64,000 nt of DNA, taken from Kineococcus rhizosphaerae (GTDB lineage Bacteria > Actinomycetota > Actinomycetes > Actinomycetales > Kineococcaceae). The stretch's first letter is position 1; each line of letters starts with the position of its first letter. This document shows, in pieces, positions 1-64,000 of this stretch. The notes below the pieces were generated by a model that saw nothing but the letters and a program-made list of their open reading frames with translations, ran no database searches and was not told the origin of the DNA. The stretch is taken from assembly GCF_003002055.1 (NCBI RefSeq), contig NZ_PVZF01000015.1, forward strand, positions 62,001 to 126,000, in the 5' to 3' direction. Made by a program: the position numbers and the translations under genes.

Positions 1-1
1 G

Positions 2-517
2 TCCAGCACCATCCCGGTGTGGAACCACCTGGCCGACGGGGCCGTCGACGCCGTGAAGGAGCTGTGCCCGGACGACTGCGAGACCACCGTCCTGGACGTC
101 GACGCCGCGAACATCGCCACCGACCTCGCGAGCAAGCTGCAGACGGCGCTGCAGAAAGACCCCGACGTGAACTACGTCTTCGTCGTCTGGGACTCCGGCG
201 TGCCCTACGCCCAGCCCGTCGTCGCCTCGTCCGGGACGAAGGCGAAGATCATCGCCCGCGACGGCATCGCCCCCAGCCTGCAGATGGTGGCCGCCGGGAC
301 GCAGGCGCTCACCGTCGCCACCCCGCCGCCGGGCTGGATCGGCTGGGCAGCCGCCGACGACGTCTTCCGCGCCATGCTGGGCGCCGAGCCGAGCGGACTG
401 GTCATCCCGACCCGGCTCATCGACAAGGACAACGTCGGCTCCGGCAGCGACGCCGACGTCTCCCCGAACTACACCGACTACCAGTCCGCCTTCTCGAAGC
501 TGTGGGGTGTCGCGTGA
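2..517 (+). CDS. ABC-type sugar substrate-binding protein, C-terminal part (5' end outside window)
   Basis: The frame is open from the first complete codon at base 2, so the N-terminus, including any lipoprotein signal, lies upstream. About 171 residues remain. They resemble the second lobe of a type-1 periplasmic binding protein of the ribose/RbsB kind: alternating hydrophobic strands and amphipathic helices, with a strand VNYVFVVWDSG and a later IIARDG that fit the ligand-cleft strands of that fold. The role would be capture of a small ligand outside the cell for an ABC importer. Its TGA overlaps the GTG of the monooxygenase gene downstream (GTGA), so the two are probably translationally coupled and the ligand may be the monooxygenase substrate or its precursor. 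The family is fairly clear; the ligand is unknown. Confidence 0.75.
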   Translation, partial: SSTIPVWNHLADGAVDAVKELCPDDCETTVLDVDAANIATDLASKLQTALQKDPDVNYVFVVWDSGVPYAQPVVASSGTKAKIIARDGIAPSLQMVAAGTQALTVATPPPGWIGWAAADDVFRAMLGAEPSGLVIPTRLIDKDNVGSGSDADVSPNYTDYQSAFSKLWGVA

Positions 518-1824
518 GCTCCGCCGACCCGTTCCGCCTCGGCTGGTTCGGCAACATCGCCAGCCCCGAGTGGAAGAACGCCTACCCGGGCAACGACGCG
601 CGCCAGTGGACGAACGGCCGGTTCTACGTCGACATGGTCCGCAACATGGAACGGGCCGGGTTCGACTTCATGATGCTCGAGGACTCCCTCATGGTCCCCG
701 ACATCTACGCCGGGACCGCCGAGCTGGAGCTCAAGCACGCCCGCTACGCCCCCAAGCTCGACCCCGTGCCCATCGTCTCGATGCTGGCCTACGCGACCCG
801 GCACATCGGGATCGTCGCCACCGCCTCGACGACCTTCTACCACCCCTACCACCTGGCGCGGCAGTTCTCGACGCTGGACCACGTCACCGAGGGGCGGGTC
901 GGCTGGAACGTCGTCACCAGCTCGGAGGACCGGGCCGCGCAGAACTACGGCCTCGACGCGCTGCCCGAGCACGACCTGCGCTACGAGATGGCCGAGGAGT
1001 TCCTGGAGGTCACCGACGCGCTGTGGAACTCGTGGGACGCCGACGCGATCGTCGCCGACCGGGAGACGGGGTACTACGCGGACTTCCGCAAGGTGCACAC
1101 CGTCGACCACGTCGGCAAGCACTACCGGTCGCGCGGGCCGCTCAACACGCCCCGCAGCCCGCAGGGCCGGCCCGTCATCTGCCAGGCCGGCGGGTCCCCC
1201 CGCGGGCGGGACTTCGCCGCGCGCAACGCGGACATGCTGCTGAACATCCCCAACGGGATCGAGGGCATGAAGAACTACCGCGACGACATCCGCCGGCGCG
1301 CGGCGGGCTTCGGCCGCAACCCCGACGAGATCAAGACGTTCTTCGTCATCTACCCGATGATCGCCCCGACCGACGAGGAGGCCCGGGCCAAGAACGAGGC
1401 GTGGTACGCCCGGGAGCAGCACAACCTCGAGGTCCAGCTCGCCCACTTCGCGGCGACCATGGAGATCGACTTCTCCCGGTTCGACCTCGACGCCCCCATC
1501 CCCGAGGACGTCACGACGAACGGCCACCAGTCCCAGCTGGAGAACTGGCGCCGTTCGCTGGGCGGGAAGACCATCCGCGAGGGCATGTCCCGCATGCGGG
1601 TGCAGTCCATCGAGCTCGTCGGCTCCCCCGACACCGTCGCCGCGCAGCTCGACGAGGCGATGCAGGAGGTGGGCGGCGACGGCTTCCTGATCTACGGCCA
1701 GCCCATCAGCCGCGAGTACGTCGCCGAGATGACCGATGGTCTGTGCCCGGCGCTGCAGCGGCGCGGGCTGCTGCGCACGGAGTTCTCCCACCCGACGTTC
1801 CGGGAGAACCTCCGCTCCTTCTGA
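514..1824 (+). CDS. LLM class flavin-dependent oxidoreductase (NtaA/DszA/SnaA-type monooxygenase)
   Basis: A 436-residue protein starting at the GTG that overlaps the stop of the binding-protein gene. It has the layout of the nitrilotriacetate/dibenzothiophene-sulfone monooxygenase branch of the bacterial luciferase superfamily: an N-terminal strand LGWFGN, FDFMMLEDS, GRVGWNVVTS, the RGPLNTP segment, then GRPVICQAGGSPRG (FMN-phosphate region). The size (about 430-450 aa) is normal for the branch. Such enzymes use FMNH2 supplied by a separate reductase to oxygenate small organic compounds. No reductase gene is visible nearby. Two further LLM genes lie on the other strand at 2.6-4.9 kb, suggesting one substrate class. 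The family call is firm; the substrate is unknown. Confidence 0.9.
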   Translation: MSSADPFRLGWFGNIASPEWKNAYPGNDARQWTNGRFYVDMVRNMERAGFDFMMLEDSLMVPDIYAGTAELELKHARYAPKLDPVPIVSMLAYATRHIGIVATASTTFYHPYHLARQFSTLDHVTEGRVGWNVVTSSEDRAAQNYGLDALPEHDLRYEMAEEFLEVTDALWNSWDADAIVADRETGYYADFRKVHTVDHVGKHYRSRGPLNTPRSPQGRPVICQAGGSPRGRDFAARNADMLLNIPNGIEGMKNYRDDIRRRAAGFGRNPDEIKTFFVIYPMIAPTDEEARAKNEAWYAREQHNLEVQLAHFAATMEIDFSRFDLDAPIPEDVTTNGHQSQLENWRRSLGGKTIREGMSRMRVQSIELVGSPDTVAAQLDEAMQEVGGDGFLIYGQPISREYVAEMTDGLCPALQRRGLLRTEFSHPTFRENLRSF

Positions 1825-1829
1825 GGAGG

Positions 1830-2549
1830 TCAGCGCACGAGTTCGGCGAGGACCAGGTAGACGAGGAACCCCACGAAGAACCCCACGCTGCCGATGCTCG
1901 TCTCGCCGCTCTCGTGCGCCTGCACCAGCAGCTCCTCCGTCGCGAGGTACATGAACGCCACAGCCCCGAAGGCCAGGACCCCCGCGAGCAGGGCGGCCGA
2001 GGCACCCGCGAACAGGAGGACCCCGGCGACCGCCCCCGCGATGGTCAGCACGGCCAGCGCAGCGGGCAGCAGCGCGACGACGAACCGGGACAGCGTCCCC
2101 GCGACGGACGCCGAGACCGACAGGCCGACGAAGAGGTACTCGACGGCGAGGGCGATGGTCAGCAGCAGGCCGACCGTCGCCTCCGTCGCGAACCCGGCGC
2201 CGAGGATCACCCCGTCGACGAGGAAGTCGACGCCGGTGGCGATGATCAGCCCGACGGGCACGCCGGCCGCTCCCCGGGCCTCCCGCGACCGCTCGACGCG
2301 GGACCCGACGTACCGGAACGTGAACATCACGGCGATGCCCGCCGCGAACCCCGCGATCGCCACCCACGGGGACCGCTCGAGGACGGCGGGCACGAGCTCG
2401 ATGGCGGTCGCGGCGAACACGACCCCGGCGGCGAAGTGCTGCAGGGCGCTGGTCCTGCGGGGACCCGGGGGCTTCACCGCCGCGACGGCGCCCGAGACCA
2501 GGGCCGCGCCGAGCGGGACGAGCGTGTACGAGGCGACGGTGAGGAGCAC
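1830..2549 (-). CDS. ZIP family metal transporter
   Basis: A 239-residue, highly hydrophobic protein with about seven to eight predicted membrane segments, starting at GTG. Two features point to the ZIP family: an HFAAGVVFAATAIELVP stretch, matching the H-x-x-x-G segment of ZIP helix II, and a second polar helix, GVDFLVDGVILGAGF, in the position of the usual HN-x-x-[D/E]-G metal-binding helix. ZIP proteins move Zn2+ or other divalent cations into the cytoplasm (some bacterial members export). The usual HN pair of helix IV is replaced by VD here, so metal specificity or direction could differ. The gene converges on the first LLM gene with only 5 bases between the stops. A perfect palindrome lies just upstream. 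Confidence 0.8.
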   Translation of the reverse strand: MLLTVASYTLVPLGAALVSGAVAAVKPPGPRRTSALQHFAAGVVFAATAIELVPAVLERSPWVAIAGFAAGIAVMFTFRYVGSRVERSREARGAAGVPVGLIIATGVDFLVDGVILGAGFATEATVGLLLTIALAVEYLFVGLSVSASVAGTLSRFVVALLPAALAVLTIAGAVAGVLLFAGASAALLAGVLAFGAVAFMYLATEELLVQAHESGETSIGSVGFFVGFLVYLVLAELVR

Positions 2550-2590
2550 GCCGCTGATCGTCGCGCAGGGCCGCCGCGGCGGCGCGGTGG

Positions 2591-2616
2591 ACCACGGCGG
2601 CGGCCGCCGCCGTGGT
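2591..2616. terminator. Perfect 13-bp palindrome, likely terminator
   Basis: Bases 2591-2603 (ACCACGGCGGCGG) are exactly complementary to 2604-2616, giving a 26-base GC-rich inverted repeat. It lies downstream of the leftward LLM gene that stops at 2623 and upstream of the ZIP start. There is no T-run, which is usual for actinobacterial terminators. It may instead be a structural element without terminator function. Confidence 0.5.
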
Positions 2617-2622
2617 GGGTCG

Positions 2623-3885
2623 TCAGGCGGTGGCGAGCTTGTCGCGGAAGGTGCCGGGGGCGTACTCGCGCTGGGCCAGGCCCCGGCGCTGCAGTTCGGG
2701 GACGATCCCGTCGAGCACGTCGGTGAGGTAGCGGCGGCTCAGCAGCCCGCCGCCGCCGTGGAAGAACAGGAAGCCGTCGCCGCCGACGACGTCCATCGCC
2801 TCCTGCATCCGGTCCGCGACGGTCTCGGGGGTCCCGACGAGCGGCAGGGACTCGGCGAGGCCGTCCTGGGCGAAGGCCGCCCGCAAGGAACTGCCGCGCG
2901 TGCGGACCTTGAGCTGCTCGAGCAGGCTCTGGGCCCCGTTCGTCGTGGCGTCCGCGGGGACGGGTTCGTCGAGGTCGAACCGGGCGAAGTCGATCTCGGC
3001 GGTGTTGGACGCGAACACGAGCTTGCGCAGCAGGTTCCAGTCGGTCGGCGCCCACATCCGCTCGTGGCGGGCGCGGGCCTCGGCGTCGGTCTCCCCCACC
3101 ACCGGGGTCACCATGAACAAGACCCGGCAGGCGTCGGGGTCCAGGCCCGCGCGTTCGCGCCGTTCCCGCAGGTCGCGGCGGTAGCGCGCCATGGCCTCGA
3201 CGCCCTGCGGCACGGCCACGACGACCTCGGCGTGGCGGGCGGCGAAGTCGAGACCCCGGGGCGAACCCCCCGCCTGGCACAGGACGGGGGAACCCTGCGG
3301 CGGCCGGGGTGCGTCGAAGCGTCCGGTGGCGGTGAAGAACCGCCCGGCGTGCTCGACGGGCGTCCCGTCCCGGGTGGACCGCCACAACCGCTGGGTGAGG
3401 TCCACGAACTCGTCGGCGCGGTCGTAGCGCTGGTCGTGCTCCCACAGGGTGTCGAGCCCGACGTTCTGCGCGGCCTGCTCCTCGAACGAGGTCACGACGT
3501 TCCAGCCGGCGCGGCCGCGGGACAGGACGTCGAGGCTCGCCTGGAGCCGGGCCAGGTGCGCGGGCGGGTACAGGCTCGTCGACATCGTCGTGACGATGCC
3601 GAGGTGGGTGGTGGCGGCGGCGATCGCCCCCGCCAGCGGCAGCGGGTCGTTCTTCGGCGCCTTGGTCGTGACCATGAACTCGGTGCGGGCCGAGCCCCCG
3701 TGGTTCTGCGGGACCACGCTGGAGTCCTCGAGCACCACGAAGTCCAGCCGGGCCCGTTCCAGGGCCCGGGCCACCTCGACGTAGAACCGCCCGTCGGCCC
3801 AGTCGGCGACGTCGGTCCCGGCCCAGGGGGTCCGCCAGGCCGGGGGCATGAAGTTCACGAACCAGCCCAGCGCCATGCGCTTCAC
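2623..3885 (-). CDS. LLM class flavin-dependent oxidoreductase (second NtaA/DszA-type paralogue)
   Basis: A 420-residue paralogue of the first LLM enzyme: MALGWFVNF, DFVVLEDSSVV, GRAGWNVVTSFE and GSPVLCQAGGSPRG are all present, so the flavin site looks intact. The start is the GTG at 3885, whose bases overlap the TGA of the upstream LLM-like gene (GTGA); an ATG three codons on is an alternative. It shares the gross plan of the gene at 514-1824 but differs in many substrate-side segments, for example PPRPPQ in place of RGPLNTP. It forms a two-gene leftward operon with the degenerate LLM gene at 3882-4874, and the divergent GntR gene is the obvious regulator candidate. It should need an external FMN reductase. 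Confidence 0.9.
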   Translation of the reverse strand: MKRMALGWFVNFMPPAWRTPWAGTDVADWADGRFYVEVARALERARLDFVVLEDSSVVPQNHGGSARTEFMVTTKAPKNDPLPLAGAIAAATTHLGIVTTMSTSLYPPAHLARLQASLDVLSRGRAGWNVVTSFEEQAAQNVGLDTLWEHDQRYDRADEFVDLTQRLWRSTRDGTPVEHAGRFFTATGRFDAPRPPQGSPVLCQAGGSPRGLDFAARHAEVVVAVPQGVEAMARYRRDLRERRERAGLDPDACRVLFMVTPVVGETDAEARARHERMWAPTDWNLLRKLVFASNTAEIDFARFDLDEPVPADATTNGAQSLLEQLKVRTRGSSLRAAFAQDGLAESLPLVGTPETVADRMQEAMDVVGGDGFLFFHGGGGLLSRRYLTDVLDGIVPELQRRGLAQREYAPGTFRDKLATA

Positions 3886-4874
3886 GAGGGGGCTCCGGCG
3901 CTCTCGACGGCGAGCAGCCGGTCGCGCAGGTGCGCGGGGCCGGGGGGCGCGGGCGTCCAGTGCGCGGTGACGGCGGAGGCGGTCCCGGCGACGGTCCGCA
4001 CGTCCAGCGCACCGCACAGGACGAGCCCGTCGGCACCGGTCATCGCCACCAGCCGGGACAGTTCGGCGGCCACCGTCGCGGCGTCGCCGCAGATCCCGAC
4101 GGCGTCCCCGGCCGGTGCGGGGTTCGGGGTCCCGCCCACGGCGGGGGCCACCGCGACCAGGACGAGGGCGGGGCCGTCGCGTCGGCACCGGTCGACGAGC
4201 ACGGCCGCGCTGGTGGGGTCGGCGGCCCGGACCACGACGACGTCGACGGCGGCGCCGGGACCACCGTCCGCCGCGCAGGTGCCGAGGAGCACGGGGCGGC
4301 CCTGCGGGGGAGGTGGGGTGTTCAGGGGGCCGCGGGAGCTGAAGAACCGCCCGCGCGCGTCCACGGGGTGCACCTTCGCGTGGTCGACGAAGACCCCGGA
4401 CTCCCGGTCGATCACGACGGCGTCAGGTTCCCACGAACCCCAGAGCAGGCAGGCGGTGTCGACGTGCTCGGCGACGGCGTCGGCCCACTCGGGTCCGGGG
4501 GCGTCCGCCGCCCGCTGCCAGCGCCCGGTGTCGTCGCGGACGTCGAGGGCGGGCCGGGTCTCCTCGACGAGCCAGCCCGAGCGGCCACCCGAGACGAGGT
4601 CGAGGGCGCCGAGGGCGCGGGCGAGCAGGAAGGGCGGCAGGTCGGCGACGGGGATCCCGGCGACGAGCCCGATCCGGGAGGTGGCGTGCGCGAACGCGGT
4701 GAGCGCGGGCACGGGGTCGAGCCGGGCCGTGCCGGGGACCTGCTCGAGGACGAGGAGGTCCAGCCCGGCCCGTTCCAGTTCCCGCACGGCGTCGAGCGCG
4801 CCGGGCAGAGCGGCGGACGGGTCGCTGGGGCTGAGCCAGGCCAGGACGCGCGGCCGGTCCGGGGGTGATGCCAC
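3882..4874 (-). CDS. Divergent, shortened LLM-family protein
   Basis: About 330 residues, roughly 100 fewer than its two neighbours. The GTG at 4874 is chosen because AGGAGAGG precedes it by about eight bases; a longer frame reaches 4943 without such a site. Recognisable LLM pieces remain (GLDLLVLEQ, a GGRSGWLVEE match to GRVGWNVVTS, the WEPDAVVIDRESGVF block, and RGPLNTP followed by GRPVLLG). The QAGGSPRG flavin-phosphate loop is replaced by GTCAADGGPG, and much of the segment between the N-terminal strand and the barrel core is missing. It may be an inactive or accessory subunit, as in LuxA/LuxB-like heterodimers, or a decaying duplicate. It is translationally coupled to the intact LLM gene downstream. 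Confidence 0.75.
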   Translation of the reverse strand: MASPPDRPRVLAWLSPSDPSAALPGALDAVRELERAGLDLLVLEQVPGTARLDPVPALTAFAHATSRIGLVAGIPVADLPPFLLARALGALDLVSGGRSGWLVEETRPALDVRDDTGRWQRAADAPGPEWADAVAEHVDTACLLWGSWEPDAVVIDRESGVFVDHAKVHPVDARGRFFSSRGPLNTPPPPQGRPVLLGTCAADGGPGAAVDVVVVRAADPTSAAVLVDRCRRDGPALVLVAVAPAVGGTPNPAPAGDAVGICGDAATVAAELSRLVAMTGADGLVLCGALDVRTVAGTASAVTAHWTPAPPGPAHLRDRLLAVESAGAPS

Positions 4875-5014
4875 TGCGGTCCGCCTCTCCTCGCCCGCCC
4901 CGGGCGGGCGGTGGGACCCCACTACGCCAGGACGGTGTTTCACCGCGGGAACACTCGTGTGTCGTCCGTGTTGCGCGGCAACGGGAACCTGTCGGAACCG
5001 GTGGGTGCGGGCGC

Positions 5015-5845
5015 ATGATGTGCCGCATGCGCCAGTACGTCAGCAGCGATCACCCGCGCGCCGCCGGTGGCACCGCCGGGCTGCGGCAGACGTCCACGCG
5101 ACGGGTCAAGGACCTGTTGCGCTCCGAGGTGCGCTCCGGCCTGGCGGGCCGGGACGCGCAGTTCGTCGAGGACTACCTCGTCCAGGCGCTGGCGGCCTCG
5201 CGGACGGCGGTGCGCGAGGCGCTGCAGATGCTCGCCCAGGAGGGCCTGGTCTCGCGCGAGCGCCGGAACGGGACCACCGTGACGCGCGGGGTCGCGCAGT
5301 TCCCGCTCGACGACATCCTCGAGTCCGGGGGTGAACGCGTCACCGTGCAGCGCCTCGACCAGCGCTCGGTCCCCTCGACCCCGCTGCTGCGGGCCCGCCT
5401 CGCGACGCAGGACGAGACGCTGGGGGTGGTCGAGCACCTGTTCTCGACGGTGGACGGGCCGATCGGCGTGCGGGTCGCCTACTACAAGCTCGCCTACACC
5501 CAGCCCGAGGGCTGGGCCGAGTGCCCCGACCTGCGGCTGGCGTTCCACTCGGTCTTCGGCCGTCCGCTGGACCGGATCGACTCGGTCATCGAGGCCGGGG
5601 TCAGCGAACCCAAGACCAGCAGGCTGCTGGGGATCCCCGAGGGTTCACCGGTCCTGATCCGCGAGCAGCTGCTCGTCGACGACGAGGGCGTCCCCCAGGA
5701 GTTCACGTTCGCGCACTACCGCGCCGACCGGGTCTCGTTCTCCTCCAGCACCTCAGCGGCCTACGGCAGTTCCCCGAGGCCCTCGAGCGCGGTGACGACG
5801 CGGTCCAGCGCCCAGCGCGTCGAGAGGATCGAGCTCAGCGAGTAG
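5015..5845 (+). CDS. GntR family (HutC/UTRA type) transcriptional regulator
   Basis: A 276-residue protein with an N-terminal winged helix-turn-helix (the ALAASRTAVREALQMLAQEGLVSRERRNGT region is classic GntR) followed by a UTRA ligand-binding domain (GSPVLIREQLLVDDEGVPQEFTF, AHYRADRVSF). In-frame ATGs occur at 5015, 5018 and 5027; none has a strong ribosome site. It is divergent from the LLM operon at 2.6-4.9 kb, with about 140 bases between, and probably represses it in response to a small ligand. Oddity: the UTRA domain ends near base 5745, but the frame runs on into a Ser-rich tail that overlaps the convergent FecB-like gene by 85 bases. That suggests a lost stop codon or a late frameshift. 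Confidence 0.85.
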   Translation: MMCRMRQYVSSDHPRAAGGTAGLRQTSTRRVKDLLRSEVRSGLAGRDAQFVEDYLVQALAASRTAVREALQMLAQEGLVSRERRNGTTVTRGVAQFPLDDILESGGERVTVQRLDQRSVPSTPLLRARLATQDETLGVVEHLFSTVDGPIGVRVAYYKLAYTQPEGWAECPDLRLAFHSVFGRPLDRIDSVIEAGVSEPKTSRLLGIPEGSPVLIREQLLVDDEGVPQEFTFAHYRADRVSFSSSTSAAYGSSPRPSSAVTTRSSAQRVERIELSE

Positions 5846-6693
5846 GCCGAGGCGAGGTCGCGGTCGAAGACGATCGACCGGCCCGCGGCGACGGCGGGGA
5901 CCGTGGCGAGCACCGGGTCGGTGCGGACCTCCTCGGCGGGGACCCCGATGGGGAACACGACCACGACGTCGGCGTCGAGGACGGTGAGACGCTCGGCGGA
6001 GACCTCGACGCTGAAGCCGCTGCTGCCCACCGGCAGCGCGGCGACGGCGGGGTTCTGCACGAAGCCGAGGCGCTCGGCGAACGCGACGCGCTCGCTGCCC
6101 GCGACGTAGGCGCCCCAGCCTCGGGCGGTGCGGGAGGCGGCGGTGAACGTCGCCCCCTTCCAGCCCGGGTGCGCGGCGGCGGCGGCGCTGAAGGCGTCGT
6201 CGTTGCGCTGCAGCAGGTCCCGTCCGCGCTCGACCCGGTCGAGGGCCTGCGCGATGACCTCGACCTGGTCCCGCTGCGGGGTGAGGTAGTTCTCGAAGCC
6301 CCGGGGGACTCCCACCGTCGTGGCGATGGCGGACAGGGTCTCGTACCGAGCCGGGTCGCCGGAGCTCTTGACGTCGAGGATGAGGTCGGGTTCCAGCGCG
6401 GCGATCGCCTCGTAGGACGGTTCCAGGGTGCCGAGGATCTCGGGCGGTGCGTCGTACAGCCCGCTCGCCCACGGGCCCACGCCTTCGCCCCCGAACGCCA
6501 GCCAGTCCGCGGCCCCGACGGGTTGCACGCCGAGGGCGAGCGCGGTCTCGGCGTCGCCCCACCCCAGGGCGACGACCCGGCGCACGGTCGCGGTGGGTCC
6601 GGAGCGTTCGACGGACCGTTCGGCGCTGCACGCCGGGAGGAGCGCACCTGCACCCAGGAGGCCGGCGAACAGGTGGCGACGGGACAGACGCAC
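5761..6693 (-). CDS. Iron-siderophore ABC transporter substrate-binding lipoprotein (FecB/FepB-like)
   Basis: A 310-residue exported lipoprotein: MRLSRRHLFAGLLGAGALLPAC combines a twin-arginine-like SRRHLF with a lipobox whose Cys is residue 22. The mature part has the long-helix-linked two-lobe layout of class III binding proteins: GWGDAETALALGVQPVGA, the IAALEPDLILDVKSSGD strand, and LDADVVVVFPIG. It would bind ferric siderophores at the outer face of the membrane and hand them to a permease. No permease or ATPase gene is adjacent, so it must work with a transporter coded elsewhere. A good match to a DtxR/IdeR box sits 28-46 bases upstream of the ATG, consistent with iron repression. Confidence 0.9.
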   Translation of the reverse strand: MRLSRRHLFAGLLGAGALLPACSAERSVERSGPTATVRRVVALGWGDAETALALGVQPVGAADWLAFGGEGVGPWASGLYDAPPEILGTLEPSYEAIAALEPDLILDVKSSGDPARYETLSAIATTVGVPRGFENYLTPQRDQVEVIAQALDRVERGRDLLQRNDDAFSAAAAAHPGWKGATFTAASRTARGWGAYVAGSERVAFAERLGFVQNPAVAALPVGSSGFSVEVSAERLTVLDADVVVVFPIGVPAEEVRTDPVLATVPAVAAGRSIVFDRDLASAYSLSSILSTRWALDRVVTALEGLGELP

Positions 6694-6720
6694 CGGGAAC
6701 CCTTTCGAGACGATCGACGG

Positions 6721-6739
6721 GAAGGGCAGCCTAACCTCT
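6721..6739 (-). promoter_or_regulatory. Putative DtxR/IdeR iron box
   Basis: On the minus strand the 19 bases read AGAGGTTAGGCTGCCCTTC. Against the IdeR/DtxR consensus TTAGGTTAGGCTAACCTAA I count 13 of 19 matches, including an unbroken run AGGTTAGGCT. It lies just upstream of the siderophore-binding lipoprotein gene, where an Fe2+-loaded repressor would block transcription. The right half-site is weak, and binding is inferred. Confidence 0.65.
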
Positions 6740-6773
6740 CATCGTCCGACATGGTCCACGCACCCGTCCCCGA

Positions 6774-6821
6774 ACGCCGGAGGCCGGCCGCTCCCCGTGG
6801 GGTGCGACCGGCCTCCGGCGT
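6774..6821 (-). terminator. Hairpin terminator after the glycosyltransferase gene
   Basis: A perfect 14-bp inverted repeat (6774-6787 with 6808-6821, ACGCCGGAGGCCGG arm) encloses a second small CCCC/GGGG stem. It lies 15 bases past the stop of the glycosyltransferase gene and before the FecB-like gene. A near copy is found at 8584-8623 after rplI. Confidence 0.7.
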
Positions 6822-6835
6822 GCTGCGGGTCCGTC

Positions 6836-8335
6836 TCAGGCGGTCAGACCGCGGGTGGGGCGCAGGATCTTGACGACCAGCAGGATCGTCGCCAGCACCG
6901 TCAGGACGGCCAACGAGCGCCAGCCGACGGTCAGGACGACGCGCTGGAAGGTGACGCTGGCCTGGGTCAGCCAGTACCAGGCCCCGACGCTGGAGGCCGC
7001 GACGGCGGCGACGAAGGTGCCCAGCAGGGCGCCGGACCCGTTGCCGCTCTTGACGCCGCGCTCGGCGGCGGCCTGAGCGGCCCACAGGTCGCGCTGGCGT
7101 CCGCGCAGGTGGGTGACCCACGCCTTGGTGGTGTTCCACCCGGAGAACCACAGCCACGCCTCACCGGGCAGCCACAGGGCGGCGAACAGGTAGTCCGCGG
7201 TGGTGCGGCGCGGGGCGAGGTGGGCCATCTTCAGCTGGTAGACGGCGGCCAGCACGGTCGGGGTGAGCCACCACCAGGACCAGACGAACTGGTGCACGGC
7301 CAGCGAGGCGGCCAGCAGGCAGACGAAGGCGACACGCATGAGCATGTTCAGGCCCAACCCGATGTGCTGCAGCCAGAACGGCAGCGTGCGCTTGGACAGC
7401 GGCGTACCGGTCATCAGGGCGATGAGGCCCGCGTTCCACTTGGAGCGCTGACCGGACAGGGCCCGCAGGGTGGGCATGGCCCCCACCTGGGCGCGGGCGG
7501 TGGTGGACATGACGGTGGTCCAGCCGAGTTCCTGCAGCTCCAGGCCGAGCTGGGCGTCCTCGGTGGCCGTCTCGTTGGTCCACGGCGCCGGGCGGCGGTG
7601 GGTGCGCACGACCTCGTCGACGGCGCTGAAGCGGAACGCCGAGCACTGCCCGCCGACGATGGTGGTGCGCCGGCCGCGTTCGTTGGCGCGCATCTGGAAC
7701 TGGGTGAAGTCCATCTTCTGCGCGCGGACGAGCTGGCGGTTGAACCAGCCGCCGGTGCCCTCGGCGAAGTGGTACTTGGCGGAGACGGCCGCGGCGCTGG
7801 GGGTCTTGAGCAGTTCCGCCTCGAGGTCGGCCAGGCAGTTCGGTTCGAGCTCGACGTCGGCGTCCATGCTGACCATGACGTCGAAGGCGCCGCCGGCGAT
7901 GAACTCGCCGTAGCCGGTGGCCAGGGCCCCGACCTTGGCGTCGGTGTTGCCGCTGGTCTCGATGACCTTCACGCCGCGGAAGCGGCGGGCCAGCGCCACG
8001 GTGTCGTCGGTGCAGTTGTCGGCGATGACGACGACGAGGTCCGGGACGCGGGTCTGGGCCAGGACCGAGGCGAGGCAGGCCTCGATGTCGTCCTGCTCGT
8101 CGTGCGCGGGGATGAGGACGGCCATGCGGGCGGTGCGCCGGCCGGCCGGCCGGTAGCGCAGGCGGTGGATGGTGACCTCGACGACGCGGCGCGCGGCCTC
8201 GGTCCGTTCCACGATGCGGTCGATCAGGCCGGAGCCCTGGCGGGGCTGGGGCACCGTGAGGGCCGTCAGGACCGTGCCCTCGACGACGCGCGGGGTCGGC
8301 GGCACCAGCAGCGGAGCGAGTTCTTGAACGGCCAT
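6836..8335 (-). CDS. Family 2 glycosyltransferase, membrane-bound
   Basis: A 499-residue protein. The ATG at 8335 is preferred over one 18 codons upstream because GGAGG lies eight bases before it. The catalytic GT-A domain starts with MAVLIPAHDEQDDI, has the VVIADNCTDDT nucleotide-sugar loop, the DxD-like SMDADVELE, and ATEDAQLGLEL with QRSKWNAG (the ED and Q/RxxRW signatures of processive-type GT2 enzymes). The C-terminal part carries several hydrophobic segments. The enzyme probably extends or starts a cell-surface glycan from an activated sugar on the cytoplasmic face. It stands alone, with its own promoter-like region upstream and a terminator downstream; the glycan is unknown. Confidence 0.88.
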   Translation of the reverse strand: MAVQELAPLLVPPTPRVVEGTVLTALTVPQPRQGSGLIDRIVERTEAARRVVEVTIHRLRYRPAGRRTARMAVLIPAHDEQDDIEACLASVLAQTRVPDLVVVIADNCTDDTVALARRFRGVKVIETSGNTDAKVGALATGYGEFIAGGAFDVMVSMDADVELEPNCLADLEAELLKTPSAAAVSAKYHFAEGTGGWFNRQLVRAQKMDFTQFQMRANERGRRTTIVGGQCSAFRFSAVDEVVRTHRRPAPWTNETATEDAQLGLELQELGWTTVMSTTARAQVGAMPTLRALSGQRSKWNAGLIALMTGTPLSKRTLPFWLQHIGLGLNMLMRVAFVCLLAASLAVHQFVWSWWWLTPTVLAAVYQLKMAHLAPRRTTADYLFAALWLPGEAWLWFSGWNTTKAWVTHLRGRQRDLWAAQAAAERGVKSGNGSGALLGTFVAAVAASSVGAWYWLTQASVTFQRVVLTVGWRSLAVLTVLATILLVVKILRPTRGLTA

Positions 8336-8388
8336 CGAGGGTGCCTCCGGGGGCAGAGTCGCGGTGCGGGGCGGAGCGGCTGATGACA

Positions 8389-8416
8389 ACGCTAGGTAGC
8401 CGATTGCTCGTTGTCC
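8389..8416 (-). promoter_or_regulatory. Candidate promoter of the glycosyltransferase gene
   Basis: The 8336-8639 interval (about 300 bases, visibly less GC-rich than its surroundings) holds no gene. On the minus strand GGACAA (8411-8416) is followed after 16 bases by TAGCGT (8389-8394), a fair match to -35/-10 hexamers, which would give a leader of about 45 bases before the ATG at 8335. I recognise no riboswitch in the rest of the interval. Confidence 0.4.
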
Positions 8417-8583
8417 GACTCCGTTGAGCCGCTAGAGGTAACGCTCTGCGTATGAAGTACCCGCCTAGCTCGCCTCTGACTGCGCTGCGTCACCAGTGCT
8501 CACGCACTCGTTCCCTCTCCGAAGATCTCTGGGCGCGGAGCGTGACTGCGGTGGTCCGATCGGTGCTCACCTGCCGTGGAACG

Positions 8584-8623
8584 CCGAAGGCCGGCCGCAC
8601 CCGTGGGTGCGACCGGCCTCCGG
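8584..8623 (-). terminator. Hairpin terminator after rplI
   Basis: A 19-bp stem with two mismatches (8584-8602 with 8605-8623) and a two-base loop, 17 bases downstream of the rplI stop. It closely resembles the hairpin at 6774-6821 in sequence, sharing GGCCGGCCGC and GACCGGCCTCCGG. Confidence 0.7.
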
Positions 8624-8639
8624 TCCTGCTGAGCCTGCC

Positions 8640-9092
8640 TCAGGCGGTGGCCTCGACGACGTCGATGGTCACCGTCGCGGACACGTCCGCGTGGAGACGG
8701 ACGAGAGCCTTGTGCGTGCCGGTCGTCTTGATCGGCTGCGGGATCTCGACCTTGCGCTTGTCGACCGACGGGCCGCCGGCGGCCACGACGGCCTGGGCGA
8801 TGTCGGACGGCGTGACGGCACCGAACAGGCGACCGCCCCGGCCGGCGCGGGCGGCGAAGGCCACCGTGCGGGCTTCGAGCGACTGCTTGACGGCCTTGGC
8901 GTCGTCGAGCGAGGCGATCTCACGGGCCTTGCGGGCCTTGCGGATGACCTCGACCTGCTTCTCGCTGCCCTTGGACCACGGGGTGGCCAGGTTGCGCGGC
9001 AGCAGGAAGTTGCGGCCGTAGCCGTCCTTGACCTCGACGACGTCGCCGGGGGTTCCGAGGCCGGTGACCTCGTGGGTGAGGATGAGCTTCAT
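8640..9092 (-). CDS. rplI: 50S ribosomal protein L9
   Basis: A 150-residue protein beginning [25 protein letters not shown], with [13 protein letters not shown], the highly conserved rRNA-binding N-terminal domain of L9. A long central helix ([16 protein letters not shown]) and a C-terminal domain with GRLFGAVTP follow. The length is typical. It is the last gene of the rpsF-ssb-rpsR-rplI operon, 14 bases after rpsR, and is followed by a strong hairpin. Confidence 0.98.
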
Positions 9093-9106
9093 CTCGAGAC
9101 CCCTTC

Positions 9107-9343
9107 TCAGCGCGCGGAGCTGCTGTAGGGCAGCAGCGCCATCTCGCGAGCGTTCTTGATCGCCTTGGCGATCTGACGCTGCTCCTGGACGGACACGCCC
9201 GTCACCCGACGCGCGCGGATCTTGCCGCGGTCGGAGATGAACTTGCGCAGGAGCGCCGTGTCCTTGTAGTCGACCGCCTCGATCTTGGCGGCCTTCAGCG
9301 GGTTCTGCTTCTTCTTGGGCTTGCGCACGGGCGGCTTGGCCAT
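9107..9343 (-). CDS. rpsR: 30S ribosomal protein S18
   Basis: A 78-residue basic protein with the S18 core: [19 protein letters not shown], then RRVTG and [20 protein letters not shown]18 pairs with S6 on the 16S rRNA platform, and both are coded in this operon. There is no Cys-based zinc motif at the N-terminus, so this is the C-minus form. If other S18 copies exist in the genome they may be the zinc-containing kind. The gene lies between ssb and rplI in the standard order. Confidence 0.98.
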
Positions 9344-9406
9344 CGTGGTGCTCCCCTCTCGTGAGAGCCCAGGCTTCGAGACCTGGGATGGAATGGTGTG
9401 CTTCGG

Positions 9407-9982
9407 CTAGAAGGGCGGGTCGTCGTTGGACGCGCCGCCACCCCAGCCACCGCCGGAGTTGCCTCCGCCGGACGGGCCGGTGGCCCAGGGGTCTTCCTGC
9501 TGCTGCGGGGCGCCGCCGCCGGAGCTCTGGCCCCAGCCGCCACCACCACCGCCGGAGCCGCCGCCGGAGAAACCTCCGCCGCCGCCCCCGCCGAAGCCGC
9601 CTCCGCCGCCACCACCGCGGGAGGTCTTGTTGACCTTCGCGGTCGCGTAGCGCAGCGACGGGCCGACCTCGTCGACCTGCATCTCGATGACGGTGCGCTT
9701 CTCGCCTTCCTTCGTGTCGAAGGTGCGGGACTGCAAGCGCCCGGTCACGACGACCCGGGTGCCGCGCGTGAGGGACTCGGCGACGTTCTCGGCCGCCTCG
9801 CGCCAGATCGCGCAGCGCATGAACAGGGTCTCCCCGTCCTTCCACTCGTTCGACTGACGGTCGAACGTGCGGGGCGTGGAGGCCACCGTGAAGTTGGCCA
9901 CCGCCGCACCGGACGGGGTGAAGCGCAGTTCGGGGTCGTTCGTGAGGTTCCCGATCAGCGTGATGACGGTTTCACCCGCCAT
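9407..9982 (-). CDS. ssb: Single-stranded DNA-binding protein
   Basis: A 191-residue protein. Residues 1-115 form the OB-fold ([52 protein letters not shown]). Residues 122-180 are an exceptionally Gly-rich low-complexity linker, and the acidic tip ends DDPPF, the peptide that docks repair and replication partners. It binds single-stranded DNA as a tetramer in replication and recombination. The ATG shares one base with the rpsF stop (TGATG), giving coupled translation. The Gly linker is longer and purer than in many SSBs but is common in actinobacteria. Confidence 0.97.
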
Positions 9983-10278
9983 CAGGCAGCCTCGGCTCGC
10001 AGCAGCTTGGTCCGCAGAACGCTCTCGTTGAGGTTCAGCTGACGGTCGAGCTCCTGCGCGACGGCGGGCTCGGTGGTGAGCTCGACGACGGCGTAGATGC
10101 CCTCGGACTTCTTCTTGATGTCGTAGGAGAGCCGGCGGCGGCCCCAGATGTCGACCTTGCCGACCTCGCCACCACCCTGGCGAACCACGTTGAGGAAGCG
10201 TTCGAGGGACGGGGCGACCGTCCGCTCTTCCAGCTCCGCGTCGAGGATCACCATGAGCTCGTACTGACGCGCGCTCAT
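9982..10278 (-). CDS. rpsF: 30S ribosomal protein S6
   Basis: A 98-residue protein beginning [20 protein letters not shown], then [34 protein letters not shown], the standard ferredoxin-like S6 fold, at normal length. It is the first gene of the ribosomal/SSB operon. A strong AAGGAGGTGGGGA ribosome site precedes the ATG. The product binds S18 and the 16S rRNA platform, and the S6-S18 pair autoregulates this operon in several phyla. Confidence 0.98.
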
Positions 10279-10393
10279 TCCCCACCTCCTTCGGTCTCAG
10301 GCGGCCACGGTCTCTCCGTGGCAGGAGGGTCTCGGTGCGCGTCCCCGGCCACCGCGGATGAGCCGCGGACGGACGGGGAACCCGTGAAGTCTA
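10279..10393 (-). promoter_or_regulatory. rpsF leader with -10 element and hairpins
   Basis: On the minus strand a TAGACT hexamer (10388-10393) can serve as -10, with no convincing -35. The following leader of about 100 bases can fold into a CCGCGG-loop-CCGCGG hairpin inside a CCCCG/CGGGG stem and a GCCACGG-TCTCT-CCGTGGC hairpin (10304-10322) just before the ribosome site. It is in the right place for an S6:S18 feedback structure, but I cannot confirm that motif by eye in such GC-rich RNA. The rest of the gap up to 10492 shows nothing I can name. Confidence 0.4.
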
Positions 10394-10492
10394 CCGGCCC
10401 CCGGGCACCCACTGTGCCGCCCCGGGCCGCCGCCACCCGCCGGGCGGCCCTGCCCGTCCACAGGACGGGGCGGTCCGGGCGCCTGTGCACGC

Positions 10493-11920
10493 TCAGGCGA
10501 CCCGCACGACGAGCGCGTCGGGGGCCCGGTCGAAGTCCCCGCCCGAGGGGTCGTCCAGGCCCCGGGTGGCCCGCACGGGGTCGTCGGCGGGGTGCCGGAC
10601 GTCGCGCACGACGCACACCACGAGCCAGACGACCGCGGCGCTGCGGGCGAGCAGGACCAGCGCGTACAGCTCCGGCGGCAGCGCCCGGTCCGTGTTCGTC
10701 TGGCCGGCGATGTAGAGCCACACGGCGGCGAAGTAGGCCACCTCGGCGGCCCACCAGATCAGCTGGTCGCGCCAGCGCGGCACGGCCAGGACGGCCAGCG
10801 GCAGCAGCCACAGCGAGGCCTGCGGGGGGAAGGAGGCCCCCAGGACGCAGAAGCCCGCGACCAGCAGGAACGCGACCTGCACCAGCCGCGGCCGGCGCGG
10901 CGCCCACAGCACGAAGACCGCCACGAGCAGCGTCCACACGACCCACGCGCCCAAGGTCAGGACGACGACCGCCGGCCCCGGCAGCCCCGAGGTCCCCTCC
11001 GCCCGCACGGCCTGCTGGGCGAGCTGGGGCAGCACCCACAGCGACCCGTACCCGGCGCGCTGGTCGAAGAACGAGGTGACGAACCCGGCCCACTCGTGCG
11101 GGCGGACCAGCGCGACCGGCAGGTCCACGGCCAGCCACGCGGCAGCCGCTGCGCCCCCCGTCGTCAGGGCCGCCCGCCGCCGTCCCGTCCGCAGCGCCAG
11201 CAGCGCGATCGCCACGAGCAGCAGCACCGGGTACGTGCGCGCCGCGACGGCGAGGCCGAGCAGGACCCCCGCCGCGACGGGCCGGTGCCGCGCCCAGAGC
11301 GCGAGCCCGAGGGTCGCCAGCGCGACCCCGGCCAGGTCGAGGGACAGCAGCCCCGACAGGACCAGGACGGGACTGACGGCGAGCAGGACGGCGTCCCAGC
11401 CGCGACGGCGGCCCGTCAGCGACCAGACGGCGACCGCGAGCGCCAGGGCGGCCAGGAGCAGGAGGACGGCGGCGGCGTCGAAGTAGGTGCGCTGAGCCTG
11501 CACGCTCACCTGGTGCGGGGCGAACACCCCCACCAGCCAGGCCAGGAACGCCGTGACGGGCGGCTGGTTCAGCGCCACGCCCTCGGAGTAGGGACCGAGG
11601 CCGGCGGCGAGCCCGGAGGACGTGTAGACGACGGGCAGGTCGGAGTAGCAGGCGTGCACGAACTGGTCCGGGGTGTTCCAGCCCAGCGTCCGGCAGTGGT
11701 GCCTGCTCACCGCCCCGAGCGCCGTCGCGACCGCGGTGAGCGCGATCGTCACGGGCAGGGCCCGCGCCCACCAGGGGCCGTCACCGCCGAGGCGACGACC
11801 GGCGGGACCGCCCAGGACCTCGCTGCCGGCGCGGGCGACCGGGTCGACCGTCGTGGGCGGCACCGGGGGGACCGGGTCCGGGCCGGGGGCCTCGGGGGTG
11901 TCCGGGGTCTGCGTGCTCAC
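10493..11920 (-). CDS. GT87 (DUF2029) polyprenol-phosphate-dependent mannosyltransferase-like membrane protein
   Basis: A 475-residue integral membrane protein with about ten hydrophobic helices. It has the conserved GT87 features: a short Pro-rich cytoplasmic N-terminus, a periplasmic loop after the first helix with the usual acidic/aromatic region (WNTPDQFVHACYSDLPVVY, GLGPYSEG), and the LNQPPVTAF segment. Relatives (PimE-like) add mannose from polyprenyl-phosphate-mannose to lipid-linked glycans outside the membrane. The position next to the rpsF operon and a class A PBP is conserved in many actinobacteria and supports a cell-envelope role. The GTG start is 14 bases downstream of the PBP stop, so the two are probably co-transcribed. 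The exact acceptor is unknown. Confidence 0.85.
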   Translation of the reverse strand: MSTQTPDTPEAPGPDPVPPVPPTTVDPVARAGSEVLGGPAGRRLGGDGPWWARALPVTIALTAVATALGAVSRHHCRTLGWNTPDQFVHACYSDLPVVYTSSGLAAGLGPYSEGVALNQPPVTAFLAWLVGVFAPHQVSVQAQRTYFDAAAVLLLLAALALAVAVWSLTGRRRGWDAVLLAVSPVLVLSGLLSLDLAGVALATLGLALWARHRPVAAGVLLGLAVAARTYPVLLLVAIALLALRTGRRRAALTTGGAAAAAWLAVDLPVALVRPHEWAGFVTSFFDQRAGYGSLWVLPQLAQQAVRAEGTSGLPGPAVVVLTLGAWVVWTLLVAVFVLWAPRRPRLVQVAFLLVAGFCVLGASFPPQASLWLLPLAVLAVPRWRDQLIWWAAEVAYFAAVWLYIAGQTNTDRALPPELYALVLLARSAAVVWLVVCVVRDVRHPADDPVRATRGLDDPSGGDFDRAPDALVVRVA

Positions 11921-11934
11921 CCCGTCAGCTTCCC

Positions 11935-14238
11935 CTACCCGTCCGTTCCCGCGCCCGCTGCCGCACCGGTCGCCGCACCGGTCGCCGCACCGGTCGCCAC
12001 GGCGGCGGCCGACGGCTGGGCCTGCGCGCCGCCGGCCCCACCCGAGGCCCCGCCCGCGCCACCGCCCGAGCCACCGGCGGAACCCGCCGAGGTCGGCGCC
12101 CCCGTCGACGTCGCGGTGGCCGAGGAACGGGTCGCCGAGCTCGTCGGGGTGCTCGTCGGCTCGTCGGTGGGGGTGCCCGTGGGGACGTCCGTCGGGGTGT
12201 CCGTGGCGGTGCCCGTGGGGGTGTCCGTGGCGGTCTGCGACGGCGTGCCGGTGGGCGACCCGGTCCGCGTCGAGGAGGACGACGAGGAAGAGGACGAGGA
12301 CGGGCCGGACCCCTTGGCCGAGCCGACGTTCGCGCGGTCGGGGAAGTCCGTCTTCGGCGTCCCGTCCAGGGCCGCCCTCATGAACGCCGTCCAGATGCGG
12401 ACCGGGTAGGAACCACCCGTGACCTCACCGCCGCCGAGGTCGAGCTTGACGTTGGTCTTGCCGTCGGCGCTCGTCTGGAACAGCCCGACGCTGGCCGCCA
12501 GGTCGGGCGTGAACCCCGCGAACCAGGCGGCCATGCTGTCGTTCGTGGTCCCCGTCTTGCCGGCCGCCGGCCGGTTCAGCCGCTTCGCGTAGGACCCCGT
12601 CCCGGAGTTCACGACCTGCTCCATCGCGTACGTCGCGTCGGCCGCCACGTCACCGGCGAACGCCGTCGTGACCGTCGGGGACGCCGTGTAGGTCCGGGTG
12701 CCCGTGGAGTCGTCGACGGTGGCGACGGTGTGCCACTGGGTGCGCCGCCCCTGCGCGGCGAACGTCGCGTACGCCTGCGTCACGTCGATGGGGTGCGGGG
12801 ACGCGGTCCCGAGCACGTTGGCGATGTTGTCCTGCAGACCGGTGGTGTCCTGCGGGTACCCGGCCGCGATCGCGACGTCCCTGGTCCTGGCCGGGGTGAC
12901 CTCGGCGTTGAGCTGCGCGTAGACGGTGTTGACCGAGTGCTCCGTCGCGGTGACCAGGTCGATGCGCCCGAACTCCTCGCCGCCGTAGTTCCCCACCGTC
13001 CAGCCGTCCACGGTGCGGGGGCTGGAGCTGTCGAACGTCGTCTTCAGCGAGATCCCCTGCTCCAGCCCCGCCACCAGGGCGAACGGCTTGAACGTCGACC
13101 CCGGCTGCGCCACGGCCTGCGTGACGTCGTTGTACTGGTTCGCCAGGAAGTCCGACCCGCCGTACATGGCCGTGACCCCACCGGTCTTCGGGTCGATCGC
13201 CGACAGCGCGACGTGGAAACCGTCGGGCAGCTTCTTCGGCAGCTGGCCCGCGACGGCGTCCGTGGCCGCCTCCTGCGCCTTCGCGTCGAACGTCGTGACG
13301 ATCTTCAGGCCGCCGCGTTCGACGTCCTCCTCGGTCAGCCCGACGGTCGAGGAGGTGAGTTCGGTCTCGACCGTCTTCAGCAGGTACCCGTTCGGGCCCC
13401 GCCACTGGTCGTTGCTGGCGGGTTTGACCTCGATCGTCTCCGGCAACCCGGCCGTCGCGCGGTCGGCCGCCGACAACCAGCCCTGCGACACCATGCCGTC
13501 GAGGACGTACTTCACGCGCGCCGTCGCGGCCGCGGTCTGCTCGGGGCCCTTGCGCGGGTCGTAGTTGCTGGGCCCCTTGAGCAGCGCCGCCAGCAGCGCC
13601 CCCTGGGAGACGTTCAGCTGCGAGGCGTCGACGCCGAAGTAGGCCTGCGCCGCGGCCTGGACGCCGTACGCGCTGCGGCCGAAGTAGACGGTGTTCAGGT
13701 AGTTCTGCAGGGTCTGGTCCTTCGTCTGCTGCTGGTCGATCTTCAGCGAGATGAAGAACTCCTCGAACTTGCGCCGGTAGGAGTGCGCGTCCGTCAGGTA
13801 GTAGTTCTTGACGTACTGCTGGGTGAGGGTCGACCCGCCCTGGCTGGTGCCGTCGCTGACGTTGCTCCACAGCGCCCGCGCGATGCCCGTCGGGGAGACG
13901 CCCCGGTTCTCGTAGAAGGTGCGGTCCTCGGCGGCCAGCACGGCCTTCTGCACGGGCTCGGGCACCTGGTCCAGCGTCACGTTCTGCCGGTTCAGCGCCG
14001 CGAACGTCCCGAGCTTCGTCGTCCCGTCGCTGAAGTAGACGGTGCTCGTCTGGGCGTCGGCGAGCGTGTTCGGGTCCGGGACCTTCACCAGCGCGTAGGC
14101 GGCGGCGAACCCGCCGACGGCGAGCACCAGGCCCGTCAGCAGGAGGCCCAGGACCCAGCCCAGCACCTTGCGCCGACGCGGACGCCGGGCGGGTCGACGG
14201 GCGGGTCGACGGGTGGGAGCGGGGCGTCGCGAAGCCAC
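11935..14238 (-). CDS. Bifunctional class A penicillin-binding protein (transglycosylase/transpeptidase)
   Basis: A 767-residue peptidoglycan synthase. The GTG at 14238, preceded by GGAGG, is taken as start; the frame stays open to 14430 but would then overlap the divergent MFS gene. A basic cytoplasmic tail (RRPARRPARRPRRRK) leads into one membrane anchor. The GT51 domain shows AAEDRTFYENRGV and QGGSTLTQQYVKN. The transpeptidase domain has the nucleophile motif STFK, SVN and KTGTT. The last 130 or so residues are a Ser/Thr/Pro- then Gly/Ala-rich tail of low complexity, probably wall-embedded. It is upstream of the GT87 gene in the same orientation. It polymerises glycan from lipid II and cross-links it. 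Confidence 0.95.
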   Translation of the reverse strand: MASRRPAPTRRPARRPARRPRRRKVLGWVLGLLLTGLVLAVGGFAAAYALVKVPDPNTLADAQTSTVYFSDGTTKLGTFAALNRQNVTLDQVPEPVQKAVLAAEDRTFYENRGVSPTGIARALWSNVSDGTSQGGSTLTQQYVKNYYLTDAHSYRRKFEEFFISLKIDQQQTKDQTLQNYLNTVYFGRSAYGVQAAAQAYFGVDASQLNVSQGALLAALLKGPSNYDPRKGPEQTAAATARVKYVLDGMVSQGWLSAADRATAGLPETIEVKPASNDQWRGPNGYLLKTVETELTSSTVGLTEEDVERGGLKIVTTFDAKAQEAATDAVAGQLPKKLPDGFHVALSAIDPKTGGVTAMYGGSDFLANQYNDVTQAVAQPGSTFKPFALVAGLEQGISLKTTFDSSSPRTVDGWTVGNYGGEEFGRIDLVTATEHSVNTVYAQLNAEVTPARTRDVAIAAGYPQDTTGLQDNIANVLGTASPHPIDVTQAYATFAAQGRRTQWHTVATVDDSTGTRTYTASPTVTTAFAGDVAADATYAMEQVVNSGTGSYAKRLNRPAAGKTGTTNDSMAAWFAGFTPDLAASVGLFQTSADGKTNVKLDLGGGEVTGGSYPVRIWTAFMRAALDGTPKTDFPDRANVGSAKGSGPSSSSSSSSSSTRTGSPTGTPSQTATDTPTGTATDTPTDVPTGTPTDEPTSTPTSSATRSSATATSTGAPTSAGSAGGSGGGAGGASGGAGGAQAQPSAAAVATGAATGAATGAAAGAGTDG

Positions 14239-14420
14239 TGCGGTCTGGTCCTCCGGCGGTCTGGATCCCGTGCTGGATCTGCTCGTGATCTCGGTCGGTG
14301 TGCCGCCGTTCCATCGGCAGCGGCCGTCCCAGTATGCGTGGGCGCGCGGGGGCCACCCGTCGTGCGTGTCCCCCGGAAGGGGTTCGCACCCGATCTCCAC
14401 ACCCTCGCTACGGTGACGCC

Positions 14421-15710
14421 GTGTCAGCACCGGCAGGGGTCCTCCACGAACTCACCGCTCTGGTGCGCACCCGCCGCTACCAGCACCTGATGGCCGTGCG
14501 CCTCACCGGTCAGACCGCGGACGGGGTGTTCCAGGCCGGGCTGGCGTCGCTGTTCTTCTTCTCCCCCGAGCGGCAGGCCACCCCGGCGGCGGTGGCGTTC
14601 GCGGCGGCGGTGCTGCTGCTGCCCTTCACGGTCGTGGGGCCGTGGGCGGGGGTGCTGCTGGACCGGCGCTCGCGGCGCTCGGTGCTGGGCTTCGGGAACC
14701 TGCTGCGGGCCGCGATCGCGCTGCTGGGGGCGGCGGCCCTGGCCGGCGGCGCCCCCGACGTCGTGGTCGGGGTGCTGGCGCTGGCGGTGCTGTCGGTGAA
14801 CCGGGCGCTGCTGGCGGGGCTGTCGGCGGCACTGCCGCACGTCGTGACCCCGGACCGCTTCGTGCTGGCGAACTCGGTGACGCCGACGGCCGGGACGGTG
14901 GCCGCCGGGTTCGGCGCGGTGGTGGCCGTCGCGGTGACGGCGGCCGTCGGCCCCGGGTCGGGCGCCGACGTGGCCGCGCTCGCGGTCGCGGCCCTCGCCT
15001 ACGCCGCGGCGGGTCTGGTCGCGCTGCGCTTCCCGGCGGCCCTGCTGGGCCCGCCTCCCGGGCAGGCGGCCGGGACGCGGCGGGGGCTGCGCGCGAGCGC
15101 GCGCGACGTGGCCGCGGGGGTGCGGCACCTGCGTGAGCGGCGGCCCGCGGCGGCGGCGCTGGGGCTCGTGGCGTGGCACCGGTGGTCGTTCGGGCTCACG
15201 ACGGTCGCGATGGTCGTGCTGTGCCGGCGCACGCTGGCCCCCGCGCAGGACCCCTCGGCGGGGCTGGCGGCCCTGGGGACGCTGCTGTTCGCGGTCGCGG
15301 TCGGCTCCGGCCTCGCGGCCGTCCTCGCGCCGTGGGCGGCGAGGGCGGGACGGGTGCACCGGTGGATCGCGGTATGCCTGCTGGTCGCCGGTCTCGGGCA
15401 GGTGGTGCTGGGGCGGACGACGTCGCCGCTCCTGCTGGCCGTGGCCGCGGGACTGCTGGGCCTCGGCGGGCAGGGCGCGAAGATCGGTGTCGACACCGTG
15501 GTGCAGCGCAGCGTCGACGACGCCTACCGCGGGCGGGTGTTCACCGCCTACGACCTGGTGTTCAACGTCAGCTACTGCCTGGCGTGCGGGGCGGCGGTGC
15601 TGCTCGTGCCGGCCGACGGGCGGCTGGGCCCGGTCGCCGTCGTCCTCGGCGCCGGGTACGTGCTGTGCGGGCTCGCCCAAGGCCGCGGCCGCTCGCGCTC
15701 ACCCGTCTGA
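14421..15710 (+). CDS. MFS transporter (12-helix, drug-efflux-like)
   Basis: A 429-residue protein with twelve hydrophobic segments. The GTG at 14421 is chosen because the open frame upstream (to 14298) lacks a membrane start and reaches into the divergent PBP leader; no strong ribosome site is seen. Two halves each carry an MFS loop-2/3-like motif (GVLLDRRSRRSVLGF; later RGRVFTAYDLVFN). It resembles macrolide/bacillibactin-type exporters, with a DG-x-F at helix 1 (ADGVFQAGL). It would expel a small molecule by proton antiport. It is divergent from the PBP gene with 180 bases between and has no regulator nearby. The substrate is unknown. Confidence 0.82.
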   Translation: MSAPAGVLHELTALVRTRRYQHLMAVRLTGQTADGVFQAGLASLFFFSPERQATPAAVAFAAAVLLLPFTVVGPWAGVLLDRRSRRSVLGFGNLLRAAIALLGAAALAGGAPDVVVGVLALAVLSVNRALLAGLSAALPHVVTPDRFVLANSVTPTAGTVAAGFGAVVAVAVTAAVGPGSGADVAALAVAALAYAAAGLVALRFPAALLGPPPGQAAGTRRGLRASARDVAAGVRHLRERRPAAAALGLVAWHRWSFGLTTVAMVVLCRRTLAPAQDPSAGLAALGTLLFAVAVGSGLAAVLAPWAARAGRVHRWIAVCLLVAGLGQVVLGRTTSPLLLAVAAGLLGLGGQGAKIGVDTVVQRSVDDAYRGRVFTAYDLVFNVSYCLACGAAVLLVPADGRLGPVAVVLGAGYVLCGLAQGRGRSRSPV

Positions 15711-15727
15711 GGTGGGCGCGAGCGCGG

Positions 15728-17515
15728 TCACCGGCTGCGGGGCAGGAGCGGGTCGGTCCCGGTGGGGCTGTCGGAGGGGGCCGGCGGCGGGGTCGTCACC
15801 ACGGGCGGCGTCGTCGACTGCGTCTGCGTCGGCGTCACCGGGTCGGTGGTCGTCGGGGGCGGGACCACGACCGGGGGGACCACGACCGGCGGCGGCGGGG
15901 TCGTCGTCGGCGGGGTCGTGACGACGGGCGGGGTCGTGCTGATCCCCGGGCGCGGGTTGCCCGGCACGACGACGTCCGGACCGGTCGGCGGCGGGGCGAC
16001 CGTCGTCGGCGGGACCGTGGGCGGGGTCGTCACCGGCGGCGGGACGACGACCGGCGGGACCGGGACGGACTGCCCCTGCCCCGGGGCGCTCCCGGGGACC
16101 GCGCTCGTCGCGGGTGCACCGCCCGTCGGGGCTCCCGCGCTGGTCCCCGGGGCCGTCGAGGGCGTCCCCGCGGTGGTCGCCGGCCTGGGGGCCCGGGACG
16201 TCGAGGCCGGGCCGTCGGTGCTGGACGCGCCGCCCTGGGTGCCGGACCCCGGCGCCGCCGCGGTCGACGGCTGGGGGGCGCTCGTCGTCGGCGCGGCCGA
16301 CGTCGCGTCCGGCGGCTGCACGATCGCCACGGGGTTGGGGACGTCCCTCAGCCGGCCCTGCTGGACCGCCGCGATCGCCACGGCCGTCCCCGCGGTCGCC
16401 AGCAGCAGCGCGCCGACGACGACGACGACCGGCCGCTTCGGCAGCGACCGCACCGACCGCGCCGGCCGCACGGGTCCGATCGCCGGGAAGTCGGTGTCCG
16501 CCGCCGCTCCCGCCCCGCCGCGCAGGTCCAGCGACGGCCGGGGCTCGACGAAGGCGCGCATCCCGTTCACCCACGCGGGCAACCGGTCCGGACGCTGCGC
16601 GGGGTCGGGCGACAGGGCCTGCAGCAGCAGGTCCGCCAGGCCCGGGTGGGGTGCCGTCAACGCCGCCGCCGCCAGCTGCCGGCGCACCAGCGCCGGGTCG
16701 ACGTCGCCCTCGGGCGAGGTCGCCGGCGGGGTGCCCGTCAGCAGGAACACGGCCGTGGCGCCGAAGCCGAACACGTCGCCGGCCGCGGTCGGCAGCGCGC
16801 CCGCCCGGACCTCGGGGGCGGTGTAGGCCGTCGAGCGCCCCGGGACCGGGCCGCGGCGCGGACCGCCGAGGCTGGCGCCGGAGAGCCGGACCCCGTCGGC
16901 GGGCCAGAAGCCGCCCAACCGGACCGAACGCGGCGTGATGTCCCCGTGGACCAGCGGCGGCGCGTCCTCGGAACCGCGGTGCAGGTCGGTCAGCACCCCC
17001 GCGGCCGTCGCCAGGACGGCGAAGCGGTCCTGGACCCCGGCGCCCGGGTCGTCGCGCAGCCAGTCCGCCACCGACCGGCCCGCGGCCTGCTCCAGGACGG
17101 CGTAGTCCCACTCGCCGCCGGTGCGGTCGACGTGGCCGGGGCGGTGCGGGGCCGGCCCCCTGAACGTCCCGACGACCCCCGCCAGCCGCGGGTGCCGCAC
17201 CCGCGCCAGGCCCGCGGCCCGCTCGCGCCACAGCACCTCCGGCGGGACGCCCGCTCCCGCGTCGTCCCCGGCGTCGTCGGCGTCGTCGTGCAGGACCTCC
17301 AGGCCGTCCGCCGCCGGCCGCAGCGCCGCGAGCGTGAACAGCGCCTCGCCCGTGGCCGCGCGGTGGTCCAGGACGTGCCACGCCTCGTCGGCCGAGTCGG
17401 CCTCACCGAGGAGCTCGAACCGGTCCGGGTCGTCCGCCGGGCCCGCGTGGTGGCGGACCAGGGACGGGACGTCGGAAGAGGTGAGCCTGTCGTCCGGCCA
17501 TCCCTCGGTCGTCAC
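15728..17515 (-). CDS. Membrane-anchored serine/threonine pseudokinase with Pro/Thr/Val-rich extracellular tail
   Basis: A 595-residue protein. GTG at 17515 has GGAGG eight bases upstream. Residues 1 to about 310 follow the Hanks-kinase fold: HGDITPRSVRL stands for HRDxKPxN, TAYTAPEV for the APE motif, and GDVFGFGATAVFLLTG for helix F. However, the ATP-binding Lys of the VAIK strand is absent and the DFG motif reads GAS, so catalysis is very unlikely. One membrane helix (VVVVVGALLLATAGTAV) follows, then about 200 residues almost wholly of Pro, Thr, Val, Ser and Gly. Similar non-catalytic kinases act as scaffolds in actinobacterial cell-wall control (MviN/FhaA systems are the known case), but no partner is adjacent. 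The role is inferred from the fold only. Confidence 0.75.
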   Translation of the reverse strand: MTTEGWPDDRLTSSDVPSLVRHHAGPADDPDRFELLGEADSADEAWHVLDHRAATGEALFTLAALRPAADGLEVLHDDADDAGDDAGAGVPPEVLWRERAAGLARVRHPRLAGVVGTFRGPAPHRPGHVDRTGGEWDYAVLEQAAGRSVADWLRDDPGAGVQDRFAVLATAAGVLTDLHRGSEDAPPLVHGDITPRSVRLGGFWPADGVRLSGASLGGPRRGPVPGRSTAYTAPEVRAGALPTAAGDVFGFGATAVFLLTGTPPATSPEGDVDPALVRRQLAAAALTAPHPGLADLLLQALSPDPAQRPDRLPAWVNGMRAFVEPRPSLDLRGGAGAAADTDFPAIGPVRPARSVRSLPKRPVVVVVGALLLATAGTAVAIAAVQQGRLRDVPNPVAIVQPPDATSAAPTTSAPQPSTAAAPGSGTQGGASSTDGPASTSRAPRPATTAGTPSTAPGTSAGAPTGGAPATSAVPGSAPGQGQSVPVPPVVVPPPVTTPPTVPPTTVAPPPTGPDVVVPGNPRPGISTTPPVVTTPPTTTPPPPVVVPPVVVPPPTTTDPVTPTQTQSTTPPVVTTPPPAPSDSPTGTDPLLPRSR

Positions 17516-17545
17516 CTGCGGCACCTCCGCACCTTCGGCGGTGCT

Positions 17546-17566
17546 GCCCACCCACCGCGGGTGGGC
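17546..17566. other. Hairpin upstream of the pseudokinase gene
   Basis: GCCCACCC (17546-17553) and GGGTGGGC (17559-17566) form a perfect 8-bp stem with a 5-base loop between the GNAT gene stop and the pseudokinase start. It could end transcription from the GNAT gene or lie in the pseudokinase leader. Nothing else is recognisable in 17516-17666. Confidence 0.4.
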
Positions 17567-17666
17567 GCACCGGAGTCGGAGGCCCATGATGCCCCACCCG
17601 GCCCAACCTTCCGACCCGTTCAGGGGTACGTGTGACGCAGAACCTTGAAGTTCTCGCGCGATCACG

Positions 17667-18320
17667 CTATGTGAGGGCCGCGAGCACAGGCTCCACCCCC
17701 TCCAGGTGGACCGCCGGGCGCTCGCGGGCGGTCCAGCCCGCCGCGTCCAGCCGCAACCGCTGCTGGACGGCCGGGACCCCGTCCCGCAGGACGCGGCTGA
17801 CGCCGTCGTCGACGTAGCCGAGCCGGCGCGAGACGCCCAGCGAGCGCGGGTTGTCGACGAACGCGTCGCTGCGGGCGCTCGTGGCGCCCAGGCCCGCGAA
17901 GGCCAGGTGCAGCGCGGCGGCCCGCATGAGCCCCCCGGTACCGCGGCCCTGGTGCTCCAGGCCGAGCCAGGAGCCCGTGACGACCTCGCGCAGCTCCCGG
18001 AAGTGCCGCGCCTCCAGCGACTGGGTGCCGACGACGGTCCCGCCGCGGCGGACGACGAGGTCCAGGCGCCAGTCCTGCGGCGTCCACGAGCTCCACCCGC
18101 CGAGCTGCCAGCGGAAGGTGCGGCGGGCCCGCTCGGCGGGGTCGCAGTCGGTCCACGGGGTGCTGAACGGGTGCTCGCCGGGCCCGTGGACGCCGCGGGC
18201 GGCCACCCGCGCGAGCTCGAGGACGCCGTCGAGGTCCCCGGCGCGCAGCTCGACGTCGCCGTCGGGGTGGGCGACGACGGCGCGCAGGGCGGCGAAGGGG
18301 TGCAGCTCGACGGGGATCAC
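17667..18320 (-). CDS. GNAT family N-acetyltransferase (RimJ/RimL-like)
   Basis: A 217-residue protein starting ATG at 18320. Its GNAT signature is GSWLGLEHQGRGTGGLMRAAALHLAF, the acetyl-CoA loop Q/RxxGxG (QGRGTG) preceded by the beta-4 strand, then SDAFVDNPRSLGVSRRLGYVDDG, the typical end of Rim-type domains. These enzymes move an acetyl group from acetyl-CoA to an amine on a protein N-terminus, sugar or antibiotic. Its neighbours are not informative. The length is a little above the family average (170-190 aa) because of a C-terminal extension. Confidence 0.88.
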   Translation of the reverse strand: MIPVELHPFAALRAVVAHPDGDVELRAGDLDGVLELARVAARGVHGPGEHPFSTPWTDCDPAERARRTFRWQLGGWSSWTPQDWRLDLVVRRGGTVVGTQSLEARHFRELREVVTGSWLGLEHQGRGTGGLMRAAALHLAFAGLGATSARSDAFVDNPRSLGVSRRLGYVDDGVSRVLRDGVPAVQQRLRLDAAGWTARERPAVHLEGVEPVLAALT

Positions 18321-18374
18321 CCGTCCCAGGGTGTCGCGGCCCCGCCCCCGGGACCAGCGGTTTCCGGGCCGGGG

Positions 18375-20627
18375 TCAGGGCTGGTCGAACACCGTCACCC
18401 GCGGCGCGACCCCCGCGAACGCGCTCACCTGGACCGTCGCGTGCTGGCCGGTGCAGGCCTGCGCCAGCCGCGACGACCCGACGTCGCGGGTGAGCACGTT
18501 GACGTTGCCGTGACCGCACGTCACGCCCGCCTCGGCGCCGGCGACGGGGTCGAACCAGGCGCCCGTCGACATCTGCACCACGCCCCGGCGCACCGCGCCG
18601 GAGACCACGAGCCCGCCCAGGCAGCTGCCCCGCCGGCTGCGCAGGACGACGACCTGGCCGTCGCGCAGGTCCCGGTCCGCCGCGTCCGCGGGGTGCATCC
18701 GCACCGGTTCGCGGCCGGCGACCTTCCCGGCCTGCGACGTGGCGCCGTGGTCGAGCTGGCTGTGCAGCCGGGTGGCGGGGTTGTTGGCGACGAGGTGCAG
18801 GGGGAACTCGGGGTCGGGGACCTCCTCGGGCGCCAGCCACACGGGGTGGCCGGGGCAGTCGTCGTACCCGAAACCCGCGACCGTCTCGGAGTGCAGCTCG
18901 ATCCGGCCGCTGGGCGTGCGCAGCGGGAACCTCGCCGGGTCGGCGCGGAAGCCGGCGAACATCACCTTCTCGGCGGGTTCGGCGGGCAGCACGAACTCCC
19001 CCGCGGCCACGAACTCCGGGTAGAGCGGGGCGTCGATCCCCGCGCGGGCGGCCGGCCCCGAGCGCCACTGCTCGTAGAGGTGCTCCACCCACTGCGGCGC
19101 GGTGCGTCCCTCGGTGAACCGCGGGCCGACTCCCAGCCGCTCGGCGAGCCCGGACAGGGTCGCGTAGTCGTCGCGGGCCTGCCCGAGGGGTTCGTGGACG
19201 CGGCCCATCGCGATGAGCCGGTCGTCGTAGCGCGCGGCGCCGACGTCGTCGCGCTCCAGCGTCGTCGTCGAGGCGAACACGACGTCGGCGTGCCGGGCCG
19301 TCGACGTCCAGAACGGTTCGTGGACGATCACGGTCTCGGCGGCGCGGAACGCGCGCTGCAGCCGCTGCAGGTCCTGGTGGTGGTGGAACGGGTTGCCACC
19401 GGCCCAGTGCACGAGCCGCAGGTGCGGGTAGGTCTCGTGGCGGCCGTCGACCTCGTACGCCTCCCCCGGGTGCAGGAGCGCGTCGGCGATCCGGGCGACG
19501 GGGATCCGCACGCGCAGCGGGTCCGCGAACTGCGGGAAGGTCGGCAGCGGGTAGGACCCCGCCCGCTTCCCGACGCCGCCCGTCGAGGCGTAGCCGTGCC
19601 CGAAGCCCCCGCCGGGCAACCCGATCTGGCCGAGCATGGCCGCGAACGCGACGGCCGCCCACAGGGGTTGCTCACCGAAGCGGGTGCGGGCCACGGACCA
19701 GCTGACCGTGACCATCGTGCGGCCGCGGACCGCGCGCCGGGCGAGGTCGCGGATCGTCGCGGCCGGGATCCCGGTGATCGCCTCGGCCCACTCGGGGGTC
19801 CGGTCGGCGAGGGTGGCCAGGAACTCGTCCGCCCCGTGCGTGCACGTGGCCAGGAACTCCCGGTCGTACGTGCCGTCGGTCAGCAGCACGTGGCACAGCG
19901 CCAGCAGCAGCGCGGCGTCGGTCCCGGGGACGACGTCGAGCCACTGCGCGCCGAGCTCGGCGGCCAGGTCGTCGCGCAGCGGGGAGACGAGGACGAACTC
20001 GGCGCCGCGGGCCCGGGCCCCGCGCAGGCGGCCCGCGACCTCGTGCCGGCTGATGCCCCCGGAGGCGACCTCGGAGTTCTTCGCGGGCAGCCCGCCGAGG
20101 GCGATGACGAGGTCGGTGCTCTCCTCGACGCTGGCCCACGACGTCGGGGACAGCAGCGGCTCCTGGTTGCCGACGACGTGGGGCAGCAGGACCTCCCCGA
20201 CGCCGTGGCTGTACGTCCACGACGAGCGGACGGCGCCGCCGAGCACGTGGGAGAACCGGTGCAGCTGGCTCTGGGCGTGGTGGAACCGGCCCGCGCTGGC
20301 CCAGCCGTACGAGCCCGCGTACACCGCGCGGGGCCCGTGGTCGCCCAGGACGCGGGTGTACTCCGCGGCCACCCGGTCCAGCAGCTCGTCCCACTCCACC
20401 GGGAGGAACTCGTCGCGGCCGCGGCGCTCGTCGGGGCCCGGGCCGTCCTCCCACCACCCGCGCCGCACGTGCGGGCGCAGCACCCGGGCCGTGGGGGTGG
20501 CGGCCACGGGCACGTTGGCCAGCAGCGCCGAGGGCTCGGGGTCGTCGGGGTGCGCGGTGACCACCACCCCGTCGTCGGTGGTCTGCGCGGAGAACGCGCC
20601 CCAGTGGGAGGAGTGCGGGGTGCTCAC
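18375..20627 (-). CDS. Molybdopterin-dependent oxidoreductase, BisC/TorA (DMSO reductase) type
   Basis: A 750-residue catalytic subunit starting at GTG 20627 (the frame runs further up, to 20708, without support). N-terminal SSHWGAF and a GSYGWASAGRF segment, which should carry the Ser that ligates molybdenum, are typical of biotin sulfoxide/TMAO/DMSO reductases. Further motifs are VIALGGLPAKNSEV, LGQIGLPGGGFGHGYAS, HWAGGNPFHHHQDL, and a C-terminal MGD-binding domain (NNPATRLHSQLDHG). There are no N-terminal iron-sulfur cysteines and no Tat signal, so it should be a soluble cytoplasmic single-subunit enzyme like BisC. No chaperone or cofactor genes are nearby. The likely substrate is an S- or N-oxide (biotin or methionine sulfoxide), which is inferred. 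Confidence 0.9.
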   Translation of the reverse strand: MSTPHSSHWGAFSAQTTDDGVVVTAHPDDPEPSALLANVPVAATPTARVLRPHVRRGWWEDGPGPDERRGRDEFLPVEWDELLDRVAAEYTRVLGDHGPRAVYAGSYGWASAGRFHHAQSQLHRFSHVLGGAVRSSWTYSHGVGEVLLPHVVGNQEPLLSPTSWASVEESTDLVIALGGLPAKNSEVASGGISRHEVAGRLRGARARGAEFVLVSPLRDDLAAELGAQWLDVVPGTDAALLLALCHVLLTDGTYDREFLATCTHGADEFLATLADRTPEWAEAITGIPAATIRDLARRAVRGRTMVTVSWSVARTRFGEQPLWAAVAFAAMLGQIGLPGGGFGHGYASTGGVGKRAGSYPLPTFPQFADPLRVRIPVARIADALLHPGEAYEVDGRHETYPHLRLVHWAGGNPFHHHQDLQRLQRAFRAAETVIVHEPFWTSTARHADVVFASTTTLERDDVGAARYDDRLIAMGRVHEPLGQARDDYATLSGLAERLGVGPRFTEGRTAPQWVEHLYEQWRSGPAARAGIDAPLYPEFVAAGEFVLPAEPAEKVMFAGFRADPARFPLRTPSGRIELHSETVAGFGYDDCPGHPVWLAPEEVPDPEFPLHLVANNPATRLHSQLDHGATSQAGKVAGREPVRMHPADAADRDLRDGQVVVLRSRRGSCLGGLVVSGAVRRGVVQMSTGAWFDPVAGAEAGVTCGHGNVNVLTRDVGSSRLAQACTGQHATVQVSAFAGVAPRVTVFDQP

Positions 20628-20798
20628 CCGACCAGTGTCCCGCGTCCGACGCCGGCCCCGGCGACGCGCGACGCGGCCCCGATGCAGCGCAACGTGACGC
20701 ATAGTCACTTACGGTTACCGGGTGACGTTTCGGACACGATCCGGATTCACCCGGACGGAGCACTCAAGGAACCGCGCGGACCTGCCGAGGAGCAGGGC

Positions 20799-22655
20799 AT
20801 GATCGCCAGACCGCAGCAGGACCGGACGGGTGCCCCCGGCCGCGTCACCCACCCCGCCGCCCGCGTGCGCGGCGGCGGGCTGCGGCTCGCGATCACGACG
20901 GCCGCCGTCGTGGCCGTCCTGTCCACGGTGGTGCCCGCGCTCGTCGGGGCCTCCAGCCCCGCCGACGTCGTCTGGTGGCCGGCTGCGGGGGCAGCCCTGG
21001 CCCTGGCGGTGCGCCGCCCGGCCCGGCGGTGGTGGTGCGTCGCCGGGACGCTCGTGGGGACGGTGGCCGCCTGCCACCTCCTGCAGCTGGACAGGTCCGA
21101 CACGGCGGTGTTCGCGAGCGCGCAGGCGCTGCAGTGCGGGGTCGGCGCAGCGCTGGTCTCCGCACTCGGCCGAGGGGAGTCTGCGCGCTTGCGACGGGGC
21201 CGCGACGCGTGGCGGCTGACCGCCGGCGCGGTCGCCGGCGTCGCCACCTCCGCCCTGCTCGTGCAGACCGCCGGCCCCGCCGGTCCCTACGCCCTGAGCC
21301 AGCTGCTCGGGATCCTGCTGCTCGCGCCCGCGCTGCTCGTGCCGCAGCGGCCCGAGACCGGGGACGCGCGACGCTCCCGCGCGGCCCTGACGGAGTGGCT
21401 GCTGGTCCTGGCCGTCTCCGCGGGCGTGTCCGCCGCCGTCTTCTGGAACTCCGCCCCCGGCCCCTGGTCCTTCCTCGTCGTCGTCCCCATCCTGTGGGGC
21501 GCGGCCCGCCTCGGCGTCGGCCGCGCCCTGACGTGCCAGCTCGTCGTCGCCGTCGTCGCCACCAGCGGCACCGCCGCCCACCTCGGCCCCTACCGCGAGC
21601 TCGGCCCGCAGGGCTCCGTCGTCCTGCAGGCGCTGCTGTTCACCTCCGGCGCCGTCGCCCTCGTCATGTCCCTCGTCGTCCGCTCCCGCGAACGGGCCGC
21701 CGACCTCGCCGGCCGGCGCGAGGAGGTCTTCCGCCGCACCTTCGACGACGCCCTGCTCGGCGTCGCCCTGCTGCGCCTGCGCCCCGACGGTTCCGCCGTC
21801 GTCGCCCGCGTCAACGAACGCCTGCAGTCGATGCTCGGCGTCGACGTCCCCGTCGGCTCGGACTGGTCCGAGCAGGTCCACCCCGAGCACCGCGAGGTCT
21901 TCGTCGAGGCCGTCACCGAGATGGCCCGCGAGGTGGGCCAGGGCCGCCAGGCGCACTGGCACGCCGAGCTCCAGCACGGCGACGGCGAGATCTGGCTCGA
22001 ACTGGCCGCCGCGGCCTGGCCGACCCCCGGCGACGACGGCCGCCCCGGTGAGGTCGGCGCCGTCGTCCAGGTCGCCGACGTCACCCAGCGCCGGCTCGTC
22101 CAGCGCCGCCTGCGCGAGGCGGCCCTGCACGACCCGCTGACCGGGCTGCCCAACCGCACCCTCCTGGAGGACCGGGTGCGGCACGCGCTGTCGGCCGCCG
22201 CCCGCAGCGGCGAGCGGGTCGCGCTGCTGTACTGCGACCTCGACGACTTCAAACCCGTCAACGACACCGGCGGTCACGCCGCCGGCGACCACGTCCTCAT
22301 CGACGTCGCCGACCGCCTCACCGCCGCCGTGCGCCCCGGGGACACCGTCGCCCGCATCGGCGGCGACGAGTTCGCGATCGTCTGCCCCGACCTGCCCGAC
22401 GAGGACGCCGCCCGCGACATCGCCGACCGCGTCGTGGCCGCCATGGCCGACCCGTTCCCCGTCGCCGGCTGGCGGTTCGACGTCGGCATCAGCGTGGGCC
22501 TGGCCATGGCCGACGCCGGGCAGGACGCCACCCGCGTCCTGCAGCAGGCCGACCAGGCCATGTACGAGGCCAAGGGCGCCGGGAAGGGCCGCGTGCGCGC
22601 CGCCTCCCCCGCCGGCCGGGTGCACCGCACGATCGACCTGCGCACCGGCAGCTGA
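20799..22655 (+). CDS. Diguanylate cyclase with MASE1-like membrane sensor, PAS and GGDEF domains
   Basis: A 618-residue protein; ATG at 20799 with GAGGAG just upstream. Residues 30-300 hold about eight membrane helices of MASE1 style (WWPAAGAALALA, VFWNSAPGPWSFLVV). A PAS-like domain (about 310-440) and a complete GGDEF domain follow: DPLTGLPNRTLLEDRV, CDLDDFKPVND, GGDEF at 521-525. RPGD at 512-515 is exactly five residues before GGDEF, so the product-inhibition I-site is present. It should make c-di-GMP from two GTP in response to a membrane or ligand signal. It is divergent from the molybdoenzyme gene and followed by a large inverted repeat. Confidence 0.93.
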   Translation: MIARPQQDRTGAPGRVTHPAARVRGGGLRLAITTAAVVAVLSTVVPALVGASSPADVVWWPAAGAALALAVRRPARRWWCVAGTLVGTVAACHLLQLDRSDTAVFASAQALQCGVGAALVSALGRGESARLRRGRDAWRLTAGAVAGVATSALLVQTAGPAGPYALSQLLGILLLAPALLVPQRPETGDARRSRAALTEWLLVLAVSAGVSAAVFWNSAPGPWSFLVVVPILWGAARLGVGRALTCQLVVAVVATSGTAAHLGPYRELGPQGSVVLQALLFTSGAVALVMSLVVRSRERAADLAGRREEVFRRTFDDALLGVALLRLRPDGSAVVARVNERLQSMLGVDVPVGSDWSEQVHPEHREVFVEAVTEMAREVGQGRQAHWHAELQHGDGEIWLELAAAAWPTPGDDGRPGEVGAVVQVADVTQRRLVQRRLREAALHDPLTGLPNRTLLEDRVRHALSAAARSGERVALLYCDLDDFKPVNDTGGHAAGDHVLIDVADRLTAAVRPGDTVARIGGDEFAIVCPDLPDEDAARDIADRVVAAMADPFPVAGWRFDVGISVGLAMADAGQDATRVLQQADQAMYEAKGAGKGRVRAASPAGRVHRTIDLRTGS

Positions 22656-22658
22656 CCC

Positions 22659-22753
22659 CCGCGATCGAGGAATCCCTCACCGCGATCAAGGACGACACCG
22701 GCCTCCCACCGCGCACTGTTCCTCGATCGCGGCGAGGGATTCCTCGATCGCGG
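22659..22753. repeat. 34-bp inverted repeat between convergent genes
   Basis: Bases 22659-22692 and 22720-22753 are complementary at 32 of 34 positions, with a 27-base loop. Each arm contains the block CGCGATCGAGGAATCCCTC and a second GCGATC-AGGA half-copy, so the arms are themselves partly repetitive. It lies exactly between the stops of the GGDEF gene and the P1 peptidase gene and could be a bidirectional terminator. The length and internal repeat also fit a dispersed intergenic palindrome. Confidence 0.8.
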
Positions 22754-22767
22754 AGGGAGGTGGGGGC

Positions 22768-23673
22768 TCAGGGAAGGGGGAAGCGCGGCCAGTCGCCGAC
22801 GTCCTCGGCCGCGGCGACCCCGTCCAGCACCGCCTCGCGCACGACGTCGGCGGCGACCCGCTGGAGCTCCACGAGCTGCCCCACCCGCTCCCGCCGATCG
22901 TCCGCGAGCGCCACGCCCCCCGTCGCCAGGGCGAACACCGTGTCGCCGTCGGCGAGGGTGTGGACGGGGTCCAGCGCCCGCGCCAGGCCCGCGTGGGCCG
23001 CGGTCGCCGTCCGCGAGGTCTCCGCGGGGTCGAGCGCTGCGTCGGTGCCGACGACGACCAGGGTGGTGTTCAGCGGCCCGGGCACGACCGGTCCCGCCGC
23101 GACGGCCCCGACCGGCAGCCCGACGGCGTTGACGACCGCCAGCGCCGCCACGACGCACCCGCCGGCCCGGGCGGACGCGGTCCCGACCCCGCCCTTGAAC
23201 CGGCCCCCCACGAGCGCGCCCGTCCCGGCGCCCACGACCCCGCGGGCCACGTCGCCGCCGGTGGCCGCGGCCGCCGCCGCGTACCCCATGGCCTCCGTCG
23301 GGTGGTGGGCGAACACCCCGCCGCGGCCCAGGTCGAAGACGGCGGCGGCGGGCACGATCGGGACGACCTCCCCGGGCCCGTCGCCCACGGCGAACCCGCG
23401 GCCGCGCTCGGCGAGGAAGCGCTGCACGCCGTGGGCCGTGACGAGCCCGTAGGCCGACCCGCCGGTGAGCACGACGGCGTCGACGGTGGGCACGAGGGTC
23501 CGCGGGTCCAGCGCGTCGGTCTCGTGGGTGCCCGGGCCGCCGCCGCGCACGTCGACCCCGCCGACCGTGCCCGGCGGGGTGAGGACGACGGTGACCCCCG
23601 TGAGCCAGCCGTCCCCGCGGCGCGTGAGGTGCCCGACCTGCAGCCCGGCGACGTCGGTGAGCTGCCCGCTCAC
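22768..23673 (-). CDS. P1 family (DmpA/S58) peptidase-like protein
   Basis: A 301-residue protein starting at GTG 23673, which overlaps the stop of the PP2C gene (GTGA). It shows the Ntn-type DmpA/BapA fold: TDVAGLQVGHLT at the start, VLTGGSAYGL, and GPLNTTLVVVGTDAAL, which places an NTT at the expected self-cleavage region though the usual catalytic Ser/Thr context (often G-S/T-I/L) needs checking. Family members cleave into two chains to release the N-terminal nucleophile and act as aminopeptidases or beta-peptidyl aminopeptidases; others are nylon-oligomer hydrolases. Coupling to a stress-response phosphatase is unexpected and may be incidental. Confidence 0.82.
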   Translation of the reverse strand: MSGQLTDVAGLQVGHLTRRGDGWLTGVTVVLTPPGTVGGVDVRGGGPGTHETDALDPRTLVPTVDAVVLTGGSAYGLVTAHGVQRFLAERGRGFAVGDGPGEVVPIVPAAAVFDLGRGGVFAHHPTEAMGYAAAAAATGGDVARGVVGAGTGALVGGRFKGGVGTASARAGGCVVAALAVVNAVGLPVGAVAAGPVVPGPLNTTLVVVGTDAALDPAETSRTATAAHAGLARALDPVHTLADGDTVFALATGGVALADDRRERVGQLVELQRVAADVVREAVLDGVAAAEDVGDWPRFPLP

Positions 23674-25460
23674 GGGAACCGCACCGCCAGCAGGGCGCAG
23701 TCGTCCTCGCCCCAGTTGCCCACCAGCTCGGCCAGCAGCACGTCCAGCAGTTCGTCCAGCTCCAGCGACCGGCCGCGCCGCAACGACTCCCGCACCCGGT
23801 CCAGGCCACCGGCCAGGCTGCGGCCCCGGTGCTCGATGAGCCCGTCGGTGTAGAGCACCAGCGTCGAGCCCGCCGGGACCGTCACGACGTGCTCGTGCCG
23901 CGGGGACTCCGGCACCAGCCCCACCAGGAGGTCCGAGGCGGCGTCGAGCAGCTCGGTGCGCCCGTCGGGCAGCAGCAGCACCGGCGGCGGGTGCCCCGCG
24001 TTGGTCCAGCGCACGACGAACCCGTCGGTGGTGTCCTGCACGCAGGCCACGACGAGCGTGGCGAGCGCGTCGATGCCCAGCCCGGCCAGCGCCCGGTCCA
24101 GCCGCTCCACCGGCCCGGTGGGTGAGGGGCCGCCCTCCCACACGAAGGCCCGCAGCAGCCCCCGGACCTGGGCCATGGTCGCCGCGGCGGCCATGTCGTG
24201 CCCCACGACGTCGCCCAGCACCAGCGTCGCGGACCCCGGGTCGGCCCCGGAGCCGACGACGACGTCGTACCAGTCCCCGCCGATCTGGTCCTCGCGCGAG
24301 GCCGGCACGTACCGGCCCCGCACCTGCAGCCGCCCGGTCGCCTCCGGCAGCCGCGGCAGCAGGGACGCCTGCAGCACGTGCGCGCGCGAGCGCCGGTCCG
24401 CGTCGAGCGTCGCCCGGTCCAGGGCCTGGGCGGTGAACCGCGCCAGCGCGCTCCACACGTCGGCCTCGGCCTCCAGGGTCTGGCGGGGCGATTCCCAGAC
24501 CAGGCACAGCACCCCGACGAGCCGGTCCTGCACGAGCAGCGGGAGGTAGGCCGAGGCCGCGAAGTCAGGCATCGCCGCCTTGCCCTCGACGTCGGGGAAC
24601 GCCGCGCGCAGCTCGGCCACGTCGGCGAACAGGAGCGGGCGGCGCTCGCGGGCGGCGGCCGCGGAGGGGACGGGGGCGTCGAGGTCGATGGTCCGCCAGG
24701 CCGCGGACGTGCCGGGCGGCAGGGTGTCGAGGTCGACGAAGCGCAGCCGGCGGGGCCCGTCGGGCAGCAGCAGCCCCGACCACGCCCCGCCGAGCTCGGA
24801 GCGGGTCACGGCGGCGACGGTGGCGCTGACCTCCTCGACGGTGCGGGCGCCGACGAGCGCGTCCCCGAGGCTGAGCAGCAGCCGGTTGCGCTCCTCGAGC
24901 AGACGCAGGCCGAGCTCGGCCGCGCATGCCGCCGCGAGGTCCTCCAGGACCCCGAGCTGCTCGCTCGTCCACGACCGGGGTGCGCCGTCGATGGCGCACA
25001 GGACGCCGACGACGGGGGCGTCGGGGGCGGCGACACCGGTGCGCGGGTCGGGCAGGCGCAGCGGGACACCGGCGTAGGCGACGACGCCGAGGTCGGGGAT
25101 GGCCAGGGAGTCGCGGGTCAGGGGGTCCAGGCGGGCGTCCTCGACGGTGAACGGCTTGCCGGAGGTGACGACGTGCTGGCACAGGGAGTGGGTCAGCGGC
25201 GTCTCGCGCGCGCTCTGCCACGGTTCGGGCAGGCCGACGGACCCGGGGAACACCTGCCCGTGGCGGCTGACCATGGAGACGAGGGCGACGGGGGTGCCGA
25301 GGGCGGTGGTGCCCAGGCGCGCGAACCGGTCCAGGTCGGCGTCGGGGCGGGCGGGCAGCAGGGTGGTCTCGGCCAGCTCGCTGACCGCTTCGAGAGGGCC
25401 CTGCTCGCCCGGCGCGTCCTGCACCGGTGCATCATCGCTGGTCTGACCGCGCGTCGGCAT
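23670..25460 (-). CDS. GAF-GAF-PP2C (RsbU/SpoIIE-type) serine phosphatase
   Basis: A 596-residue soluble protein starting at ATG 25460. Two GAF-like domains (about 30-190, with RETPLTHSLCQHVV and GVVAYAGVPLR; about 200-350) precede a PP2C/SpoIIE domain: QASLLPRLPE at its start, the metal-binding GGDWYD, LGDVVGHDMAAA, TNAGHPPPVLL and LYTDGLIEHRG. It would dephosphorylate an STAS anti-anti-sigma factor when its GAF domains sense a signal, freeing it to trap an RsbW-type kinase. The divergent gene 95 bases away codes for exactly such a kinase, but no STAS protein or sigma factor is in the window. Confidence 0.92.
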   Translation of the reverse strand: MPTRGQTSDDAPVQDAPGEQGPLEAVSELAETTLLPARPDADLDRFARLGTTALGTPVALVSMVSRHGQVFPGSVGLPEPWQSARETPLTHSLCQHVVTSGKPFTVEDARLDPLTRDSLAIPDLGVVAYAGVPLRLPDPRTGVAAPDAPVVGVLCAIDGAPRSWTSEQLGVLEDLAAACAAELGLRLLEERNRLLLSLGDALVGARTVEEVSATVAAVTRSELGGAWSGLLLPDGPRRLRFVDLDTLPPGTSAAWRTIDLDAPVPSAAAARERRPLLFADVAELRAAFPDVEGKAAMPDFAASAYLPLLVQDRLVGVLCLVWESPRQTLEAEADVWSALARFTAQALDRATLDADRRSRAHVLQASLLPRLPEATGRLQVRGRYVPASREDQIGGDWYDVVVGSGADPGSATLVLGDVVGHDMAAAATMAQVRGLLRAFVWEGGPSPTGPVERLDRALAGLGIDALATLVVACVQDTTDGFVVRWTNAGHPPPVLLLPDGRTELLDAASDLLVGLVPESPRHEHVVTVPAGSTLVLYTDGLIEHRGRSLAGGLDRVRESLRRGRSLELDELLDVLLAELVGNWGEDDCALLAVRFP

Positions 25461-25554
25461 CAGCGTCCCCCGCCCGGGTTGCCTGTGCGGCGCGCGGTGC
25501 CAGAGTTGGAGACGTCGAACGGGGCACGGGGTTGCCGGGACGAACCGAGGTGGC

Positions 25555-25923
25555 ATGACGCGTCTGGAGCTGCGGGCTGACCCGTCGGCTGCTCGGCGCA
25601 CGCGGTCGTGGCTGCGCGAGCAGGTCTCCTCGTTGTCGCTGACCCGGCAGGCGCAGCAGACGCTGGAGCTGCTGACGACGGAGCTGGTGACGAACGCCGT
25701 CCGGCACGGCGGCGAGCCCATCGAGGTCCGGTTCCGCCGGCTCGACGGGTCGGTGCGGGTCTCGGTGAGCGACGGCGGGCCGGGACGGCCGCTGGTGCGG
25801 CACGTGCCGCCGACGGCGACCGGCGGACGGGGTGTCGCGCTCGTCGACACCCTCGCCCGCCGGTGGGGTTCGGACACGGCCGCCACGGGCAAGACCGTGT
25901 GGTTCGAGCTCGCCCTGAGCTGA
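25555..25923 (+). CDS. RsbW-like ATP-binding (HATPase_c_2) anti-sigma/regulatory kinase
   Basis: A 122-residue single-domain GHKL ATPase: N-box ELVTNAVRHGG, VSVSDGGPG (G1 box), GGRGVALVDTLARRWG (G2) and GKTVWFEL at the end. A GAGGTGGC ribosome site precedes the ATG. Such proteins phosphorylate STAS antagonists or hold sigma factors in partner-switching circuits. It is divergent from the GAF-PP2C phosphatase, forming an opposing kinase/phosphatase pair. It is close to the C-terminal domain of the 694-residue phosphatase at 49.0-51.1 kb, suggesting a common origin. Confidence 0.92.
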   Translation: MTRLELRADPSAARRTRSWLREQVSSLSLTRQAQQTLELLTTELVTNAVRHGGEPIEVRFRRLDGSVRVSVSDGGPGRPLVRHVPPTATGGRGVALVDTLARRWGSDTAATGKTVWFELALS

Positions 25924-25957
25924 CCCGACCTGACGCCGCCCGGCGCGGCCCGGTCGG

Positions 25958-26779
25958 TCAGCCGAAGACGTCGGGGTCCGGGCCGGTGCGCTCGTCGCGG
26001 TCCAGGGCCGTGATCGCCGCGACCTGGTCGTCGCTCAGCTCGAACCCGGTGACGTCGAAGTTCGCGACGATGCGTTCGGGCGTGACGGACTTGGGGATGA
26101 CGATGTTGCCCTGCTGCAGGTGCCAGCGGATGACGACCTGGGCGGGGGTGCGGCCGAGGTCGCCGGCGATGCCGGTGACGACCGGGTCCCCGACGAGGTT
26201 CAGGCGCTGCGCCAGCGGGCTCCAGGCCTCGGTCGCGATGCCGTGCTCGTCGTTGAAACCGCGCAGGTCGGACTGCACGAGGTAGGGGTGGACCTCGACC
26301 TGGTTGACGGTCGGGACGGTGCCGGTCTCGTCGAGGAGCTTGCGCAGGTGGGTCTTCTGGAAGTTCGAGACCCCGATGGTGCGCACGCGCCCGGAGGCCT
26401 TGATCTCCTCGAACGCCTGCCAGGTCTCGACGTAGTCGTCGGCCTGCGTGGGCCAGTGGATGAGGTAGAGGTCGAGGTAGTCGAGGCCGAGCTTGGCCAT
26501 CGAGTCGTCGAAGGCGGCGAGGGTCTTGTCCCGGCCGTGCTCGCTGTTGGCGAGCTTGGTGGTGATGAACACGTCCTCGCGGGCGATCCCGCTGGCGCGC
26601 AGGGCGTCACCGACACCGGCCTCGTTGCCGTACCCGGCGGCGGTGTCGATGTGGCGGTACCCCGCCTGCAGGGCCTGCAGGACGACCTCGGCCGTCTGCT
26701 CCGGGGGGACCTGCCAGACCCCGAACCCCAGCTGGGGGATCTCGACGCCGTCGTGCAGCTTCTTCAGGGGAACAGTCAC
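25958..26779 (-). CDS. Aldo/keto reductase (2,5-diketo-D-gluconate reductase type)
   Basis: A 273-residue TIM-barrel oxidoreductase, normal length. The catalytic tetrad positions are visible: Asp in GYRHIDTAAGYGNE, Tyr in the same segment, Lys in VFITTKLANSEHG and His in YLIHWPTQ. NADPH-binding residues appear at the end (GNIVIPKSVTPERIVANFDV). It reduces aldehydes or ketones with NADPH; substrates of this group are broad. It sits 11 bases downstream of the GGDEF-EAL gene on the same strand, so it may be co-transcribed, without an obvious functional link. Confidence 0.95.
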   Translation of the reverse strand: MTVPLKKLHDGVEIPQLGFGVWQVPPEQTAEVVLQALQAGYRHIDTAAGYGNEAGVGDALRASGIAREDVFITTKLANSEHGRDKTLAAFDDSMAKLGLDYLDLYLIHWPTQADDYVETWQAFEEIKASGRVRTIGVSNFQKTHLRKLLDETGTVPTVNQVEVHPYLVQSDLRGFNDEHGIATEAWSPLAQRLNLVGDPVVTGIAGDLGRTPAQVVIRWHLQQGNIVIPKSVTPERIVANFDVTGFELSDDQVAAITALDRDERTGPDPDVFG

Positions 26780-26789
26780 ACGCCGGACC

Positions 26790-29135
26790 CTACGGCGCGG
26801 TGCCGACCCCGGCGCGGCGGGCCGCGAGCCACCGCTCGAACTCGTCCGCGACCAGCGGCCGCGAGTGCAGGAAACCCTGCGTCGTGTCGCACCGCAGGCC
26901 GCGCAGGACCTCCAGGGTCCGTGCGGTCTCGACCCCCTCGCCGACGATGCGGACCCCGAGCCGGTGCCCGAGCCAGATCGTGGAGGCCACGATGGCGGCC
27001 GAGCGGTCGTCGTGGGCGATGTCGGCGACGAAGCTGCGGTCGAGCTTGACCTCCTCGACGGGCAGTTCCTTCAGGTAGGCCAGCGAGGAGTACCCGGTCC
27101 CGAAGTCGTCGATGGACAGGCCCACCCCCAGCGCGCGCAGCCCCTCCAGCACCGAGCGGGTGCGGGGGGACCGGCTCATGAGGACGGTCTCGGTGATCTC
27201 CAGGACGAGCGTCCCGGGGTCCTGGCCGTGGCGGTGCAGCAGCCCGGCGACGCGGGCGGGCAGGTCGACATCGAGCAGGTTGGTGGCCGACAGGTTCACG
27301 GCCAGCCGCAGCCGCTGGTCGCCGGAGCGGGTGGGCCAGCCGGCCGCGGCGGCCAGGGCCCGGTCGAGGACGTGGTGGGTGAGGTGGCCCATGAGGCCGT
27401 GCCGTTCGGCCTCGTCGAGGAACTCGGCGGGGGTGAGCACGCCGAGCTCGGGGTGGTCCCAGCGCACGAGGGCCTCGGCGCCGCAGACGGCGTCGCGGGC
27501 AAGGTCGAGCTGCGGCTGGAACAGCACGACGAGCTGGCCGCAGTCGGCGTCGGCGGCCTCGACGAGGCCGAGGGCGGAGCGCAGCTGCGTCATGAGGGTC
27601 AGGCTGGGGCGCGTACGGCCCGCGCCGGCCTCGCCCGTGCCGAACGCGCACACGGCCCCGCCGAGGGTCTTGGCCTCGTACATGGCGATGTCGGCGCAGC
27701 GCAGCAGGTCGGAGGGGCGCTGGGCGTCGACGGGGAAGCTGGCGACGCCCAGGCTGGCGGCGACGTGGACGCGGTGCCCGAGCAGGACGTACGAGCGGAC
27801 CATCGCCGCGTGCACGGCGACGACGTCGGCGACGGCGGCCTCCCCCGCGGTGCCCGGCAGGACGAGGGCGAGCTCGTCGCCACCGAGGCGGGCCACGACG
27901 GCGGGCTCCGGCGCGGCCTGCAGGAGCTGGCCGACGACCTGGCGCAGGAGCTCGTCCCCGGCGGCGTGGCCGAGGCCGTCGTTGACCTCCTTGAACCGGT
28001 CGAGGTCGACGATGGCGAGCGCGAAGGGGGCGTCGGCGGCGCAGCGGCGTTCGAGGTCGGCGAGCAGCGCGCGGCGGTTGGCGATGCCCGTGAGGTCGTC
28101 GGTGAGGGCTTCGCGGCGCAGGGTGGCGAGCTCGAGGAGCTCGGACTGCGACAGGACGAGCCGGACGAGCGCGGCGGCGCAGGCCCCGGCGGTGAGCCAG
28201 ACGGCGGACCCGCTGAGCCGGTCGACGTGGTCGACGACGAGCAGCCCGAAGCCGGTGGGCAGGACGACGGCGGGGGTGACGACGATGGAGAGCCGGCTGC
28301 GCCCGCTGGCGGCGGAGGGGGTCCGGATCCGCAGCGCGGCGACGCCCAGGAGGGTCAGGCCGGCGACGGCGATCGCGTCGACCCCGCTGCCGGGGGCGTA
28401 GCGGCCGGTGAGGGAGACGACGGTGAAGGTCGTGTCCGCGGCGGTGAGCAGGCCGAACCCGGCGGCCGGCAGCCACCAGGCGCGCCCGGAGCGGGCGGCG
28501 ACGACGACGCTGCCGGCGAGCAGGAGGGCGTCGAGGACGACGAGCGTGACCCACGACGCGACCAGGGCCGAGGGCCGGCCGCCGGCGACGAGGGGGTGGA
28601 CCACGTACTCCTGGGCCAGGGCGACGGTGATCAGCAGGATCCCGAGGGCCTCGGCGACGTAGCCCACGCGCCAGCGCCGGGCACCGACCCACACGAGCCG
28701 TACGGCGGCGGCCAGCAGCGCCCCGTAGCCGACGACGTAGCCGAGCTCGAGGCCGGTGACGTCCCGCACGCCGCGTCCGAGGACGGCCTCGGCGACGTCG
28801 AAGGCCACCTCCGAGACGCAGTAGGCGCCGACGCCGACGGCGAGCAGCGTCCAGTACCCGTCGCTCCCGCGGCTGCGCCGGGCCCGCCGGGTGAGCGCGA
28901 CGAGGACGCCGAGCTCCACGACGTTGCCGAGGGTGGCGTCGGCGAGGCGACCGGTTCCGGCGGGGACCAGGCCGAGGGCGGCGGCGGCGCAGACGAGCCC
29001 GTAGAGGGCGGCGCCGGCGAGCAGGAGCCGCGTGGCGGGGGCGGCGCGGGGGTCGGGGCGCGCGGCGGGGTCGACGTCCGCCCCGGCCCGTCCCGGTGCC
29101 GGGTGGCGCCGTGGACCCCTCGCAACGACGCTCAC
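26790..29135 (-). CDS. GGDEF-EAL bifunctional cyclic-di-GMP protein with membrane sensor (paralogue 1)
   Basis: A 781-residue protein starting at GTG 29135. Residues about 35-320 form eight to nine membrane helices. The GGDEF domain reads GGDEL at about 417, with DDLTGIANRRALL and DLDRFKEVND; no RxxD inhibition site precedes it. The EAL domain is complete: AEALVRW (about 550), LEITET, IDDFGTGYSSL (about 676), VKLDRSFV and GEGVE. Phosphodiesterase activity is likely; cyclase activity is possible because GGDEL keeps the essential Gly-Gly-Asp/Glu. It has the same architecture as the gene at 44158-46494, so the two are paralogues. It would set c-di-GMP levels from the membrane. Confidence 0.93.
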   Translation of the reverse strand: MSVVARGPRRHPAPGRAGADVDPAARPDPRAAPATRLLLAGAALYGLVCAAAALGLVPAGTGRLADATLGNVVELGVLVALTRRARRSRGSDGYWTLLAVGVGAYCVSEVAFDVAEAVLGRGVRDVTGLELGYVVGYGALLAAAVRLVWVGARRWRVGYVAEALGILLITVALAQEYVVHPLVAGGRPSALVASWVTLVVLDALLLAGSVVVAARSGRAWWLPAAGFGLLTAADTTFTVVSLTGRYAPGSGVDAIAVAGLTLLGVAALRIRTPSAASGRSRLSIVVTPAVVLPTGFGLLVVDHVDRLSGSAVWLTAGACAAALVRLVLSQSELLELATLRREALTDDLTGIANRRALLADLERRCAADAPFALAIVDLDRFKEVNDGLGHAAGDELLRQVVGQLLQAAPEPAVVARLGGDELALVLPGTAGEAAVADVVAVHAAMVRSYVLLGHRVHVAASLGVASFPVDAQRPSDLLRCADIAMYEAKTLGGAVCAFGTGEAGAGRTRPSLTLMTQLRSALGLVEAADADCGQLVVLFQPQLDLARDAVCGAEALVRWDHPELGVLTPAEFLDEAERHGLMGHLTHHVLDRALAAAAGWPTRSGDQRLRLAVNLSATNLLDVDLPARVAGLLHRHGQDPGTLVLEITETVLMSRSPRTRSVLEGLRALGVGLSIDDFGTGYSSLAYLKELPVEEVKLDRSFVADIAHDDRSAAIVASTIWLGHRLGVRIVGEGVETARTLEVLRGLRCDTTQGFLHSRPLVADEFERWLAARRAGVGTAP

Positions 29136-29177
29136 GGAGAGGCATCTTGCCGTACCCAGCGTTGCTACGGGCCGGTT

Positions 29178-30224
29178 CTAGAAAGGCTGTCGGGCGCTCA
29201 CCGGCTGACGGTCGCGCAGGTCGACGACGCGCGGCGCGTCGAAGGTGGCCCGCAGGTGCTCGGCCGCGGCCCGCACGGCGCGCTCCCCCGCCGCGAGCTC
29301 GGGGTCCCCGGCGAACCCGTGGGGCACCCCCTCCACCAGGACCGGCCGGCACCGGGTGCCCGCCTCCCGCAGGGCCCGGGCGTAGGCGAGGCCCTCGTCG
29401 CGCGCCGGGTCCGCCCCGGCGACCACGACGGTGGCCGGCACCGACCCGGTGAGGTCGGGGGTGCGCAGCGGCGAGACCCGCGGCAGGCGCCGCGCCGCGC
29501 GGTCGGGCACGTACATGCGCCAGAACCAGGCGAGGTCCTCCACGCCGAGGCCGAGGCCGCCGTCGCCGTACCGCTGGTGCGACCCGCGCGTCAGGTCGCC
29601 GTCCAGCAGGGGGCAGAACAGCAGCTGGTGCCGCACGGCCGGGGTGTGCGGCCGGCGGCAGTGCAGGGCCAGCAGGGCCGCCAGCTGCCCGCCGGCCCCC
29701 GCGCCCGCCACGGCCAGCGGACCCGTCAGCGGACCGGCCGGCGCGGGGAACGAGCCGTCGGCCAGGTCGCCCAGGACGGTCGCGGCGTCGTCGAGGCCGG
29801 CGGGGAACGGGTGCTCGGGCGCCAGCCGGTAGGCGAGGCTGACGACGGCGACCCCCGCCTGGACGGCCAGCGCCCGGCACAGGTGGTCGTCGGTGTCCAG
29901 GTCGCCCAGGGCCCAGCCGCCGCCGTGCAGGAACAGCACGGTGCCGGCGTGCCCGGCGCGGGGGACGTAGGTGCGGGCGGGGCGGGGGCCGGCCGCGGCG
30001 CGCACCGCGACGTCGGCGACGAGCAGGTCCGCGTCGTCGACGGGTCCGGGGCCGCCACGGCGGGCCCGCGCGCGGGCGACCGCCAGCCCGGCCAGGTGCC
30101 GGGGCGCGACACCGCGCGCCGCCGCCCGCCGCCGGGCGACGACCAGCGCCGCCTGGGGGTCGGTGAGCCGTTCGTCGAGTTCCGGTCCGTCCACCAGTCC
30201 GTCCACCACGTCCGCGTGCAGCAC
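29178..30224 (-). CDS. Alpha/beta hydrolase of the hormone-sensitive-lipase family lacking the catalytic serine
   Basis: A 348-residue protein; GTG at 30224 with GGAGG seven bases upstream. It has the HSL-type oxyanion motif HGGGW (about 100-104), the SLAYRLAPEHPFPA segment, an acid region near VAGADPARDEG and the final His in PHGF. The nucleophile elbow, normally GDSAGG, reads GAGAGG at about 173-178: Ser is Gly. The DNA there is a clean GCG-GGG run with no sign of a frameshift. The protein is therefore probably not a classical esterase. It may bind a ligand, as gibberellin receptors of this fold do, or may be decaying. It is divergent from the deaminase gene. Confidence 0.8.
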   Translation of the reverse strand: MLHADVVDGLVDGPELDERLTDPQAALVVARRRAAARGVAPRHLAGLAVARARARRGGPGPVDDADLLVADVAVRAAAGPRPARTYVPRAGHAGTVLFLHGGGWALGDLDTDDHLCRALAVQAGVAVVSLAYRLAPEHPFPAGLDDAATVLGDLADGSFPAPAGPLTGPLAVAGAGAGGQLAALLALHCRRPHTPAVRHQLLFCPLLDGDLTRGSHQRYGDGGLGLGVEDLAWFWRMYVPDRAARRLPRVSPLRTPDLTGSVPATVVVAGADPARDEGLAYARALREAGTRCRPVLVEGVPHGFAGDPELAAGERAVRAAAEHLRATFDAPRVVDLRDRQPVSARQPF

Positions 30225-30362
30225 GTCGGTTCCTCCCGCCGAGGGTCAGCCGTGGACCGATGCTCCCCCGCGGACCGACCGTGCAGGTTTCGCGCGTGTG
30301 ACGTTTGCGCTGCGGCCCGTCCGGCGTGCGCCGGGGCGGGGGCCGGGCGGCAGGATGGGGCC

Positions 30363-31385
30363 ATGGACCTCGCCGCGTTCAGCGCCGCCCTGCCCAAGGT
30401 CGAGCTCCACCTGCACCTCGAAGGGACCCTCGAACCCGAGCTGAAGCTGGAACTGGCCCGCCGCAACGGCGTCGACCTCGGCCAGACGACGGTGGAGGAG
30501 GTGCGGGCGACGTACGCGTTCGACTCCCTCGCCTCGTTCCTGGCCGTCTACTACCCGGCGATGGACGTCCTGGTGACGCGCGCCGACTTCCGCGACCTGG
30601 CGATGGCGTACTTCACGAAGGCCGCGCAGCAGAACGTCCGGCACGCCGAGGTGTTCTTCGACCCGCAGGTGCACGTGGCGCGCGGGGTCGCGTTCGAGGA
30701 CGTCGTCCTCGGCTACCACGACGCCGTCGTCGACGCCGAGCGGGAGTTCGGGATGAGCGCGGGGCTGATCCTGTGCCTCGTGCGCGACCTGCCGCTGGCC
30801 TCGGCCGAGGCGGTCGTGGAGCAGATGCTGGAGTTCGGCGACCGGATCGTGGGGATCGGCCTGGACTCCGACGAGCGCGGCCACCCGCCGGCCGACTTCG
30901 CCCACCTGTTCGCCCGGGCGCGGGCGGCGGGTTTCAAGGTGACGGCGCACTGCGACGTCGACCAGGAGGACACCGTCGAGCACTTGCGGCAGGTGATCGA
31001 GGACATCGAGGTGGACCGCATCGACCACGGCACGAACGTCGTGGAGGACCCGCGCCTGCTGGAGCTGGTGCGCCGGCGGGGCCTGGGCCTGACGTGCTGC
31101 CCGATCTCGAACTCGTTCGTCACGTCCGACTCCAAGGCCCCGGTCATCGCCGACCTGCTGCGCCGCGGGGTCCGGGTCACGGTGAACTCCGACGACCCGG
31201 CCTACTTCGGGGGGTACGTGACGGAGAACCTCGTCCACCTGACGCGCGCGGCCGACCTCACCCCGGACGAGCTGATCCAGTTGCAGCGCAACGCGATCGA
31301 GGTCTCGTGGGCGAGCGCCGAGGTCAAGGAGGGGTTCCTGGCCGAGCTCGACGCGTTCGAGGCGCTGGTCGCCCCGTCGCTGTGA
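30363..31385 (+). CDS. Adenine/adenosine deaminase family protein (adenine-deaminase-like branch)
   Basis: A 340-residue amidohydrolase beginning MDLAAFSAALPKVELHLHLEGTLEPEL. HLHLEGTLEPEL, the SFLAVYYPAMDVL segment, VEVFFDPQ-like text and NSDDPAYFGGYV are typical of the bacterial adenine deaminase branch rather than true adenosine deaminases. Zinc ligands His16, His18, His196 and the Asp of NSDDP, and the IDHG His, are present. However, the HAGE motif carrying the catalytic Glu reads HCDVDQ (196-201), so the proton-shuttling Glu is missing at its usual place. Purine salvage (adenine to hypoxanthine) is the default guess; a different 6-aminopurine substrate is possible. Confidence 0.85.
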   Translation: MDLAAFSAALPKVELHLHLEGTLEPELKLELARRNGVDLGQTTVEEVRATYAFDSLASFLAVYYPAMDVLVTRADFRDLAMAYFTKAAQQNVRHAEVFFDPQVHVARGVAFEDVVLGYHDAVVDAEREFGMSAGLILCLVRDLPLASAEAVVEQMLEFGDRIVGIGLDSDERGHPPADFAHLFARARAAGFKVTAHCDVDQEDTVEHLRQVIEDIEVDRIDHGTNVVEDPRLLELVRRRGLGLTCCPISNSFVTSDSKAPVIADLLRRGVRVTVNSDDPAYFGGYVTENLVHLTRAADLTPDELIQLQRNAIEVSWASAEVKEGFLAELDAFEALVAPSL

Positions 31386-31397
31386 GGGCCGGGGTTC

Positions 31398-31450
31398 CGG
31401 CACGTTGACTCCCCGGTCCCGTTGAAGGGGACCGCGGAGTCAACGTGCCG
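31398..31450. terminator. 23-bp inverted repeat, likely bidirectional terminator
   Basis: 31398-31420 and 31428-31450 pair with a single mismatch around a 7-base loop (arm starts CGGCACGTTGACTCC). It lies between the convergent deaminase and MFS genes; the TGA of the MFS gene (31440-31442) is inside the right arm. The stem is long enough to end transcripts from both sides. Confidence 0.75.
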
Positions 31451-32630
31451 ATCCCCACCGCGTCCCGGCGAGGGTGAACACGAACGGCAGGGCCGCCAGC
31501 GGCGCGACGAGGAGGTAGCCGCCGCGCGCACCGGCCGCGTCGACCACGAGCCCGCCCAGCGCCGTCCCCACGGCCGTCCCGGCGGTGACGGCGGTGCTCA
31601 CCCAGGCCAGGGACTCGGTGAGGCGCGCCGCGGGGGCGGCCCGTTCCACGAGCCGGTTCACCGCGACGCCGAACGGCGCGTAGGTGGCGCCCGCGACGAA
31701 GCTCAGCAGCAGGATCCCGACGACGCCGGGGACGGTGGCCAGGGCGGCGTACCCGCAGCCGAAGAACACCGACGTCAGCACCGCCCCGCGCCGGGGGTCG
31801 GCGACTGGTCGCAGCGTCCCGACGACGAGGCCGCCCACGACGGCCCCCAGCGCCCCGGCGCCGAGGACGGACCCGGCGAGCTGGGGGACCCCCCGCTCGG
31901 TGGTCAGCGCCACCGCCGACAGGTCGGCCAGCCCGAACACCGCGCCGACGGCGAACCCCGCGGCCAGGACCCCGAGGACGTCCGGGGTCGTGACGGGCAG
32001 GGACCACGACCGCGTGCGGACGGTGTCCACGGGGGCGCCGTGGCGCTGGGCGGACAACGCCAGGCACCCCGCAGCGCCTGCGCCGCAGGCCAGCAGGAGC
32101 GCCAGCCGCGGGTCGGCCAGGGCGGCGACGAGCGAGGCCAGGGCCGGGCCGGCGACCCAGACGAGTTCGTCGAAGACCCCTTCGAGGGCGAACGCCGTCG
32201 CGAGCCGGGGGTCGGCGCGGTCCCCGTCCCGGGGGTAGGTGCGGGCCCAGCGCGTGCGCGTGAACGAGCCGACGGGCGCGGCCCCGGCCCCCACGGCGAC
32301 GGCGGCGGGCACCACGAGCCACGCCGGCGCGTCGAGCGAGGTCACCGCCACGAACAGCAGCGCGCCGAGGACCGCGACGAGGGCCGTCGTGCGCAGGGCG
32401 ACGGTCTGCCCGCGCCGGTCGCCCCAGCGCCCGAGGGCGGGCCCGACGAGCGCGCCCGAGGCGACGACCGCCGCCGAGACCGCCCCGGCGAGCCCGAACT
32501 CCCCCGTGCTGCGCCGCACCACGAGCAGCGCGGAGAACCCGACGACGGCCAGCGGGACCCGGGCCAGCAGTCCGCTGGCGGCCAGCAGGAGGTGGTCCCG
32601 CGGGGTGAGCACCTCGACGTACGCCCGCAC
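31440..32630 (-). CDS. MFS transporter (12-helix)
   Basis: A 396-residue protein; GTG at 32630 is chosen because GGAGG precedes it by eight bases, although the frame is open to 32666. Twelve hydrophobic segments, with a loop-2/3 motif GRWGDRRGQTVALR and a second-half counterpart with PFGVAVNRLVERAAP. It resembles small actinobacterial exporters of unknown substrate. The stop codon is embedded in the terminator-like inverted repeat shared with the convergent deaminase gene. There is no regulator adjacent. Confidence 0.82.
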   Translation of the reverse strand: MRAYVEVLTPRDHLLLAASGLLARVPLAVVGFSALLVVRRSTGEFGLAGAVSAAVVASGALVGPALGRWGDRRGQTVALRTTALVAVLGALLFVAVTSLDAPAWLVVPAAVAVGAGAAPVGSFTRTRWARTYPRDGDRADPRLATAFALEGVFDELVWVAGPALASLVAALADPRLALLLACGAGAAGCLALSAQRHGAPVDTVRTRSWSLPVTTPDVLGVLAAGFAVGAVFGLADLSAVALTTERGVPQLAGSVLGAGALGAVVGGLVVGTLRPVADPRRGAVLTSVFFGCGYAALATVPGVVGILLLSFVAGATYAPFGVAVNRLVERAAPAARLTESLAWVSTAVTAGTAVGTALGGLVVDAAGARGGYLLVAPLAALPFVFTLAGTRWGSAR

Positions 32631-32678
32631 GCCACGACCCTCCTGGGGCGGGCCGCGGCGTGTCAACGGGCGGTTCGC

Positions 32679-33371
32679 TCAGCGGGGCAGGACCAGCCCC
32701 GCGGGGTCACCGGCCAGCAGCGTCTTGACCTGCCGGGACACCTCGTCGGCCAGGACCTCGTGCTCGTCGCGCTCCACCCCGTCGAGGGCGGCGCGCACGA
32801 CGTCGCGCGGGTCGTTCTTGGGCACGTCCAGGCCGGCCGTCATGTCGGTGGCGGTGTACCCGAGGTGGACGCCGGTGACGAGGGTGCCCTGCGGGGCGAG
32901 CAGCGCGCGCAGCCCGTTGGTCACGCCCCACGCCGCGGCCTTGGACGCCTGGTAGCCGGTGCCCGACGTGGCCCAGGACAGGACCGAGTGGACGTCGACG
33001 AGCGCGCCGCCGCCGTTGGCGGCCAGCACGGGCGCGAAGGCCCGGGCGACCTGCAGGAGGCCGAACACGTTGGTCTCGAACTCGGCGCGGACGTCGTCGA
33101 GCGGGCCGGTGAGCAGGTCCGCCCCCGTGCTCACCCCGGCGTTGTTGACGACGACGTCGACGTCGCCGGCCCGCGCCGCGAGCCCGGCGACGGCCGCGGC
33201 GTCGTTCACGTCGAGCCGGACGACCTCGACGCGGGGGTCGTCGTGCTCCCCGCCCGCGCGGGCGGTGGCGTAGACCCGGGTGGCGCCGCGGGCCAGGAGT
33301 TCGGCGGTGAACGCGGCGCCGAGGCCGCGCAGTCCGCCGGTGACGAGGGCGGTGGTTCCGGTGAGCTTCAC
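32679..33371 (-). CDS. Short-chain dehydrogenase/reductase (classical SDR)
   Basis: A 230-residue NAD(P)-dependent oxidoreductase. TALVTGGLRGLGAAF is the TGxxxGxG cofactor loop, VVVNNAGVS the NNAG motif, and SVLSW followed by GYQASKAA supplies the Ser-Tyr-Lys catalytic set. The GTG start at 33371 overlaps the stop of the DHA2 transporter gene (GTGA), so the two are coupled and both under the divergent TetR regulator. It may detoxify a compound that the transporter also expels; the substrate is unknown. Confidence 0.93.
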   Translation of the reverse strand: MKLTGTTALVTGGLRGLGAAFTAELLARGATRVYATARAGGEHDDPRVEVVRLDVNDAAAVAGLAARAGDVDVVVNNAGVSTGADLLTGPLDDVRAEFETNVFGLLQVARAFAPVLAANGGGALVDVHSVLSWATSGTGYQASKAAAWGVTNGLRALLAPQGTLVTGVHLGYTATDMTAGLDVPKNDPRDVVRAALDGVERDEHEVLADEVSRQVKTLLAGDPAGLVLPR

Positions 33372-34768
33372 GCGAGGATCCCTTCGGGGGTTTCTTGGAC
33401 GGTGCGCGCGGCCGGGCGCAGGAGCACGGCCGTGGTCAGCAGGACGAGGAGCAGGACGAGGGCGGCGACGAGGAACCCGTCGTGGACCGCGGGGGTGAGG
33501 GCGCCGGCGTGCTCGGGCAGGCGGTGGGTGACGACGGTCCCCAGGACGCTGCCCCCGAGGGCGGCGCCGACCTGGCGGACGGTGGTGACCACGGAGCCGG
33601 CCATCCCCGCCAGCTCCGCCGGGACGCCGCCCACGACGACGGCGGTCGTGGGGGCGATGAGCAGCCCCAGGCCGGCGCCGACGAGGACGAGACCGGCGTC
33701 GGCGGGGCCGCGCACGGCGCCGGTGGAGTGCAGGACGAGGACGCCGACGAGCGTCGCGCCGAGCCCGGCGCCGAGCGTGGCGCGCACCCCGGCGCGTCGC
33801 ACGACCGCGGCGGCCAGCGAGCTCACGACGACGTAGGCGCCCATGAGCGGGAGCAGGTGCACTCCCGAGGCCAGCGGGGACAGCCCCTGGGCCCGCTGCA
33901 GCTGCAGGGTGGTCAGCAGGGCGAGGCCGGTGAAGGAGAAGAGCGCGACGCCCGCCACGAGGAGGGCGGCGACCGTGCGCCGGTCCGCGAAGACCCCGAA
34001 CCGGACGACCGGGCGCCGCTGCGCCTTCTCGACGGCGACGAAACCCGCTGCGGCGAGGAGGGTCCCGAGCGCGGCGAGGACGGGCACGGGCGCCAGGCCC
34101 GAGCGTCCGGCCTCCACGACGGTCACGACGAGCCCGGCGACGGCCACCGTGGCGAGCAGGGTGCCGGGGACGTCGACGCCGCGGCCGGGGACCCGGGGGT
34201 TCGGCAGGACGAACGGGGAGGCGGCGAGGACGACGACCGCGACGGCCACGTCGACGAGGAACACGGCGTGCCAGGTGAACGCGTCGAGCAGGGCTCCCGC
34301 GACGAGCGGGCCCACGGCCAGGCCGACGCCGGAGCAGGCGGCCCAGACCCCGACCGCGGACGCGCGCCGGCGGGGGTCGGTGAACGCCCCGGTGACGAGG
34401 GCGAGGGAGTTCGGGACGACGAGCGCGGCGCCGGCGCCGAGGACGACCTCGCCGGTGATGACGGCGGCCGGGGTCCCGGCGGTGGCGGTCACGACGGCGC
34501 CGGCGCCCATGACGGCCGTGCCGAGCTGGAAGACGGTGCGGCGTCCGGCGAGGTCCCCGAAGGCGCCGGAGGACAGCACGAGCGCCGCGAGGGCGAGGGC
34601 GTAGGCGCTGGAGGTCCAGACGAGCCCGACGGGTCCGAGGCGGAGGTCGGCGGCCAGGGAGGTGAGGGCCGTCGTGGTGGCCGTGATGGTCAGGAAGCTC
34701 ATGGTCATGCCGAGGCAGGCGACCGCCACGATCAGCCACGGCGACTTATGACGACTGTCATGGGGCAT
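33368..34768 (-). CDS. DHA2-family MFS multidrug efflux transporter (14-helix)
   Basis: A 466-residue protein with about 14 membrane segments, beginning MPHDSRHKSPWLIVAVACLGMTMSFL. Motif A (GDLAGRRTVFQLG) and the motif C-like GVGLAVGPLVAGAL of DHA2 antiporters are present. It would export hydrophobic toxicants by proton exchange. The start codon lies 14 bases from the TetR gene on the other strand, and one copy of the twin operator falls inside its first codons, so repression by the TetR protein is strongly suggested. The first ATG gives almost no leader. Confidence 0.9.
   Translation of the reverse strand: MPHDSRHKSPWLIVAVACLGMTMSFLTITATTTALTSLAADLRLGPVGLVWTSSAYALALAALVLSSGAFGDLAGRRTVFQLGTAVMGAGAVVTATAGTPAAVITGEVVLGAGAALVVPNSLALVTGAFTDPRRRASAVGVWAACSGVGLAVGPLVAGALLDAFTWHAVFLVDVAVAVVVLAASPFVLPNPRVPGRGVDVPGTLLATVAVAGLVVTVVEAGRSGLAPVPVLAALGTLLAAAGFVAVEKAQRRPVVRFGVFADRRTVAALLVAGVALFSFTGLALLTTLQLQRAQGLSPLASGVHLLPLMGAYVVVSSLAAAVVRRAGVRATLGAGLGATLVGVLVLHSTGAVRGPADAGLVLVGAGLGLLIAPTTAVVVGGVPAELAGMAGSVVTTVRQVGAALGGSVLGTVVTHRLPEHAGALTPAVHDGFLVAALVLLLVLLTTAVLLRPAARTVQETPEGILA
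34748..34761. promoter_or_regulatory. TetR operator copy 1
   Basis: The 14-mer ATGACGACTGTCAT is an imperfect palindrome (ATGAC-N4-GTCAT). It lies within codons 3-7 of the DHA2 transporter gene and is identical to the copy at 34783-34796. Confidence 0.65.
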
Positions 34769-34782
34769 GGGGACGTTGTAGC

Positions 34783-34796
34783 ATGACGACTGTCAT
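34783..34796. promoter_or_regulatory. TetR operator copy 2
   Basis: A second exact copy of ATGACGACTGTCAT, 35 bases from the first (start to start) and overlapping the first codons of the TetR gene. Two sites about three and a half helical turns apart across a divergent promoter fit cooperative repression of both genes. Confidence 0.65.
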
Positions 34797-35403
34797 GGAC
34801 ACAACGACGGCAACCCCCTCGGCCCGCGAGCGCATGGTCACCAGCGCCCGCGAACTCATCCAGGAACGCGGCGTCCACGGCGTCGGGATGCGCGACGTCG
34901 TCGCGCACGCCGCCGCGCCCCGCGGCTCGCTGCAGCACTACTTCCCCGGCGGCAAGGACCAGCTCGTCGCCGAGGCCCTCACCCAGGCCGACACCGCCAG
35001 CCGGCGCGTGCTGCGCGCGGCGCTCGCGGACGGCGGGGACCCCGTCGACGTCGTGCGGCAGGTGCTGGAGGGCTGGCGGACGACGCTGCGCGACGAGGAC
35101 TTCCGCCGCGGCTGCCCGTTCGCCGCGACGACCGTCGACACCAGCGCCGACAACCCCGCCCTGCGCGCGGCCGTCCACGACCGGTTCTCCTCCTGGCACG
35201 CGGACCTCGCCACCCTGCTCGAACGCCCGGGCCTGCCCGCCGGGCGCGCGCGGACCCTGGCCACGCTCGTGCAGACGGCGCTGCAGGGTTCCCTCGTCCT
35301 GGCCCGCGCGCACCGCTCGACGGCCCCCCTCGACGACGTCGAGGCCGAGCTCGTCCCGCTGCTGGAGGCCGCCCTTCTCACCGCGCGCCCGGCGACGGCA
35401 TGA
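34783..35403 (+). CDS. TetR family transcriptional regulator (LmrA/YxaF type)
   Basis: About 206 residues from ATG 34783; a second ATG at 34795 is an equally good start, and either would be nearly leaderless. The N-terminal helix-turn-helix reads MVTSARELIQERGVHGVGMRDVVAHAAAPRGSLQHYFPGGKDQLV, the form seen in LmrA/YxaF repressors (PRGSLYHYFPGGK). The C-terminal ligand domain includes GCPFAATTVD. It is divergent from the DHA2/SDR operon with two identical palindromes in between, so it should repress that operon and itself until an inducer, probably an efflux substrate, binds. Confidence 0.92.
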   Translation: MTTVMDTTTATPSARERMVTSARELIQERGVHGVGMRDVVAHAAAPRGSLQHYFPGGKDQLVAEALTQADTASRRVLRAALADGGDPVDVVRQVLEGWRTTLRDEDFRRGCPFAATTVDTSADNPALRAAVHDRFSSWHADLATLLERPGLPAGRARTLATLVQTALQGSLVLARAHRSTAPLDDVEAELVPLLEAALLTARPATA

Positions 35404-35410
35404 TCGAGGG

Positions 35411-36661
35411 GTGGACTTCCGGCCGCTGGCGCACTTCACCGCCGAGGACACCTGGCTGAACGACCCGAACGGGTTGATCGTCCGGGACGGCCTCTGGCAC
35501 CTGTTCTTCCAGAACAACCCGCACGGCGCGGACTGGGGGAACATGTCCTGGGGGCACGCGACGTCGCGGGACCTGCTCACCTGGGAGCACCACCCGGTCG
35601 CGATCCGCCACGAGGGGCCGGAGGCGATCTTCTCCGGCAGCGCCGTCGTCCACGACGGCCGGCTCGCGGCGGTCTACACCAGCGCGTACGACGACGGCCG
35701 GCAGGCGCAGTCGCTGGCGTGGAGCGAGGACGGGACCACCTTCGTCAAGGACCCCGCGAACCCGGTGCTGGACCGCGGCTCGACGGGTTTCCGCGACCCG
35801 AAGGTGTTCCGGTACGGCGACTCCTGGCGGATGGTCGTCGTCGAGGCGGACGCCCGGGAACTGCTCGTGTACGCCTCGGACGACCTGCGCACGTGGTCGC
35901 CGGTCGGCGCGTTCACCGACGAACCCGGGGTGGGGATCTGGGAGTGCCCCGACCTGTTCCCGCTGCGATTGGGGACGGAGGAGTTCTGGGTTCTGGTCCT
36001 CAGCGTCCAGGACGCCGAGGGTTCCCGCGTGGTCCACCGGGTGGGCTCGTTCGACGGCGCGACGTTCACCGGTGGTCCGCCCCGGCTCCTCGACGTGGGC
36101 CCGGACTGCTACGCCGTCTCGACGTGGACGGACGCCCCCGACGGCCGCCGGGTCCTCGTCGGCTGGATGGCGCAACCCACGTACGCCGGGGCCACGCCGA
36201 CGACGCCGTGGCGGGGGGCGATGACGGCGCCGCGGGACCTCTCGCTGGCGTGGGAGGACGGCGCCCCGGTGCTCGTCCAGGAGTTCTCCCCCGAGGTGCG
36301 CTCGGCCTTCTCCCGCGAGGTCGCGGACCTGCCGCCCGTCGCCCTGGTCCGGTGCGGGTTCGACGGCGACGCCTCGTGGGAGTTCGCCGCGGGACCGGAC
36401 GTCCTGCGCCTGGCCGTCGAGGACGGGTCGCTCGTGGTGGACCGCCGGGCCTCGGGGTCCGTCGACTTCCACCCGGACTTCGCCCGGGTCGACCGGGTTC
36501 CCCTGCCGTCCGGCGTGGCGGAGTTCTCGGTGTTCCTGGACCGGTGTTCCGTGGAGGTCCTCGCGGGGTCCGTCGCGGTGACGCAGCTCGTGTTCCCCGC
36601 GCAGCCCTACCGGGAGGTGCGGACGGGTGGCACGGCGAGGACGACGATCTTCGCCCGCTGA
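35411..36661 (+). CDS. Glycoside hydrolase family 32 (levanase/sucrase-type beta-fructosidase)
   Basis: A 416-residue intracellular enzyme starting at GTG 35411, seven bases after the TetR stop. The three GH32 catalytic blocks are present: WLNDPNG with nucleophile Asp18, FRDPK (transition-state stabiliser Asp) and WECPD with the acid/base Glu. A C-terminal beta-sandwich follows (SVEVLAGSVAVTQLVF). There is no signal peptide, so it should cleave sucrose, sucrose phosphate or imported short fructans in the cytoplasm. No PTS or sugar ABC genes adjoin. A strong terminator lies just downstream. Confidence 0.94.
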   Translation: MDFRPLAHFTAEDTWLNDPNGLIVRDGLWHLFFQNNPHGADWGNMSWGHATSRDLLTWEHHPVAIRHEGPEAIFSGSAVVHDGRLAAVYTSAYDDGRQAQSLAWSEDGTTFVKDPANPVLDRGSTGFRDPKVFRYGDSWRMVVVEADARELLVYASDDLRTWSPVGAFTDEPGVGIWECPDLFPLRLGTEEFWVLVLSVQDAEGSRVVHRVGSFDGATFTGGPPRLLDVGPDCYAVSTWTDAPDGRRVLVGWMAQPTYAGATPTTPWRGAMTAPRDLSLAWEDGAPVLVQEFSPEVRSAFSREVADLPPVALVRCGFDGDASWEFAAGPDVLRLAVEDGSLVVDRRASGSVDFHPDFARVDRVPLPSGVAEFSVFLDRCSVEVLAGSVAVTQLVFPAQPYREVRTGGTARTTIFAR

Positions 36662-36687
36662 CCCGCCCCCTCCGACCCGCACGCCTG

Positions 36688-36723
36688 AGCGGCGGTCCCC
36701 GGCCTCGGCCGGGGGCCGCCGCT
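36688..36723 (+). terminator. Strong hairpin terminator after the GH32 gene
   Basis: A 16-bp stem (36688-36703 with 36708-36723), one pair being G-U in RNA, with loop CTCG, 27 bases beyond the GH32 stop. T-containing sequence follows (TCGTCGT) but no real T-run. Confidence 0.8.
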
Positions 36724-36736
36724 TCGTCGTCACGGG

Positions 36737-36801
36737 TTGACCTGACCCCCTCGTCAGCCGCAGACTACCTTCTAGCGTTAGTGACTTCCACTCTATGAAA
36801 G
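36737..36801 (+). promoter_or_regulatory. Candidate promoter and IclR-type operator before the dehydrogenase-RraA operon
   Basis: TTGACC (36737-36742) with CAGACT (36761-36766) 18 bases on could be -35/-10. Further down, CTTCCACTCTATGAAAG (36785-36801) is an imperfect palindrome (CTT-CA..TG-AAG) of the size IclR proteins bind. An IclR gene ends this operon on the opposite strand. A clear GAGGAGG ribosome site precedes the ATG at 36836. Confidence 0.4.
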
Positions 36802-36835
36802 ATTGGACGTCCGCCGAGCTACGAGGAGGTAGTCG

Positions 36836-38188
36836 ATGACCGTCGCCGTCCTGGGCCTGGGAGAAGCCGGGTCCCTCTACGCACAGGGGTTCCTGGCCGC
36901 CGGCCGGCCCGTGGTGGGTTTCGACCCCGCGGGCGTCCCCACTCCCGACGGCGCCACGCGCGCCGCCGACGTCGCCGCAGCCGTCGCCGACGCGACGCTC
37001 GTCCTCGGCCTCACGGGGGCCGCGCACGGCGAGGACGTGTTCCGGACCGCGCTGCCCCACCTGCGCCCCGACGCGGTCTACGTCGAGATGAACTCGGCCG
37101 CCCCGGCGTTCAAGCGCCGCCTCGCGGCCCAGGCCGGCGCCACGCCCTTCGCCGACGTCGCCGTCGTGGGGTCGGTGCCCGAAGGCGGCGCCCGCACCGC
37201 GCTGGTGGTCTCCGGGACCGGCGCGCGGGCCACCGCGGAGCAGTTCCGCGCCCTCGGCGCCGAGGTCGAGGTGCTCGACGCCGAGGCCGGCGCCGCCGCC
37301 CAGCGGAAGCTCTTGCGCAGCGTGTTCATGAAGGGCCTCGGCGCCCTCGTCGTGGAAGCCCTCGCCGCCGGGGAGGCCGCGGGCGACCTCGACTGGGTCC
37401 GCGAGCAGGTCGCCGCGCAACTGGCCGGGGGTGCGGCCTGGATGGACCGCCTCGCGACGGGCACCGTGAAGCACGCCGTCCGCCGCAGCCACGAGTCCCA
37501 GGCCGCCGCGCAGATGCTCCGCGACCTCGGCGTCAGCCCGACCATGACCCTCGCCAACGCCGACCTGCACCTGGGCGCGGCCCGTGACGAGCACCGCCTC
37601 GAGGACGGGCTGCTCACCGCCTACGCCGACGTCCCCGTCGCGAACGTCGGCGACGCCCGCGACCGGCTCGGCCTGCTGGCGGGCCGCATCCGGGCCGTGT
37701 GGCCCGGCGCCCGCGTCGTCGGACGCGCCCTGCCCGTGTTCTGCCGCAAGGGCGAGAACATCGGGATCCTGGCCGCCCTCGAGATCGCCGAACCCGGCGA
37801 CGTCCTCGTGGTCGACGGCCAGGGGGACCCCGACCGTGCGCTCATGGGCGAACTCCTCGCCGAACGCGCCCGCGTCAAGGGCGTACGGGGCATGGTCCTC
37901 GACGGCGCCGTGCGCGACGTCGAGGAACTCGCCGCCCTGGGTTTCCCGGTCTGGGCGCTGGGCGCCTCCCCCGCCGGCCCCTACAAGAACGGGCCGGGCT
38001 GGGCCGGCCGCCCCGTCGCCGTCGGCGGGATCGTCGTGAACCGCGGTGACCTCGTCGTCGGCGACCCCGACGGCGTCGTCGTCGTGCCGGCCGCCGAGGC
38101 CGAGCGGACCCTCGCCGCCGCCCTCGCCGTCCAGGCCGACGAAGCCCGCCGCCGCGCCGCGATCGTGGCGAGCGGGAACCTCCGGTGA
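36836..38188 (+). CDS. Fusion of a 6PGDH/DUF1932-type NAD(P)-dehydrogenase and an RraA-like aldolase
   Basis: A 450-residue two-domain protein. Residues 1 to about 245 are a beta-hydroxyacid dehydrogenase-like unit: Rossmann start VAVLGLGEAGSLYAQGF, EMNSAAPAFKRRLA, VVGSVPEGGARTALVVSG, and a helical DUF1932-like part with KLLRSVFMKGLGALVVEAL. Residues about 250-450 are RraA/HMG-aldolase-like: the GELLAERARVKGVRGMVLDGAVRD block matches the G-x(20)-R-D metal/substrate signature. Separate dehydrogenase and RraA genes are often neighbours; here they are one chain, suggesting channelling of an oxidised hydroxyacid into retro-aldol cleavage or decarboxylation. It is coupled (GTGA) to a DctM permease gene. 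The substrate is unknown, probably a branched or hydroxylated dicarboxylate. Confidence 0.85.
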   Translation: MTVAVLGLGEAGSLYAQGFLAAGRPVVGFDPAGVPTPDGATRAADVAAAVADATLVLGLTGAAHGEDVFRTALPHLRPDAVYVEMNSAAPAFKRRLAAQAGATPFADVAVVGSVPEGGARTALVVSGTGARATAEQFRALGAEVEVLDAEAGAAAQRKLLRSVFMKGLGALVVEALAAGEAAGDLDWVREQVAAQLAGGAAWMDRLATGTVKHAVRRSHESQAAAQMLRDLGVSPTMTLANADLHLGAARDEHRLEDGLLTAYADVPVANVGDARDRLGLLAGRIRAVWPGARVVGRALPVFCRKGENIGILAALEIAEPGDVLVVDGQGDPDRALMGELLAERARVKGVRGMVLDGAVRDVEELAALGFPVWALGASPAGPYKNGPGWAGRPVAVGGIVVNRGDLVVGDPDGVVVVPAAEAERTLAAALAVQADEARRRAAIVASGNLR

Positions 38189-39522
38189 CCGCGATCTGGG
38201 CCCTCGCGGCCTACATCACGTCGATCATCGTCTGGAACGCCGCGCTCAAGCGGAACATCGGCGAGGCCATGCTCGTGGGCCTGCTCGTCGTCACCGCCTT
38301 CGCCGGCGGCGACTTCCTCACCGTCCTGGGCACCTCGGTGCTGGACGCCATGCAGGAGGAGGTGACCTACGCGGCCATCGCGTTCGTCGTCGCCAGCCAC
38401 GTCCTGAGCCGGACCCCGATCCTGTTGCGGCTCATCGACATCCTGAACTCCCTGCTCGGCCGGGTCCGCGGCGGCCCCGTCTACACGAGCATCCTCGGCG
38501 GCGCGGCGTTCGCCTCCATCGCCCACATCGGCGCCGCCGTCACCGCGGCCGTCGGGTCCATCACGATCCCGTGGATGAAGCGGTCGGGCGTCACCCCCGC
38601 GATGTCCGCCACGGTCGTGGCCGGCTGCGCCGGCATGGGGATCACGTTCCCGTTCAGCGGCACCATGTTCATCCTCGTCGGCTCCGCCGGCGTGAGTCAG
38701 CTGATGTCGGCGGACGAGATCGTCGTCCCGCTGTTCGTCGCCGGCACCTGGTGCCTCGTGTACCGCCTCGTCGCCGCGTTCGTCATCGTCCGCCGGCACG
38801 GGATCCAGGCCATGGACCCCGCGGACCTGCTGCCCGTGCGCCGCAGCGTGCGGGTCGGCTGGACGTCGCTGCTGCTGCTCGTCGCCATCGCCGTCCCGGT
38901 CGCCCTGACGCTCGGGCCGACGGGCCGGGCGTTGAACTCCTGGACCGGGGTCGACGTCGGCGACGCGATCAGCCTCGTCCTGTGGATCCCCGTGCTGCTC
39001 ACCGTGCTCGTGGCGTTCCTCGGCCGCGACGCGCTGCCGAAGCGCCCGGCGCAGTGGTGGACCCTGCTGGGCGACAGCGCCCCCCGCATCGGCGTGGTCG
39101 GCGTGACGATCGTCGCGGCGTTCGCCGCGTCCGGGGCGCTGGCGAGCCTCGGCCTGCCCGCGCAGCTCACCTCGTTGCTCAGCCGGCTCGACGCCCCCCT
39201 GTGGATCCTCGCGATCTGCGTCGGGGTCCTCGTCGTGGCCGTCGCCATCCCGTTGACGGGGTCGGCGACGATGGCGGCGATCGGGCCCGTGGCGGTCGCC
39301 ACCCTGGTGGGGGCCGGCGTCCCGGCGCCGGTGGCGGCGACCGCCGTCCTGGTGTTCGCCTCCACCGAGGGCGCCTCGCCGCCGTCAGCCGCGCCCATCT
39401 ACGTCGCCAGCGGCATCGCGGGGGCCGACCCGGGCAAGACGTTCAAACCCCTCGTGGGCTACTTCTGCCTGCCGATCCTCGCGATCGGCGTGTTCATCAG
39501 CCTGGGCGCCCTGCCCGTCTGA
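38185..39522 (+). CDS. TRAP-type large permease (DctM-like)
   Basis: A 445-residue membrane protein with about 12-13 helices; its GTG overlaps the stop of the fusion gene. It follows the DctM repeat plan: AAFASIAHIGAAVTAAVGSITIPWMKRSGVTPAMSATVVAGCAGMGITFPFS in the first half, and STEGASPPSAAPIYVASGIAG in place of LEIGLITPPVGLNLFVVSGIAG in the second. TRAP systems import organic acids using a sodium gradient, a small permease (DctQ) and a periplasmic binding protein (DctP). No DctP gene is present, and only an 85-residue membrane protein follows. It may work with those parts or as a binding-protein-independent carrier. Confidence 0.8.
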   Translation: MTAIWALAAYITSIIVWNAALKRNIGEAMLVGLLVVTAFAGGDFLTVLGTSVLDAMQEEVTYAAIAFVVASHVLSRTPILLRLIDILNSLLGRVRGGPVYTSILGGAAFASIAHIGAAVTAAVGSITIPWMKRSGVTPAMSATVVAGCAGMGITFPFSGTMFILVGSAGVSQLMSADEIVVPLFVAGTWCLVYRLVAAFVIVRRHGIQAMDPADLLPVRRSVRVGWTSLLLLVAIAVPVALTLGPTGRALNSWTGVDVGDAISLVLWIPVLLTVLVAFLGRDALPKRPAQWWTLLGDSAPRIGVVGVTIVAAFAASGALASLGLPAQLTSLLSRLDAPLWILAICVGVLVVAVAIPLTGSATMAAIGPVAVATLVGAGVPAPVAATAVLVFASTEGASPPSAAPIYVASGIAGADPGKTFKPLVGYFCLPILAIGVFISLGALPV

Positions 39523-39554
39523 CCCGTTCCCGCGACTCGAAGGTGAGTTGACCG

Positions 39555-39812
39555 ATGCTCCGGATCGTCCGTTCCCTGTTCACCCTCGCCACCGTGCTGC
39601 TCGTCCTCGGCGGGATCGTCCTCGTCGGTGCCCAGGCCGTGGCCCTCGTCCTGGGCCGCGGCGCGTGGCTCGAAGCGGTCCCCGAGGTCGTCGGGCCGCC
39701 CACGTTGATCTCCGCGAGCGTCGCCGGACTGCTGGCGTTCGTCCTCAGCTACGCCCGGACGCCGTCCGGCACCCCCTCCGAGGTGGAGGACGGCGCGTCA
39801 CAGGCCGCGTGA
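39555..39812 (+). CDS. Small two-helix membrane protein
   Basis: 85 residues with two hydrophobic segments (ATVLLVLGGIVLVGAQAVALVL and a second around ISASVAGLLAFVL) and a polar, acidic C-terminus. It is 32 bases downstream of the dctM-like gene and in the same direction. Its position is where DctQ would be expected, but it is about half the length and two helices short of a normal DctQ, so I leave the family open. The last 15 bases overlap the 3' end of the convergent IclR gene. Confidence 0.65.
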   Translation: MLRIVRSLFTLATVLLVLGGIVLVGAQAVALVLGRGAWLEAVPEVVGPPTLISASVAGLLAFVLSYARTPSGTPSEVEDGASQAA

Positions 39813-40562
39813 GAAGCTCTCGCCGATCGCGAAGGCCGTCCGCGCCACCTCGCCGGCCCGTGCCCGCAGTTCCTCCACGGACTGCCCCTCGGCCGGGCCG
39901 GCGAGGGACAGCGCCCCCAGCAGTTCCCCGGCCGGCGTCCGCACGGGAACGCTCAGCGCCATGACACCAGCGGCCCGCTCACTCACCGAGACGTGGAAAC
40001 CGTTGCGGCGCAGCGTTTCCAGATCGCGTTCGAGTTCCCCGCGGTCGAGCGGGACGCCGCTGACGTCCGGGAACCGGTCGAGGTGCTCGGCGAGGGCGTC
40101 CAGCTCCTCGGCGTCGAAGTCCACCGAGATCGCCTTCCCCGCCCCCAGGTGCAGCGGCAGCCGGCGTCCGATGGGGAGTTCGTAACGCAGGGGCCGTGCC
40201 CCGTCGACGCGCGCCACGAGGACCCGGTCGAAACCCACGCGCTCGTACAACGAGCACGTCAGCCCGGTCGCCGCCGCGAGTTCCTGCAGGTAGGGGCGCG
40301 CCCCGCCGACGAGCCGGTCGTTCACGAGGAACGAGTGCGCGGCCGCGAGGACCGACGGGCCGACGCGGAACCTGCGCCCCTCCGCCGCGACGTAGCCGCG
40401 GGACTGCAGGGTGGCCAGGATGCGGGAGACCGTCGGGAGCGTCAGGCCCGTGCTGTGGGCGATGTCGCTGAGGCGCAACGGTCCCTGCCCCCGCTGCAGG
40501 GCGTCCAGGACGTCGAGGCTGCGGTCCAGGGAACGCATCGTCGAAGAGGTCTGCTCGGCCAC
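39798..40562 (-). CDS. IclR family transcriptional regulator
   Basis: About 254 residues from GTG 40562; GTG 40577 and ATG 40538 are alternative starts. The N-terminal winged helix reads RSLDVLDALQRGQGPLRLSDIAHSTGLTLPTVSRILATLQSRGYV, and the effector domain has ARPYLQELAAATGLTCSLYERVG, HLGAGKAI and VRTPAGELLGALSLAGPA, all IclR hallmarks. It faces the dehydrogenase-aldolase/DctM operon and probably regulates it through the palindrome upstream of that operon, responding to the imported acid. Confidence 0.93.
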   Translation of the reverse strand: MAEQTSSTMRSLDRSLDVLDALQRGQGPLRLSDIAHSTGLTLPTVSRILATLQSRGYVAAEGRRFRVGPSVLAAAHSFLVNDRLVGGARPYLQELAAATGLTCSLYERVGFDRVLVARVDGARPLRYELPIGRRLPLHLGAGKAISVDFDAEELDALAEHLDRFPDVSGVPLDRGELERDLETLRRNGFHVSVSERAAGVMALSVPVRTPAGELLGALSLAGPAEGQSVEELRARAGEVARTAFAIGESFSRGL

Positions 40563-40624
40563 CGGGCCATCATCCACGATGCCGTTCCCGCGCCGTCCCC
40601 GGACGTCCCCGGCGGACGGCGGTC

Positions 40625-41485
40625 TCACTTCCAGTCGAAGTACCCGATGCGCCAGGCCATCCACTGCAGCCACAGCCGCAGGTGGACGGGTTCGACGTAG
40701 CACCCGGCGGAGGCGACGACCGCGTGGACGTCGGAGTCGTCCAGCGTGAGCAGGTCGGTGATCTCCGCGGCGAGGAGGGCGAGGCGCTCGTCGGTCTCCT
40801 GTTCGAGCATCCCCACCTGCTGCCACCATGGCGAGTCCTCCTCGGGGACGAGGTTCTGACTGAACCACCCGCCGAAGGCGGCCCCCAGCACCGGCCAGCG
40901 CTCCCTGACCTCCTCGGGAGGCACCACCGCCTCCGCGTCGGCGGCGTGCAGGTTGACGACCCGCACGCTGTCGCGCCGTTCGAGGACGACGCCGATCCGG
41001 CGGGTCGGCCTCTCGGAGACCTGCCCCGTCGCACGGTCGAGCTGCCGCGCGACACCGATCGTGTGCGGTGCCTCCAGAACGAGGTAGTCCCGGCGACCGG
41101 CGAGCTCGGGAAGAGGGGCCTCGGCGAGGACCCGACGGACGGTCTCCTGCTCCGCAGGGTCCAGCAGCCCTTCACGCACGATCGGCGACGGCGGGTGCCG
41201 GGGCAAGGGTGCGAGCGTCGAGGGGTCGGCAGCGACCTCCGTCAGCCGCAGGTCCACCCATTCCGCCCAGCGCGCCCACGAGGTGCCCTCGGGCGGGTCC
41301 ACGAGGTTGACTCGCCCCTCGCGCTGCATCACCCCTGCGAAGTCCCCCGCGCGGGCGTGGTCGAGGACCTGCCGCCAGTGGTCGCGGAAACCGGTGAAGT
41401 CACCGCGGTTGTTCGTCAGCACGTCCTCCAGCGCCTCCCGAGCGCAGAGGTAGTGCTCCAACTCCCCGTAACCGGCCAGGGACAT
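40625..41485 (-). CDS. Putative immunity protein for the RNase A-like toxin
   Basis: A 286-residue, probably soluble acidic protein that I cannot assign to a family. ATG at 41485 is preferred because GTGAGGA lies eight bases before it; a GTG at 41500 overlaps the toxin stop. Visible features are a helical N-terminal third (YLCAREALEDVLTNN), a central strand-rich part (RRIGVVLERRDSVRVVNLHAADAEAVV) and Trp-rich segments near the end (LWLQWMAWRIGYFDW). Its place, 11 bases behind a polymorphic toxin gene on the same strand, is the standard place of an immunity gene. The function is inferred from context only. Confidence 0.6.
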   Translation of the reverse strand: MSLAGYGELEHYLCAREALEDVLTNNRGDFTGFRDHWRQVLDHARAGDFAGVMQREGRVNLVDPPEGTSWARWAEWVDLRLTEVAADPSTLAPLPRHPPSPIVREGLLDPAEQETVRRVLAEAPLPELAGRRDYLVLEAPHTIGVARQLDRATGQVSERPTRRIGVVLERRDSVRVVNLHAADAEAVVPPEEVRERWPVLGAAFGGWFSQNLVPEEDSPWWQQVGMLEQETDERLALLAAEITDLLTLDDSDVHAVVASAGCYVEPVHLRLWLQWMAWRIGYFDWK

Positions 41486-41496
41486 CGGATGGTTCC

Positions 41497-42750
41497 TCAC
41501 GACACTCCTTCCAGAAAAGCGGTCTCGACGTACCACGAACCGTCGTCAGCTTCGGCCAACACGATTCTCACCTGTGCGACCGGAACGTTCACGGGCGCAC
41601 CGTCAGCGCCGAGGGCCCAGACCACGCCGGCGTCGGCTGGTGCAGGGGCCACGACCTCGCTGCGGCGGAGGCCGTCGTCGATGTCGTGGTTGACCTTCTC
41701 GGACTGCAGACGCAACGCCGCGGTGATGACGTCCTCGGCTGTCGTCTGATCGGTGAAGCGCGACGCCACGGGAGGAGGTTTCTTGGCCGATCTCCCGTCT
41801 TCGAGCTCCCCCGTCAGCAGCCTCCTTTCGAGGAACTCGTCGTCCACCTCGACGTGCCGTCCCAGCGTGTGACCCCTCGCGAACACCTCGCTGCGCCCCA
41901 GGTCCACTCCCGCGTACAACTCCTCCACGCTCTGCGGCAGCGGTTTCCCGTCCGCGTCGAGGTACTTCGCCCACCGGTGCCCCTCGGGCAGCACCTTCCC
42001 GAGACGCCCGCCCCGCGAGATGCCCCGCCCGACGACGGCCGTCCCGAGCGTCGCGACTCCGGCGCCGTAGCGCCCGCTGGACCAGTCGTCCCAGTCGACG
42101 GCGTCGGCGAGGGTCCGGACGGGGTGCACCGCGCTGTCGAGCAGGGCGGCGGGCGTCTGCCGGACGGCGGCCGTCCACCCGGGCGCGTCCCACGCCCAGC
42201 CGGCCGCGAGGTAGGCGCTGTCGCGCGCGGAGTCCGCGAGGGTCCGGGCGGCGTCGTCGACGTGCTCGCCGAGGCGGCGGGGCCGGTGCTCGACGTGGTC
42301 GACGACGGCGAGCAACCGGGTCGCGAAGGACTCGGTCACCTCGTCGAACGCCGCGAGGACGGCGCGGCGGCTGGCCTGCCAGTGGTCGAGCTCGGCCCAG
42401 TCGGCGTGGAAGGTCGCGAGGTCCCCGACCCCGGCGTCGACGCGGGCCTGCACGTCGGCCAGGGCGGTGTCGATCCCGGCGAGCCGGCGTTGCAGCATCC
42501 CCAGTTCGGCGGAGTACCCCTCGATGAGGATCGCGCCCGCAGCGGCGGTGAACGTCAGCGTCCCGAGGTGGTCGGTGAGTTCGGCGACGCGGTCGTCGAA
42601 CCCGTCGCGGGCGAGGCCGTACCACCCGCCGAGCTGCCCGACGGCGACGGCGACGCGGCGGCCGATCTCGTCGGCCTGCACCGCCGCGGCGCGGGCCGCG
42701 GACGCGGCGGCGTCGGCCGCCGCGGTCGACAGCGTCGACAACTCGTCCAC
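41497..42750 (-). CDS. Polymorphic toxin with C-terminal bacterial RNase A-like domain
   Basis: A 417-residue protein; GTG at 42750 has GAGGAG six bases upstream. The N-terminal 200 or so residues are alpha-helical and Ala-rich, like WXG100-fused export modules of actinobacterial toxins, without signal peptide or membrane helix. A linker (WDDWSSGRYGAG, GHRWAKYLDADGKPL) leads to the toxin domain (293-417): GHTLGRHV with His299, EFLERRL, SRFTDQTTAED, and VRIVL followed by SWYVETAF with Thr410. This order matches the CdiA-CT RNase A-like family (RNAse_A_bac) as I remember it, where His, Arg, Thr and an aromatic residue form the active site. It is likely a secreted or contact-dependent ribonuclease. 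Confidence 0.75.
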   Translation of the reverse strand: MDELSTLSTAAADAAASAARAAAVQADEIGRRVAVAVGQLGGWYGLARDGFDDRVAELTDHLGTLTFTAAAGAILIEGYSAELGMLQRRLAGIDTALADVQARVDAGVGDLATFHADWAELDHWQASRRAVLAAFDEVTESFATRLLAVVDHVEHRPRRLGEHVDDAARTLADSARDSAYLAAGWAWDAPGWTAAVRQTPAALLDSAVHPVRTLADAVDWDDWSSGRYGAGVATLGTAVVGRGISRGGRLGKVLPEGHRWAKYLDADGKPLPQSVEELYAGVDLGRSEVFARGHTLGRHVEVDDEFLERRLLTGELEDGRSAKKPPPVASRFTDQTTAEDVITAALRLQSEKVNHDIDDGLRRSEVVAPAPADAGVVWALGADGAPVNVPVAQVRIVLAEADDGSWYVETAFLEGVS

Positions 42751-42884
42751 GTGCACCTCCTCCCGGTCCGCGGAACGTAGCCCGGATCGCCCGGACGCCC
42801 GGGAGACCGTCCACAGGGCGGTTCCTCACCGGCACGGTGCGGTCCGGACCGCCGACGCACCGTCACCGGGCGGCGCGGAAACGC

Positions 42885-42914
42885 TCGACAGGGCGTGCGC
42901 CGGCGTGCCACTGT
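42885..42914 (+). promoter_or_regulatory. Candidate promoter of the ThrRS-like leader
   Basis: TCGACA (42885-42890) and CACTGT (42909-42914) are 18 bases apart and give a predicted transcript start at or next to the GTG at 42921, meaning a leaderless leader peptide. The -10 is a modest match. Confidence 0.4.
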
Positions 42915-42920
42915 GGGTCC

Positions 42921-42983
42921 GTGAAGTTCAGCCAGCAGCGCACGACGACGCCGGTCCACTCCCGGTGTCGCGGTCAGCGCTGA
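42921..42983 (+). CDS. Leader peptide with three consecutive threonine codons
   Basis: A 20-codon ORF, GTG to TGA, coding MKFSQQRTTTPVHSRCRGQR. Codons 8-10 are ACG ACG ACG (Thr-Thr-Thr). It ends 12 bases before a perfect 11-bp GC hairpin and 79 bases before a threonyl-tRNA synthetase-like gene. A run of codons for the amino acid whose tRNA is charged by the downstream gene product is the hallmark of ribosome-mediated attenuation: a ribosome stalled for lack of Thr-tRNA would stop the terminator from folding. It is too short for coding statistics, so the evidence is the codon run plus the layout. Confidence 0.55.
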   Translation: MKFSQQRTTTPVHSRCRGQR

Positions 42984-42995
42984 GCTGAAGCAGAC

Positions 42996-43021
42996 GAGCC
43001 CCGGGGGTTTCCCCGGGGCTC
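42996..43021 (+). terminator. Attenuator-like hairpin before the ThrRS-like gene
   Basis: GAGCCCCGGGG (42996-43006) pairs perfectly with CCCCGGGGCTC (43011-43021) around GTTT. A smaller palindrome, TCAGCGCTGA (42974-42983), precedes it and overlaps the stop of the leader ORF, a possible competing structure. No long T-run follows (TCCTCGTT). Confidence 0.7.
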
Positions 43022-43062
43022 TCCTCGTTCCCGGGCACCCCCTGACCAGCAGGAGGAACTCC

Positions 43063-44241
43063 GTGAACGACGACCACTCGTCCCGAGGCCGTGAGCTCGA
43101 CCTCTTCGACACCTCACCGCTCGTCGGTCCCGGTCTGCCGTTGTGGCTGCCGGACGGCGGGACCGTCCGCGGTGAGCTGGAGAGGTTCGCCCTGGAACTG
43201 TCCCTGCGCAGCGGGTGCCGGCGGGTGAACACACCCGTCCTGGCCAAGCGAGAACTGTTCGAGCGGTCGGGGCACTGGCAGAAGTTCTCCGCCGACATGT
43301 TCGCCCCGGTCCGGGTCGGTGCGGAGGAGTACGTCCTGCGCCCGGCGAACTGCCCGCACCACACCCAGGTGTACGCCGCGCGCCCGCACAGCCACCGGGA
43401 CCTGCCCGTGCGGTACGCGGAACTGGGGTCGATGTTCCGCAGCGAGCTGTCCGGTGTCCTCATGGGGTTGCGCCGGGTCCGGCAGATCAGCCTCGACGAC
43501 GCGCACTCGTTCTGCCGTCCGGACCAGGTGGTCGAGGAGGTGCGGATCGCGCTGGCGGCGATCGAGGAGGCGTACGCCGTCCTGGGGATCCGCGTGGCGC
43601 GGTTCCGGTTGTCCGTCCGGGGCCCCGGGGGCTCCTACCTCGGCGACGACGCCCTGTGGGAGCGGGCCGAGGGGCAGTTGCGCGAGGCCCTGGGCGACCG
43701 TCCCCACGACGTCGCCCCCGGGGAGGCGGCGTTCTACGGCCCCAAGGTCGACGTGCAGGTGGCCGACGCGGCCGGCCGGGAGGAGACCCTGTCGACCGTG
43801 CAGGTCGACCACGTCCAGCCCGAGCGCTTCGGCCTGGAGTTCACCGGCGCGGACGGCGCCCGGCACCGGCCCGTGATGGTGCACCGCGGTCTGCTGAGCT
43901 CCATGGAGCGGCTGGTCGCGATGCTGCTGGAGCAGGACGGCGGCCGGTTGCCGACCTGGTTGTCCCCGGTGCAGGTGCGGGTCCTGCCGGTCAGCGGGGA
44001 GCGCCACGGCGAGCGCGCCCGCGAGATCGCCCGCGGTGCGAGGGGTCTGCGGGTGGAGGTCGACGAGGTGGGTCCGCTGAACCGGCGCGTGCGGGACGCG
44101 CGGGCGCGGCGGGTGCCGCACGTCGTCGTCGTGGGCGACGCGGAGGTGGCGGACGGTTCAGTGGCGGTCGACGGCCGGCAGGTTCCGGCGCAGGAGTTCC
44201 TCGACGCGGTGCTCGGCGAGGTCGTCCGCCGCGGACGGTGA
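43063..44241 (+). CDS. Threonyl-tRNA synthetase paralogue lacking TGS and editing domains
   Basis: A 392-residue class II synthetase; GTG at 43063 with AGGAGG six bases upstream. It keeps the catalytic core and anticodon domain only: motif 2 MFRSELSGVLMGLRRVRQISLDDAHSFC, motif 3-like VMVHRGLLSSMERL. The three zinc ligands that select threonine are all present (Cys97 in RPANCPHH, His148 in DDAHSF, His274 in MVHRG). The C-terminal HGxTP-type anticodon domain runs from about 300 (VRVLPVSGERHGERA to HVVVVGDAEV). Normal bacterial ThrRS (about 640 aa) has N-terminal TGS and editing domains, which are absent. It may be a stress or inhibitor-resistant spare enzyme. The last 84 bases overlap the convergent GGDEF-EAL gene. 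Confidence 0.88.
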   Translation: MNDDHSSRGRELDLFDTSPLVGPGLPLWLPDGGTVRGELERFALELSLRSGCRRVNTPVLAKRELFERSGHWQKFSADMFAPVRVGAEEYVLRPANCPHHTQVYAARPHSHRDLPVRYAELGSMFRSELSGVLMGLRRVRQISLDDAHSFCRPDQVVEEVRIALAAIEEAYAVLGIRVARFRLSVRGPGGSYLGDDALWERAEGQLREALGDRPHDVAPGEAAFYGPKVDVQVADAAGREETLSTVQVDHVQPERFGLEFTGADGARHRPVMVHRGLLSSMERLVAMLLEQDGGRLPTWLSPVQVRVLPVSGERHGERAREIARGARGLRVEVDEVGPLNRRVRDARARRVPHVVVVGDAEVADGSVAVDGRQVPAQEFLDAVLGEVVRRGR

Positions 44242-46494
44242 CCTCTGGTCGCACCAGCGCTCGAACGCGGCGGCGGGGACGGGACGGCTGTGGAGGTAGC
44301 CCTGGACGAGGTCGCACCCGAGGCGGGTGAGCTCGCGCAGGGTCTCCTCGTCCTCGACGCCCTCGGCGACGACGCGGGCGCCGAGGCGGTGGGCGAGCTC
44401 GATGGTCGACACGATCACCGCCTCGGCGCGCGGGTCGGTGCCGATGCCGGTGACGAAGCTGCGGTCGAGCTTGACCTCGTCGAACTCCCGCTGCCGGAAG
44501 TACCCCAGGGAGGAGTAGCCGGTGCCGAAGTCGTCGATGCTGAGGGACAGGCCCATCTCGGAGAACTCGCGCAGGACGGCGAGGCTGCCGGCCGAGCCCT
44601 CCATGGCGACGGTCTCGGTGATCTCCAGCGCGAGGACGTCGACCGGGGCGTGGTGGCGGTGCAGGAGGGCGGACACGCGGGCCGGCAGGGCGGGGTTGGC
44701 GAGGTTCGTGGCGGACAGGTTCACCGCGACCCGCACGCCGCGGCCGTCGCGGTGCCAGGCGGAGGCGACGCGCAACGCCTCGTCGAGGACCCAGCCGGTG
44801 AGGGCGTGCATGAGCCCGTGCCGTTCGACGAGCCCGAGGAACGTCAGCGGCGGCATGAGGCCGTGGTCGGGGTGCTGCCAGCGCACGAGCGCCTCGGCGC
44901 CCTCGACGGTCCCGTCGTCGGTGCGGACCTGCGGCTGGAAGTGCAGCAGCAGGTTCCCGGCGCGCAGGTGGTCGTCGGCGTCGGCCTCGGTGTCGAGCCC
45001 GAGGCAGACCCGCAGCTGCTCGACGAGCAGGAGTTCCCCGCGGACCCCGCCGAGCGCGCCGGCGTCGTGGCCGGCGACCCGGTCGCCGCCCTCCTTGGCG
45101 CTCAGCAGGGCGAGGTCGGCGACGTGCAGGAGGTCGGCCGCGGTCTCGGCCTGGCGGGGGTGCACCGCGACGCCGACGCTGGCCCCGACGTGGATGCGCC
45201 GTCCGCCGACGGTGTAGCTGCCGCTGATCGCGGGGTGGGCGGCGCGGACGGTGTCGAGGCCCTCCTCCGGCCCGGGCAGCAGGACGGCGAGCTCGTCGCC
45301 GCCGAGCCGGGCGACGAGGGCGTCGGCCGGGAACGTGGCGCGCAGCCGGGCCACGACCTGGCGCAGCAGGTCGTCGCCGGCGCCGTGGCCGAGGGAGTCG
45401 TTGACGGTCTTGAACCGGTCGAGGTCGACGAGGGCCAGGGCGAAGGGTTCGGCGGCCTCGACGCGGGCGGTGACCGCTTCGACGAGGGCGCGGCGGTTGG
45501 CGGCGCCGGTGAGGTCGTCGACGAGCGCGGCCTGCCGGAACGCGGTGAGGGTGAGCAGTTCCCGCTGACCGCCGACGAGGAGCCCGACCCCGCCGACGAG
45601 GGCGACGAACGCCAGGCTGGCGCTGAACGGGTCGGGCCGGCCGAGGGCGACGAGGAACAGGACGACCGCCGCGACGGGCACGCAGACGACGGGCAGGACG
45701 TACAGCCAGCGCCCGTCGCGGGCCGTGGACCGTCGCGGGTTCGGGGCCAGCCAGGACGTCGCGGCGACGGCGACGAGCCCGCCGACCCACGCGACGTCGA
45801 AGCCGAGGCCGAAGGTGACGGCCGTCCCGCCGCTGCAGACGAGGACGACGGAGTAGCCGACGTCGCCGGCGGCGAAGACGGTGAGCCCGGCGGTCAGCGC
45901 CCACCAGCGGTGGTCACGGCCGCGGCCGGCGGCGACGACACCCGCGCAGGCGGCCACGATGAGGTCGCCGAAGGGCAGGTACAGCCACCAGCCGACGTTC
46001 AGCAGCGGGGTTCCCGTGAGGTGGGCCAGGGGCGGGGCGACGAACCGGGCGATGACGGCGGCGAGCAGGACGAGGACGGTGGCGATCTCGAGGACGTAGC
46101 TGCGCCGTTGCACGCGGTGGGGCCACAGCAGTGCGCCGATGCCCCGCAGCCAGAACAGGTACCCGACGACGTAGCCGGCCTCCAGGGCGGTCAGCGGGAC
46201 GTCGCCCACGACGTTCTGCAGGACGTCGACGGCGATCTCGGTCGCGGTGTAGCAGGTCCAGCCGACGGCGAACTCGCGCCAGGCGCGCGCCTCGCCGTCG
46301 TCGACGCGGGCCCGCAGCCACAGGGCGGTGACGGCGAGGAGCTCGACGCCCGAGCCGAGCCAGGTGTCCAGGGCCGGGCCGTGGGAGTGCGCGAGGAGGG
46401 TCAGGACCAGGTAGAGGACCCAGCCGGCGCCGGCGAGGGCGAGCAGGGTCCGGGGTGTGCGCCGGCGCCAGGCGGAGCGGGAGCTGGTGGGCAC
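44158..46494 (-). CDS. GGDEF-EAL bifunctional cyclic-di-GMP protein with membrane sensor (paralogue 2)
   Basis: A 778-residue protein starting at GTG 46494. Eight to nine membrane helices (about 15-310) precede a GGDEF domain reading GGDEL (about 397; DDLTGAANRRALV, no RxxD site) and a complete EAL domain: GAEALVRW (about 531), LEITETVAM, SIDDFGTGYSSL (about 650), VKLDRSFV and AEGVED. It has the same order and near-equal spacing as the gene at 26790-29135. It probably hydrolyses c-di-GMP; synthesis is possible. Its 3' end overlaps the ThrRS-like gene by 84 bases, coding the last 28 residues or so (after SRPVPAAAFERWCDQ), beyond the EAL domain core. Confidence 0.93.
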   Translation of the reverse strand: MPTSSRSAWRRRTPRTLLALAGAGWVLYLVLTLLAHSHGPALDTWLGSGVELLAVTALWLRARVDDGEARAWREFAVGWTCYTATEIAVDVLQNVVGDVPLTALEAGYVVGYLFWLRGIGALLWPHRVQRRSYVLEIATVLVLLAAVIARFVAPPLAHLTGTPLLNVGWWLYLPFGDLIVAACAGVVAAGRGRDHRWWALTAGLTVFAAGDVGYSVVLVCSGGTAVTFGLGFDVAWVGGLVAVAATSWLAPNPRRSTARDGRWLYVLPVVCVPVAAVVLFLVALGRPDPFSASLAFVALVGGVGLLVGGQRELLTLTAFRQAALVDDLTGAANRRALVEAVTARVEAAEPFALALVDLDRFKTVNDSLGHGAGDDLLRQVVARLRATFPADALVARLGGDELAVLLPGPEEGLDTVRAAHPAISGSYTVGGRRIHVGASVGVAVHPRQAETAADLLHVADLALLSAKEGGDRVAGHDAGALGGVRGELLLVEQLRVCLGLDTEADADDHLRAGNLLLHFQPQVRTDDGTVEGAEALVRWQHPDHGLMPPLTFLGLVERHGLMHALTGWVLDEALRVASAWHRDGRGVRVAVNLSATNLANPALPARVSALLHRHHAPVDVLALEITETVAMEGSAGSLAVLREFSEMGLSLSIDDFGTGYSSLGYFRQREFDEVKLDRSFVTGIGTDPRAEAVIVSTIELAHRLGARVVAEGVEDEETLRELTRLGCDLVQGYLHSRPVPAAAFERWCDQRSPSAADDLAEHRVEELLRRNLPAVDRH

Positions 46495-46582
46495 ACCGTT
46501 CTTTCGGTAGCAGGGCCCGTTCCCTTGAGGCGTGGGAGCCCTGTCCTGTGCACCGCGCCAACCCTTGCGCCCCGCCAGGACC

Positions 46583-47875
46583 TCAGCCGACGAGGGCGGC
46601 GTGCCCCGCCCGGCGGCGGGCCAGCACCGGCTGCGCGGCCAGGACGGCGGCCACGGCGACGGCGGCGACGAGCGGGACGATCCCGCACACGGCCATCCCG
46701 GCGCGGACGCCGACGTGCTCGGTGATCCAGCCGACGAGGGGGCCGCCCAGCGGCGTGCCGCCCATGAAGACGAGGGCGTACAGCCCCATGACCCGGCCGC
46801 GGTACTCGTGGTCGACCCACAGCTGCACGGAGGAGTTCGCGATGGCCTGGAAGGCCAGGTTCGTGACGCCCATGAGCACGAGCGTGACCGTGAACGTGCC
46901 GAGGTTCGGGGCGAGGGCCGCGAGCGTCTGGGCGAGGCCGAAGGCGGCCCCGAGCAGCAGGATGAGCCGCAGCCTGGAGTGGCTGCGGCCCCCGGCGATC
47001 AGGGCCCCGGCGATGGACCCGACGGCCAGGACGATGTTGAACGTCCCGTAGAGCCCGGCCCCGGAGTGGAACGTCTCGGAGGCCATGGCGGTGAGCACCA
47101 CGGGGAAGTTGAGGCCGAAGGTGCCGAAGACGCCGACCAGGGCGATGGTCCAGCCCACGTGCGGGCGTTCGGCGACGTACCTCAGGGCCGAGCGCAGTTG
47201 CCCCTTGGCGCGCGGGACGGCGGGGGCGGGCTGCAGCTCGGCGGTCCGCAGCGAGGCGAGGGTGATGGTGGGGCCGACGTAGAGGAGGGCGTTGACGGCG
47301 AACGCCCAGCCGGAGCCGACGGTCCCGATGAGGACGCTGGACAGGGCCGGGCCGACGAGGCGGGTCGTCTGGAAGACGGCGGCGTTGAGGGCGACGGCGT
47401 TGCGCAGGTGCTGCGGCGGGACGACCTCGCCGACGAACGACTGCCGGGTCGGGTTGTCGAGGGCGATGATGAACCCGGTGACCAGGGCGAGGCCGTAGAT
47501 GGCGCCGACGGTGATGTGCCCGCTGATCGTGAGCACCGCCAGGGTGGTGGCGACGGTGGCGCTGCAGGCCTGGGTGACGAGCAGGATGTTCCGCTTGGGG
47601 TAGCGGTCGGCGATCATCCCGCCGTGCATCCCGAACAGCAGGATGGGCAGGAACGTCAACGCCATCGTGAGGCCGACGGCGGCCGGTGACCCGGTCAGTT
47701 CCAGGGTCAGCCAGTCCAGCGCGATGTTCTGCACCCAGACGCCGGTGTTGGCGAAGGCCTGGCCGGTGGCGTAGACCCGGAAGTTGCGGACCCGCAGGGC
47801 GGCGAAGGTCGCCCGGCCCGGGGTGGTTCTGGCGGTGGTGGGTTCTGCGCTGGCTTCGGCGGCTGCCGGTGTCAC
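46583..47875 (-). CDS. MFS transporter (EntS/MFS_3-like exporter)
   Basis: About 430 residues from GTG 47875; the frame stays open to 47941, but that start has no ribosome site. Twelve membrane segments after a 20-residue polar N-terminus. The start of the membrane part, VRNFRVYATGQAFANTGVWVQNIALDWL, and GGMIADRYPKRNILL (motif A) with YRGRVMGLYALVFMGGTPLGGPLVG are typical of MFS_3/enterobactin-exporter-like proteins. It is divergent from a LysR gene, with a perfect palindrome between them, so its expression is probably LysR-controlled. The substrate is unknown. Confidence 0.85.
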   Translation of the reverse strand: MTPAAAEASAEPTTARTTPGRATFAALRVRNFRVYATGQAFANTGVWVQNIALDWLTLELTGSPAAVGLTMALTFLPILLFGMHGGMIADRYPKRNILLVTQACSATVATTLAVLTISGHITVGAIYGLALVTGFIIALDNPTRQSFVGEVVPPQHLRNAVALNAAVFQTTRLVGPALSSVLIGTVGSGWAFAVNALLYVGPTITLASLRTAELQPAPAVPRAKGQLRSALRYVAERPHVGWTIALVGVFGTFGLNFPVVLTAMASETFHSGAGLYGTFNIVLAVGSIAGALIAGGRSHSRLRLILLLGAAFGLAQTLAALAPNLGTFTVTLVLMGVTNLAFQAIANSSVQLWVDHEYRGRVMGLYALVFMGGTPLGGPLVGWITEHVGVRAGMAVCGIVPLVAAVAVAAVLAAQPVLARRRAGHAALVG

Positions 47876-48001
47876 TGACCTGTTGCCCCTCGTGGCTGTC
47901 CCTGCGTGCTGACCTGGAGGTGGTGGCCCGAGGCCACTCACCGTGCGTCACCATCATCGGCGGCCCCCGGAGTAGGCTGCATCCGCATTGACGGCTTATC
48001 A

Positions 48002-48022
48002 GTCATCACGTGTCGTGATGAC
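48002..48022. promoter_or_regulatory. Perfect 21-bp palindrome, likely LysR operator
   Basis: GTCATCACG, a 3-base centre TGT and CGTGATGAC form a perfect inverted repeat. Inside it TCACG-TGT-CGTGA satisfies the LysR T-N11-A rule. It lies in the MFS/LysR divergent interval, 30 bases before the LysR start and about 127 before the MFS start. Confidence 0.7.
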
Positions 48023-48051
48023 GGGTGGGACCACGGGACGAGGCGGGGGCT

Positions 48052-48945
48052 GTGACGGCGGGTCAGGGACCGACGGGGACGTTCGAACCGGTGCAGCTGC
48101 GCACCTTCCTCGCCGTCGCGCAGACGCACTCGTTCACGCAGGCCGCCGCGCGGCTCGGCGTGCGGCAGTCGACGGTGAGCCAGCACGTGAAGAAGCTCGA
48201 GGACTCCGTGGGCCGCCAGCTCGTCCACCGCGACACCCACTCGGTCGTGCTGACCCCCGACGGGGAGGCGATGATCGGGTTCGCGCGCTCGATCCTGGCC
48301 TCCCACGAACAGGCCGCGGCGTACTTCACGGGCGCGCGCCCGGTCGGCCGCCTGCGCATCGGCATGTCCGACGACCTCGCCCTGACCCGCCTGCCGCAGA
48401 TCCTGCGCGACTTCCGCTCCGAGAACCCGCGCGTCGACCTCGAACTCACCGTCGACCAGTCCGGGACGCTGCACCGGCGCCTGGAGAACGACCGACTGGA
48501 CATCTTCATCGGCAAGCGCCCGCCCCGCTCCGGGGAGGGCAAGCTCGTGCGCCGCGAACGCCTCGTCTGGGTCGGCAACCCCTCCACCCGCCTGGACCTG
48601 ACCCAGCCGGTGCCGCTGGCGGTGTACCCGTCGCCGTCGCTGAGCGGGGCCGCGATGCACGAGGCGCTGGACCGGGTCGGCATCGGCTACCGCTCGGCGT
48701 GCGTGTGCCGCGGCGTGAACGGCCTCATCGCCGCGGTCGCCGCCGGCATCGGCGTCTCCTGCCTGGCCGCCTCCCTGGTGCCCGTCCAGCTCGTCGCGCT
48801 CGGGGCCCAGCACAAGCTGCCCGAGCTGGGGCAGATCGACCTGGTGCTCCTGACCAACCCCAAGACGCAGGACCGGCCCGCCTCGCGGGCCCTGGCCGCG
48901 GCCGTCCTGTCCAGCGGCCCCTCGAGCCTGGCCCCCTCCGCCTGA
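48052..48945 (+). CDS. LysR family transcriptional regulator
   Basis: About 297 residues from GTG 48052, with GAGGCGGGGG just upstream; an in-frame GTG at 48025 is the alternative. The winged helix is VQLRTFLAVAQTHSFTQAAARLGVRQSTVSQHVKKLEDSVGRQL, followed by the effector domain (GRLRIGMSDDLALTRLPQILRDF, LHRRLENDRLDIFIGKRPP). It probably controls the divergent MFS exporter through the 21-bp palindrome and autoregulates. The inducer is unknown. Confidence 0.92.
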   Translation: MTAGQGPTGTFEPVQLRTFLAVAQTHSFTQAAARLGVRQSTVSQHVKKLEDSVGRQLVHRDTHSVVLTPDGEAMIGFARSILASHEQAAAYFTGARPVGRLRIGMSDDLALTRLPQILRDFRSENPRVDLELTVDQSGTLHRRLENDRLDIFIGKRPPRSGEGKLVRRERLVWVGNPSTRLDLTQPVPLAVYPSPSLSGAAMHEALDRVGIGYRSACVCRGVNGLIAAVAAGIGVSCLAASLVPVQLVALGAQHKLPELGQIDLVLLTNPKTQDRPASRALAAAVLSSGPSSLAPSA

Positions 48946-49021
48946 CCCCCTCCGCCTGACCCCCTCCTGCCGGCACACTCCTCGGCGGGACGCTCACAGC
49001 CCGCGTCGATACGGTGCGAGG

Positions 49022-51106
49022 GTGCTCGAGGGTCTGCACCGCCACCTGCAGGCGATCACCCGCCCGGAGGTGTCGGGGGACCTGCCGGCCCTGCTGCGCG
49101 CCGCCAGCCGCGCCGCCCGCGAGGTCGGGGCCGCGGACCACTGCGTCGCCTGGTTCGCCGGGGCCGACGGTCACGGCCCGGCGTACCTGGTCGACGGCGA
49201 GGGGTTCCTCGACGTCGCCGTCGCGCCGTTCGGGACGCGCGCGGCGGCCCTGCGGGACGTGCCCCTGCCGGGGCTGGCCGAGGTGGCGGCCCACGTCCTG
49301 GTCTGCCCGCTGGACGCCGACGGCTCCCGCGGGGCGCTCGTCCTGACCCGCGGCTCGGAGTTCACCGGGGACCAGGCGCAGGCCGCGGGCGTCCTCGCCC
49401 TCGCGCTGGGCATGGCCGTGGAGACGACGCTGCGCTCCGAGGCCGAACGGTCCGCGGCGCGCGCGGCGTCGCGCTCGGCGCTGCTGGAACGGATCTCGAG
49501 CCTGCTGCAGAAGAGCGCCACGACGGCGGAGATCACGGCCCGGATCCCGCAGGCGGTCGTGGAGGTCCTGGACTGCCTGTCGTCGTCGTTGTACGTCCTC
49601 GACGGCGACGACTTCGCGGGCCGCAGCCACCCACCGCTGCCCGCGGCGTGGCAGGACCGGTTCGACCGCTTCGACCGCCGCGCGGACACCCCCGTGGCCG
49701 AGGCCGTCCGCACGGGCCGCCCGCTCGTCGTGACCCGGGCGGAGATCGGCCGCTACCGGGAACTGGACGGCGTCGACCCCGACCGGATCGGCGTGACGCT
49801 CGTCGTCCCCCTCGCCGGCCGCGACGACCACGTCCTCGGGGCGCTGAACGTCAACTGGGGCGACCGGTCCCCGCTGGAGCACGGCGACCTCGACCTGTTC
49901 GCCGGGGTCGCGCTGCAGGTCGCGGTCGCCCTCGAACGCGCGCAGCTGCTGGACGCGGAACGGTCCTCGAGGGAGGCGCTGTCCCGTTCGCACGAGGCCC
50001 TGGACCTGCTCGCGCGCGACCTGCAGCGCGGCCTGCTGCCGAGCCGGATGCCGCAGCGCGAGGGGCTGCAGATCGCGACGCGGTACGCGCCGGCGCTCGC
50101 GGGCGCGGAGATCGGCGGGGACTGGTTCGACGCCGTCCAGACCGGGGACGACATCGCGCTGATCATCGGCGACGTGCAGGGCCACAGCACGCGGGCGGCG
50201 GGGTTGATGGGCCAGGTGCGGACGGCGGTGCGCGCGTACGTCAGCGAGGGCCACGACCCGTCGGCCGCGCTGGAGCGCACCAACCGGCTGCTCGTCGACC
50301 TGGACGCGGGGCGGTTCGCGACGTGCTGCCTGGTCCGGCTGGACGCGGCGACGGGGATGCTGTCGGTGGCCTCGGCCGGTCACCAGCCGCCGCTGGTCGT
50401 CGACGACTCGGGGCTGCACGAGGTCGCCGTCGACCCGGGGCCGCCGCTGGGCGTGCTGCACGAGGCGGTCTACCCGACGACGCGCTACCGGCTGCTGGGG
50501 CGCAGCGCGGTGCTGCTGTACACCGACGGCGTGGTCGAGGTCTCGGGGCAGGGCTCGGACCACGGCGAGCGGGTGCTGCGCGACACCCTGCTGCGCGCCG
50601 CGCGCGAGGACCCGCCCCGGCCGGCCGAGCTGCTGGCCTCGGCGGTCGTGGAGGCGATCCCGCACGCGCTCACGGACGACGCGGCCCTGCTGGTGGCGAC
50701 GTTCACCGGTGCGGACGCGGGGCGCCTCGAGGCGTCGCTGTGGTTGCCGCCGGACATCCGCGCGGTCGCGGCGGCGCGCGAGTTCCTGCGGGACCGGCTG
50801 ACGGCGTGGTCGACGGACGAGCTCCTCGACGAGGCCGAGCTCGTCCTGTCCGAACTGGTGACGAACGCCCTCGTGCACACCGGCGGCGGGGCGGGGCTGG
50901 CGTTGCGGTTCGACGGCGCGCACCGCAGGCTGACGATCTCGGTCGAGGACTCCTCGACGAGGTCCCCGCACGAGCGGGCCATGTCGCCGGACGCGTTGGG
51001 CGGCAGGGGGTTGGGCATCGTGGAGGCGGTGGCGGACGCGTGGGGCGTGCGGGTGGGCGAGCAGGGCAAGACGGTGTGGGCCGACCTCGCCGTCGAGGCC
51101 GACTGA
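49022..51106 (+). CDS. GAF-GAF-PP2C phosphatase fused to an RsbW-like ATPase domain
   Basis: A 694-residue signalling protein starting at GTG 49022. Two GAF-like regions (about 1-140; 155-310), then PP2C/SpoIIE (about 330-550) with RDLQRGLLPSRMP, GGDWFD, IGDVQGHSTRAA and LYTDGVVEVSG. A C-terminal GHKL domain (about 570-694) follows with ELVTNALVHTGGG, GGRGLGIVEAVADAWG and GKTVWADL. A phosphatase and a serine kinase/anti-sigma module in one chain is a known actinobacterial arrangement that can reset an STAS partner both ways. No STAS or sigma gene is adjacent. The last domain is closely like the stand-alone protein at 25.6 kb. Confidence 0.92.
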   Translation: MLEGLHRHLQAITRPEVSGDLPALLRAASRAAREVGAADHCVAWFAGADGHGPAYLVDGEGFLDVAVAPFGTRAAALRDVPLPGLAEVAAHVLVCPLDADGSRGALVLTRGSEFTGDQAQAAGVLALALGMAVETTLRSEAERSAARAASRSALLERISSLLQKSATTAEITARIPQAVVEVLDCLSSSLYVLDGDDFAGRSHPPLPAAWQDRFDRFDRRADTPVAEAVRTGRPLVVTRAEIGRYRELDGVDPDRIGVTLVVPLAGRDDHVLGALNVNWGDRSPLEHGDLDLFAGVALQVAVALERAQLLDAERSSREALSRSHEALDLLARDLQRGLLPSRMPQREGLQIATRYAPALAGAEIGGDWFDAVQTGDDIALIIGDVQGHSTRAAGLMGQVRTAVRAYVSEGHDPSAALERTNRLLVDLDAGRFATCCLVRLDAATGMLSVASAGHQPPLVVDDSGLHEVAVDPGPPLGVLHEAVYPTTRYRLLGRSAVLLYTDGVVEVSGQGSDHGERVLRDTLLRAAREDPPRPAELLASAVVEAIPHALTDDAALLVATFTGADAGRLEASLWLPPDIRAVAAAREFLRDRLTAWSTDELLDEAELVLSELVTNALVHTGGGAGLALRFDGAHRRLTISVEDSSTRSPHERAMSPDALGGRGLGIVEAVADAWGVRVGEQGKTVWADLAVEAD

Positions 51107-51142
51107 GGCGCCCGGCCCGCGGGAGCGGGCCGGGCCGGCTGC

Positions 51143-51610
51143 TCAGCCGCCGTCGACCATCCGCAGCAGCACCCCGTTCAGCGCGGCGACCTCGGCCTCG
51201 TCCAGGCCCAGCCGTGCGGGGGTGTTCGCCTCCTGCACCGCGGGCCACACGAGCGCCAGCAGGTCGCGGCCGGCGGGGGTGAGCGTCAGCGGGTTCCGGC
51301 GCCCCTTGGTGCGGTCCTCGGACCCCCGCGCGACGAGTCCGCGCTCGACCATCCCGTCCAGGACGCCGCTGAGGGACTGCGGGCGGACCAGGACCGCGCG
51401 GGCCAGTTCGGCCCGGGTGAACGGCAGGCCGGTGGCCAGGTGCGAGAGGACCCCGAACTGCACCGGCGACAGGCCGTGCTCGGCGAACAGCGCGGTCAGG
51501 TCCCGCTGGGCCCGGTGCGCGGCGCGGATCAGCGACCACGTCACGAGGGCGTCGATGTCGTCTCCGGTCAGGTCCACGGTCGGGTTGCCACCTCCTCCAG
51601 GAACGCCCAT
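51143..51610 (-). CDS. MarR family transcriptional regulator
   Basis: About 155 residues from ATG 51610, which has no spaced ribosome site; GTG 51577 (GGAGGAGG 13 bases before it) is a real alternative. The wing-helix core is GLSPVQFGVLSHLATGLPFTRAELARAVLVRPQSLSGVLDGMVERGLVARG, with GRRNPLTLTPAGRDLL as the wing. It is divergent from the NmrA-like gene 39 bases away and is the likely repressor of it. Some MarR proteins respond to oxidants or phenolics; no redox Cys is seen here. Confidence 0.9.
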   Translation of the reverse strand: MGVPGGGGNPTVDLTGDDIDALVTWSLIRAAHRAQRDLTALFAEHGLSPVQFGVLSHLATGLPFTRAELARAVLVRPQSLSGVLDGMVERGLVARGSEDRTKGRRNPLTLTPAGRDLLALVWPAVQEANTPARLGLDEAEVAALNGVLLRMVDGG

Positions 51611-51649
51611 CCTTTCACCAACAGGTTCCTGCTTCTCGTGGAGGTCCCC

Positions 51650-52564
51650 GTGTCCGTCCCCACCCACCCCGCCCCCGGCCGCGTGCTCGTCACCGGGGCC
51701 ACCGGCAGCATCGGCCGTCCTCTGGTCGACGAGCTCAGCGCCCGCGCCGTCCCGATGCGCGTGCTCTGCCGCCGCCCCGAGCAGGTCCGCTCCTTCACCG
51801 ACCGCGGCGTCGAGGCCGTGCTCGGCAGCTTCGAGGACGGCGCGAGCCTGCGGGAGGCGATGCGCGACTGCGACCAGGTGTTCCTCAACACCGCGGCCGG
51901 ACCCGACCAGTTCCGCCACAACCGCGACGCGATCGACGCGGCCGTCGCGGCGGGGGTCCGCCACGTCGTGAAGGTCTCGGCCTCCGACGCCAACCCCCGC
52001 TCGGCGATCCCCTGGGCCCGCGACCACGCCCTGGCCGACGATCACCTGACCCGCAGCGGCCTCGCGTGGACCCGCCTGCAGCCGGGCGCGTTCACCAAGA
52101 ACCTCCTGACGGAGGCCGCCGCCATCCGGCGCGGCTGGCTGCCGCAGACCAGCGGGCACGGGGCGACGGGCTGGGTCGACGTGCTCGACGTCGCCGCCGT
52201 CGCCGTCCGGGTGCTCACCGACCCCGGCGTGCAGGGCGGGTCCGGCGAGCGGGGCCGGGTCTACCGGCTGACCGGGGACCGCCCCCTGTCCTACCCCGAG
52301 ATCGCCGGGATCCTCACCGAGACGCTGGGGCACCGCGTCCGCTACGTGCACGTCCCCGGGCCGGCGTTCTACCTCGCGCTGCGCGCGGGCGGGGTTCCCG
52401 GCTGGCAGGCGCGCGGGCTCGTCCACCAGTTCGTGGACGTGGTGCGCCGCGGGCAGGACGACGGGCGCCTGTGCACGCAGGACGTCCCGGACCTGATCGG
52501 GCGGCCGGCCACCACCGTGGCCGACTTCGCCGCCCGTCACCGCGCCGAGCTCACCGCCGCCTGA
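51650..52564 (+). CDS. NmrA-like NAD(P)-binding protein (atypical SDR)
   Basis: A 304-residue protein; GTG at 51650 with GGAGG five bases upstream. The N-terminal Rossmann loop is VLVTGATGSIGRPLV, followed by CRRPEQV (NADP-binding Arg) and VLGSFEDGASLREAM. HVVKVSASDANPRS replaces the YxxxK catalytic motif, as in NmrA/azoreductase-like members, which bind NADP or reduce quinones. LQPGAFTKNLL and RVYRLTGDRPLSYPEIA fit the family. It is divergent from the MarR regulator. The 3' end overlaps the convergent hydrolase gene by 28 bases. Confidence 0.9.
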   Translation: MSVPTHPAPGRVLVTGATGSIGRPLVDELSARAVPMRVLCRRPEQVRSFTDRGVEAVLGSFEDGASLREAMRDCDQVFLNTAAGPDQFRHNRDAIDAAVAAGVRHVVKVSASDANPRSAIPWARDHALADDHLTRSGLAWTRLQPGAFTKNLLTEAAAIRRGWLPQTSGHGATGWVDVLDVAAVAVRVLTDPGVQGGSGERGRVYRLTGDRPLSYPEIAGILTETLGHRVRYVHVPGPAFYLALRAGGVPGWQARGLVHQFVDVVRRGQDDGRLCTQDVPDLIGRPATTVADFAARHRAELTAA

Positions 52565-53238
52565 GGGCCCCCTCGGACGAACGAGCGCACGAGGTCCCCG
52601 AACCGCCCGGGTTCCTCCAGCGGCACGAGGTGCCCCGCGGGCAGCGACGCGAGCCGCGCCCCGGGCACCGCGCCGGCGATCGCGGTGTGGAACTCCGGCG
52701 GGCAGATCGCGTCCCGCTCCCCGGAGACCACCAGCGTCGGGACGGTGAGCCCCGGCAGCCGTCCCAGCAGGTCCGCACGGCTGTCCTGCAACGACAGCTG
52801 ACGGTCCAGGACCGGTTCCTCGCAGCACATCGCCAGCGTGCGCGCCACGAGGTCGGGCCGCGTCGCGGCGACGTCCGGGGGCAGCAGCGAGGTCAGGATC
52901 TCCTCCTGCAGCACCCGCGCCGTGGCACCCTCCCGCAGCCGGGCCCGCCACCGCGCCCACGACCGTCGTTGCGCCGCCGTGGGTGCGCGCCCGTTCACGG
53001 CGGTCAGCACCAGGGCCGTGACCCGTTCGGGGGCCCGCAGCGCGAGTTCGGCCGCCACGACCGCCCCCAGTGACAACCCGCCGAGGACGAACCGCGGCGG
53101 GAGCACCCCGAGCAGCACCTCGACCTGCTCGGCCACCGACGGGCGGTCCAGCGGCGGGGTCAGGGCCCCCTCCAGCCCGCACCCGGCCCACAGGTCCGCC
53201 GAGCAGTTCATCCCGGGCAGCAGGACGAGTGCGCTCAC
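52537..53238 (-). CDS. Alpha/beta hydrolase
   Basis: A 233-residue protein. GTG at 53238 overlaps the stop of the permease gene (GTGA), so it is the last gene of the importer operon. LVLLPGMNCSADLW leads the fold, the nucleophile elbow is GGLSLGAVVA (G-L-S-L-G), the acid lies around VVSGERDAICP and the His in LPAGHLVPLEEP. The triad is complete, unlike the hydrolase at 29-30 kb. It probably cleaves an ester, lactone or related bond in the imported compound; a lactonase would suit a pathway that makes a sugar acid, but this is a guess. Confidence 0.88.
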   Translation of the reverse strand: MSALVLLPGMNCSADLWAGCGLEGALTPPLDRPSVAEQVEVLLGVLPPRFVLGGLSLGAVVAAELALRAPERVTALVLTAVNGRAPTAAQRRSWARWRARLREGATARVLQEEILTSLLPPDVAATRPDLVARTLAMCCEEPVLDRQLSLQDSRADLLGRLPGLTVPTLVVSGERDAICPPEFHTAIAGAVPGARLASLPAGHLVPLEEPGRFGDLVRSFVRGGPQAAVSSAR

Positions 53239-54122
53239 CCCTTCACGGCGCCGTCGCTGAGCCCGGCGACGAGGTACTTCTGCGCCACGAACGCGATGAC
53301 GACCACCGGCAGGGTCAGCAGCAGCGACGCCGCCCCGGCCTGCTGGAGCATCGGCAGGGTCTGCCCAAGCTGGGTCGCGATGAACACCGGCACCGTCTTG
53401 GAGGAGGAGTCGGTGAGCACGAGCGCGGTGAGGTACTCCTGGAAGGCGAAGAGGAACACGAAGATCCCGGCGGTGAGGATCCCCGGTCGCATGAGGGGGA
53501 TCATCACCCGCCGCAGCATCCCGATCCGGGTGCAGCCGTCGATCATGGCCGCCTCGTCGAGCTCGCGGGGGATCTCGGCGAAGAAGTTGCGCAGCAGCCA
53601 GATCGTGAACGGCTGGTTGATGGCCACGAGGGCGACGGCCAGCGCGAACGTCGTGTCGTAGATCCCCAGCGCCCGGCTGATGTCGTACATGGGCAGCACG
53701 ACCGAGAACCGGGGCAGGGCCCGGAACACCAGCGCCAGGACCAGCAGCAGCGCCGAGACGTAGCTCGGGAACCGCGACAGCGCGTAGGCGGCGGGGATCC
53801 CGATGAGCAGCGCGATGACCGTGGAGATGACCGCCACCACGATCGTGTTGGTCAGGTAGTCCGCGAAGTACGTCGTCTGCCACAGGTTCACGAAGGCCTG
53901 CAGCGTCGGGGTGTACCCGGTGAGCACCGGGGGATTCGCGAACGCGACGTTCGTGGGTTTGGTGACCGAGAGCGCCATCCACACGAAGGGTGCGAGCGTG
54001 ACGACGCAGACGATCCCGAGCAGGACGCCCGTCACCACGGGTGGGCGCCGGCGGACGGCGCGGACCACGGGGACCTGCGCGAGGCCCCGCACCTGCGTAC
54101 CGGGTCCGGTGTGCACGGTCAT
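53235..54122 (-). CDS. ABC sugar-type transporter permease (MalG/UgpE-like)
   Basis: A 295-residue inner-membrane protein with six helices. The permease loop EAA motif reads ELDEAAMIDGCTRIGMLRRVMIPLMRPG, the site that contacts the ATPase. FIWLLRNFF-like and YALSRFPSYVSALLL segments are typical of CUT1-family MalG proteins. Its ATG overlaps the TGA of the MalF-like gene (ATGA). No ATPase gene is near; CUT1 importers in actinobacteria often share one MsiK-type ATPase coded elsewhere. Confidence 0.93.
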   Translation of the reverse strand: MTVHTGPGTQVRGLAQVPVVRAVRRRPPVVTGVLLGIVCVVTLAPFVWMALSVTKPTNVAFANPPVLTGYTPTLQAFVNLWQTTYFADYLTNTIVVAVISTVIALLIGIPAAYALSRFPSYVSALLLVLALVFRALPRFSVVLPMYDISRALGIYDTTFALAVALVAINQPFTIWLLRNFFAEIPRELDEAAMIDGCTRIGMLRRVMIPLMRPGILTAGIFVFLFAFQEYLTALVLTDSSSKTVPVFIATQLGQTLPMLQQAGAASLLLTLPVVVIAFVAQKYLVAGLSDGAVKG

Positions 54123-54991
54123 CGGGCCACCTTCGCTTCCTTGAAGATCCCGCGGATGAACGGGATGAGCATGACGAGGATGAGCCCGATGGTCAGCACG
54201 TTGACGGCGCTGCCCAGCCCCAGGTTCTGCGCGCCGTCGGCGAAGGCGACCGAGTAGACGTACATCATGATCGACTCGTTGCCGATGGCCGCGGCCTGCG
54301 GCGACAGCGGGATGAGGCTGTCGAACGTGCGCAGCACGTCCATGATCGAGATGAGGGTGACGAAACCCAGCACCCCGCGCATCGTGGGGATGATGACCCG
54401 CAGGTGGGTCTGGAGCGACGACGCCCCGTCGATGGTGGCGGCCTCGCGCAGCTCGGTGGGGACCGACTGCAGGCCCGCCAGGACGATGAGCATCGCGAAC
54501 GGCAGCATGTGCCAGACGGTGTTCGAGACGACGACGGCGGCGTTCGGCACCTGGTCGGTGAACCAGAGCACCGGTGAGCCGCCGAGGAACTCGACGAACC
54601 GGTTGACGAGACCGCCGAAGTTGTCGTCGAACAGCCACGAGTACGCCACCGCCCCCACGAGGTTCGGCAGGACGTACGACACGAGCATGATGCCCAGCAC
54701 GAGCGGCCGCGACGTCGTCAGCCGGTTCACGCCGATGGCGACGAGGTAGCCCAGCACCAGCAGCACCGCGGTGGTGACGACGGTGATGACGACGGTGAAC
54801 AGGACCGCCCGCCCGAACCGGGCGTCGCCCAGGGCCGCCGTGAAGTTGGCGAGCCCGACGAACGTGCCGGGGGTCCCGTACCGGACGCTCTCGACGCTCC
54901 ACTGCAGCGTCCGCACGAGCGGCAGGACCAGCAGACCGACCATCACGACCAGGCTGGGGGAGAACAGCAACCAGAACTCTCGGGGTTTCAC
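54119..54991 (-). CDS. ABC sugar-type transporter permease (MalF/UgpA-like)
   Basis: A 290-residue protein with six membrane helices, beginning MKPREFWLLFSPSLVVMVGLLVLPL. The EAA loop is ELREAATIDGASSLQTHLRVIIPTMRG. It pairs with the MalG-like product to form the translocation channel of a CUT1 importer. It lies 36 bases after the binding-protein gene and overlaps the next permease gene, so all belong to one transcript driven from the operator-bearing promoter at 56.34 kb. Confidence 0.93.
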   Translation of the reverse strand: MKPREFWLLFSPSLVVMVGLLVLPLVRTLQWSVESVRYGTPGTFVGLANFTAALGDARFGRAVLFTVVITVVTTAVLLVLGYLVAIGVNRLTTSRPLVLGIMLVSYVLPNLVGAVAYSWLFDDNFGGLVNRFVEFLGGSPVLWFTDQVPNAAVVVSNTVWHMLPFAMLIVLAGLQSVPTELREAATIDGASSLQTHLRVIIPTMRGVLGFVTLISIMDVLRTFDSLIPLSPQAAAIGNESIMMYVYSVAFADGAQNLGLGSAVNVLTIGLILVMLIPFIRGIFKEAKVAR

Positions 54992-55027
54992 GACCGGGAC
55001 CTCCTCACGGACGACGGGACGGGGTGG

Positions 55028-56332
55028 TCAGCCGGCCAGCTTCTCCCCCGCGGCCTGCATCTGCGCCATCCCGTCGGCGACGGGCAGCTCACCGGTCAGG
55101 ACCTGCACGAGGATCGGCCGGATCTCGTTGCTGAGGTCGGCCAGGACCGGGGAGACGACGGGCGGCATGGTCGAGGCGATGGACGCGTTGGCGGCCTCGC
55201 CGTAGGGCGAGTTCGACGTCGTGACGAGCCCCTCACGGGCCGGGTAGGCGGCGGGGATCGACGCCTTCGAGGCGTCCTCGCCGACGGCCGAGGCCATCAT
55301 GGTGAACAGCATGTCGTGGTCGAGCTTGGTGTTCTTCGGGATCGACCAGCCGTCGATGGACAGCCGGCTGTAGCTGTACTGCGCGTCGGAGGTGAGCTTC
55401 GGCGCCCCCGCGAACGCGAACTTGTCCGAGAGGTTGGAGTTCGAGGCCAGCGTCAGGTCGTTCATCCGGCCCGAGAACATGATCGACATGGCCGCGGTGC
55501 CGTTGTACATCTGCTGCTGCACCTTGGGCTGGTCGAACGTCGTGACCTGCGGGTCCATGAAGGGTTTGAGGGCGAGCATCGCCTCCAGCGCCTGCTGCGC
55601 CTGGGGGCCGTCGAGGGTGACCTTGCCGTCGGCGTCGACGAAGTCCGCGCCGAGGGAGTTCATGGCGGCCTCGAAGCTCGTCGTCACGTCCGACGTGGCC
55701 AGCCACGGCAGGGCGATCGGGTGCTCCATCACCCCGGCCGCCTGGATGGCCTGGGCTGCCGAGACCATCTCGGGGAACGTCGTGGGGGCCTCGAGGCCGA
55801 GCTGGTCGAAGACGTCCTTGCGGTAGGCCAGGACGAACATCTGCGCCTGCATCGGCAGGGCGTAGAGCTTGCCGTCGTAGGACATCCCCTGGCGCATCGA
55901 CTCGCTGATGGCGTTCAGGTCCTGCTTCGAGGCGTACTTGGCGAACAGGTCGTCGAGGGGCACGAGCTTGTCGTCCTGCGCCAGGCTGGGGATGACGAAG
56001 CCGTAGGTCTCGACGAGGTCGTAGGTGCCGGTGCTCCCGGCGAGGGTGGCGGTGGTCTTGGTGACCTGCCCGCCGAAGTCGATGGGGTCGTGCTTGACCG
56101 TGACGTCGCCCTTGGTGCAGCTGGACACCATGGTGTTGGTGAAGGGGTCGATCGCGGAGGAGTTGTAGGCGAGGACGTTGACCGTCGTCTTGGCCTTGGG
56201 GGCCTCGTAGTCGCAGGTGACCGACGTCGCGTTGTCGTTCCCGACGCGACTGCCGGCCCCGCACCCGGTGACGACGAGAGCACCCGCGACGGCCGCGGCG
56301 ATGAGGGCGAAGGTGCGCTTCTCTGTGGGCAT
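55028..56332 (-). CDS. ABC transporter family 1 extracellular solute-binding lipoprotein
   Basis: A 434-residue lipoprotein: MPTEKRTFALIAAAVAGALV and a lipobox TGC with Cys24. The mature protein has the family-1 (maltose/glycerol-phosphate type) layout: VTKTTATLAGSTGTYDLVETYG, LYALPMQAQMFVLAYRKDVFDQLGLEAPTTFPEM (the classic FNKDLF-like hinge region), and a C-terminal TMPPVVSPVLADLSNEIRPILVQ. It would bind the substrate of the cluster, likely a sugar or sugar-like polyol, outside the cell. The ATG is only six bases from a predicted -10 (TACCCT) that merges with a LacI-type operator, so the mRNA is probably leaderless and LacI-controlled. Confidence 0.93.
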   Translation of the reverse strand: MPTEKRTFALIAAAVAGALVVTGCGAGSRVGNDNATSVTCDYEAPKAKTTVNVLAYNSSAIDPFTNTMVSSCTKGDVTVKHDPIDFGGQVTKTTATLAGSTGTYDLVETYGFVIPSLAQDDKLVPLDDLFAKYASKQDLNAISESMRQGMSYDGKLYALPMQAQMFVLAYRKDVFDQLGLEAPTTFPEMVSAAQAIQAAGVMEHPIALPWLATSDVTTSFEAAMNSLGADFVDADGKVTLDGPQAQQALEAMLALKPFMDPQVTTFDQPKVQQQMYNGTAAMSIMFSGRMNDLTLASNSNLSDKFAFAGAPKLTSDAQYSYSRLSIDGWSIPKNTKLDHDMLFTMMASAVGEDASKASIPAAYPAREGLVTTSNSPYGEAANASIASTMPPVVSPVLADLSNEIRPILVQVLTGELPVADGMAQMQAAGEKLAG

Positions 56333-56336
56333 GGTC

Positions 56337-56357
56337 AGAGGGTATGCGTATGCACAA
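56337..56357 (-). promoter_or_regulatory. LacI-type operator/promoter 1 (importer operon)
   Basis: On the minus strand it starts TTGTGCATACGCATACC. The 21 bases here are identical to 60374-60394 before the SnoaL-like gene. The end of the repeat supplies a TACCCT -10 element, with TTCCCT 18 bases upstream as possible -35, so a bound repressor would sit on the promoter. Confidence 0.75.
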
Positions 56358-56417
56358 TCCGAAGGGAAGACTCACCGGGAAACTCTCGCGTACCGATCGC
56401 GTTGCGCCCGAGTTTCG

Positions 56418-57161
56418 TCAGGGTTTCGCCCGGCGCAGTTCGGCCAGGTGCGCCATGAGCGCGTGCGCGAGGTTGTAGACGACGAAGTTCGCCCCGTCGG
56501 CGAAGGCCGCCGTCGCCGCCGCCGCGTTGCCGACGATGTCCATCCGCAGCTTCCCGCCGGCCGCCACGGCCGCGTTCACCCGGGCGGTCGACTCCGCCGG
56601 GGACGGGTCGTCCGGCCCGGACACGGCGGCGAGGTCGGCCGGCCCGACCATCACCCCGTCCATCCCCGGGGTGCGCAGGATCTCGTCGACGGCCGCGACC
56701 CCCGCGGGCGACTCGACCATCCCGAGCACGAGCGTGCGGCGCAGCTGGTCCTCCCGGTGCGTCCCGGGGTCGACCGTGCCGAACCGGCCCGCGCGGCTGT
56801 AGGTCGCGAAACCCCGCTGCCCCAGCGGCGGGTAGTGCGCCGAGGCGACGGCCTCCGCCGCCTGGGCGGCGTCGTCCACGTGCGGGACGAGGATCCCCTC
56901 CGCGCCCTGGTCGAGGACCCGCAGCACCATCCCCGGGTCCCCGCTGCCGACCCGCACGACGACCGGGACCCCGTGCACGGCGGCGAACGCGACGTGCTGC
57001 CGCAGCGCCAGGACGTCGCCCGCGCCGTGTTCGCAGTCGACGAGCACGAAGTCGAACCCCGTGACCGCCGCCATCTCCACGAGTTCCTCGGCGGGCATCC
57101 GCAGCAGCACGCCCACCAGGCGCTCCCCGGCCCCGGCGCGCTCGCGCAACGAGTCGCCCAT
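56418..57161 (-). CDS. HpcH/HpaI family aldolase
   Basis: A 247-residue class II, metal-dependent aldolase, normal length. FDFVLVDCEHG, VVVRVGSGDPGMV (catalytic Arg), ILVPHVDDAAQAAEAV, MVESPAGVAAVDEIL (metal-binding Glu) and MDGVMVGPADLA (metal-binding Asp) follow the family exactly. These enzymes split 4-hydroxy-2-oxo acids into pyruvate and an aldehyde. Its ATG shares a base with the stop of the SDR gene (TGATG), so it is the last step coded by the HisD-SDR-aldolase operon, consistent with oxidation of a polyol or sugar acid followed by retro-aldol cleavage. Confidence 0.93.
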   Translation of the reverse strand: MGDSLRERAGAGERLVGVLLRMPAEELVEMAAVTGFDFVLVDCEHGAGDVLALRQHVAFAAVHGVPVVVRVGSGDPGMVLRVLDQGAEGILVPHVDDAAQAAEAVASAHYPPLGQRGFATYSRAGRFGTVDPGTHREDQLRRTLVLGMVESPAGVAAVDEILRTPGMDGVMVGPADLAAVSGPDDPSPAESTARVNAAVAAGGKLRMDIVGNAAAATAAFADGANFVVYNLAHALMAHLAELRRAKP

Positions 57162-57913
57162 CACGCCACCATCCCCGCCGACAGGTCCACGTCGGCGCCG
57201 CACAACCCGGGCATCCCCAGCATCGCCACCACCGCCCGCCCCACCTCCTCCTCGGTCACCATCCGCCCGAGCGCGGCCCGGGAGACGAACTCCTCCTGCG
57301 CCTGCTCGACGGTCGTCCCGGTGCGCTCGGCGGCCAGCCGGAAGTTCCGCTCCATGCGCGGGCCCTCGACCGGACCCGGTGAGAGCGTGTTGACGTTCAC
57401 GCCCGCGGGCCCGACCTCGAACGCCAGGGTCGACGTCAGGCCGATGACGGCGGTCTTGGACGCGCAGTACGGCGTGCGGTTCAGCAGCGGGCGCTTGCCC
57501 GAGACCGAGGCCACGTTCACGACGTCCCCGGCCCCGCGCGCGACCATCGCGGGCAGGAACGCCCGGCACACCAGGAACGTCCCGCGGACGTTCACGTCGA
57601 ACACCTCGTCCCACTCCTCGACGGAGACCTCCGTCAGGGGCGCGACGGGCCCGGGGATCCCCGCGTTGTTGACGACGATCGAGACCTCGACGTCGGCCAG
57701 TTCCGCGCGCAGGCGCTCGACGGACGCGGGGTCGGCGACGTCGCAGACGGCGGCCCGGGCGCCCAGCCGGTCGGCGACCGCCGCGAGTCTCCCCGTGTCG
57801 CGACCGGCCACGACGACGTCCGCCCCGGCGCGGCGCAGGGCCGTCGCGATCGCGGTGCCCAGCCCGCTGCCGCCCCCGGTGACGAGGGCCGTGCGACCGG
57901 CCAGGTCGGTCAC
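57161..57913 (-). CDS. Short-chain dehydrogenase/reductase (classical SDR)
   Basis: A 250-residue NAD(P)-dependent dehydrogenase: TALVTGGGSGLGTAIA cofactor loop, IVVNNAGIPG, SVSGKRPLLNRTPYCASKTAV with the catalytic Ser/Tyr/Lys, and NTLSPGPVEG. GTG at 57913 overlaps the HisD-family stop (GTGA). It presumably oxidises a secondary alcohol in the same pathway as the HisD-like enzyme, giving a 2-oxo compound for the aldolase. This two-dehydrogenase pairing is reminiscent of DHPS-type diol pathways (HpsN plus SDR partners), though I cannot confirm the substrate. Confidence 0.93.
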   Translation of the reverse strand: MTDLAGRTALVTGGGSGLGTAIATALRRAGADVVVAGRDTGRLAAVADRLGARAAVCDVADPASVERLRAELADVEVSIVVNNAGIPGPVAPLTEVSVEEWDEVFDVNVRGTFLVCRAFLPAMVARGAGDVVNVASVSGKRPLLNRTPYCASKTAVIGLTSTLAFEVGPAGVNVNTLSPGPVEGPRMERNFRLAAERTGTTVEQAQEEFVSRAALGRMVTEEEVGRAVVAMLGMPGLCGADVDLSAGMVA

Positions 57914-59226
57914 GGCGTGACCGCCAGGGCCTGCTCGATCCAGTCGGCGCGGCGGCCCGCGTGCTTCCAGGCCCGCACGTCGCCGGAGCGGGCGTGCCCC
58001 TCGAACAGCTCCACCCGCGCCGCGCGCCCGCACACCTCGCCGAGCCGCGCGGACGATGCCGGGTCGGTGATCTCCTGGTAGGTGACGGTGCGCAGGTACT
58101 TGCCGACCCACAGCCCGCCCGTGTACCGGGCGGCGCCGAGCGTGGGCAGGACGTGGTTGGTCCCGATGACCTTGTCGCCGTAGGAGACGCACGTGCCCTC
58201 TCCCAGGAACAGCGCGCCGTAGTCGTGCATCTTCTCCAGCGCCTCGCGCGGGTCCGCGGTGAACACCTGCACGTGCTCGAACGCGAACGCGTCGGCCAGC
58301 GCGTACGCCTCGTCGAGGTCGTCGGCGACGAGGACCTGCCCCCAGTCGCGCCACGCCGGGCCGGCGTAGTCGGCCGTCGGCATGCCGGGCAGCAACCGCT
58401 CCACGTGCGCGAGGACCTGCTCACCCAGGGCGCGCGAGGTCGTGATGAGCACCGCGGGCGACTCGGGCCCGTGCTCGGCCTGCGAGAGCAGGTCGACGGC
58501 CACCAGGAACGGGTCGGCGCTCTCGTCGGCGACGATCAGGATTTCGGTGGGCCCGGCGAACAGGTCGATGCCGACCTCGCCGAACAGCTGCCGCTTCGCC
58601 TCGGCGACGTAGGCGTTCCCCGGGCCCGCGATGAGGTTGACCGGGGCGATCGTGTCGGTGCCCAGGGCCATGGCCGCGATGGCCTGCACCCCGCCGAGCA
58701 CGTGGATCTCGTCGGCCCCGGCGAACTTCATGGCCGCGATGGTCGCCGCGGGGACCTCCCCGCGGATGGGCGGGGTGCAGGCCACGACGCGCGGGACCCC
58801 GGCGACCTTGGCGGTGACGATGGTCATGTGCGCCGACGCCGTGAGCGGGTACTTCCCGCCCGGGACGTAGGCTCCGGCGGCCTGCACCGGGACGTGCTTC
58901 TGCCCCAGCCGCACCCCGGGCAGGGTCTCGACCTCGAGGTCGACGAGGGAGTCGCGCTGCGCCTGGGCGAAGGTGCGGACCTGGTCCTGGACGAACCGGA
59001 TGTCCTCGAGGACCTGCGGGTCCAGGGTGGCGACGATCTCCTCGACGCGGTCGTCGTCGAGGCGGGTGGGCCCGGTCCAGCCGTCGAACTGCTCGGCGTA
59101 CCGGCGCACGGCGGCGTCGCCGTCGCGGCGGACGTCGTCGACGATCGCGCCGACCCGGGCGGCGACGTCGTGCTGGGTGGTGTCGGCGAACGACTTGGTG
59201 GGCGCGCTCTTCAGGTGCAGCACCAT
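57910..59226 (-). CDS. HisD-family alcohol/aldehyde dehydrogenase (HpsN-like, probably catabolic)
   Basis: A 438-residue protein; ATG at 59226 with GAGG seven bases upstream. HisD-fold motifs are QAAGAYVPGGKYPLTASAHM, APVNLIAGPGNAYVAEAKR, AGPTEILIVADE, LLSQAEHGPES, FAFEHVQVF and GTNHVLPTLGAARYTGGLWVGKYLRTVTYQEI. The GLWVGKYL ending differs from biosynthetic HisD and, as I recall, is typical of sulfopropanediol-dehydrogenase (HpsN)-like members. There are no his genes nearby, and the genes that follow code for an SDR and an aldolase, so it most likely oxidises a primary alcohol to an acid with NAD+ in a catabolic pathway. Sulfonated or phosphate-free polyols are possible substrates. Confidence 0.88.
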   Translation of the reverse strand: MVLHLKSAPTKSFADTTQHDVAARVGAIVDDVRRDGDAAVRRYAEQFDGWTGPTRLDDDRVEEIVATLDPQVLEDIRFVQDQVRTFAQAQRDSLVDLEVETLPGVRLGQKHVPVQAAGAYVPGGKYPLTASAHMTIVTAKVAGVPRVVACTPPIRGEVPAATIAAMKFAGADEIHVLGGVQAIAAMALGTDTIAPVNLIAGPGNAYVAEAKRQLFGEVGIDLFAGPTEILIVADESADPFLVAVDLLSQAEHGPESPAVLITTSRALGEQVLAHVERLLPGMPTADYAGPAWRDWGQVLVADDLDEAYALADAFAFEHVQVFTADPREALEKMHDYGALFLGEGTCVSYGDKVIGTNHVLPTLGAARYTGGLWVGKYLRTVTYQEITDPASSARLGEVCGRAARVELFEGHARSGDVRAWKHAGRRADWIEQALAVTP

Positions 59227-59239
59227 TGCGGGACCTCTT

Positions 59240-59256
59240 TCGTGCATACGTATGTC
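59240..59256 (-). promoter_or_regulatory. LacI-type operator 2 (HisD-SDR-aldolase operon)
   Basis: It matches operator 1 at 13 of 17 positions and contains the perfect palindrome CATACGTATG. It is 14 bases upstream of the HisD-family ATG and downstream of a TATACC -10-like element (about 59270), a roadblock position. Confidence 0.65.
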
Positions 59257-59338
59257 CGAGAGGCTTCCAGGTATACACGCTGCACAGGGGGGTCGGCTAG
59301 ACTCCGCGCCGATCGGACCGGGGGCGGAGGGTTCCACC

Positions 59339-60340
59339 ATGGCAGTGACGAGCCGCGACGTCGCGCGCGTCGCGGGTGTCTCGCAGCCGACCGTCTCCCG
59401 GGCCCTGCGCGACGACCCGCGCCTGTCCGAGCAGACCAAGCAGCGCGTGCGCGAGGCCGCCGTGCTCCTGGGCTACGTGCCGAGCGACGCCGGTCGCGCC
59501 CTGTCCTCCGGGCGGACCCGGCGGATCGGGCTGCTGGTGACCGACCTGACCAACGAGTTCTACCACCACATCATCGCGCCGGTGCACCACGAGCTCGCGC
59601 ACCACGGCTACCAGCTGGTGCTGCACACCGAGTCCGACGACAACGGCGACGTGGTGGACCGCCTGCTGGCCAACGGGATCGACGGCGTCGTCCTGGCCAC
59701 GACGACGGTCGACTCCCTCGCCCCGCTGCGCCTGCGCGACCGCGGGCTGCCCTTCGTCTACCTCAACCGCACGAACACCCAGGTCGACGCGGACTCCACC
59801 GTCGTCTCCCCCGCGCAGGGTTTCGCCGACGCGGCCCGGCGGGTCGTGGACCTGGGCCACGTGCGCGTCGGCGCGGTCCTCGGCCCGAGCAACACGAGCA
59901 CGGGGCAGTCGCGCGAACTGGCGCTGCGGGCGGCGATGGCCGACCACGGCCTGGCCCTGGAGACCCGGTTCGTGCGTCGCGGCCCCTACGAGACCGGGGT
60001 CGGGGACGCCGCGGTCACCGAGCTCCTGACCCTCCCGGAACCACCGACGCTGATCTTCTGCGGCAACGACGTCGTCGCCTACGGCGCGCTGAACGCCGCG
60101 GCACGCCTCGGCGTCCGGGTCCCCGAGGACGTGTCGGTCGTCGGCTTCGACGACCTCCCGCCGGCGGCCTGGCCGATCCTGCAGCTGGCGACCATCGCCT
60201 ACGACCTCGAGGGGATGGCCCGCGAGGCCGCCCGGCTGGCCGTCCTGCGGATCGACGAGCCTGCGAAACCGTTGTCCCACACCACGTTCGACACCACGTT
60301 CGTCGAGCGCCGGACGTTGGGCGAAGCCCCCCTCCACTGA
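59339..60340 (+). CDS. LacI family transcriptional regulator
   Basis: A 333-residue repressor; ATG at 59339 with GGAGG eight bases upstream. The DNA-binding part reads TSRDVARVAGVSQPTVSRALRDDPRLSEQTKQRVREAA, then the hinge and GYVPSDAGRALSSGRTRRIGLLVTDLTNEFYHHI. The ligand domain has the ribose-binding-protein fold (FCGNDVVAYGALNAAARLGVRVPEDVSVVGFDD). It is divergent from the HisD operon, next to operator 2. The same motif before the importer and the SnoaL/bicupin operon makes it the likely regulator of all three. The inducer is presumably the imported compound or a product. Confidence 0.95.
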   Translation: MAVTSRDVARVAGVSQPTVSRALRDDPRLSEQTKQRVREAAVLLGYVPSDAGRALSSGRTRRIGLLVTDLTNEFYHHIIAPVHHELAHHGYQLVLHTESDDNGDVVDRLLANGIDGVVLATTTVDSLAPLRLRDRGLPFVYLNRTNTQVDADSTVVSPAQGFADAARRVVDLGHVRVGAVLGPSNTSTGQSRELALRAAMADHGLALETRFVRRGPYETGVGDAAVTELLTLPEPPTLIFCGNDVVAYGALNAAARLGVRVPEDVSVVGFDDLPPAAWPILQLATIAYDLEGMAREAARLAVLRIDEPAKPLSHTTFDTTFVERRTLGEAPLH

Positions 60341-60362
60341 GCCGGGAACCACCGGCACCCTC

Positions 60363-60394
60363 TTGCCAGCGTCTTGTGCATACGCATACCCTCT
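60363..60394 (+). promoter_or_regulatory. LacI-type operator/promoter 3 (SnoaL-bicupin operon)
   Basis: TTGCCA (60363-60368) and TACCCT (60387-60392), 18 bases apart, form a good promoter. The spacer and -10 are filled by TTGTGCATACGCATACC (60374-60390), identical to operator 1 and continuing for 21 bases in all. Confidence 0.75.
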
Positions 60395-60450
60395 TGAGTG
60401 CCGGTGCGCGTCGAGGCCGCCGGGCCGCCTCAGCGAAGGGATGATCTCCA

Positions 60451-61431
60451 GTGGCTCTCGATCCGGTCGCGTACAAGCCGTACGCCGACCCCGACGACTT
60501 CATCCGCGAGGTGACCGACCTCATCTGGGTCGACCGCGCGATCAGCTTCATCCGCGAGAACTACGAACCGGACTCGATCGTGCACGGCCCCTACGGCACG
60601 GCGACGACCCGGGACGAGGTGATCGAGGGGACGCTGATGCGGATCGCGGCCACCCCCGACCGGACGGGCCAGGCCGAGGACGTCGTCTGGGAGGCTCGCG
60701 GGGACGACGCGTTCCTCAGCTCCCACCTCGTGCTCTCCGGCGACCTGCTGACCGGCCAGCACAGCCGGACCATCGCCAACTGCCTGTACCGCCGCGGGCG
60801 CATGGTCGAGGAGTGGGTCGTGCGCGACACCCTCGCCGGTGCGCTCACCCTGGGCCTGGACCTGGACGCGGAAGCCCGCGCGCAGGCGTTTCGCGGGTAC
60901 ACGGGCTCGTGGACCCGCCCCGCCCCCGTCGACGTCATCGCGGCCGGCGACTCCGGTCCCCGCCCCGACGAGCACCGCTCCGAGGTCGAACGGGTCCTGG
61001 AGCTGATCGAGACGGTCTGGAACGGGCGCGACCTGCAGAAGGTGGAGACCTTCTTCGCCCGCGACCTCGTGCTCCTCACCGTGGGCAACCGCGTCGTGAT
61101 CCGCCCCGAGGGCTACCGCCGCGCCCTGCTGCGGTTCCTGGAGTCCTTCCCCGCCGGGCGGTTCGAGGTCCGCGACGTGCAGACCAACTACGCCGTGCGC
61201 TACGGCGGGCTGCGCGTCGCCGTCACCTGGAAGTTCGTCGGCGACTACACGGGCGTGACCAGCTACGGGCCGCGGACGGGCAAGCCCGTCGACCTCCTCG
61301 GCATCTCCCAGTTCACCTTCCACCAGGGCTCGCTCGTTAAGGAGGTCCGCCTCTGGGACGACATCGCCTTGCGCGCCCAGATCGCCGGCGTCCGCGGTGA
61401 CGTCGAACCGGGCCCGACCAACATCTACTGA
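60451..61431 (+). CDS. Protein with two SnoaL/NTF2-like domains
   Basis: A 326-residue protein starting at GTG 60451. The N-terminal half (AISFIRENYEPDSIVHGPYGTATTRDEVIEGTLMRI) and the C-terminal half (VLELIETVWNGRDLQKVETFFARDLVLLTVG) each look like a SnoaL-type cone fold, so it may be an internal duplication. Such proteins are polyketide-cyclase-like or act as isomerases, dehydratases or binding proteins; the chemistry cannot be read from the sequence. It shares a LacI-type operator with the importer operon and is followed 21 bases later by a bicupin gene, so it should act on the same compound. Confidence 0.75.
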   Translation: MALDPVAYKPYADPDDFIREVTDLIWVDRAISFIRENYEPDSIVHGPYGTATTRDEVIEGTLMRIAATPDRTGQAEDVVWEARGDDAFLSSHLVLSGDLLTGQHSRTIANCLYRRGRMVEEWVVRDTLAGALTLGLDLDAEARAQAFRGYTGSWTRPAPVDVIAAGDSGPRPDEHRSEVERVLELIETVWNGRDLQKVETFFARDLVLLTVGNRVVIRPEGYRRALLRFLESFPAGRFEVRDVQTNYAVRYGGLRVAVTWKFVGDYTGVTSYGPRTGKPVDLLGISQFTFHQGSLVKEVRLWDDIALRAQIAGVRGDVEPGPTNIY

Positions 61432-61452
61432 CAGCCCGCCGAGGAGACGACC

Positions 61453-62619
61453 ATGACCACCGACCACGCGCACACCGAACTCACCGTGGACGCGGCGGAG
61501 ATCGAACGCCGCACCGTCCGCCGCAGCGACTGGGTGGCCTGCAACGCCGCGTTCATCGACTGCCGCACCCCCGGGTCGGACCGCAAGGAGAACTACGCCT
61601 TCATCGGCGGCGGGGTGTCGCAGAACGCGAACCAGTTCATCAACCTCACCGAGCCGCACGGCTTCAACACCGGGGCGGCGGGGATGCCGAACGGCATCTC
61701 CAACAACCTGCACCTGCACTTCACGGCCGAGGTGTTCGTGAACCTCGGTGGCGAGTTCAGGCTCCGCTGGGGCGTCGACGGGAAGCAGGGCGAGTACGTC
61801 AGCACCGACGGCGACATCATCACCGTCCCGACGTGGATCTTCCGCGGTTTCACCAACGAGGGCCCCGACGACGGCATCCTGTGGACCGTGCTGGGCCGCG
61901 ACGTCACCGGCGGCATCATCTGGGGCCCCTCGGTGCTGAAGGAGGCCGAGTCCTACGGCCTGCACCTGACCGCGGACAACCGGCTCGTCGACACCGTCGC
62001 GGGTGACGAGCTGCCCGAGGACGTCGCGCTCATCAAGCCGATGAAGGCGAAGTACATCGACGAGCTCACGACGTACTCCGTCGAGGAGATGCGCCGCCGC
62101 GTCGTCCAGTCCGGTGACCGGGTCTACAGCCGCAACGCGCTGCTGTGCGCGACGCTGCCCGGCGGGGCGGCCGAACTCGCCCTGGTCATCGGCTACGGCA
62201 TGACCGAGGACCGCCGGCAGGTCCCCAACGTCACCGAACCGCACTCCTTCAACATGGCCTGGGTCCGCGCGGCCGCCGAGGAGGGGCTGCTGCGGCACCG
62301 GCACGACCGCACCCAGGCGCTGCTCGTGACGTCCGGCCGGTGGGCGATCACCCTGAACGGCGACCCGGCGACCACGGTGGAACTCGGCCCGCGCGACTCG
62401 TTCTCCGTCCCGCCGGGGGCCTGGCGCGCGTTCCGCTGCGTCGAGGCGGGTCCCTCCGGCGCCGGCGAGCTGCTCGTCGTGAACTCCGGCGACGACCGCG
62501 TGTACCTGGACTGGGCCCCCGAGGTCGTCGACGCCGCCCGCGACACCGACCGGATGATCGACCCGAACGGCTACCTCGCCCCCGTCGGCGTCATGGTCAC
62601 CGCCACCGAGGACGACTGA
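61453..62619 (+). CDS. Bicupin (two-cupin-domain) protein
   Basis: A 388-residue protein; ATG at 61453 after GAGGAG. The first cupin has HLHFTAEVFVNLGGEF, giving H-x-H-(x)n-E metal ligands, and GDIITVPTWIFRGF as its second motif. The second has RHRHDRTQALLVTSGRWAI and DSFSVPPGAWRAFRCVE, also with His ligands. It resembles gentisate/homogentisate-like dioxygenases and sugar isomerases only in fold; I cannot assign an activity. A repeat, NLTEPHGFNT/NVTEPHSFNM, shows that the halves are related. It is co-transcribed with the SnoaL-like gene. Confidence 0.8.
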   Translation: MTTDHAHTELTVDAAEIERRTVRRSDWVACNAAFIDCRTPGSDRKENYAFIGGGVSQNANQFINLTEPHGFNTGAAGMPNGISNNLHLHFTAEVFVNLGGEFRLRWGVDGKQGEYVSTDGDIITVPTWIFRGFTNEGPDDGILWTVLGRDVTGGIIWGPSVLKEAESYGLHLTADNRLVDTVAGDELPEDVALIKPMKAKYIDELTTYSVEEMRRRVVQSGDRVYSRNALLCATLPGGAAELALVIGYGMTEDRRQVPNVTEPHSFNMAWVRAAAEEGLLRHRHDRTQALLVTSGRWAITLNGDPATTVELGPRDSFSVPPGAWRAFRCVEAGPSGAGELLVVNSGDDRVYLDWAPEVVDAARDTDRMIDPNGYLAPVGVMVTATEDD

Positions 62620-62633
62620 CCCCCTCGCTCCTC

Positions 62634-62717
62634 GCCCCTTCCCGCGTCGCCCCTTCCCGCGTCGCCCTTCCCGCGTCGCCCTTCCCGCGTCGCCCTTCCC
62701 GCGTCGCCCTTCCCGCG
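62634..62717. repeat. Short tandem repeat, six copies of a 14-15-bp unit
   Basis: The unit GCCCTTCCCGCGTC (first two copies one C longer) occurs six times head to tail, the last copy cut short (CGCG then CAT). It lies in the 124-base gap between the convergent bicupin and LysR genes. There are no spacers, so it is not a CRISPR array; copy number may vary by slippage. Confidence 0.9.
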
Positions 62718-62743
62718 CATCGCACACGTCGGGCCCTCCCGCG

Positions 62744-63676
62744 TCAGTTCTCAGGGTCCGGAGTGTGCGGTGCGCGGTCGGGAGCGGGGGCCAGCAGGCG
62801 CTGGCGGGCCAGCCGCGCGAGCTCGCGCGTCGCCGGGGACACCACGGTCCCCTCCCGCTGCACCAGCGCGACGACGTCGTGCAGGGGTTCGGCGAAACCC
62901 ACCGTCCCCAGGTGCGCGGGGAACCCGGCGCTGCGCGCGACGGCCCGGCTGACGAAGGTGTCGCCGACGCCCCGCGCGACGAGCCCGAGCGCCGCCTCGA
63001 CGTGCTCGACCTCGATGAGGGGTTCCAGCCGCACCCCGGCCAGCCGCGCGCGCTCGGCCACCTGCCGCCGCGTCGGGTCGCGCCAGCCGTAGTGCGCGTC
63101 GTAGAGGACGAGCGGCGCCGCGGCGAGGTCGGCGATCGTCACGGGCCGCGCCAGGCGTTCCGGGCGGGCGCTGACGTAGAGCACCTCGTCGCGCAGGACG
63201 GGCGTCACCGCCAGCCCCGCGTCGTCCACGGGCAGCACGACGAGCCCCGCCTCCAGCTCCCCCGCCGCCACGGCCGCGGCGACCTCCACGGAGTTCAGCC
63301 CCACCAGCCGCACGCGGACCCCCGGGTGCCGGGCGTGGAAGTCCTCCACGAGACCGGACAGCAGGTAGTAGTCCGCGTTGCGCAGCACCCCGAACGTCGC
63401 GACCCCGCTGCCCAGGCTGCGCAGCGACCGCACGGCGTCCGCGCCCGCGTCGGCCGCCGTCACCGACTGCTCGGCGAAGGGCAGGAGCTGCTCACCCGCG
63501 CTCGTCGGTACGAGCCGGCGCGGGCCCCGGGTGAACAGCGCGATGCCGTGCTCCTCCTCGAGCCGGCGCACGAGTTCGGACGCCGACGCCGAGGCGATGC
63601 CCAGGTCCGTCGCCGCGGCGGCGAACGACCCGGTGCGCGCCGCGGCCAGGAACGCCCGCAACTGGTTCAGCGTCAC
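62744..63676 (-). CDS. LysR family transcriptional regulator
   Basis: A 310-residue protein from GTG 63676. The winged helix is LNQLRAFLAAARTGSFAAAATDLGIASASASELVRRLEEEHGIALF, followed by the two-lobe effector domain (GVATFGVLRNADYYLLSGLVEDFHARHPGVRV, GELEAGLVVLPVDDAGL, GLVARGVGDTFVSRAVA). It is divergent from a HisD-family gene with 79 bases between, the classical layout for a LysR activator and its target. The ligand is probably a substrate or product of that dehydrogenase. Confidence 0.92.
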   Translation of the reverse strand: MTLNQLRAFLAAARTGSFAAAATDLGIASASASELVRRLEEEHGIALFTRGPRRLVPTSAGEQLLPFAEQSVTAADAGADAVRSLRSLGSGVATFGVLRNADYYLLSGLVEDFHARHPGVRVRLVGLNSVEVAAAVAAGELEAGLVVLPVDDAGLAVTPVLRDEVLYVSARPERLARPVTIADLAAAPLVLYDAHYGWRDPTRRQVAERARLAGVRLEPLIEVEHVEAALGLVARGVGDTFVSRAVARSAGFPAHLGTVGFAEPLHDVVALVQREGTVVSPATRELARLARQRLLAPAPDRAPHTPDPEN

Positions 63677-63700
63677 GAGCCACAGGGTAGTCCTGCCGGA

Positions 63701-63744
63701 ACCAGAGGAAACCTGGTCCTTGTCCTGGGTCTCGGGGGTTTCCT
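63701..63744. promoter_or_regulatory. Candidate LysR-binding region between lysR and hisD-like genes
   Basis: ACCAG-N7-CTGGT (63701-63717) is a short dyad. In addition AGGAAACC (63706-63713) and GGTTTCCT (63737-63744) are perfect inverted copies 23 bases apart. A two-site arrangement of this kind is common for LysR recognition and activation sites. Confidence 0.45.
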
Positions 63745-63755
63745 AGCCTGGGGTC

Positions 63756-64000
63756 ATGCAGTTCACCCCCGCCCTCCTGACCACCCTCGCGGGCCGGTTC
63801 GCACCGGTGAAGACGCCGGCCGTCAGCACCCCGCCCGCCCAGCGCGACCCCGCCGTCGCCGCGCGGGTCTCCGGGATGCTCACCGACATCGAGAAGGGTG
63901 GCCTCGACGCCGTCCTGCGCTACGCCGCCGAACTCGACGGGCACGACGGCCGGCCCGTCGAACTCGACGCCGAGACCGTCGCCCGCAGCGGGGACCGCCT
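63756..64000 (+). CDS. HisD-family dehydrogenase, N-terminal part (3' end outside window)
   Basis: The frame from ATG 63756 stays open to the window end (81 residues). The text VAARVSGMLTDIEKGGLDAVLRYAAELDGHDGRPVELDAE is the N-terminal helical region shared by histidinol dehydrogenases and their catabolic relatives (compare VAARVGAIVDDVRRDGDAAVRRYAEQFDG in the gene at 57.9-59.2 kb). Control by a divergent LysR gene and the nearby HpsN-like paralogue suggest a catabolic rather than histidine-biosynthetic enzyme. The motifs that would decide this are beyond the edge. Confidence 0.75.
   Translation, partial: MQFTPALLTTLAGRFAPVKTPAVSTPPAQRDPAVAARVSGMLTDIEKGGLDAVLRYAAELDGHDGRPVELDAETVARSGDR

Follow-up and report, generated by a model that had tools for sequence, protein, structure and literature searches.

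The window, i.e. the whole 64,000-nucleotide stretch of Kineococcus rhizosphaerae DNA that was analysed, carries a shortened threonyl-tRNA synthetase (ThrRS) gene preceded by a very short open reading frame and by several potential RNA helices (Table 1). On the gene product, Pfam annotates only a class II core and an anticodon-binding domain. TGS and editing domains were not found in the Pfam scan, and the TIGR00418 thrS match (414 bits, cut-off 383.65) covers model positions 171-546 of 565. The equivalents of C97, H148 and H274, the putative zinc ligands according to general ThrRS knowledge and the aligned motifs, are Cys, His and His in 168 out of 168 truncated relatives. Thus the preliminary description of this DNA, made from the sequence alone, was right to propose a ThrRS-like gene that keeps these three ligands and lacks both other domains. 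The question raised with it, whether the genome also has a full-length thrS, is answered by an open frame of 671 amino acids at C1:95601, with 38% identity.

Table 1. Features of the truncated ThrRS gene and its leader region (window positions)
Feature	Position	Strand	Basis
WblC/WhiB7-like box GAAACG, imperfect match to GAAAWY, upstream of the -35	42878-42883	+	boxes of relatives
Proposed promoter: -35 TCGACA (42885-42890), 18-bp spacer, -10 CACTGT (42909-42914)	42885-42914	+	sequence
Leader ORF, GTG...TGA, 20 codons, peptide VKFSQQRTTTPVHSRCRGQR; probably leaderless	42921-42983	+	direct reading; conservation
Putative sensor codons ACG ACG ACG	42942-42950	+	ACG conservation in 163 TTTP leaders
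Strand 1 (CGACGCCGG) of stem 1:2	42946-42954	+	MFE fold; best-stem survey of relatives
Strand 2 (CCGGUGUCG) of stem 1:2	42962-42970	+	MFE fold; best-stem survey of relatives
Alternative helix 2:3	42959-42965 with 43001-43007	+	folding; little covariation
Terminator-like hairpin 3:4, 11 bp, loop GUUU, without U tract	42996-43021	+	direct reading; conservation
Segment X (GGGGGU), covers the 3' end of strand 3 and the loop; complements 43037-43042	43003-43008	+	swap test; two-sided changes
Segment Y (ACCCCCUG); alternative partners X or SD region	43037-43044	+	swap tests; column counts
Segment Z including Shine-Dalgarno GGAGGA (43052-43057); pairs with Y	43050-43057	+	MFE fold; swap test
Truncated ThrRS gene (thrS2-like), GTG start, 392 aa	43063-44241	+	TIGR00418; Pfam; motifs

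In a tree of 50 sequences, all 29 truncated ThrRS fall into one group (100/99). Its neighbours are the full-length proteins L200 and L098, and the full-length ThrRS of the window's genus lie apart from it. Among solved structures, 1nyq matches the sequence best, with 377 bits; all others, including the E. coli-type 1qf6, reach at most 254. From the tree grouping and this best match, the spare gene appears to be a separate lineage of long standing rather than a recently broken copy of the main gene. L200 (G870:C316), the closest full-length relative in the tree, comes from a g37 genome that also carries the truncated L201; its stretch ends short of its own start, so that the leader region is not covered.

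The truncated gene is found in 5 of the 11 genomes of the same genus and, in a sample of 394 genomes of the class, in 61 (E up to 1e-95). In overlapping samples, with E up to 1e-100, it was detected in 7 out of 121 genomes of family f12, 47 out of 81 of family f43 and 58 out of 121 of genus g37, counts which are based on E-value and of which one g37 match, L200, is full-length. The gene also occurs outside the class (L092, L093, L097 and L099).

A leader model scanned against 246 genomes gave 40 matches, of which 37 adjoin truncated genes known from the class sample. The other three lie in G098, which has the gene, at a contig edge in G244 and in G251. No leader element was found before non-ThrRS genes among these 40 matches; the scan used stricter filters and scored 14 candidates per genome, elements elsewhere may escape it, and the gene-bearing G162, G210 and G219 are absent from its matches. 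In G251, which is not among the 61 class genomes with the truncated gene, the same leader and hairpins precede an open frame for a full-length ThrRS (L257, G251:C55, 490-2299) that groups with the main type in the tree.

We rejected the leader as a general feature of thrS genes. Short ORFs with three threonine codons precede only three of the 33 loci classed as full-length (L099, L101 and L107), four of these 33 having no upstream sequence and two less than 400 nt. L099 turned out to be truncated and to have a genuine leader (55.9 bits), and the ORFs of L101 and L107, which have no leader-model match, look like chance; model scoring omitted L105 and L110.

The 20-codon ORF with three ACG codons that had been reported at 42921-42983 is present by direct reading. 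Threonine codons of this kind alone are not rare, since the 5.6-Mb genome contains 18 copies of the 13-base pattern ACGACGACGCCGG, yet the recurrence of the leader in the genus and the class argues for more than chance, and a chance origin was rejected on this conservation. All five of the gene-bearing genomes among the 11 of the genus have the leader before the orthologue. More widely, 169 truncated-ThrRS loci were usable, i.e. 172 minus the full-length L200 and minus L070 and L091, which lie near contig edges with short upstream sequence. At least two consecutive threonine codons are present in a leader at 168 of these 169 loci and at least three at 165, although many loci are near relatives and the counts are not independent. 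The conservation of threonine codons and hairpin among related genomes, on which the preliminary description had made its proposal depend, is therefore found.

A TTTP leader is present at 163 of the 169 loci, and in these 163 aligned leaders the three threonine positions are ACG in 157, 162 and 163 cases; the peptide 3' of them is variable. By eye, L093 and L097 have three or more threonine codons followed by Gly, and L132, L158 and L164 have two each. The leader ORF is lost only in L167 (again by eye). The truncated gene of L167 retains the terminator-like hairpin and the downstream part, with a leader-model score of 51.5 bits, and contains no ACG. Stem 1:2 starts at the third threonine codon. 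Its pairing leaves the choice of ACG at the first two positions unexplained, since both lie outside the 6-bp stem in most loci. Elsewhere in the window, the leader model has a weak match at 60066-60139 on the plus strand (19.6 bits, E 0.014), which is probably due to chance.

The region 42921-43065 folds with -77.2 kcal/mol (z = -4.24), and none of 200 shuffled sequences was equally stable. The minimum free energy (MFE) fold of the window combines stem 1:2, hairpin 3:4 and Y paired with the Shine-Dalgarno (SD) region, where 43039-43044 pair with 43050-43053 and 43055-43056. Hairpin 3:4 reads GAGCCCCGGGG-GTTT-CCCCGGGGCTC; direct reading confirms the perfect 11-bp helix of the preliminary description, with a loop of 4 nt. 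Since no U tract follows it in the window, we use the word terminator for this hairpin in a putative sense. We searched the window with Rfam and found no family, T-box included, at gathering score; at these thresholds a T-box or other known RNA family was rejected, in agreement with the earlier reading, which had seen no T-box.

The helices were compared among relatives in an alignment, A1, of 44 hand-picked representatives out of 79, and by swap tests and folding on 156 of the 168 loci that remain once the leaderless-ORF locus L167 is set aside, 12 having been dropped for doubtful hairpin or start positions. The best stem at the position of stem 1:2 has at least 6 bp in 167 out of 168 relatives, in a survey without shuffled control. 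The stem is nearly invariant, with a single type of compensatory pair among the 44 rows of A1; L143 has the compensatory version CGCCAGG:CCTGGCG. By eye, stem 1:2 is retained in L053 and L057 although the frame after the threonine codons differs there. The main helix of hairpin 3:4 is paired in 96.2% of the cells of A1. Jointly, the OFF helices are paired in 85.9% of cells and show 63 two-sided changes against 24.2 in shuffled alignments (0/500), where the counted structures came from one row of A1, which favours them over slid versions.

Swapping segments across relatives gave strong signals for X:Y (z = -13.0) and Y:Z (z = -12.4), each with 0/2000, in figures that are inflated by the relatedness of the sequences. 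Among the other pairs, X:Z (-1.0), S4:Y (+0.8), S2:Z (+0.5), S2:S4 (-1.1) and S1:S2 (-1.7) were mostly flat, with S4:Z at -2.3 and S2:S3, i.e. helix 2:3, at -3.1. Both signals recur within family f43 (X:Y -6.6, Y:Z -5.0) and within genus g37 (X:Y -4.6, Y:Z -6.3), with 0/5000 each. They are weaker in the small set of loci that includes the window's genus (z of -3.2 and -2.5), where X:Z also reaches -1.9. Column counts mostly agree with the swap tests, with 30 two-sided changes for X:Y against 10.1 shuffled; the Y:Z columns are paired in just 53-69% of cells of A1, in which the placement of Y is uneven by eye. Given the repeats within families and the mostly flat other pairs, pairing is the simplest reading of the X:Y and Y:Z signals. 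Segment Y, which precedes the SD, covaries with the terminator loop as well as with the SD region, which suggests that translation may be controlled too.

The preliminary description had proposed to look for a competing antiterminator by folding. With strand 1 masked, a 2:3 helix of at least 4 bp forms in 156/156 or 152/156 loci, depending on the footprint, but covariation supports it weakly or not at all. In the equilibrium folds of both states, the SD is largely masked. With the 5' part of strand 3 held open and the SD still untranscribed, X:Y forms with at least 4 bp in 138 of the 156 loci. As X:Y prevails in this pre-SD snapshot, the translational half of the model is a kinetic proposal.

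Our main reading, to which we give a probability of roughly three in four, is that the leader is a ribosome-mediated attenuator that reads the charging of ACG-decoding tRNA-Thr and controls a backup ThrRS made of the core and the anticodon-binding domain. When ACG is read fast, the ribosome would reach the leader stop, or stem 1:2 would form, so that hairpin 3:4 folds and ends the majority of transcripts; in the read-through transcripts, Y would pair with the SD and block translation. When charged Thr-tRNA is scarce, the ribosome would stall at ACG ACG ACG and cover strand 1. Strand 2 could then pair with strand 3, hairpin 3:4 would not form, and its loop segment X would be free to take Y and leave the SD open. 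Comparison among relatives supports the leader ORF, the identity of the ACG codons, stem 1:2, hairpin 3:4, X:Y, Y:Z, the promoter spacing and the avoidance of ACG described below. Stalling, termination, helix 2:3, the order of folding, induction by shortage or by WblC and the charging of tRNA-Thr by the enzyme are inferred.

Alternatively, the system could be a translational attenuator only, in which the hairpin is a spacer and the leader ribosome decides just whether Y masks the SD. The missing U tract fits this, as does the fact that, outside 3:4, the variable helices with the best support are X:Y and Y:Z, 2:3 being weak. In its favour, too, termination was found unclear in S. lividans, as far as the available text of PMC8079986 goes. 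However, terminators lacking U runs occur in actinobacteria, a strong and conserved hairpin would be needless for a spacer, and the equilibrium folds leave the SD closed. We regard this purely translational scheme as unlikely, although it is the likeliest of the alternatives.

The preliminary description had also supposed that the promoter hexamers make the leader peptide leaderless. In 163 out of 168 loci, an in-frame leader start is preceded by TANNNT at a distance of 6-8 nt, against a background of 122 out of 11,410 positions (1.1%). The five loci without it are those of the window's genus, which have CACNNT in the same place. Together with the leaderless thrL seen by RNA-seq in S. lividans, this spacing supports the supposition. 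Furthermore, 48 of the 163 loci have GAAAWY at 17-50 nt from the -10 on its upstream side, 33 of them exactly at -33 (background 27/3852). The window's genus has, by eye, [G/C]AAAC at about -31/-32, with GAAACG at -31 in the window.

We take SCO3778 to be thrS2 of S. coelicolor and SLIV_19410 to be its orthologue. The box of the stress regulator WblC is GAAAWY, located 3 nt upstream of the -35 (PMC7157823, cited here, like the other papers, from the available part of its text), which is where a box at -33 would lie with an 18-bp spacer. S. coelicolor thrS2 is activated by WblC as part of the antibiotic-stress regulon (PMC7157823), and sigma-E binding was reported at SCO3778, described as a ThrRS gene, in ethanol-stressed cells (PMC10771440). 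This WblC link and the fixed-distance boxes in part of the promoters would suit a general translation-stress uORF, with antibiotic stalling at any leader codon, transcription by WblC and threonine as an incidental residue. If any stall sufficed, though, there would be no need for tandem, nearly all-ACG threonine codons matched to ThrRS genes which avoid ACG, and we consider such a uORF improbable.

None of the 8 threonine codons of the window's ThrRS gene is ACG. In the 168 truncated genes, threonine accounts for 1266 out of 64,609 codons (2.0%), a low content that is weaker evidence since Asn is dropped equally. These codons are 1203 ACC, 43 ACT, 12 ACG and 8 ACA, where about 561 ACG would be expected from the use of G-ending Ala, Pro and Ser codons in the same genes, and 159 of the 168 genes have no ACG at all. 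The DNA word itself is not avoided, as ACG is common out of frame (3508 and 603 occurrences). Among Thr codons, the eight neighbouring ORFs of the window have 17-68% ACG, and the flanking long ORFs of relatives, some of which may be spurious frames, have 35%; the full-length thrS of the window's genus has 22% in the core. The full-length ThrRS of G251 that stands behind the leader has 24 ACC and 0 ACG in the 553 codons examined.

The avoidance might instead be the ordinary codon bias of highly expressed genes, given that ACC is the commonest threonine codon also in full-length ThrRS cores and flanking ORFs. Against this, G-ending Ala, Pro, Ser and Val codons are used about as in full-length ThrRS, the G-ending fractions of Leu and Arg are not low either, with that of Gly somewhat low (0.27 vs 0.36 and 0.47), and in the five genomes of the genus that carry both genes, ACG makes up 40 of the 159 threonine codons of the full-length thrS frames. 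Codon bias in place of the regulation seems quite improbable to us. Poorer still, and to be given very little credit, is autoregulation, with ThrRS2 binding to its own leader and a secondary role for the leader ORF: E. coli ThrRS is mentioned as autoregulated (PMC2965389), but the conserved in-frame threonine codons and leaderless start and an MFE fold of plain hairpins speak against it.

Under the attenuator reading, a gene that avoids ACG would be translatable during the very shortage that turns it on. In the window's own genome, tRNA-Thr genes with the anticodons GGU, CGU and UGU occur once each (Rfam and ARAGORN), in a survey that examined all 51 Rfam matches, one of which, in L308, has no ARAGORN gene. 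ACC is read by the GGU anticodon and ACG by CGU or UGU. An ACG sensor and an ACG-poor rescue gene fit the selective-charging theory, according to which the codon that starves early should be sensed and the rescue gene built from codons that do not starve (PMC1183508). We tentatively extend the main reading to a codon-matched sensor and effector, with somewhat less than even odds: the leader would sense the selective loss of charging of ACG-reading tRNA-Thr, the nearly ACG-free gene would respond, and the hairpin loop, mimicking the SD strand, would let one leader peptide control both transcription and translation.

The thrS gene under thrL control in S. lividans is presumably of the truncated type. 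In strain TK24, thrL-thrS (SLIV_19412/SLIV_19410) was listed as an attenuator in 2021 and thrL is leaderless by RNA-seq (PMC8079986). Like here, the leaderless peptide, MKRVRPFLETTPGFVPAR, precedes a ThrRS gene, there is one hairpin without a U-rich stretch, and the TTP...VPAR ending is shared with many relatives here; unlike here, there are just two threonine codons. An SD-masking helix, codon specificity, ACG avoidance and a wider distribution are not described in the available part of that account. The leader itself is already known; in substance the finding holds, and part of it had been described before. The layout of ribosome-mediated attenuation that the preliminary description proposed holds for the conserved threonine codons and hairpins; the idea itself is not new, and the design looks richer than a simple terminator, because an SD-masking helix competes with a terminator-loop helix and the gene avoids the sensed codon.

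Attenuators of Streptomyces trpS and leuS were predicted in 2005 (PMC1262725). With these, with the actinobacterial trp leader and with the classical E. coli trp and thr leaders, the element shares tandem cognate codons, an overlying stem and a later GC-rich hairpin (PMC1262725). It differs in the extra SD-level helices, the lack of a U tract and a helix 2:3 without covariation support, and the E. coli thr leader has eight ACC (PMC1183508) in place of ACG. The ThrRS pair T1/T2 of Anabaena is similar in having a second ThrRS with poor editing and a link to stress. T2, however, has a degenerate editing domain and belongs to the Zur regulon, whereas the present gene lacks an editing domain altogether and would be controlled through a leader peptide (PMC4787780, PMC6103462). 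With the WblC/WhiB7 regulon, of which S. coelicolor thrS2 is a member, part of the promoters here share the GAAAWY box at its fixed distance (PMC7157823); unlike that control, the thr leader would sense a specific codon.

Among open-licence PubMed Central papers, we found no description of the ACG avoidance or of the SD-level helices. As far as our searches reach, four points appear to be new within this literature: the leader is widespread and nearly universal before truncated ThrRS genes, its ACG specificity goes with ACG avoidance in the gene, helices at the SD level covary, and in one case the element precedes a full-length ThrRS. The same codon acts as the putative sensor and is dropped from the controlled gene in many genomes, also, in one case, where the controlled ThrRS is a different one, which makes the theory directly testable by simple codon swaps. 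Moreover, the system suggests that antibiotic-making bacteria back up an essential enzyme in layers, by WblC and a leader peptide. It also points to a type of leader whose terminator loop and SD region compete for one anti-SD segment.

As to the gene neighbourhood, the 3' end of the ThrRS gene overlaps that of a convergent GGDEF-EAL gene (44158-46494, minus strand) by 84 bp (44158-44241). Upstream, the minus-strand gene at 41497-42756 encodes a C-terminal CdiA-CT RNase A-type domain (PF18431, E 3.5e-9) and is directly followed by an ORF at 40625-41536 on the same strand, which has no NCBIfam match; together they resemble a polymorphic toxin and its candidate immunity protein.
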